Shown: one piece after another, positions 1 to 31,495 of the stretch
How positions within the stretch are numbered: position 1 is the first letter of the stretch
Layout: every line of letters begins with the position of its first letter
Assembly: GCA_900617975.1 (NCBI GenBank)
Contig: UZAE01012223.1
Coordinates: forward strand, 20,169-51,663
DNA length: 31,495 nt
DNA from: Rodentolepis nana
Lineage: Eukaryota > Platyhelminthes > Cestoda > Cyclophyllidea > Hymenolepididae
Direction: 5' to 3'
Program-made: the position numbers and the translations under genes
The notes under the pieces: generated by a model
Told to the model about the DNA's origin: nothing
The model's input: the letters and a program-made list of their open reading frames with translations, nothing else
The model's database searches: none

Positions 1-682
1 AACAAGGATAGTCAGTTATTTTGCGGCGAGTATGCTCACTGATGTCGCTTGAAGCCAAGAGTAAATCAGGAGTTGTTCTGGATCCATTGTAGTGCAAATA
101 TGTAGCCGGATCCTCATTGCTGTAAATAAGTTCCAGAGTGTTGCTGTTTAGAATGTCTTCAATTTCCTTTCCAGCTATGTTTGTATCCTTGTAGCCCCAT
201 CTGGTGGAGTGGGCGTTGAAGTCTCCTAATACTATGGTTTTGTGTGAGATGTTCAGAAAGTCAAAGTTTGAACAATTCTGGGGAGGATTATAGACTGCAT
301 ATATCTTGAATTGGTTTTGACATTTCCAAACATTTAATCTGATTATTTCACATTTGTCTTGTGTCGAGCCCATACTCTTGATTAGGTCGTAGTGTGAGGT
401 TAGGCCATCTTTTACTCCAGTTAGAATTCCACTTGCAACTTGGCGGTATTTAGGTAGATTGTACAGGGTGTAACCTGGGAATTGGTAATACTTCAGTTTG
501 TCATCCGAAATGTTAGCTTCCATAATTGTGAAAATGTCTACATCATAGGTTTGCAGGATTTTCTGTATTTGGATCTTTTTGTCCGGAGACATTCCTCCAG
601 CATTCCACTGGAAGATCTGAAGACGCTGTGATTCGCCCTGACGAGGGTGATTTTTCTTATAGCCTTTTTTAAAGCTAATCAT
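1..682 (-). CDS. LINE ORF, endonuclease (EEP) domain, 3' part outside window
   Basis: This is the apurinic-like endonuclease that nicks target DNA to prime reverse transcription of a non-LTR retrotransposon. The frame is open for 227 codons from ATG at 682 to the window edge with no stop or frameshift, so the copy may be young. Motifs seen: QWNAGG at residues 25-30, the catalytic Glu in TIMEAN (E55), VYNPP at 130-134, LGDFNAH at 152-158 (D154, N156) followed by RWG, and TTPDLLLAS from 203 (D206). These match the exonuclease-endonuclease-phosphatase fold of LINE ORF2 proteins. The final histidine motif and the reverse transcriptase would lie to the left of base 1. A basic N-terminal stretch of about 20 residues precedes the domain. 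Confidence 0.9.
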   Translation of the reverse strand, partial: MISFKKGYKKNHPRQGESQRLQIFQWNAGGMSPDKKIQIQKILQTYDVDIFTIMEANISDDKLKYYQFPGYTLYNLPKYRQVASGILTGVKDGLTSHYDLIKSMGSTQDKCEIIRLNVWKCQNQFKIYAVYNPPQNCSNFDFLNISHKTIVLGDFNAHSTRWGYKDTNIAGKEIEDILNSNTLELIYSNEDPATYLHYNGSRTTPDLLLASSDISEHTRRKITDYPC

Positions 683-787
683 GATAAATCTAAGTCAAAT
701 CAAATGCCGATTGATAGACTTTTTTGCCGTAAGAAAATACGTTGTCTAGGGCGCACCACGTGGAGGTAAGTCTATCGCGCACCCCCA
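1..787 (-). mobile_element. 5' end of a non-LTR (LINE) retrotransposon, runs off the left edge
   Basis: A minus-strand ORF encoding an endonuclease domain is preceded by a leader of about 105 nt. The leader starts near 787 with a GGGGGTGCGCGATAGACTTA-type sequence. The same start sequence opens the short elements at 5064 and 11992, where target-site duplications prove the boundary, so I take 787 as the true 5' end. The endonuclease ORF starts right after the leader with no separate gag-like ORF1 in between, suggesting a single-ORF element, although loss of ORF1 in this copy is possible. The reverse transcriptase and 3' tail lie outside the window, so the clade cannot be fixed; the endonuclease reads most like the jockey/I group. 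Confidence 0.85.
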
Positions 788-1530
788 GGCTAATGATAAA
801 TATCAAAATAAATGACTATAATTAGTCAACCAATACTATCAATCTGAAATCGCCACGTCATATTCCTCAATATTTGTGCACTTCTAATGCCCGCCAAAGA
901 TAACCTTGCCTTCCAATTCCTCTTATTTGGTTAAAATCTAGTAAAGACATTTCATACATACTCGATTCTGCATCATTACTGACACAGTTTTAAGCAGTTG
1001 AATAACGGCATTCCAGTTGCTGAATACTTTGATTCAGTCACTAAAAAACAACCTGAATACTTCCATGCAATAGTCTATGATTATCTAATAGTTCAATCCT
1101 TCTGAAAATCTCTTCAGTCATATTTCATATTTTGTTTCCTGTAAGAAATAGAACTTATTATTATTCATATTATTACTATTATTATTATCGATTAAGTTTA
1201 GATAAAACAACCGGTGGCACGGTGTTAGAGATGTATACCATGTGAAAATTTCAGAAATAGCAGTGGTTTATAAAGTTTCCTGTAATTATGCGATGTTTTT
1301 TAGAATTTAGAAATTCTAAATGTCTAATTTTGGGCGTTTTCTTATAGATTTTCTTTGAAACCGTAAGTTTTGCATCTATTCTTAGAGAAAATTCAACTTT
1401 TCTAAATTTTATCCCGATCACATCAAACGGAAAATCGTTTCCTTTTGAAGAATCGATTATTTGGAGTGATAGACTACGACACATTAATTACACTTTTAGA
1501 TCATGATTGACTTATAACGCTGTAGCGGTT
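788..1530. other. non-coding AT-rich flank, no gene seen
   Basis: No ORF with protein-like composition was found. A short ATT/TTA-type simple repeat lies at about 1157-1190. A 77-codon minus-strand frame at 1251-1484 has no recognisable motif and is taken as chance. Confidence 0.5.
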
Positions 1531-1534
1531 TGCT

Positions 1535-1745
1535 ACCTTAGTAAGGCCTGACCGACTCAGCAATCTCTATGGCTGATTCTCCAACATCTAGCTAGACTCC
1601 CAGAACCAGCTAAGAATTCTCCAACATCTAGCTAGACTCCCAGAACAAGCTAAGCTATCGAACCAGCTAAGCTATAGCCCAGCTATAAAGGAAACAGACC
1701 GAAACTAGCTAAGCTATAGCCCAGCTATAAAGGAAACAGACGATA
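1535..1745. repeat. tandem repeats built on a dispersed repeat
   Basis: Two different units are each present twice. A ~40-bp unit containing ctagctagactcccagaac lies at about 1576-1656. A ~42-bp unit containing gctatagcccagctataaag, followed by gaaacaga, lies at about 1661-1742. Single copies of the same sequence occur at 7705-7800, 13290-13440 (inverted) and 17850-17965, so this looks like local amplification of a dispersed repeat. Confidence 0.8.
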
Positions 1746-1796
1746 ATTCGGAACACGTATATTCAGTCACGTAATGATCAGAAAAGTGTGCACGGA

Positions 1797-1971
1797 GCAC
1801 GTTTATTCAGGACGTATCTTGCGGATCAAGTCACGTTTATTCAGGACGTATATTGCGGATCAAGTGTACCCGCTTATTCAGGACGTATATTGCGGATCAA
1901 GTGTGTACACACAGAGTATATTGTGGATAAAGTGCACACGCAGCGAGTATATTGCGGATTAAGTGCAGGCA
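1797..1971. repeat. imperfect 31-37 bp tandem array, about five units
   Basis: Each unit contains ttcaggacgtatattgcgga or a variant ending in gagtatattgcggat, followed by caagt or taagt. Unit starts are about 1803, 1837, 1874, 1914 and 1945. The first three are close copies and the last two have diverged. The overlapping short plus-strand ORFs are translations of this array and are not considered genes. Confidence 0.85.
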
Positions 1972-2169
1972 TGCGATGACGTGTCCCACAATGCGTTTGT
2001 TTTATTGCAACCCCATGTTTTGTATTTTCGATTTGCTATTAGTATTTTTACTTTCGATATCTTCAGCCATTACCTTATATCCATTGCTTTCACCTCCCGT
2101 GGCATCTCTAAAGGTATATAGGTCAATAGCTCACTATTTCCTTGAATTTGTGCAATTCTTCATGTGATG

Positions 2170-3155
2170 TAAAAATGAAATAATAATTCCGTAGTTGTAG
2201 GAGTAGAAATGACATTCACCTGACTTTATTTATAGGCATTGACTGCGACGGAAATTGGAGAAGATCGGGTTTCTATAACTAAGTGCACTAAAAGTGGACA
2301 AACAGTGGCATTGATGCTTAACTTCTTGCAATTTATACACCCTCGGTCAGTTTCAGCTCATTTCAATTACAATATTGTCGACATATGTGCACTTTGAACT
2401 TGTAATTTACTGGAATTAATTAAAGCGTCTTTTTCTCAAAGAACTCTAATTAAAATTTACAACACTTTTACTTTAATAGGAATACGAACACTTATTTGAC
2501 TTCTTTGCAAACTCTATCAATGTTCTATACAGTAAAATGTGCTAATTTTGTAAGTGAAAGTCACATTTGATATCCTAATTTCTTTACGCAAGGCAGCCTT
2601 TTATTAAATGAAGCTATCAAACTTAACTCTAATAACCCCTCTTAACATTATTTAGTAGTTTAACTTTAACTAATATAAATGGAAATAATGCGAAAAACGA
2701 TGACCAAGAAGTAGATTAAAATAAAAAATAAAAAATTATCATTATCTCTTTACCTGGAATAGCAAGTTATCTGCAAGTTCTTTTACTAATGATGTTTTTG
2801 TTTAATTGAATAAATGACACTACGCATGGTAATTATCATAAACTTGATATTTAATAATATTATACATCGGTTCTTCGTTTTTCGCATCATTTCCAAGACA
2901 CCATAGAAGTGAATTAAAATAATAAACCTTATTTCCTTGCCAATGTGCATTGCATAGACCATCATAAATTAGATTGATTAATTGAAGTATTTTAAACTCC
3001 AACTGTGCCCTTCATACTCTAAAATGAGCCAATTGATGTCCACGTTTCTGGATAAAAACGATCTTAATTCTAGCGAAACTTGCTACCAAACGAGGTAGTG
3101 ATGCAATGGGAATCAGCTATATGCATTGATAAAAACTATGGGACCCAGAGTTACA
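2170..3155. other. AT-rich non-coding stretch
   Basis: I see no gene. Around 2760-2860 there is weak resemblance to 14450-14580 (shared tttacct, taatgat and tggtaatt-tcataa blocks), which may be an old part of the neighbouring duplication. Confidence 0.4.
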
Positions 3156-4730
3156 TGAAACAGTAGTCGGCATTAAGGTGACGAAAACGGTTTTCATGTT
3201 GTTAAAAATGTCCACATCGGATTCACAGGGAAGCCTTGTTAAGAGCAACTGAGTATGTCACAATTAAAACGATTGGCGTCTTGGTCTTCGATGATATTTA
3301 GATAAGATAGAGATTAATTCTTATTAAGCTCACGCATCGAATATACACATCTATAAGTCTGAATAACTAAGTCTTAGTGTAATACAGTGCTATAGCATGC
3401 AAATAAAACGATCACACACAATGAAATCGTATTGTAGATTTTGTCAATTTGTCCCTGTAGAGGACATTCAACGTCGGTTTCACTCCTCTTACTATCCATG
3501 TTTTCATAAACCCACCAATCACTCCAATTCATTACATGGTGTTGTGGGGAAAACAGTGAGACACAAAACGTCAAGCGCTCACTGCAATAATCTCACTTAC
3601 ACATACACGAAAATGGTTAATTTATTTTCCGCCTCACAAATTGATAAAAAATTGAGTTCACCTAGAATGTGACACACTTTAATTCGCAATCATACAACTG
3701 ACTTGATTTGCATAGCCACACCTTGATTGCTACAATATGGCATGATATTTCAATGCCTCTATTAGAGGCACATGTCATCGACACCTGCTCAGTCTGCTCC
3801 CAGTTCGCCTGGAGAATTTCATAAATGCACATACAATAAATGGCGCATATCTGGTGAAGTGTGCTTCACTACTTATTGCACACTATTAGGCGAAATTTCA
3901 CCACCAAAAAATCGACTGTCTTTATCTTCACTCCAATCAATCAATGTTATTCTGTAACAGTTTAATACTATTTTATTCTGAAACATCCTCTCTGCAATAG
4001 CTACATTATTTCATTTAAGATAAATAATGGGAAATTTACTCTAAAATTCACCCCCAGCCCTTTCATATGTCTTTCAACGCATTATATCAATCCATCTAAC
4101 AAAACTTTACTCAAGATGGTATCTCAAAGTATTTTCAATTAAAAAATATTAAGCTGCTTCTTAAAGTTGGTACTCCTACTCTAAGAAAAATGTATATCTT
4201 GGCTTAGTAAAAAAACAATGAGATCATGTCATTAACGGGTTAATTATATATAGCTCACAGATTGCAATCATCTTAACCAAATCAAGATCCATAAATTCAA
4301 GTTCACTGAACATAAATTCCAAAACAGTATTTAAAAGTACTGCTATTTAAATTTATAGTAGTGTAAGTATTCTATGCAAGAGAAGAATGGGTTCAAAGTT
4401 CTAACGCCAATGGATCAATACTGTCAAATCAGGTGTTTCTTTCGAAGTGGCATGCATTAGATTTGAGTTAACAGAGCTCAGTGTGGTTTTTTTCCTTCTT
4501 TCACCATTTGTATTCCTTTGAAGAAAATCTTCTAGTAATGCAATCAAATTGCCTAACATCTGAGAAATTTTTATCTCCATCAAGTGGTGAGAACAATCGC
4601 ACATCGATTAGCTTTGAAAACTATCTTTCAAAAGTGGTGCTGGTTGATGGTTGCGGATTGCATTTCATGCACAGATGTATTGAGAATCGAGTTAGATCCC
4701 AAAAATTTTTGAAGCGCAAAGAAATCGATG

Positions 4731-5075
4731 AACTTAAAAATTTATTTATTTATATCAAATGGCAGGCGTCTTGATGAATATCAATAGCCCTTTAGTTGAC
4801 TTCAGGCTTCACAGAGGGGAAGAAATATCAAATTGAAAAAGTCGATAGGGGGGTGGGGGAAAGAAGTATTTCAAAGATGTAAGAGACAAACACAAAGGTA
4901 GAACAAAGGTGAGGTGAGTACTATGGAAATATTCCAAAATGGTAGAGTGAGGTGATGGTAGTTTGAAGTGACAAGTCAACTGTCAGTCAATAGACGTTTT
5001 TGCCCTATGAATATACGTTGCCCAGGGTGCACCACGTGGAGGTAAGTCTATCGCACACCCCAAAAACTTAAAAAT
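4731..5075 (-). mobile_element. short retroelement (SIDE-like) with 11-bp target-site duplication
   Basis: The element body is 4742-5064, flanked by the direct repeat aacttaaaaat (4731-4741 and 5065-5075). Read on the minus strand it starts GGGGTGTGCGATAGACTTAC. It stays similar to the 5' end of the LINE at 787 for about 80 nt, then has a body found only in the other two short elements, and ends in an ATAAATAAATAA tail. No coding capacity was found. It lacks the tRNA head of the element at 5607. The ends and tail indicate target-primed retrotransposition. Confidence 0.85.
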
Positions 5076-5594
5076 AAATTCCACTTTATACTTCATTAGC
5101 ACACAATGGGTTTTACGTCAGTTTATTTTTAACTCGTTTGAAAATTTATGTGTCTCCTGTCCTCAATTCGTGCCCACACCGTTGTATTGGAATTGTAAAT
5201 AAAAGGGAAACGCCAATTATCGCAGTGGGCAAAATTTAACGATTGTCATGTAAACATCTGAAAAATTTAGCTGAAAGCAACTGTGAAACAGATGTTCGTG
5301 TGGGAGGAAGATGGAGTTTGATGCCGAAAGGAAAACTGCCTTCAAATAAGATAATTTGCTAAAATTGATTCACTTTTTCCTTTAAAATTCTGAGCAATTT
5401 CATGCTTATAAGTTACTTGTAACCAAAGATACAGGATGTATGCAAATTTCCTCGTCACTCTTATCAATAAAACAAGGCAGTCTAGTCTCGAAAAACTACT
5501 TCTTCTAGTTGCTTCAATTTCTTCATTCACTACACCGCCTAGAAACTGAATTCAAATGCGGTTCTTGAAAGATTAGTGATCCATACTACCTGAC

Positions 5595-6032
5595 AACTTT
5601 AATACAAAGAGTCCGGATTGCCCCGTCGGTAGAGCATCAAACTTTTAATCTGAGGGTCTAGGGTACGAGTCCCTGTTCGGGCGCCAGTGCACGAGGGTGT
5701 GTACACGCTCATCACGGGGTGTGATGGACTTATCTCCACGTGGTGCACCCTGGGCAACGTATTAACTGACAGTTGACTTCTCACTTCAAACTACCATCTC
5801 CTCACTCTATATCATATTCGACTATTCACAGTACTCACCTCACCTTTTTTGCTACTTTTGTGTTTGTCTCTTACATCTTTAAAACACTTTTCTGTCCCCC
5901 CCCCCTCTCGACTTTTTCACACTTTGATACTCCTTCCTCTCAGTGAAGCCTGAAGTTAACTAAAGGGCTAATGATAACTATCATGACGCCTACCATTTGA
6001 TATAAATAAATAATTAAATAAACTTTAATACA
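5595..6032 (+). mobile_element. tRNA-Lys-headed SINE with 12-bp target-site duplication
   Basis: The element spans 5607-6020, flanked by perfect aactttaataca repeats (5595-5606, 6021-6032). In order it has a tRNA-Lys-like head (5611-5683 plus CCA), a ~45-nt spacer, the same body as the elements at 4742-5064 and 11666-11992 starting near 5715 (ggggtgtgatggacttatct), a run of ten C at 5896-5905, a small hairpin at about 5968-5980, and an ATAAATAAATAATTAAATA tail. It lacks about 20 nt of the LINE-like leader that the two headless copies keep. The head provides a possible Pol III promoter. It is non-autonomous and presumably mobilised by a LINE. Confidence 0.9.
5611..5683 (+). tRNA. tRNA-Lys(UUU)-like head of the SINE, probably a pseudo-tRNA
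   Basis: The length (73 nt), acceptor stem gtccgga / ttcgggc, D arm, anticodon loop cttttaa (anticodon TTT at 5644-5646) and T arm (taggg tacgagt ccctg) follow animal tRNA-Lys. The genomic copy is followed directly by CCA (5684-5686), which nuclear tRNA genes do not encode. There are mismatches in the D stem and the anticodon stem. The B box ggtacgagtcc has one change from consensus and the A box is degraded. Its place inside a repeat with target-site duplications shows it is the SINE promoter module and not a housekeeping tRNA gene. Confidence 0.7.
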
Positions 6033-6189
6033 CTATTGAAACTTGATATCATATTGTCGATTTTGCGTAAGCGATCAATTTCTCAAGATATTAGAGATAA
6101 TTGGGCTGGGACCGTTTAAAAATACTAATGTATTCTCCTGCCACGAGCACGTGTATTGCATTTTGTCCTATCTGCCGTGTTTGGGAATA

Positions 6190-6950
6190 TGTCCGTTTGA
6201 CAAATTCCATTGTTCCTAATGGAATTCGTTGGTTGGTGGATATGATAAGAAATATATGAAATTGAGGTTGAAGAAAAAGAGATAAAAGAGAGAAACTGAG
6301 ATTCTTGGGAAGCAGTACACGTTCACAGTTCTGCTGTAGTTCTCATTGATGAAATATTCGAAAATAATGTTAGTGGCAGGAGAGATTATTTGGAAGACAA
6401 ATCGAATCCCCTGCTTTTCCAACGAAGTAGGAATGAGCTGACTAATACATTTCTTGCTAATAAAACTAAAGCAGGATGTATAGACGTTGCCCGTTGTTTT
6501 ATGAACATTTCGTGACTTGAACTAGTTATGAGTTAGTAACAATTTAATGCGCAATACATTCCAATGCTTCAATCTACTCTTATTGATACATTTGCAAAAA
6601 ATCGATTGAGAGTAAGTCTTTCACGCAGTAAACTATACCACATTAATCCATCTTTCATTTGTCGAATTCGGAGAATATTTTGTCAATATCGCATTTAAAT
6701 TGAACAATTTGGAAAATTTGATATACTAATCAGTTTACTGAGACTTTTTAGCAAACGAAACAATTCCATTTGTCTGATCCAAATTACATTATGCCGAAAA
6801 TTGTGTTCAGTCTTACCTACCTATTTAATCTATTTTCCACTACCATTTTCATTCACCTTGCGCCTTTAAACAACATCCACAGTCACAAAGTGACCTACTT
6901 AGTTATGTTAACAAGTCTACTCTATGAATCTAGTGGGAACGTTTTCGACA
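6190..6950. other. AT-rich spacer, no gene supported
   Basis: The frames at 6216-6422 (minus) and 6770-7018 (plus) have no recognisable domains. The latter overlaps sequence conserved in inverted form downstream of the gene at 13702, which favours non-coding 3' flank. Confidence 0.4.
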
Positions 6951-7131
6951 ACGCTAAAATCATGAAACTTAAAGAGGAAAATGAAGAACCCGTTAAACGG
7001 CATAAATCAAAATGTTGACAAATTAAGACAAAATTGATGAAATCAATAATAGAAAAACAATGAATTGAGCTGAAAATTACAAATTTATTGTTTAAAATAG
7101 AAGCAAATATTGTGAAAGATTAGGGAACAAA

Positions 7132-7479
7132 CTAGACTTTCAAAATCAAGGAAAATAGGAAGGAAAGAGCCGAAACAGCGAGATAAGGAGTAATGGTGTT
7201 AGATGCTGAAGTGGTTGTTTTTGGTGGAACGTTCTGATTGCCATCACCTCCTCCACCGCCATTTTGGTCACCACCTGTACCACCTCCACTGTCACCACCA
7301 CCACCACCTGTACCACCTCCACTGTCACCACCATCACCACCTGTGCCACCACTTCCATTATCACTTCCATCACTACCTCCACCACCATCTCCGCCTTCAT
7401 CTTGGCCCTGTGCCTTCGATGCCATCGTTATCAGGGCCGTCAAAAACAGCAAAGCGAAAATGAGGCTCTGAGTTCTCAT
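7132..7479 (-). CDS. small secreted Gly/Asp-rich protein with predicted GPI anchor (copy 1)
   Basis: The 115-residue, intronless ORF begins with a signal peptide (MRTQSLIFALLFLTALITM..., likely cut near AQGQ, residues 23-26). Next comes a stretch of about 55 residues made almost only of Gly, Asp, Ser, Asn and Thr, then NVPPKTTTSASN, and a C-terminal hydrophobic tail of about 20 residues without a charged residue until the final Lys-Val. Signal peptide, Ser/Asn-rich spacer and hydrophobic tail together are the hallmark of a GPI-anchored surface protein. One N-glycosylation sequon (NGS) and no cysteine are seen. The gene has a TATA box, a poly(A) signal (AATAAA, minus strand, 7084-7089) and an inverted paralogue at 13702-14043 with nearly identical ends. 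I do not recognise a family; a tegument or larval surface coat protein is an inference. Confidence 0.8.
   Translation of the reverse strand: MRTQSLIFALLFLTALITMASKAQGQDEGGDGGGGSDGSDNGSGGTGGDGGDSGGGTGGGGGDSGGGTGGDQNGGGGGDGNQNVPPKTTTSASNTITPYLAVSALSFLFSLILKV
7290..7372 (-). repeat. coding minisatellite inside the Gly/Asp-rich gene
   Basis: Units of about 27-33 bp (on the plus strand: ccacctgtaccacctccact then gtcaccacc...) encode repeated GGDSGGGTGG blocks. The paralogue at 13702 has a different arrangement here, while both protein ends are conserved, so this tract changes in length by slippage. Confidence 0.75.
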
Positions 7480-7521
7480 TGCGTTCGCTGATGTGTACTC
7501 ATGAACTCCAAAGAGCCTCTT

Positions 7522-7529
7522 CTTTTATA
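7522..7529 (-). promoter_or_regulatory. TATA box of the gene at 7132-7479
   Basis: The sequence tataaaag on the minus strand lies 42 nt before the ATG and is followed by gaagaggctctttggagttc. The same sequence and spacing precede the paralogue at 13702, and the homology continues upstream for hundreds of bases. A transcription start about 30 nt downstream would leave a 5' leader of only about 15-20 nt. Confidence 0.7.
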
Positions 7530-7704
7530 CCTAACGATCATGTGGGCTACATCTTTGTTGTGGTTTTCTAATGCATGATTGGCTTTGAGGCTCAACCTAC
7601 TTTACCTTCATGAAGTTGTTTACGATATACGAAACGAAGTTTTTAGTAATCATACGCCAATTATTCAGCAAATTTACGTTTTTATAAAATATGCAGTGGA
7701 TTTC

Positions 7705-7800
7705 TACATTAATAAAGCCTTGACTGACTCAGAAGTCTCTGTGGCTGAATTTCCTTTATCTAGCTAGACTCCCAGAACTGGCTAAACCACAGTCCGCGTT
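7705..7800 (+). repeat. dispersed repeat copy (ctagctagactcccagaac family)
   Basis: This is a single copy of the sequence amplified at 1535-1745, starting near aataaagccttgactgactc and running through tagctagactcccagaactg. It lies about 180-280 bp upstream of the TATA box of the gene at 7132. The paralogue carries it at the same relative position, so here it travelled with the duplicated gene. Confidence 0.7.
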
Positions 7801-10800
7801 TATTTTATATTCGTGTAATTTGTAGCAATACAAAATGCTTCATTTCTGACGAAACCTTGATTACAATTTTAACTTTCCTAAAGTTTTTCATTACATGAAT
7901 GTGTAAAGAAAGTAAACTGCATCATTACTGGATACTGCTGATTGATGCTCTATGCAGAAGGTAATCATCATTGCCATCTTAAAAAAATGGGTATCGAAAG
8001 TGCCCACAATAATAATATGAAAGTATTCTCCTCTGTATGTCTCATTCCTGTCTCAGTAATTGTGATTTTGTCCCTCTTCCCATGTGTGAAACCGGTTTTC
8101 CATTCTTCCCTTACCTATTACGATGTCTCATAAGACAATCTTGAAATTAAATCGCCTCTTCTTGACTAAGGTACAAATCAGTAGCATATTCTAGCATTTA
8201 TTTCCAATTATGCATAGTTGTCTTAACACACTTAAGTGGCAGAGCACTCGTTCCAGGATGGTCTTTCCTATGAAGCCCTTGATGTGAAAACGTGTGAAGT
8301 GTACTGGTGTGCAGTGAAAGGCGGAAGCTGATGAAGTAGCGCGAATGGAAACGTGTCAGCATGGAAAGCATTTAACCATGTCAACTAGTTGAAATGCAGA
8401 ATACATTGAGCAGGTATTAAGTATAAATCACTTATATTTATATTGCATCATTAATAACATTTTGTGGTCTTTACTTCAAGCAAAAAATGATTATCATGTT
8501 GTTGTGGAAATTGTCCACACCGGTATCACAGAGAAGCCATGATAAGTCCAACTGAGTAGGTCACTTTCAAAACAATGGCAGACTCGACTTCGATGATGCT
8601 GAAAGATGAATGAAAGTGTTATAAAGATCTGTCTATGCATCTCGTACATACTGGGAACACTAAAAAGATTACACGCAATGAATATTTACAGTCATTGAAA
8701 TCGCATTGCGGTTTTTTATTGGTCCTTGTGGAAGTCAGTTATCAATTTTGCACCCAATGTCCGTTTCACTTATTTAACTAGCCGTGTTTTCATAAACCCA
8801 CCAAAACACTCCAAATTGTTACTTGAGATTGTGGGAAAAACAACTAGGCACAAAATAACACGCATTCACCGCAGTAATATCATTTTCACTTGCTCACGAA
8901 AAAAGGAAATCATTGTTTTTTTCTCACAGATTGATTGAAAGTGGAGTCCACTTGAAATCTGTTATAATTCAATTGACGATTACGCAATCTATTTAAGTGT
9001 TGCTCTGTGGAAAGTTCCACTGTGCTTGGAGGATTTCATGACTTATTGCAAAATAAATGGAGTTTATCCAGTGAAGTGTTCTCCAACATTTATCGCTATG
9101 TAATTATAGGACTTTTAGTGCTTATGTATTTCATATTTTGTGCAATTATTTTGGAATGGGACTTTGGGGTTAAAAATGTGCTAGTTTTGGTGAATTTCAT
9201 GACTTTACCTAAAGTAAATAGAGAATATTGAGTGAAGTGTGCACGCTACTTAGGGGGTGCTTATCAGCAGAAAATTAGCTGTATTTATCTCTTATCACTG
9301 CTTATATTTGGATATTAGTTCTGTATTTCCCTGTGGTAATTTATTAGTGTCCTTAAACAGCACAGTTCGAAGGATTTACTCAGCTGTTTTTATACGTTGC
9401 ATAAATTCAAGCCAACTGTTTAAGCTTGTTTAACCTCATACTATTAGAGAGTTTTGTCATTTGAGGAATTAACCGTTAACTAATTTAAATTATGCCAACT
9501 ATCAGAGGTGTTAAATAAGTTGGCGGTCAATGCTCAGAGTCAAGTGTTGTAGGAAATAGAGGAAGAGATTCATAACCCTCTCTCAGACTTCCATAGACCT
9601 GCAAAATATATAGTAATGATTGACTGATTTCAAAAGGAATTCTTCCATGGCACGGCCTCAAAGAATGGGTGGTTCAAAGGTCATACGTTTGGGGGTTGGA
9701 GAGTTGTGTGAATTGACACGAGTGATTCTGCATGTATATTTTTGACTAGATGCGTTTGATGCATTGGTAACATTCTGCTGATCGTACAAATTGCACTGCT
9801 GATTACGTTGAATAGCCTTTTTTGTCTAAGGTCTATGAGGCTGATTTATGACAGTTAAGACTATTAATAGTGATAAGTAAAAAAATTTACTTTGTCTCAC
9901 AGAAAGTCGTTTGTCTTAGAGCAATTGGGGAACGATTTCTTTCAAATTCTGTACTTATACTGAAACAACGTCGTAGCAGTGTTGATTAATAAGTACATGT
10001 TCTATGATTACTTGATAATTGTTTGACAGTGACTATAATGTCCTCCACAAGTTTGTATATATCTAACGCAAATTTTCAAGTATCAGTTCTTGAAGAAAAA
10101 CTCCCAGTAATGCAATCAATTTGAATTGAACCTGCGATATTTTTGCCTCCATCAGGTGCAGACTGTCTTTCAAGCGCAGGCGTTTTGCGAATTGAGTTGG
10201 AATTCAGAAGTAGTTGAAACACGACAAAATCAACGAGTTTGAAAATGAATTTAGCCAAGTACTTCATTACTACACATTGGGTGTTGAATCAGTTAAATAT
10301 TAACTCGGTTGATGAGTTCATTGCATGCTGGCTATTTATTGGGATATGGGTCTTTAATTTGTGTTCCATAACTGTATTGAAATAATAAAAGAAACGCAAA
10401 TCTCAATCTTTAGGCAAGTGCTAGACGGTTATTCGGGGTGAAGGAAGATGAAGTTTGTTACCACAGACGTAGACGGTCTTCAAACAGGCCATATAGTAAA
10501 CGTTATTCCTTGTTTCCTTTACAATTCGGAACAACTTCCGGATTATAGGCTTCTTTCAACCAATGATGTTGACAGTACATCCATTGCCTCTCGATTTACT
10601 ACTTTTCATGGAAAATGAACTTAAGTGCCTTTCTTCTAGCCCAGTCAACCAATTTCATGTAACGTTTGGTAGGAACAGTCATAAACCTTCAAGAACAGCT
10701 CTACCGAATATTAGTAATTTCGCGTTCATCATAACTTATCCGAGGGAAATGACTTCATGAAAGAAGACTGCAAAGATTTTTCCAGGAATCTCTAACAGAA

Positions 10801-11399
10801 TCTTCATTTTCATAGGTTAATCCCTTCTACAACTCTCTCGCGTTTGTTTGTACTTCTTGGAACAAATGCAGACTTAAATTTTGGAAAATTCATCACGATT
10901 TCAACCCACTAACTCGCAATTGTCATATTCTTATGCTGAGTATAATTTAAAAGGAAGACACAATGGAAATGTCTCTTGAAGAGGCCTCTGCTAATAGGAG
11001 TAATGGTATGTCTAATAATTTAGAGAAATTAATAGCATCAGATTGTGGGATGATTTGGTATTCCTGCTTCAAAGGCACTACTGGATGACAGTAAATTCTT
11101 CCTCGCCTTTCATTCGTAATACTTTATTTCTCCTTGTTTGCATATGTGTTTATTTCGCGGGAAAATCTCCTTCTAGGGTCGCTGTCTTCTATCCACGTGG
11201 ATGCCAATTATGTGGAGGTTGGATGATTGATGATTCACACTACCTTACCACTTTAAAACTCGCTTGAAGTTTAATGCCGAATTGTCAAAAATGCGTGTGA
11301 GCGTTCAAAATCTCACGACATTAGAGATGATTGGTCTGAACCGTGTTAATATTAATGTGTTCTTCCGTCATGAACACATATATTGCACAATTTTAAATT

Positions 11400-11650
11400 T
11401 TAATTTTTAGAATAGTTTTGTGTGTAGGAACTGTTATAGATAGCCTAGTGAGTTTTACTAATTATGATATCACTCCATCATCTAACTCTATCTAAGCGCT
11501 CGTAAGCTTAAATCGAAGTGTTGTCTGTGATATGCCCTACCTTTCTGCTTAGCCAATCAAGGTCACATTGTAGTTCTGCTCATGGCTCTGGTCTGTGTTA
11601 CGAGAGGCAGCGATTAGTACTAACTTTCATTTATGGTGCTTACCATGTCT
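11400..11650. other. non-coding spacer
   Basis: No coding sequence was recognised. It is the left flank of the retroelement insertion at 11666, whose target-site duplication starts at 11651. Confidence 0.4.
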
Positions 11651-12007
11651 TAAAAGATGTGATGTATTATTTATTTATATCAAATGCCAGGCGTTGTGAA
11701 AATTATCATTAGTCCTTTAGTTGATATCAGACTTCACAGATGGGAAGGAACATCAAAGTGAAACAAGTCGAGAGGGAGAGGGGGAACAGAAGAGAGATTC
11801 AAAGATGTAAAAGAGGCAGGCACAAAAGTGGAAAAAGGTGAGGCGAGTACTGTGAAAGTAGTCGAATGTGACATACAATGGGGTGAGGGTAGTTTGAAGT
11901 CAGAAGCCAACTGCCAGTTAAATGACTTTTTTGTCGTATGAGTTTACGTTGCCCAGGGTGCTCCACGTGGAGGTAAGTCTATCGCACACCCCTAAAAGAT
12001 GTGATGT
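11651..12007 (-). mobile_element. short retroelement (SIDE-like) with 15-bp target-site duplication
   Basis: The body is 11666-11992 with perfect flanking repeats taaaagatgtgatgt (11651-11665, 11993-12007). On the minus strand it begins GGGGTGTGCGATAGACTTAC, continues like the LINE 5' end at 787 for about 80 nt, and ends in an ATATAAATAAATAAT tail. It has the same layout as the element at 4742-5064, starts at the same base and has no tRNA head. It is non-coding. Confidence 0.88.
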
Positions 12008-12480
12008 CTGAATGGGGAACTAAAATTCAACTCTAAGGTAGCATTTCCACCGACTTCTAGCATTCTGCTTCTTTTTGACTCCGGAGTTGAGATTTCACCA
12101 TCTTGAAGGCTGTTTAATTCATGAAATCAGATTTGACAATAAATGCCTTGAAATTGCTTGTCCAATAATTAAGAGCATGAGTGAGGTATAAACCACTAGT
12201 TTACACGCTACACTTATAAACTCAAATTGGGGCCACCGTGACTTCTCTACTGAAGAAGACAGAGACTACGAGATATGAGTCGCTTTAGGTATTGTGAGAA
12301 ATTTCACAACTTAGATATTTATGAATGCATTATTCGAATTCTACCAGACCACTCCTGCGAACAAGAAACGAACCTAATTAGAAAAGATGTGGAATCTTGA
12401 TACAAAACCGAGATACTTGAAAATGCTTTAATTTGAGCAAGAAAAGGTATATATGAAATTCAGGCTGCAAGGCCGATTTT
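12008..12480. other. spacer without recognised gene
   Basis: I see no coding sequence or RNA gene. The inverted duplicon copy D begins near its right end. Confidence 0.4.
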
Positions 12481-13289
12481 CTGCTAGAGCACACTTCACT
12501 GCCTATACTCAATTTACTTTTCATAGTGTTATGGAATTCACCAAATACCATTCACGATTCGAAACTACCAAATTAAAGTTCAATGAATATTTAGTTTTTT
12601 CATGAGTTAGAAACGGATTCATCTCTTCAAAATAGGCAATATTAAAACATCACCGAAAGTTGAGTCTGTAATTGTTTTTGAAATGCGACTTTCTCAGTTA
12701 CTCTTAAAATGGCCTTTCTGTGAATACCATGTGGGGATTTTCAGTAATTCAATAATAGTATTCCCTCGAATCAAAGATCGCAGGAATGTGACGATGCAAT
12801 AAAATAAAGAATGATTCGCATTTAATGCATGAGTAATATATTTTGCATTTCAACTAATCGGTTTGATGAAATACTTTCCATGTTGACGTGATTGACACTT
12901 CCATTCACCTCTACGCTATTTGTGCTACTTCATCCACTTTCGCCTTTCACTGCACATCAGTGCATTTCAAGTGTTTTCACATTAACATGCTTTAATGATC
13001 AAATGCTTTGTAGGGAACACCAATTCGAGGGACAAAACCACTATTACTGAGACACGAGTGAGACAAATAGAGGAAAATACATTCATGCTATTGCAAGCAC
13101 TTTGGCTCACAATTATTTAAGACGACAATGATGAGTACCTTCTGCATAGAGCATCAATCAGCAGTATCCAGTCATGAAGCCTTTCGTCTTCTTTACACAT
13201 TCATGTGATGAAAAACTTTAGGAAATTTAAAATTGTATTCAAGGTTTCGTCAGAAATAAAGCATTTTGTATTGCTACAAATTACACTAA

Positions 13290-13440
13290 TGTATGCGTTC
13301 ACAAATAATCGCGTTCCACGGGATACCTCTGTTTCATCTTTAGCTGGGCTGTAGTTTACCTAGTTCTGGGAGTCTAACCAGATATAGAAAATTCTGCCAC
13401 AGGGATTTCTGAGTCAGTCAAAACTTTATTAATCCGCTAT
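13290..13440 (-). repeat. dispersed repeat copy, inverted
   Basis: On the minus strand it reads gactgactcagaaatccctg, then tggttagactcccagaact, then agatgaaacaga. It belongs to the same family as 1535-1745, 7705-7800 and 17850-17965. Its 3' continuation (gtggaacgcg...) also matches 17935-17950. Confidence 0.7.
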
Positions 13441-13651
13441 ATATTTGAGTCTATTTTGGCGAAAAAATGACTAGGCGATAAATTTATATAATTCTTAAAA
13501 AACGTAAATTTGCTGGATAATTGGCGTATGATGACTAAAAACTTCGTTTCGTATATCGTAAACAACTTCATGAAGGTAAAGTAGGTTGAGCCTCAAAGCC
13601 AATCATGCATTAGAAAACCACAACAAAGACGTAGCCCACATGATCGTTAGG

Positions 13652-13659
13652 TATAAAAG
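13652..13659 (+). promoter_or_regulatory. TATA box of the gene at 13702-14043
   Basis: The sequence tataaaag lies 42 nt upstream of the ATG, with the same sequence and spacing as at the paralogue. Confidence 0.7.
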
Positions 13660-13701
13660 AAGAGGCTCTTTGGAGTTCATGAGTACACATCAGCGAATGC
13701 A

Positions 13702-14043
13702 ATGAGAACTCAGAGCCTCATTTTCGCTTTGCTGTTTTGGACCGCCCTGATATCGATGACACCAGAGGCACAGGGCCAAGATGGAGGCGAAAATGGTGAC
13801 ACAGATGGTGATGGAAGTGGTGACACAGGTAGTGATGGAGATAATGGCACAAATGGTGATGGTGGTGGTGGAGGCGGTGGCTCAAACGGAGGTGGTACAG
13901 GTGGTGACCAAAATGGCGGTGGAGGAGGTGATGGCAATCAGAACGTTCCACCAAAAACAACCACTTCAGCATCTAACATCATTACTCCTTATCACGCTGT
14001 TTTGGCTCTTTCCTTCCTATTTTCCTTGATTTTGAAAATCTAA
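13702..14043 (+). CDS. small secreted Gly/Asp-rich protein with predicted GPI anchor (copy 2)
   Basis: The 113-residue, intronless ORF is a paralogue of 7132-7479 in opposite orientation. Signal peptide MRTQSLIFALLFWTALISM..., the end of the acidic Gly-rich stretch (GGDQNGGGGGDGNQNVPPK), the TTTSASN spacer and the hydrophobic tail (ITPYHAVLALSFLFSLILKI) are conserved. The centre is rearranged and richer in Asp (DTDGDGSGDTGSDGDNGT). One NGT sequon is present and there is no cysteine. The conserved ends show selection on export and anchoring, while the middle behaves as a flexible acidic spacer. The poly(A) signal AATAAA is at 14086-14091. A start codon at 13697-13699 opens a two-codon upstream ORF that overlaps this ATG; copy 1 lacks it. 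Confidence 0.8.
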   Translation: MRTQSLIFALLFWTALISMTPEAQGQDGGENGDTDGDGSGDTGSDGDNGTNGDGGGGGGGSNGGGTGGDQNGGGGGDGNQNVPPKTTTSASNIITPYHAVLALSFLFSLILKI

Positions 14044-14209
14044 TTTATTCCCTAATCTATCACAATATTTGCTTCTCTTTCAAATAATAAATTTGTAATT
14101 TTCAATTCAATACATTGGTCTCCTATTGTTAATTTCATTAATTTATTCTAATTGTCAGCAAATTTGTCAATGCCGTTTTAAGAGTACTTCATTTTCCACT
14201 TCTAATATC

Positions 14210-14890
14210 ATAACGGATTCGATTTGAGCTAAGCAATCTTCAATTAATCAATCAATATATATGGAGAGTGATTGTGATGCCTATTATACTTGATAGTGTT
14301 TTGAGCGGTTCGCATAAGGTGGGAATAAACATAAATTTCCTTATTCACCTATATAGCGTCGAATAAAAGAGTAGGTTTACAAATGAACATTTCCAATTAA
14401 TTGTACATAACGAAATGTTTTCGATTTATTTTCTAGTGCAATTGACATTTGACAAGGAATGGTGAGCATAATGGGTACTTTACCTTTAATTGAACTTATG
14501 CTGAATAATTGGCTAATGATCACTCATACATTTGTATTAAATGGTAATTGTCATAACTTGGGTTTATTTATTAGTGAAATACCTTTGTTTACACTAGTCT
14601 TTTTATCTCATTAAATAAAAATATTAGACATTTCACAACTCGAGTGCAAATAAACGGGGCAGATTTAAGCATTGGCAACCGTCTATATGGCAAGTTAAAA
14701 ATACTTTTCCATTTCATCTGAAACACCATCTTGTCATTGGCCAATGGAAGAATTTGATCATTGTACATAGTGATTCAATTTTCTTTGCCTCTAATTATGC
14801 ACAGCTCTACGCCAATGACGATCCAGCATCATGTGAAATCATTTTAATCTCTCCTATTCCCTTTTATTTCGCTTCCAAATCACAAACAAT
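14210..14890. other. AT-rich spacer between duplicon copies D and C
   Basis: No gene was recognised. It is the 3' flank of the gene at 13702 and contains no second copy of the gene next to copy C. Confidence 0.4.
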
Positions 14891-16270
14891 TCGTCGTGGT
14901 ACATAAAGCATGGCTCCTGAGGAAACCATGAATATAATTTTAACTTACCAAAAGTTAGTCATCACGTGAATGTGTAAAGAAGACGAACGGCATCATTACT
15001 GGATACTGCTTATTGATGCTCTATGCAGGAGCGGTGAAAATGCCCACAATGATATGACTGCATTCCCCTCCGTGTGTCTCACTCCTGTCTCAGTAATACT
15101 GATTGTGTCCCCCTTCCCAAGTGTGAATTTGATTTTCCCTTTTTCCTCTTATCTAAAGCGCTGTCTCAGAAGGCTTTGTAGAACCAATGCCCACACACTG
15201 GGTTGCATTTAAGTATTCAGTTGTTAGTAGTACTTCGAGTAAGCGTACAAATTGATCGTCCTGTTAATCAGTTAGAAAGGTCAATAATGACGTCAGCCAT
15301 GACTATCTTGAAAGTAAATCGCCTCAACTAAACTAATGTACAAATCAGTAGCATATCCTAGCATTTGTTGTGAAAATGAGCTTTTTATGCCAAGTTGTCT
15401 TGACACACTTAAGAGGTAGTGCACAGCTCCAAGTTGGTCTTCCCTACAAAGCCTTTGATCATAAAAGCATGTTAATGTGAAAACTCTTGAAATGCACTGA
15501 TGTGCAGTGAAAGGCGGAAGCGGATAAAGTAGAACAAATAGTACAGAGTGTGAGTGGAAGCGTCAATCGTGTCAACATGAAAAGCATTTCATCAAGTGGA
15601 TTAGTTGAAATGCAGAATACAATGCAGATGTTAGATGCGAAACACTCGAATTTTATCATTTTAACATCCTGTGGTCTCGGTTTCGTGCAAATATGGTTTT
15701 AATGTTGTTGAAAATCTCCACACTGAAATCACAGGACAACTATGAAGAGATGAATTTGTTTAAAATGGACGAAAAACGGCATTCAATGGACTCTGTCTTG
15801 TTCGATTTTTAGCAACTCACATACACGCACATATATCTCTATGTCATAGAGTTAGGCAGTGTTTTACAGTTCTCATTCAAAAATCGCGCACAATGAACAA
15901 GTGCATAGTTAATGAAATCGTATTGTGGGTTTGGTCATTTTGTCCTTGTAGAGAACAGCTATCAATTTTGTACAAAATGTCAGTATCAATTCTATTTCAA
16001 GTCATGCTTTATAGACCCACCAATAACTTCAAATCATTACTTGAGATTGTGGTGAAAATAAGGAGACGAAAAAACGCAATTCTCCACAGTGATGTCATTT
16101 TCACTTGCTCTCGGAAAAAATGGAATTGTTATTTTTGCCTCTCAAATTGATTGAAATTTGAGTCCACTTGAAATGTGACAAAATTCAATTGACGACTACG
16201 CAATCTACTTGAGTTCTGTATGGAGTTCTGTTTTTGTAAGGAGTCTTTGTGGTTAAAAAATGTGTCAGTT
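14890..16270 (+). repeat. duplicon copy C (direct, without the gene)
   Basis: It matches copy B from about 7840 to 9190. Shared blocks include catcattactggatactgct, gattgatgctctatgcag, ctcctgtctcagtaat, gtgcagtgaaaggcggaagc and attttcacttgctc. It begins inside the 5' flank, so promoter and gene are missing: this copy was truncated by the rearrangement. Confidence 0.75.
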
Positions 16271-17850
16271 GAACTATATTTAACCCAACTCTCTATGTAT
16301 TTTTTTAATTCGGGAGTCAGGTAAAGCAAATTCTCTGTCATTCACTCAGGTAAAACATACATCCCATTTCAGCGAATATAGTATACTGCTCTTGAAAGGT
16401 AGGATAGCAAGTATCCTTCATCCTAATGACATCAATAGCAGTCTCACATACTATCATCAATATCGTAGCACCATTCACCCTTCAACAATCTTTCATACTC
16501 TCCCCTCCCCTCCATCTCTCTAAAATGAGGCCTTAACTCGACTCGTCCCTCGGTCCTTGATAGGAAAGGGTATGAGTTGAAGGATGTAGAAAGTATCAGC
16601 TTATGAAAAGGATAGTGATGTCCCCATCATCAAAATTCTCTCAATCACAATTTCACTGGCTCACGTTCCATAGTTCCAATTTAAAGAATCGTTCATGAAT
16701 TAATGAGCAATTTTGCTCCTCTGCTCTTAATTACTGTTGACATCGAGAATCACTAGCTCTATGGACCAAATCTCTACACCTTCCTTATAATACACCGGAT
16801 ATTTTTGTTTTCAAGATGTGGCGAAAATACCTCACTCCGATTAGCTATTTTTTCATATTTCCTACTTTGTTTGAATTATACTTTCACTATGCGTGTATTT
16901 GAAATTGTTATAGAAACCAGCTACATTTGAAACTCAGTGAAAACAAACCATTCTATCATTAATTCCTCCCTAATGCTCAATTTACAAAAATGATACTTCA
17001 AGGAGGGTTAATTTTAAAAGAGTAATTTCATAATTGCGGTTGAACGTGTAAATACAGATCAGAGATTATGCTCAGGCTGACAATTTCCTCTAATTTGCGT
17101 AATTTGATTTAAGTAACATATTTTGATGTTTGCCAGTATAGTAGGCCCCTATTGTAAAGCAATGGGTTTGAAGGAATGCATCTTGGTGTGCGAGTGAAGT
17201 GGTCTAACATCTGAGGCATATTTATCTAGAGGAGGTGGCGAATGCACCTCATGCCGACTGGCGTTGAAAATGGTCATTCAACGGAGATGTTGACTGTTTG
17301 TTCAACCATGAACTTTTTTGGAGTATCCTTCAATCTCACGTGTTATGAAAAAAATCCTATTTTGAGTTTTGTTTCGCTTCTTTTGATAACTGAAAATAGA
17401 AATTTCCTCAAAACGAACCAACCTTTAAATAGAATAAAAACTTTGGATCTAATCACCTCTGTTCGCTAATTTTATGTAATACTAACATAAGGTGGTCTTG
17501 CTATATTTCAGGTAGCGTTAAGTCAAATTCATCGAGTAAATCAATCTCCACTAATTTATCACATCAACACGTTGGTTTGAGGTAAGATCTTTGACATGGA
17601 AAAGTTGGTAGTTTCGCTGTAATAGCCTCTTTTACTGCTAATCAAAACTCATTTATGTTGATGGAGATAACGAAAGCATCGCATGACGTTTCCCATTTTG
17701 TGAAAGCATGGATCAGTAAGTCTCTGAATGTTCACTAGTTCACTTCTTAGCAATTTTCTTGCCTTCGGGCATTAACTGCTGCTAGAATCTAATAATATTG
17801 AGTCTGATGAATGCTGAGTTTTCTGCGAGTTCAATACTATCTCGGATTGC
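16270..17850. other. non-coding stretch, nothing recognised
   Basis: I see no ORF with domain-like composition, no RNA gene and no mobile-element ends. A pyrimidine-rich stretch lies at about 16495-16522. Confidence 0.4.
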
Positions 17851-17965
17851 TACGCTAATAAGTCGTGGTTGTACTCAGTAATCTCTATGGCAGATTCTCC
17901 TATGTTTGCTGAACTAGCGCAAAGCTATCGAGGAAACAGATGTACACGTGGAATGCGTTAATTTT
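17850..17965 (+). repeat. dispersed repeat copy
   Basis: It shares ctctatggcagattctcc, a gctatcgaggaaacaga block and a gtggaatgcg block with 1535-1745 and with the inverted copy at 13290-13440. It is followed to about 18160 by unusually GC- and CpG-rich sequence (cacgcgaccgcacgtacgcc) of unknown origin. Confidence 0.65.
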
Positions 17966-18670
17966 GGGCTTCGCGTGTGTGTAAACAGGCGGGTAACCTT
18001 GTCAACCAAACGAAGACTATTGATTGGTGGTTCACTGTGTGTTCACTGCTCACGCGACCGCACGTACGCCTTGACGAATTGCAAGACCGCACCTTCATAC
18101 CTGCCTAAGTGTGCATGAGATTACTTCATTCAGCGGTGACAACATTGTACGCTCCGCAAAATGGATTCATCTCACATAAAAAATATCTTAACCAAAAGTA
18201 TTTTTACTTATGATATTTCAATTCGATGATAATATTCAAAAATGCATAAATGAGGATTTTCCATTATTGCTGAGGTAGTAAGATATGTTGTTACTATACT
18301 ACAGTGACGATTACTTGTCTCCTTATCAAGTCAGCACATATTATAATAATAAATTAAATAAGTCTTTTATTTTGGAAATTAGTTTAGGTGATGCGGTATA
18401 AGGTTTTTCAACAGTCGCTGCCATGGTTAAAATAGTAAAATATGTGTTGTTAGTTCTGCCTCCCAAAATACAATATGGCGAAAATTTAAGATAATAAAAC
18501 TTAAATTGTGGTGTCATTTTAAGTAATAGTTCTATTTCCTCATATGTTACTTCCACACATTCCAGACCATATCGATTTTTGCAGATTTCATTTTAAATGT
18601 GTTGTTCTTATGTTCTATATTATGAAAAGTTCTAATAAATAGTTTGAAATAGACTAAACTGCATAGTTAA

Positions 18671-19277
18671 ATGGAAATAGCCGACATGTTGAAAATAATA
18701 ATAAAAAGTAAAACAGATGTGAAGCAAATTCCGTCTATTTAGATGAAAATCTTTGGGAGAAATCAAGGCGTATTAACACAAGTATTTCCAATTTGGCGGA
18801 ATGTATTGAATTCTTATTATTTAATTCCGCAATGCAAACGATACTGACTATTAGGCTTATTCTTATCCCAAACGATGACGAAAGGTGGGCAATATTAAAA
18901 GATTACCAATTTAATAAATTTAAAATAATTTTAAGCCTTAATAGAAGTAGTATTAATCCGCATCTGATATTAAAAAGGCATTTTGAATCGAAAATGACAA
19001 TAGATATGCATTCACATGTAAGTACGTGATATAGCTATCTTTATCATGATTACAAGTGCAATTTTTTTCAAATTTATAAATGGTTATTAATAATATTTTT
19101 ATCACAGTAAACGATGTTAGTTGGGCATTGAATAACTGCTGGAATAACATTAGTAATGATGACTTAATAAATGTCAGACTGAAAAATAATGAAACAAAGC
19201 TTTTCATATTGTTGATTTCAAGCATTACTAATTACGAAAATGTGTATGGTCGTACACTACTAAACACAAATAGGTGA
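18671..19277 (+). CDS. unassigned three-exon gene, possible COMM-domain protein
   Basis: Proposed exons are 18671-18707, 18743-19021 and 19108-19277, joined across introns of 35 and 86 nt with GT/AG ends and consistent phase, giving 161 residues. The product starts MEIADMLKIIIKNENLWEKS, continues through an ISNLAECIEFLLFNSA helix, and ends with VINDVSWALNNCWNNIS, DDLINVRL and a short tail. An alpha-helical first half followed by a V-x-W-x-L block and a strand is the layout of COMM-domain proteins (COMMD1-10, Commander complex), but similarity is weak and the assignment is an inference. A further in-frame 51-nt intron (18884-18934) is possible. The stop codon lies 130 nt before the ATG of the next gene. 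Confidence 0.38.
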
Positions 19278-19407
19278 AAATATATAGGATATTCTGTTAT
19301 TTCATTTGCAAAAAGAATGCGGTTTTATTAAACTAATTTAAGGTCAAACTAACCGAGGTGCTTTTTTTAGATTTTTAGGCTTTGCTTCGCAGACCTGTGT
19401 AACCGAT

Positions 19408-19921
19408 ATGAAAACTAAGCATCGAACTAAAGATTTAGATCAGGTATTTTTTAATTTTTATTTTACCATTAGATATACAACGACAAACAACCAGAAAATA
19501 TTAATAGATGTATAAACGAGGCGACGAAAATTGATGAAGACAAACCCGCATTAGGCCAAAATTTTTGCATGCCTTGTGATAAATACTTCTGCGATGAAAA
19601 GGCACTTCAGGCTCATCTAAAGCAAAAGCCCCACAAACGCCGAATGAAAGCCCTTGAAACTGAGCCTCATAGTCAAGTAAGTTGCGAATATGTATCATAA
19701 AATTTTACCACTCTTTTTACTAGGAAATTGCCGACTGGGCTGCGGGTGTTGCATCTCGTAAACGAAACAGAGAAATGATATCTTCAGTGCCACATAAAAA
19801 GAAGGCTACATATGATGATGCGCAAGTTTCTATGGCATATTCTGAAGCACCAAACCGTGGAGAACCGAATCTGGAGCAGACAGAAGACGAATATGAGCAG
19901 TCTTATTTGGCTGTGGATTGA
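19408..19921 (+). CDS. ZNF593: BUD20/ZNF593-type C2H2 zinc-finger protein, ribosome biogenesis
   Basis: Proposed exons are 19408-19443, 19473-19676 and 19724-19921, with introns of 29 and 47 nt, both phase 0 with GT/AG ends, giving 145 residues. The first exon encodes MKTKHRTKDLDQ and the second opens with IYND, matching the conserved KTKxRTKDLDQI element of BUD20/ZNF593. The zinc finger uses C44, C47, H60 and H66 (C-x2-C-x12-H-x5-H), followed by HKRRMKALETEPHSQ and ADWAAG, as in the family. In yeast and animals the protein escorts pre-60S ribosomal subunits during nuclear export. The C-terminus (basic RKRNR, then an acidic tail ending QSYLAVD) is longer than in the human protein. The usual basic N-terminal extension is missing or lies in an unseen exon; an acceptor-like ctttttttag ends at 19370. 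Confidence 0.9.
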
Positions 19922-20008
19922 TGTTGTACATTCTGTGATCATGAAAATTTTGTAAATAATCACATCTTTATTATTTCAATTGGCAAACCCTCATGTTGAC
20001 TTCGGCCA

Positions 20009-20170
20009 TCACTGAACATGTGAATTGGAGATGTCGTGGTCGGGATTGGTGTAACTATAAATGCATTTACCCAGATGGCGAAAACTAGCCTTCTGCTTAT
20101 ACTTACAATAAGCTTTCTCCCAGAATGCTTTACTAATTGTACTAAGGCCATTACCATCTTCACCACTAAT
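20009..20170 (-). CDS. putative terminal exon of an unassigned minus-strand gene
   Basis: After an acceptor-like gtatag at 20171-20176 (minus strand), a 53-codon frame reads ISGEDGNGLSTISKAFWEKA, YCKYKQKASFRHLGK, CIYSYTNPDHDISNSHVQ, then stops. A minus-strand AATAAA lies at 19967-19972, about 40 nt past the stop. The composition is that of a soluble protein, whereas the alternative frame through the same bases is a hydrophobic jumble. I do not recognise a family and could not join it to an upstream exon. It faces the ZNF593 gene, whose stop is 87 bp away, so the two 3' UTRs probably overlap. Confidence 0.3.
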   Translation of the reverse strand: MSGEDGNGLSTISKAFWEKAYCKYKQKASFRHLGKCIYSYTNPDHDISNSHVQ

Positions 20171-20229
20171 CTATACAAATGTTCCACAATTGCCTATCCA
20201 CTTTTTACTTGACAGTTCAAAAGAGGAAA

Positions 20230-22980
20230 TAAGTGTACAAAACAACTTTATTGATACAAAGGTAACACGGCGGATTATTTTCGGTTTTCACATTTGTGCG
20301 ATCTAAAACGAATGTATGATTAAAGTAATAATTAGTCAATTTATATTCCCTTTAAAATTACTTAATCATAGCAGATAAAGCACTCAATCAAAGGGTTAAA
20401 ATGAAATATATGGTTTTAAGTACGCCAGAGTGAAACAATGACGGTTGCAAAAAGCAAATTAATTTTGCCTCTCTTTGTAGCCACAACTCTAACATCGTGG
20501 GGATCATAAGAGGCATTTTGATGTTACCACACGCTTACCTACAATCGAATACAAAGACGGCCAGATGAAACTAAATCGAAAAACTTATTTTAAATTTTTG
20601 CAAGCACTCAGAAAATAAGGTTAACCGCATGTTAAATAGGAATAGCGTATAGGTCATCACTTAGAACTCACCATTCCGGATCACTGAAACCTGTAATCAA
20701 AAATGGCAGTATTAAAACGTGAACAAGATTGAAATAATCAGAAAAGTAAGATGTAATCATTATCATAGTGGTGCATGGTCATCATGACGTACCATGACTA
20801 AACCCAATGGTGGCCTAAGATCACAAGTGCATCTAAAACAATCACAGAATAATGTACATAAACGAAATTCAGATAATTGGGTTCATGGAGCATGGTCATA
20901 AATAAAACAAACCTTGGAGGAATAAATCGCTACAACATATTTGGTTCGTAACTGGTGAGTACCTACTAGAAAAGAAGCTTAGTTAGAACAGGCACAGGTC
21001 AGCAAACGACAATCATCATTATTAACAGTCCGCCCGTCGAGTTTATCATCACATGCACCTACCCACGAATCAACCATGCCACTAGAAAGTATGTGCACGA
21101 CTGAATTCATTTTAACTAATTGAATTGTTGTTTTAAAATTTATTACTATTTCCGTAAAATCCCAATTATATTCAAGTATTCTTTTTTCGAACTTTTATTT
21201 AGGTGATTTAAGCAAATTTATTCAAAATTTCCTGATCGTACAACAACCTTAGTGATTTAAAATATCATTAAAATTACAATTTCATTAAATTGTTTATAGA
21301 AGTATTTTATTAATATCAATATCCTTAAGAAAGAACTGAATAATCGTCATAAAAGTATGGGAATATACATGTATCATGATTAACTATCCCAGTCAAAAGC
21401 ATTATAAGAGTAATTAGATAAATACATATTTTACCGTCAATCTTAGGGCTTGTTCGCATCAGAAATTTCGTTTGTGTCACGAATCTGGCTTTTCGTATAT
21501 TTAATCTCAATTTGAGGTATTTTATTTCCCAAAATAACCATCGTCACAAAGTAGTTTGAAGTTCCGAATGCGTTAAATAGGGTTTTATGACAAATAATTC
21601 ATTATATTTTCTTTGGTAATGAAACCTAACCCACGATCTAAAAGTAAATTGTAAAATTTCCAGTTTTCATCTAAGTTCTATTTATTTTTTCAAAACAACT
21701 ATGAGACTTCCTCATTGAATTTCCAATTTGGGACTGATTTGGTTAATTTGAGTTTTCATTGAAAGATGTTGACTATTCTTATAACTTACCTATTTGGTAT
21801 TTTTTTAATTGGTTCCATATTTGATAAAACAAGCGAATTGTTATTGTACACGTAATTCTTTCGTATTAAACAAAGCATATTTTATGGCTAACGCCTATTA
21901 AAACTTGATCAAAATATGTAATTCCCCATAGTAGAGCATCATTTCAGCGATTTGCCGCTTCATGTTTGTGGGAAATATCAGAGAATTTTAACTTAAAACT
22001 TATTGTCACTAATTGTCCTTAGGCATTCAAAATATTGTTGTGAATTTGTAGCCAATCAGGAGACGGTTTTAATAATCTTTTTTTACTTCCAATTTGGTAT
22101 ATATTTGAGTAATCACTGAAACTACTATTTTACCAACATATTCATTTTAGTTATTGGGTTGATATTTTGTACATTTCAACTTGTGCAATCTTCAACCTAA
22201 TTTTCTAGACAGAAAGAAAACATATATGGCAAAAATTTTTCATGTCTAATTTCAAAATATGACCAATCTAATACACATTTTATAAGTCCGCATGAATTAT
22301 TTAAAGGATATGCTTTATTATATAATAAGGCGAGGAGACTATAAAAAGTCTTTATCTTGGATGGGAGAAAGATATTAGAATATGCGACAGAATAGTATAT
22401 TTTTAAATGACATTACGATTTATCTTGGAAAAAATCTAACCTAAAATCTAATTAATGACAAAATAATTGGCCTCACAAATTATTGTTAAGAGTTCATCTA
22501 GGTTTTCAATAATATATGAAATCAATCCAGATATAGTTGCTCAACACAATACCTAATACCCCATTTAACGAAGTAAGATGTGTTTTTCTTCTCCCTCTCT
22601 GGCCTTAACCTCGCTTATTCTACGATTAAACCTTGTGCAGTGGGCAAAGCCCAGATTACCCTAACGTTATAAGCAATTTTCATAGGTCGAAGAACAGATG
22701 TTGCGGTATATATATGAGAGAAAAATGGAAACATCAGTAGCATGAAGGCCTTAGTATGCAAAAGGAACAAATGGTTGGTGAGAGGTGATATAACAACCAC
22801 ATTGGAAAAGGACCTTACCAAACAATATGATTTATTAACGAATTAATACTTCATCCACAGAACTAAATGAATCAAGCCAAACCAATTTTAACATCTTGGC
22901 CACGAACCCAACCAGATCTAAAATTGATCGATACCTAACACAATTAACCACTCCTTAAAATCCACTTTAGTATATACGCA
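20230..22980. other. long AT-rich stretch without a supported gene
   Basis: I see only isolated splice-like sites and short frames. A minus-strand frame around 22663-22740 starts MLLMFPFFSHIYTATS and resembles a signal peptide, but nothing links it to other exons. This stretch may be intron and upstream sequence of the gene ending at 20009. Confidence 0.4.
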
Positions 22981-23001
22981 TTAAAGTGGTCAATGGAGAA
23001 T

Positions 23002-23007
23002 TTTATT
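23002..23007 (-). terminator. candidate poly(A) signal of the P-glycoprotein gene
   Basis: AATAAA on the minus strand about 205 nt past the stop codon. No closer canonical hexamer was noticed. Confidence 0.4.
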
Positions 23008-23210
23008 TAATCGATAATAAATGTCGGTCATTTTTAGGTGGTACACTTTGAATGAATGTTTAACATATTGCAATATAGTTCAAGTTCTTACAAAGTGTTA
23101 TTGATAAATTTACCTTCTTTAAGCCAAAAGAAAATTGTTCCATAAAATAAGGTTAGTCAGAAGAGTCAGAATTAGTAGTAATCTTAACAAAAGCTGTTTA
23201 ACAACATTTT

Positions 23211-23987
23211 CTAGTGGTCTGAAATAGCCCCTCCGCTTGCATTATGCAGCTCATAGAAGGCGCCTTTCAGCTGGAGAAGAGCATTGGGAGGGCCATATTC
23301 CACACGTTTTCCACCCATAAGGACAACAATCTCATCACAGTTCATCACAGTTGTTAGACGATGTGCAACAACGAAGCAAGTTCTACCACCATTAGCCTCA
23401 CGCATAGCTTCATCCAATGTCTGTTGAACAATTCGTTCACTGTCCACATCGAGAGCTGATGTAGCTTCATCAAGAAGGAGAATCTTTGGTTTTCGAATAA
23501 GTGCGCGAGCAATAGCTACCCTCTGCTTTTGTCCACCGGAAAGCTGAGAACCTCCTGCTCCCACGTTTGTATCGTAGCCCTAAATAAACATGTGCAAGGC
23601 AATGTATAAGTCTAATCGATATGACAATACTCTGTATAAATAGAAACCCACATCAGGCAAAGTTGAAATGAAATCATGAATGTTAGCCTGCTTTGCGGCT
23701 TCTATAATTTCTTCCATTGGTGGTTCATCTTTACATCCATAGGCAATGTTTTCTTTAATGGAAAGATTGAAAAGATTAGGTTCTTGTGATACAACGCCTA
23801 TCTGTTCACGAATCCAGGCAGGAGCGAGGGAACGCAAGTCGCGGCCATCCAAGAAGATACCACTGTCATCTCCACGATTATCCACATCATAGAGACGTTG
23901 AACTAGTTGAAGGACTGTAGATTTTCCGCAACCAGAAGGACCCACCATTGCAGTAGAAGTACCCGGTTCCACCATATGAGTGAAATT
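23211..23987 (-). other. ABCB1: P-glycoprotein exons: NBD2
   Basis: Exon 23652-23987 holds Walker A (GPSGCGKST), the Q-loop (VVSQEPNLF) and ENIAYG. Exon 23211-23579 holds the signature LSGGQKQR, Walker [13 protein letters not shown] and the H-loop VVAHRLTTV, and ends at TAG 23211-23213. The 72-nt intron between them splits LPD from GYDT in phase 0, the same place and phase as the exon start in NBD1, a trace of the ancient internal duplication of full ABCB genes. Confidence 0.93.
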
Positions 23988-26900
23988 CTTAAGGAAAGCA
24001 TGGTTTTTTCTTTAATGATCTATCTTATGGACCACTATAAACTTAGAATTGCTCAATTTTAATACCTAACTTTAAACGAAAGCCAAATGCAATTAAATTT
24101 TTTATTTACCCTAAGAACACGGTGTTTCCTTCTTGTAGGATAGCGGAAGTGAACATTCCTAAATTCGAATCTTCCCTTTGGTGGACCGAGTGGAAATTCC
24201 CCTTCATTAACATCCATCCTTGTCTCTCGGTGAATTGTTTGGAGCGTTTTCTTGATTTTCTGAGCTGCTTGCGTGAAATCAGGTGCAAATGTAGCGGCTC
24301 GACCGAGACCCTGAGCAGCAAAATTCACTGCAGAAAAAATTCTACAAAATAAACAATTAAAACATAAGGTAATTAATTTGAGCCACATTTAACCCAACGC
24401 CTGGTACCATAAGATCTACTTATATCTCACGAATTGACAATGCTTTAATAATTAAAACACAAATAAGGTGCTTATTCCGAATTCTACGTATTATTTTTTG
24501 AAATTCAACGTCCTAACTAAATTACGATTAATAGCACATTTCTAGAATTGCAGCCGATTCAATTTTTAAATGATTAAAAGCCAAGCATCACCAAGACATA
24601 TACGGACTTTAAGTTAACTGTTGAATGAATTATAAATGTTCAATTTTTTTACCCTTGTTTTCATTTTCTCACCTAGATAATTCTACATTTCAGTGAGTAT
24701 CCAGTGAAGGGTTTCAACCGTTTTGAGAACTCATTTTGGGATTCTGCAATCCAAATTTCCACCAATTTAATTACAATTTACCTATGTGTACCCAAGTTGT
24801 TTCAGTTCGTACCTTTTGGATGACTCAGGAAATTAGGTTTGACAAATACCAGACCGATTGACGACAAGTCTCAAAACACTTCTCTCTCACAGGCTTTCAA
24901 ATTCCATAGTACCTTTTATTTCACACTACCAAAGACTGACCTGAACATGGTAGGCAATGGGATTTCTCCACGGTCAAACAGTAAGCATCCGACATGGAAA
25001 TAAGCAGCAATTAGGAAGAAGAAAGTTCCATTAGCCAAAGCATGAACAAATGCGAATTGTGCCGCTTCCCCATATCGAGACCGATAAAAGGAGGAGAATT
25101 CTTAGTAATCCATAATAATGACAAGAAAAAATACAAAGCCAAAAAAGTACATACTTGATTGACGTTTTAGATTCCTGGCGGAATTTATGGTAAATGAACT
25201 CCTCCAAGCCCAGGGCTGCGACAGTTCGATTGGAAGCAAACGCCTCTTGAGCCACATTAGCACCTTCAACTTGATTTTGACCAACTCCTCCACTTAGTTG
25301 ACGCGTCTATATTTTATTAAATAGGTACAATTAGTTTTAATCAAAAGTACAAAATGTCAAAAGTTTTGACCTTTGCTGTCAATTCATGTGCCAAGTTGTG
25401 TGATAAGATTATAATGGCCTCTCCATATAGATACTGCAATAATTTTGCGGGAAATTTTTATAATTTATTTTCATATGATAAAGCCCTTGATGGAGTAAAT
25501 TATCGGCTACTAATGACTGCTTTAACTCAAATGCAAGAATTCAATACTTACTACTGATTCAATTAAAGGTATAATATCAGTTATTTGAAATTATTCAGAA
25601 AGGCAGAGAGTATGAGTAGGTGGCAGCGGAAACCATCCATTAGGAAAATAAATAAGTACAGAGTGGTTCGCATTAAGAGTAAACACATCTTAGGGAGTTC
25701 TGGCAACTTGACATTTTCACTTATCTCATATTCGCTCTGCTAAAGATGTAAAGTGTACAAGATTATATTAAATTACTCGCAATATCCAGTGCTTACAAGG
25801 AAAAAATCTGTTGAAGAGACGAAACTACCCATTCTTGATTAAATATTACCTATCAATAAACATTGAACATCGAATGCCAGCATATACAACGTTTGGTAAA
25901 ACAATGATTTTTTAAATTGAACAGTTCATTTACTATATGCTCTATAGCAAGCGTCCATTGTCATCTTAATTTTACTCTATGCAACTTTTGGCAAATTCCT
26001 ATTGATCACTTATTGAACTGGTGAGCTGCTTCGTACGAATAAAACTTTTTTTACATTTTAATTACTTTAGAAAAGGATAAGAATAGTAATAAGATAATAA
26101 ATGGTCTGCACTTGCTATCCATGGGTAATTGTTATTCTTCCTAGTAGAGCAATGGGGGGGGGGGGAGTCCAATTATGACATAGGAAAAAGTAGGGCAAAA
26201 CTTAAAGTATAAGTTTCACATCGTACGAAATCAGAAATCATCAGTCTCATAAGCATCAAGGTTAATTTCCACCTTGGTTGCAGAAGGTTAAGCCGTAGAT
26301 TGATTTAAGTGATTGATCACACTATCTCAGCATGTCTGAAGGTCGACGAGTTAAGACGTGTTGTGTATTGGAAGTCAGGGTGAATACCTTGAACATCAGA
26401 TGTGAACTGGAGAATATGCAGTACTTTGTTATTGGCAATATTCTGAATTTGCTACTATTAAATAATCGTATACCTCCCATTTACTTTCTCTTTTCACGTC
26501 ATGGTCAGCGTAATTCAACCGCATAGCGGATTTTACTCAAATTATTCTAAAGTTTTCAATTTGAAATGAGGTGAAGGACTGCAACCGATATTATAGTTGT
26601 GACAATTGTTTACACTTTAACAAATCCCCCAACGTTACAAGAGTTCATGACATTAAAGTTAATAAAATTAACGGTAATCATGAACTTAAAACAGTAAAGA
26701 CCAGATCATTGAGTCAGCAAAATTACCTCTTGAACAAAAAAGCATAAAAGGCAGTTCAATTAGAGGGAAATTTCTAGAGCGTTAAAAATTGTCAATCAAG
26801 CACGATTTATTAGCTTGAAAAACAGCTGAAATGTCAATTATATTTCTAACAAGTCAATGCATTATGATCGCTTAAATGATCCCCCCACCCCAAATAAACA

Positions 26901-29900
26901 ATAAAGCAGTTCTGAATAACGTAATTTTTAACGATCACGCAGACATCTACGAATAAATTTTGACCTTGAAAGGAAATGACTTTGAGCATCAAAATATATT
27001 ATGAAGTGTGCAACGGTGTCATGGCAGAACGAAGAAATCTAATGTGTTCTCAGACTCGAAGATGCAGCGCGCTACTTTTCACGTTGGGAGTGAGTGTGGT
27101 CAGACAACCGTCAATCATTAGCCTTGTATGATTTACCAAACCCCTCAATTTATTAAACGACTAAGGTCTCTGTCTGTAAAAACACCGTCCAAATAAACGG
27201 ATTCCATGCAATACGTCTATTTCCTCCATAGCTTTGCGGTAGCTTAGTTAATCCTGGGAACCATTTCAACCTAGGAGAACTTATTATTTAGATTGGTGGG
27301 CCTAAGTCAAGGCTTATTAGTGTTGCCATCCGATGCTATACCTATTAAGTGAAGAGCACCTAGTCTAATGCTGCCTGAATCATGCCTCCTATTTTTACCT
27401 CTCACCACCTGATTCTTTATTCCGTTTTCTTCTTTGTTTCATACTTTAACGCTCGGATTAATTTTCAAAAATACACTCAACCCCATTCACACATATCTCA
27501 GAGCAGACTAAAGCCAACTTGATGAGTTTACGGGCAAAGGCTATAGACGTAGTTAACATATTTCAAATGCTAATAGCTCCTTCTGTTGATAGACGAGTAC
27601 CAATGGAGCTTATTTTGAAAGAGGTCCGTGCGGTCCTAATGGTGTTAGGGGGCTAAAGTGTTTATAGAAGCTAATTCTCTCAGGACGATTTTTCCAACCT
27701 GCAAGACTCCAGCTAGGAAGAGAGCCGGTACAAAAGCGAGAGCGATAAGAGTCAACTTCCAGTTGTAGGTAAAGGCAATAGCCAGAGCTGAAATCACCAG
27801 TGCCATTCCTTCCAAGAAGATTCCCAGCTGCGTACCAGTGACTCGATGAAGACTCTGTACCTCTGTCGCCAATCGAGCTGTCAGGATTCCTGGTTGGTTA
27901 TCTGGATGATCGAACCATCCAACTTCCTGCAAGCATAAAAGTAGATAAATGTATACAATTAAAACATTTCTATACAGAAAATACCTTTGATAACCCACAT
28001 CACAACTATTAAACCACTCTCACTTGGTCTAGAATGTTAAAATGTATTAAATAATGCTTAGTAGGAACATAGTTCATTTAATTCATTTCAATTTTAAGGC
28101 TACTACTAGGCTTCCTTCAAATTTTCAAGCCAATTGTACGTTTTTTTCATTCAAACAGTGTCGATAAAATCATTGCAAAAGCAAAAAAGTTTAAGTGAAA
28201 ATCGCAACGCTCTTTTCACTTATAGAGGGCAGCATGCATTTTTTTAAAAAAATACTCGCACAACTTGAAACTATTTGTGCCGAATTCAAGAATATGGCGT
28301 TTCGCTTCATTGTGTGCCTAAATGCACATATAAAAAAACATATCAATTCATTTGACAACCTACTGACTTGCGCTTTTCCCGTTTAACGCAAAGACAATCG
28401 CATGAAGGACAACGAACGTCATTCACTTGTCGTTGCTTCAATTATCATACTTGGAATGTAAAGAGAAAATATTGTTTGTTATTGACTTACCTGATTTAGA
28501 ATGGCTTGGAGGAATAGCTTTCGAGTACGCATGGTAAGTCGAGCTCCGGAAACACCAAGTGCTGCATTCTTTAGAGGCAAGAAGGAGAGAGTAGTTATTT
28601 CGTTATAGTTGACTATGCTAAATATGGTATGGTAGTGAGAAACGCACCCCAGTAGATTCAAAGAAAAGTCGAAGGAAACCCAGTAATGCGAACATTCCAC
28701 ATAGAAAAGAAGCTCTATCTCGCTTTTCCGGTCCATTTGGCATCAAAAATACCTGGTATATACGACAGGAAAATAAAAAATGTTAGCTTCCTCAATACTT
28801 TCACATGAACTGCTTCAGCATATTAAAAAAATCCTACGTTATAAACTTCGGCGTAGACAAGAGAAAAGGAGGGAAGACATACGCCACCCAAGCAAATCGC
28901 CGCAAGACCATATATAAGGTAAGGATATTCCGGCTTATTCATCTGAATTGCTTCAAGAAGAGCTGGTTTCTAGTAGGGAAAAAAAACAACTGAGAAAGGT
29001 TTCTGAAACATAATAAGTTTATATATATATATATATATATATTAACGGCTTACACTTGTCACCACTGAGGTTGTCACATCAGAAAACATAGATTCAGTTC
29101 TATCGTCTTTGGAAACTTTAGAAGCGCGCAACGAAATTCCTCGATGTAGGCCCTTAACGGATTTTTCATCTTCACTGCTGGTGTCTTCTGTTTCGGTATC
29201 AGACTCTTCAGACTTTTCTTCATATTGGGGCTTAAAAAATATAATAATAAAGCCGCAATCAACGAAAGTGACGCAAAAAGAATTTCGAATTTTTTATAAC
29301 AATAGTCGGGAGTTACCTACAAAGCATAGTAATAATAAAGGTGTGTAGTATAAAGTTTATAATGTAAGTGATACAATATTGGGGTTGTTTTTCGCAAAAA
29401 AATAAACTTAGCTTATAACACTATGACACGTAATGACACAATATATATAGTTTTTCCCTGAATTCTTATGCAGTTTAGATTACTAGAAATTGATCAAATA
29501 CCAACCTGTATTGGATCTCGGGTCCCCAGTATTTATCTCAACTCCTCTAGTGCTTATTTCTTCACACTTTGACTCTTTTTATAAATTTTGCAATAATATT
29601 AAGCAGGGTTATAAATATAGGAGTAGTTAGACATGTGTAAGATTTCTTGGTCCCCATGTACTTAAAAACTAGGTCCACAAAGGGGTGGTGTTAAAAGTCG
29701 ATTGCGGTGAGTTCATTTCTACCACACCCATCGTTCTCAACTCTTTTTACACAATTTATTTCCTCTTCATATATGCGGTTAATTATCAACTCTACTTACT
29801 ATACAATCGCCTCATACCTGTCCCTATACAAAGGATTCGCAGTTTCATTCATACATTACGTAATTTATTCAATTCCAGTGCTTTTCAAGTACTAGGTCTC

Positions 29901-30542
29901 CTAGTCACTATTTTGTTTACGCATTCATTTTAAACATTTCCATTGGACAGATATTTGGATTATAAAATTCCCTTTACTACATATGATCTTCGGGGATGAT
30001 TTAAATCACCCCACTAAGTAAATAACTAACAAATCATGTTGTCTTAATAGCTTAATTAGCATAGTTGGTTGAAGCAGTTATATAAAACTGTTAAAAAAGT
30101 ATAAGAACTATCACATTCACCATTCGCACATTGGAATATACTAAATGAAGTCCATTGGAATGGGAAACTTGACAAAAAAGTCCCACTTAGTTAACTTATA
30201 AAGAATTACCTGTTTAGCAAGCATTCCAGCGTAGATTCCACCTTTAGCTACTAGTTCATCGTGAGTACCCATCTCTTGAACTACTCCACGATCCACCACA
30301 ACAATTCGATCAGCATTTCGAACGGTAGTGAGACGATGAGCAATCATGATGACAGTTCGACCACGACAGGCCCTGTCAAAGGCGGCTTGAACGACCTTTT
30401 CTGACTTGTTATCCAGGGCTGAAGTTGCTTCGTCGAGTAGAAGAATCGTTGGTTCTCGAATAAGGGCTCGTGCGATGGCCAAACGCTGTTTCTGTCCACC
30501 TGACAACTTGCCACCGCCTTCCGTTAGAAATGTATCATAGCC
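23211..30542 (-). CDS. ABCB1: P-glycoprotein (ABCB1-like multidrug transporter), C-terminal 760 residues, 5' exons outside window
   Basis: Eleven minus-strand exons, in transcript order: 30210-30542, 29054-29230, 28838-28969, 28648-28752, 28491-28568, 27699-27926, 25155-25306, 24941-25081, 24110-24341, 23652-23987, 23211-23579. Total 2283 nt, in frame throughout, close to the equivalent part of human P-glycoprotein. Order: rest of NBD1, acidic linker, TMD2, NBD2. Full ABCB transporters export hydrophobic drugs and lipids across the plasma membrane using ATP; in worms they are linked to drug tolerance. All catalytic motifs in view are intact, so it should be functional. Introns range from 72 nt to 2.4 kb, and all but one have GT/AG ends. 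The exception (25082-25154) ends in CG. Subfamily placement is firm; orthology to ABCB1 rather than another full ABCB is inferred. Confidence 0.93.
24110..25306 (-). other. ABCB1: P-glycoprotein exons: end of TMD2 and start of NBD2
   Basis: Exon 25155-25306 carries the intracellular helix ([19 protein letters not shown]). Exon 24941-25081 carries TM11 ([15 protein letters not shown]) and ends TMF. Exon 24110-24341 carries TM12 ([15 protein letters not shown]), the FAPDF turn typical of ABCB proteins, and the NBD2 A-loop in HFRYPTRR. The arginine codon between TMF and IFSAV is split by the 599-nt intron. Confidence 0.88.
25307..27698 (-). other. large P-glycoprotein intron (2392 nt)
   Basis: Donor CAG|GTTGGA at 27698 and acceptor tag at 25307-25309. 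It includes a run of twelve G at 26154-26165. The short ORFs inside it have no recognisable motif. I see no mobile-element ends. Confidence 0.75.
27699..28969 (-). other. ABCB1: P-glycoprotein exons: first part of TMD2 (TM7-TM10)
   Basis: Exon 28838-28969 starts [17 protein letters not shown] and holds TM7 ([13 protein letters not shown]). Exon 28648-28752 holds a charged loop (NGPEKRDR) and TM8 ([15 protein letters not shown]). Exon 28491-28568 encodes [20 protein letters not shown], the intracellular helix before the coupling helix. Exon 27699-27926 starts [13 protein letters not shown], the family's QDVSWFD-type coupling motif, and contains TM9-TM10. Introns of 79-85 nt separate the first three. 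Confidence 0.88.
29021..29042. repeat. (AT)n microsatellite in a short intron
   Basis: About eleven AT units lie just upstream of the TM7 exon's partner donor, within the 84-nt intron 28970-29053. They make up a quarter of that intron. Confidence 0.85.
29054..29230 (-). other. ABCB1: P-glycoprotein exon: inter-domain linker
   Basis: The 59 codons start [16 protein letters not shown], a highly acidic Ser/Thr stretch, followed by a basic part ([16 protein letters not shown]) and a Ser/Thr-rich end. In this family the linker is the phosphorylation-prone segment between the two halves. The RAS and SKVSK sites fit basophilic kinases, as an inference. Confidence 0.85.
29231..30209 (-). other. P-glycoprotein intron between NBD1 and linker
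   Basis: The intron is 979 nt with GT/AG ends. The plus-strand frames at 29685-29933 are hydrophobic chance frames. No nested gene is supported. Confidence 0.7.
30210..30542 (-). other. ABCB1: P-glycoprotein exon: C-terminal half of NBD1
   Basis: The exon opens with GYDT, then the ABC signature LSGGQKQR, Walker [13 protein letters not shown] with its D-loop, and the H-loop in MIAHRLTTV. It ends [11 protein letters not shown] with donor CAG|GTAATT. Walker A, A-loop and Q-loop of NBD1 must lie in upstream exons beyond 31495, because 30543-31495 holds no recognisable NBD or TMD1 sequence. Confidence 0.93.
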
Positions 30543-31495
30543 CTTGAAAAATTTAGGGAATTTTTGTTTTATCTTTTTAAAATTTCATTGAATTATTTAA
30601 CTAAAAGTTTATTGCTTCACCACTGTCTTTGTAAACTGGATGCTAATTTCAAAAGTTTATATTTCATGAACCATTTTTCCCTAATAATGGTAATTTTTCA
30701 TAAATTACAAGGATATTTTAGTGAGTACGAAAATTTAGATTTATTCTAGAATGTTCTAAACTGTGTCATTAACAGGTTTGCATTGTAAGATTAACGAAGT
30801 ATGACATCTTCATTATTATTAGCGAAACCAAGATATATAAGTTAATTACCAATGTCTATAGCTTCCTTTTGAGCAAAACACAAGCTACTTCCTGGGTTGA
30901 TCCAATGCCGGCTATCAGGGAACAGCCAACGACTGGAACGCCTGGACACTAAGGGCATAAGTCTGCATGCGGGTGTATATTAACGATCTCTCTCTCTGAT
31001 TTCGCGATCTCTTCTTCCCACTCTCGCATAGATGACAAAGGAGTTATTTATGCTACCGAAGCAATGCACATGGTTTTGGCAAAATGCTTTGTCAAAACAA
31101 ATTCTAAATTTTCAATAGATATCGGCGAGAGACCTACGTCATGATAGTGGAAAGGACTAGAGGTACCAAGGATATCAGTCTTTTCTTACTGCCAAGTAGG
31201 CTAACAAAAGCTAAGCACTCGATTGCACTTTTTGGAGAGCTCAAATAGTTAAAGTCCTTTATTAAAGATGGATATCTTGTGCTCTATTATGAGTCATGTA
31301 ATACAGTCACATAGACTTCATTTTTCAAATAAAATGTATCAAGATGGTTTCCAATCGTTCCCCACCAATCTGCTCTCTATATTTTCTATTCAAATATTCT
31401 TCCATAACTCTAATGCAAAATTCTATCACTTCTCCTGCCACCACGTCCCGTCCATTTAGCAACAGATCGCGCTCTAATGATTACCCTTTCCCCCT
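30543..31495. other. P-glycoprotein intron, continues past the right edge
   Basis: No exon of the transporter was found. Segment 30870-31060 is locally more GC-rich, with a ctctctctct tract near 30990, and may be an old repeat, but no copy of it is seen elsewhere in the window. Confidence 0.5.

Follow-up and report, generated by a model that had tools for sequence, protein, structure and literature searches.

SIDE-type elements with a predicted HDV-like ribozyme and tRNA, 5S and U6 heads in the tapeworm Rodentolepis nana

The short repetitive elements described here from the genome of Rodentolepis nana are very probably SIDE-type elements that are moved by a partner LINE and that obtain their heads when its reverse transcriptase jumps from the element RNA to Pol III transcripts. 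The tRNA-Lys head of one element in the analysed window is one case of a head acquisition that is seen genome-wide. The window is the whole stretch of 31,495 nt under study (C2421:20169-51663); genome-wide counts refer to the 107-Mb assembly that contains it.

Results

Elements of the window

A LINE copy and three short copies are present at the places given in the initial annotation. The LINE is represented by its 5' part (1..785, minus strand), which exits the window at its edge, has its 5'-terminal G at 785 and carries a 227-aa ORF (Exo_endo_phos_2, 6.9e-16). The best protein matches of the LINE endonuclease ORF (P0001) are found in Rodentolepis nana, the top two being 88% and 92% identical; another R. 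nana protein, P0010, has a counterpart in the assembly with 100% identity over 317 aa. A predicted HDV-like ribozyme (P1-P2-P3-P1.1-P4) at the LINE 5' end spans 712..785 on the minus strand and forms a row of alignment A1, the ribozyme alignment described below.

The three SINE copies are 84-90% identical to the family consensus. Two of them are headless and lie on the minus strand. Copy A (4743..5061) is 89.5% identical to the consensus over nt 1-321; its predicted HDV-like ribozyme is located at 4988..5061 (minus strand; alignment A1, pair counts), and a target-site duplication (TSD) identified by eye (AACTTAAAAA) flanks the copy at 4731..4740 on the 3' side and at 5065..5074 on the 5' side. 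Copy B (11668..11992) is 87.5% identical to the consensus, with the predicted HDV-like ribozyme at 11992-11919 on the minus strand (alignment A1) and a 15-bp TSD (TAAAAGATGTGATGT, by eye) at 11651..11665 on the 3' side and at 11993..12007 on the 5' side.

The third copy lies on the plus strand and is headed. It is enclosed by a perfect 12-bp TSD (AACTTTAATACA, 12/12 identical), located upstream of the tRNA head at 5595..5606 and downstream of the element at 6021..6032. Between the upstream duplication and the tRNA lies a 5' leader, AAGA (5607..5610), found as AAGAG also at another locus, L013. The tRNA-Lys(TTT)-like head follows at 5611..5683, then a 3' trailer (5684..5715) that meets the element without a T-run, and the SIDE/SINE part (5716..6020), of which 5716-6012 match the family consensus. 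The head was detected by Infernal (RF00005, 38.1 bits), although ARAGORN called no tRNA in the window. The 80-nt leader is incomplete in this copy: in the alignment, the ribozyme lacks 2 nt after GGGGTGTG and a further ~24 nt that comprise P4, J4/2 and the 3' side of P2.

The common 5' end as a predicted HDV-like ribozyme

The ~80 nt shared by the LINE and the short elements look like an HDV-like self-cleaving ribozyme, whose activity we infer. Read from its first base, the element 5' end (GGGGTGTGCGATAGACTTACCTCC...) is predicted to fold into P1 (nt 1-7 with 32-38, G-U as the first pair), P2 (10-17 with 66-73), P3 (19-21 with 29-31), P1.1 (23-24 with 39-40) and P4 (45-49 with 54-58), with a C in J4/2. 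This C, the UCC loop and the initial G-U pair are features that we take to be hallmarks of HDV ribozymes. The C at the catalytic position of J4/2 is found in 22/22 headed and 88/91 other rows of alignment A1, which holds 113 of the 119 ribozymes found (left out are L013:1606, L088:263, L016:398, L100, L118 and the overlapping L056:1550).

RF02682 was matched with E<=1 in 16/16 SINE and 16/16 LINE loci. The gathering threshold was reached in 9/16 SINE loci and in 0/16 LINE loci, the best of the latter scoring 43.5 bits against a gathering value of 44. An Rfam scan of the window itself gave no ribozyme match at gathering. Nine short joint loci, of which five are 111-113-nt stretches in which the ribozyme is cut short, were also scanned: RF02682 was found below gathering in five, RF00094 alone (E=1.8) in one and no ribozyme match in three.

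In the 113 aligned copies, 92.2% of the cells of the five-helix fold are paired, compared with 33-46% when the partners are slid. Covariation in the helices did not exceed that of shuffles among the 113 sequences, because the copies are close relatives and too alike, and the structural claim is therefore based on the Rfam scores and on the 5' ends of insertions. As to the latter, 41 of 54 headless full-length copies have a TSD score >=8, and the end of the duplication coincides with the first ribozyme G in 30 cases and lies within 2 nt of it in 37. The 5' ends of headless insertions thus agree with the predicted cut.

The common 5' end proposed in the initial annotation is real. An exact 28-nt ribozyme core occurs 4346 times in the genome (2201+2145, LINE copies included) and 0 times in the reversed control, so that the sharing is not due to chance.

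Relationship between the LINE and the short elements

The short elements share ~81 nt with the LINE at the 5' end and ~68 nt at the 3' end. The LINE terminates in the sequence that forms the SINE 3' part (AAGCCTGAAGTCAACTAAAGGGCTAATGATAACTATCA...ATTTGATATAAATAAATA), and this end is seen behind the same LINE sequence in the loci L062, L069 and L033. In L069, itself an internally deleted LINE copy of ~755 nt, SINE consensus positions 254-321 match LINE nt 687-755 with 85.7% identity. For the LINE of the window, the corresponding end apparently lies in L078, beyond a run of N (L078 8387-9998) inside that LINE. Since the LINE 3' end is common to both, the sharing is not restricted to the 5' end.

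The middle of the SINE (~170 nt) has no match in up to 1809 nt of 29 LINE copies, except for a 12-nt chance hit, and for this reason would be either foreign or derived from a LINE part outside the sequence compared. The initial annotation had suggested a LINE-leader family that gained a Pol III promoter. A non-autonomous family with a LINE 5' leader and one tRNA-headed copy is indeed present; an origin by plain internal deletion would not account for the middle, which is unmatched in the LINE sequence compared.

To judge from their sequence, with both LINE ends present, the short elements are ribozyme-bearing SIDE-type elements and not classic SINEs. A tRNA head with A and B boxes throughout the family, by which tRNA-derived SINEs are recognised, was not found; tRNA heads belong to a small minority, with 34 element-linked tRNA matches compared with the 4346 exact ribozyme cores, LINE copies included.

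Pol III heads across the genome

With the tRNA-Lys head as query, nine places were found in the genome, and an element lies downstream in 9/9, at locus L010 through a chain of Pol III sequences. A genome search with RF00005, in which 63 of 6407 candidates were scored, gave at least 54 tRNA matches, and 53 of these were read (all but C4492:784). In 34/53 a SINE lies downstream in sense orientation, mostly within 1-98 nt, and in 32 of these 34 copies the SINE starts within its first 30 nt. By chance, about 0.12 exact ribozyme cores would be expected this close in sense, a value that rises a few-fold when decayed copies are included. Among the other matches read, two face a SINE 5' end in head-to-head orientation and 17 have no element or a short 3' fragment only. 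The isotypes with an element include Lys, Val, Ala, Gly, Phe, Thr, Ser, His, Asn, Asp and Glu. Headed copies do not have significantly lower tRNA scores than SINE-free matches (p=0.16).

Heads of other kinds were found as well. The genome search gave 39 5S matches (RF00001), seven U6 matches (RF00026) and two matches to U2, a candidate Pol II donor. An element is present in six of the seven 5S regions examined, with five direct joints (L127 with a short first piece) and one joint after 24 nt; in the seventh region, L128, the 5S sequence is joined to the 5' half of a tRNA-Gly (by eye). Both U6 regions examined, out of the seven matches, join the ribozyme directly. An exact 5S-ribozyme joint pattern occurs at seven places, three of them outside the 39 matches and one already among the regions examined. 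At L010, a tRNA-Lys(TTT) and a 5S sequence stand in series before the SINE, together with a tRNA-Lys(CTT)-like stretch (by eye). At L120, the sequence joined is by appearance a LINE-type 5' end (by eye). The initial annotation was right about the elements, and had overlooked the ribozyme and the variety of heads (5S, U6 and many tRNA isotypes).

Joints and target-site duplications

A T-run, defined as at least three consecutive T in the final 6 nt before the joint, is present in 23/36 headed copies compared with 10/58 headless copies (p=6e-6); this count excludes L124, L128 and five tRNA joints at which the 5' end is not clear. The joint thus tends to lie at the end of Pol III primary transcripts. 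The T-run is absent at 13/36 joints, and tRNA trailers of up to ~54 nt are retained before the joint. The head donors look like unprocessed Pol III transcripts.

The position of the TSD was examined in 27 headed copies; seven of the 34 were excluded (contig ends, compound or truncated tails), and two of the test set, L114 and L117, are copies of one locus. When the 40 nt upstream of the tRNA were compared with the 3' flank, the observed mean was reached by 11/10000 permutations; as a set, the TSDs lie outside the tRNA head. Directly before the SINE, no such signal was found relative to the 3' flank (3136 and 9064 of 10000 permutations). Individually clear duplications (above 95% of the null) were obtained on the outside for 4/27 headed copies, namely the window copy (12 bp), L022 (12 bp, tRNA-Val), L109 (11 bp, tRNA-Asn) and L011, and on the inside for 1/27 in each of two tests. 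As a set, the headed copies have the arrangement by which template-jump chimeras are recognised, with the TSD outside both parts and the 3' end of the donor at the joint. Since 23/27 copies have no individually clear TSD and the tRNA scores are not significantly lower, some SINE-linked tRNAs could be genuine genes.

The outside duplications fit template jumping, as described for U6-L1 and R2-tRNA chimeras. In the proposed mechanism, the HDV-like ribozyme of LINE and SINE would, as its structure suggests, cleave any read-through transcript at the first ribozyme G and thereby define the 5' end. The LINE protein would then recognise the common ~68-nt 3' end and copy the RNA at a nicked target. 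On reaching the RNA 5' end, the reverse transcriptase would sometimes jump to a Pol III transcript that is still unprocessed and continue from its 3' end, i.e. on a pre-tRNA with trailer, a 5S or a U6 RNA, sometimes to several serially, and the whole chimera would be inserted with the TSD outside. The jump is the step that is backed by genomic structure. The tRNA-Lys head of the window copy would stem from such a jump, directly or in an ancestor.

A possible tRNA-Lys-headed lineage

The window copy and L013 may represent a tRNA-Lys-headed lineage that replicates as a unit after loss of the terminator and the ribozyme, a possibility that we rate somewhat short of even and that is compatible with the template-jump explanation. 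Both copies have the AAGAG leader, a 27-nt stretch of trailer without a T-run, and a 2-nt deletion together with two substitutions within the first 21 nt of the ribozyme. Their flanking sequences are not the same, so they are separate insertions, and the 12-bp TSD belongs to the window copy alone. The two-substitution pattern occurs at 13 sites. Besides the window and L013, ten loci with this pattern were read (one with two sites); all ten look headless by eye over the ~119 nt upstream, and this joint is absent from them. The two bases are kept in 9/10 of them, L137 being diverged there. A subfamily marked by ATGGACTTATC was considered as the source of headed copies and rejected, as heads were seen at just two of the twelve loci read, the window copy and L013.

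Against a lineage, the two copies have no rare state in common across the other ~300 nt, and the three that they do have in common are unexceptional, since 88/2701 pairs have at least three. Both bodies contain a T6 at which Pol III could terminate short of the 3' end, and the lineage would comprise two copies only. It is the lack of a common rare state elsewhere and the T6 in the bodies that keep our confidence in this reading tentative. The fuller scenario, in which the genome keeps giving rise to new SINEs, the LINE reverse transcriptase at the ribozyme-defined 5' end repeatedly jumps to Pol III primary transcripts and the tRNA-Lys-headed product became heritable, is rather doubtful as a whole; in it, heritability would stem from a joint without terminator and from the broken ribozyme.

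Unlikely alternatives: insertion next to Pol III genes and loss of heads

Elements such as TRE and Ty3-like elements insert next to Pol III genes. Similarly, SINE and LINE might target Pol III genes here, integrating at the T-run that follows genuine tRNA, 5S and U6 genes. This would account for the 34/53 tRNA matches of many isotypes that have an element downstream, mostly within 1-98 nt, and for the linked tRNAs that score very high (75.4 bits) or, taken together, not significantly lower than others. Such targeting predicts a TSD between trailer and element, however, and as a set the inner-side duplications are absent while the outside signal is clear (11/10000), which disfavours it. It also sits poorly with the U6 of L123, which differs from that of L122 over the first ~15 nt, with the head-to-tail Pol III RNAs of L010 and with the 5S joined to half a tRNA-Gly in L128 (all by eye). 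Targeting is thus very unlikely, and template jumping to Pol III transcripts is preferred.

Still less credible is a descent from tRNA-headed source genes whose ribozyme cuts off the head, headed copies being uncleaved escapees: two headed copies (window, L013) do have damaged ribozymes, but the heads are diverse (various tRNAs, 5S, U6) and the T-runs at the joint would terminate the transcript there. Such head removal predicts broken ribozymes in headed copies; among aligned copies, judged by one and the same rule, the ribozyme is intact in 15/22 headed and 67/91 other copies (p=0.60). In that comparison, L013 and L088 had been dropped before alignment, and the window copy and other headed copies too decayed for a match lie outside the set; if L013, L088 and the window copy are added as broken, 15/25 headed ribozymes are intact (p=0.22), i.e. 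they are not significantly more broken. The related suggestion of a SINE that lost its head is likewise disfavoured, both by the 30/41 headless TSDs whose end coincides with the first ribozyme G and by alignable headed ribozymes that are as intact as the others.

Discussion

Comparison with known systems

Each ingredient of this system is already known, to judge from the compared parts of the literature: ribozyme-bearing LINE/SINE pairs, SIDEs, jumps to tRNA, U12 and U6, and double jumps. The closest parallel is R2 in Drosophila, for which template jumps from the RNA 5' end to tRNA-Lys, tRNA-Gly and U12 are described (PMC3414825), and a possible headed subfamily is discussed (Eickbush and Eickbush 2012, PMC3414825). 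The tapeworm elements resemble R2 SIDEs in combining a 5' HDV-like ribozyme with a LINE 3' end (PMC3414825). In the compared text of that paper, however, R2 is rDNA-specific, with few cases and a mature (CCA) tRNA-Lys donor, whereas the tapeworm element has precursor-like donors with trailer, dozens of cases, dispersed insertion and an unmatched middle.

An HDV-like ribozyme within ~77 nt common to the 5' ends of a LINE and its short partner is also known from the trypanosomatid L1Tc/ingi elements (Pr77; PMC4035085). These belong to a different host phylum, and Pol III chimeras are not mentioned in the compared text (PMC4035085). The U6-L1 and U6-L2/SINE chimeras (Doucet 2015, PMC4476161), formed by several LINEs, also involve a template switch in which copying passes from a LINE or SINE transcript to a Pol III RNA; there, the compared text does not mention a ribozyme, and the tapeworm element uses pre-tRNA and 5S in addition (PMC4476161). 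Human LINE-1 jumps to tRNA and to other RNAs, and its tRNA chimeras likewise consist of a tRNA joined to the LINE with the TSD outside (PMC13174262). According to the part compared, they comprise 21 loci with typically tRNA halves, predominantly antisense (PMC13174262), whereas the tapeworm chimeras have mostly full-length tRNAs with trailer and in sense orientation.

The SIDE plan is found again in the lepidopteran Persaeus (PMC6740152), which has a CR1 partner and whose paper, in the text compared, does not contain the word ribozyme (PMC6740152); a 5S case in Dictyostelium is cited in the same paper (PMC6740152). A double template jump as in L010 is known from the tripartite chimera of Magnaporthe (PMC2104539), with other donors and, in the compared text, one fungal and two mouse cases (PMC2104539).

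Implications

As far as the compared papers show, what is new is that the system occurs in this host group, that its donors are precursor-like and varied, that cases are so numerous and that a head may have been inherited. No report of such an element in tapeworms was found among the listed titles and abstract openings of open-access papers, and ribozyme-bearing LINE/SINE pairs are hereby extended to a tapeworm.

The findings also bear on annotation. Because an element is attached, the linked tRNA (34/53), 5S (6/7) and U6 (2/2) sequences are probably retro-chimeras and not genes.

Arguments on how SINEs acquire tRNA, 5S or other Pol III heads usually start from families that are already complete. 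In the present genome alone, such acquisitions number in the dozens, with donors that still have their leader, trailer and terminator, which indicates the capture of nascent precursors. If the tRNA-Lys head is truly heritable, it would offer a direct view of the origin of a SINE head, with ribozyme loss as the entry ticket.

Two loci carrying tRNA-Glu joined to the SINE (L114 and L117) lie on the same contig, C2417. Since they share their upstream flanks, they probably represent one chimera copied by DNA duplication rather than two jumps, i.e. two separate passages of the reverse transcriptase from the element RNA onto a tRNA. In two further loci, the SINE 5' end stands head to head with a tRNA, namely tRNA-Leu (L100, 1-100) and tRNA-Arg (L118, 1-106). 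This antisense arrangement resembles the tRNA/L1 chimeras described in PMC13174262. At locus L128, as read by eye, the 5' half of tRNA-Gly(GCC) is joined to the end of 5S rRNA and followed by unrelated sequence; this joint would be a jump to a tRNA fragment.

Half of the predicted ribozyme (40 nt, CGATAGAC...CAACGTA or similar) is duplicated in tandem at two unrelated loci, L129 (C12:64930-65270) and L130 (C10:26140-26320), with about the same break point. Among the listed exact matches to the 28-nt ribozyme core, more spacings of 40 and 80-81 nt are found on contigs C26, C36, C53 and C83.

The contig of the window also encodes two small Gly/Asn-rich proteins (window 7160-7480 and L078 4344-4640, both minus strand), apparently paralogues. 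By eye, their N-terminus is signal-like and their C-terminus hydrophobic.

The endonuclease of the window's LINE is 49% identical over 94% to that of a spider (P0023, Parasteatoda). SINE-like sequence, identified by eye, flanks this LINE on both sides (window 788-815 and L078 near 8225), and an older SINE copy seems to have been its host site.
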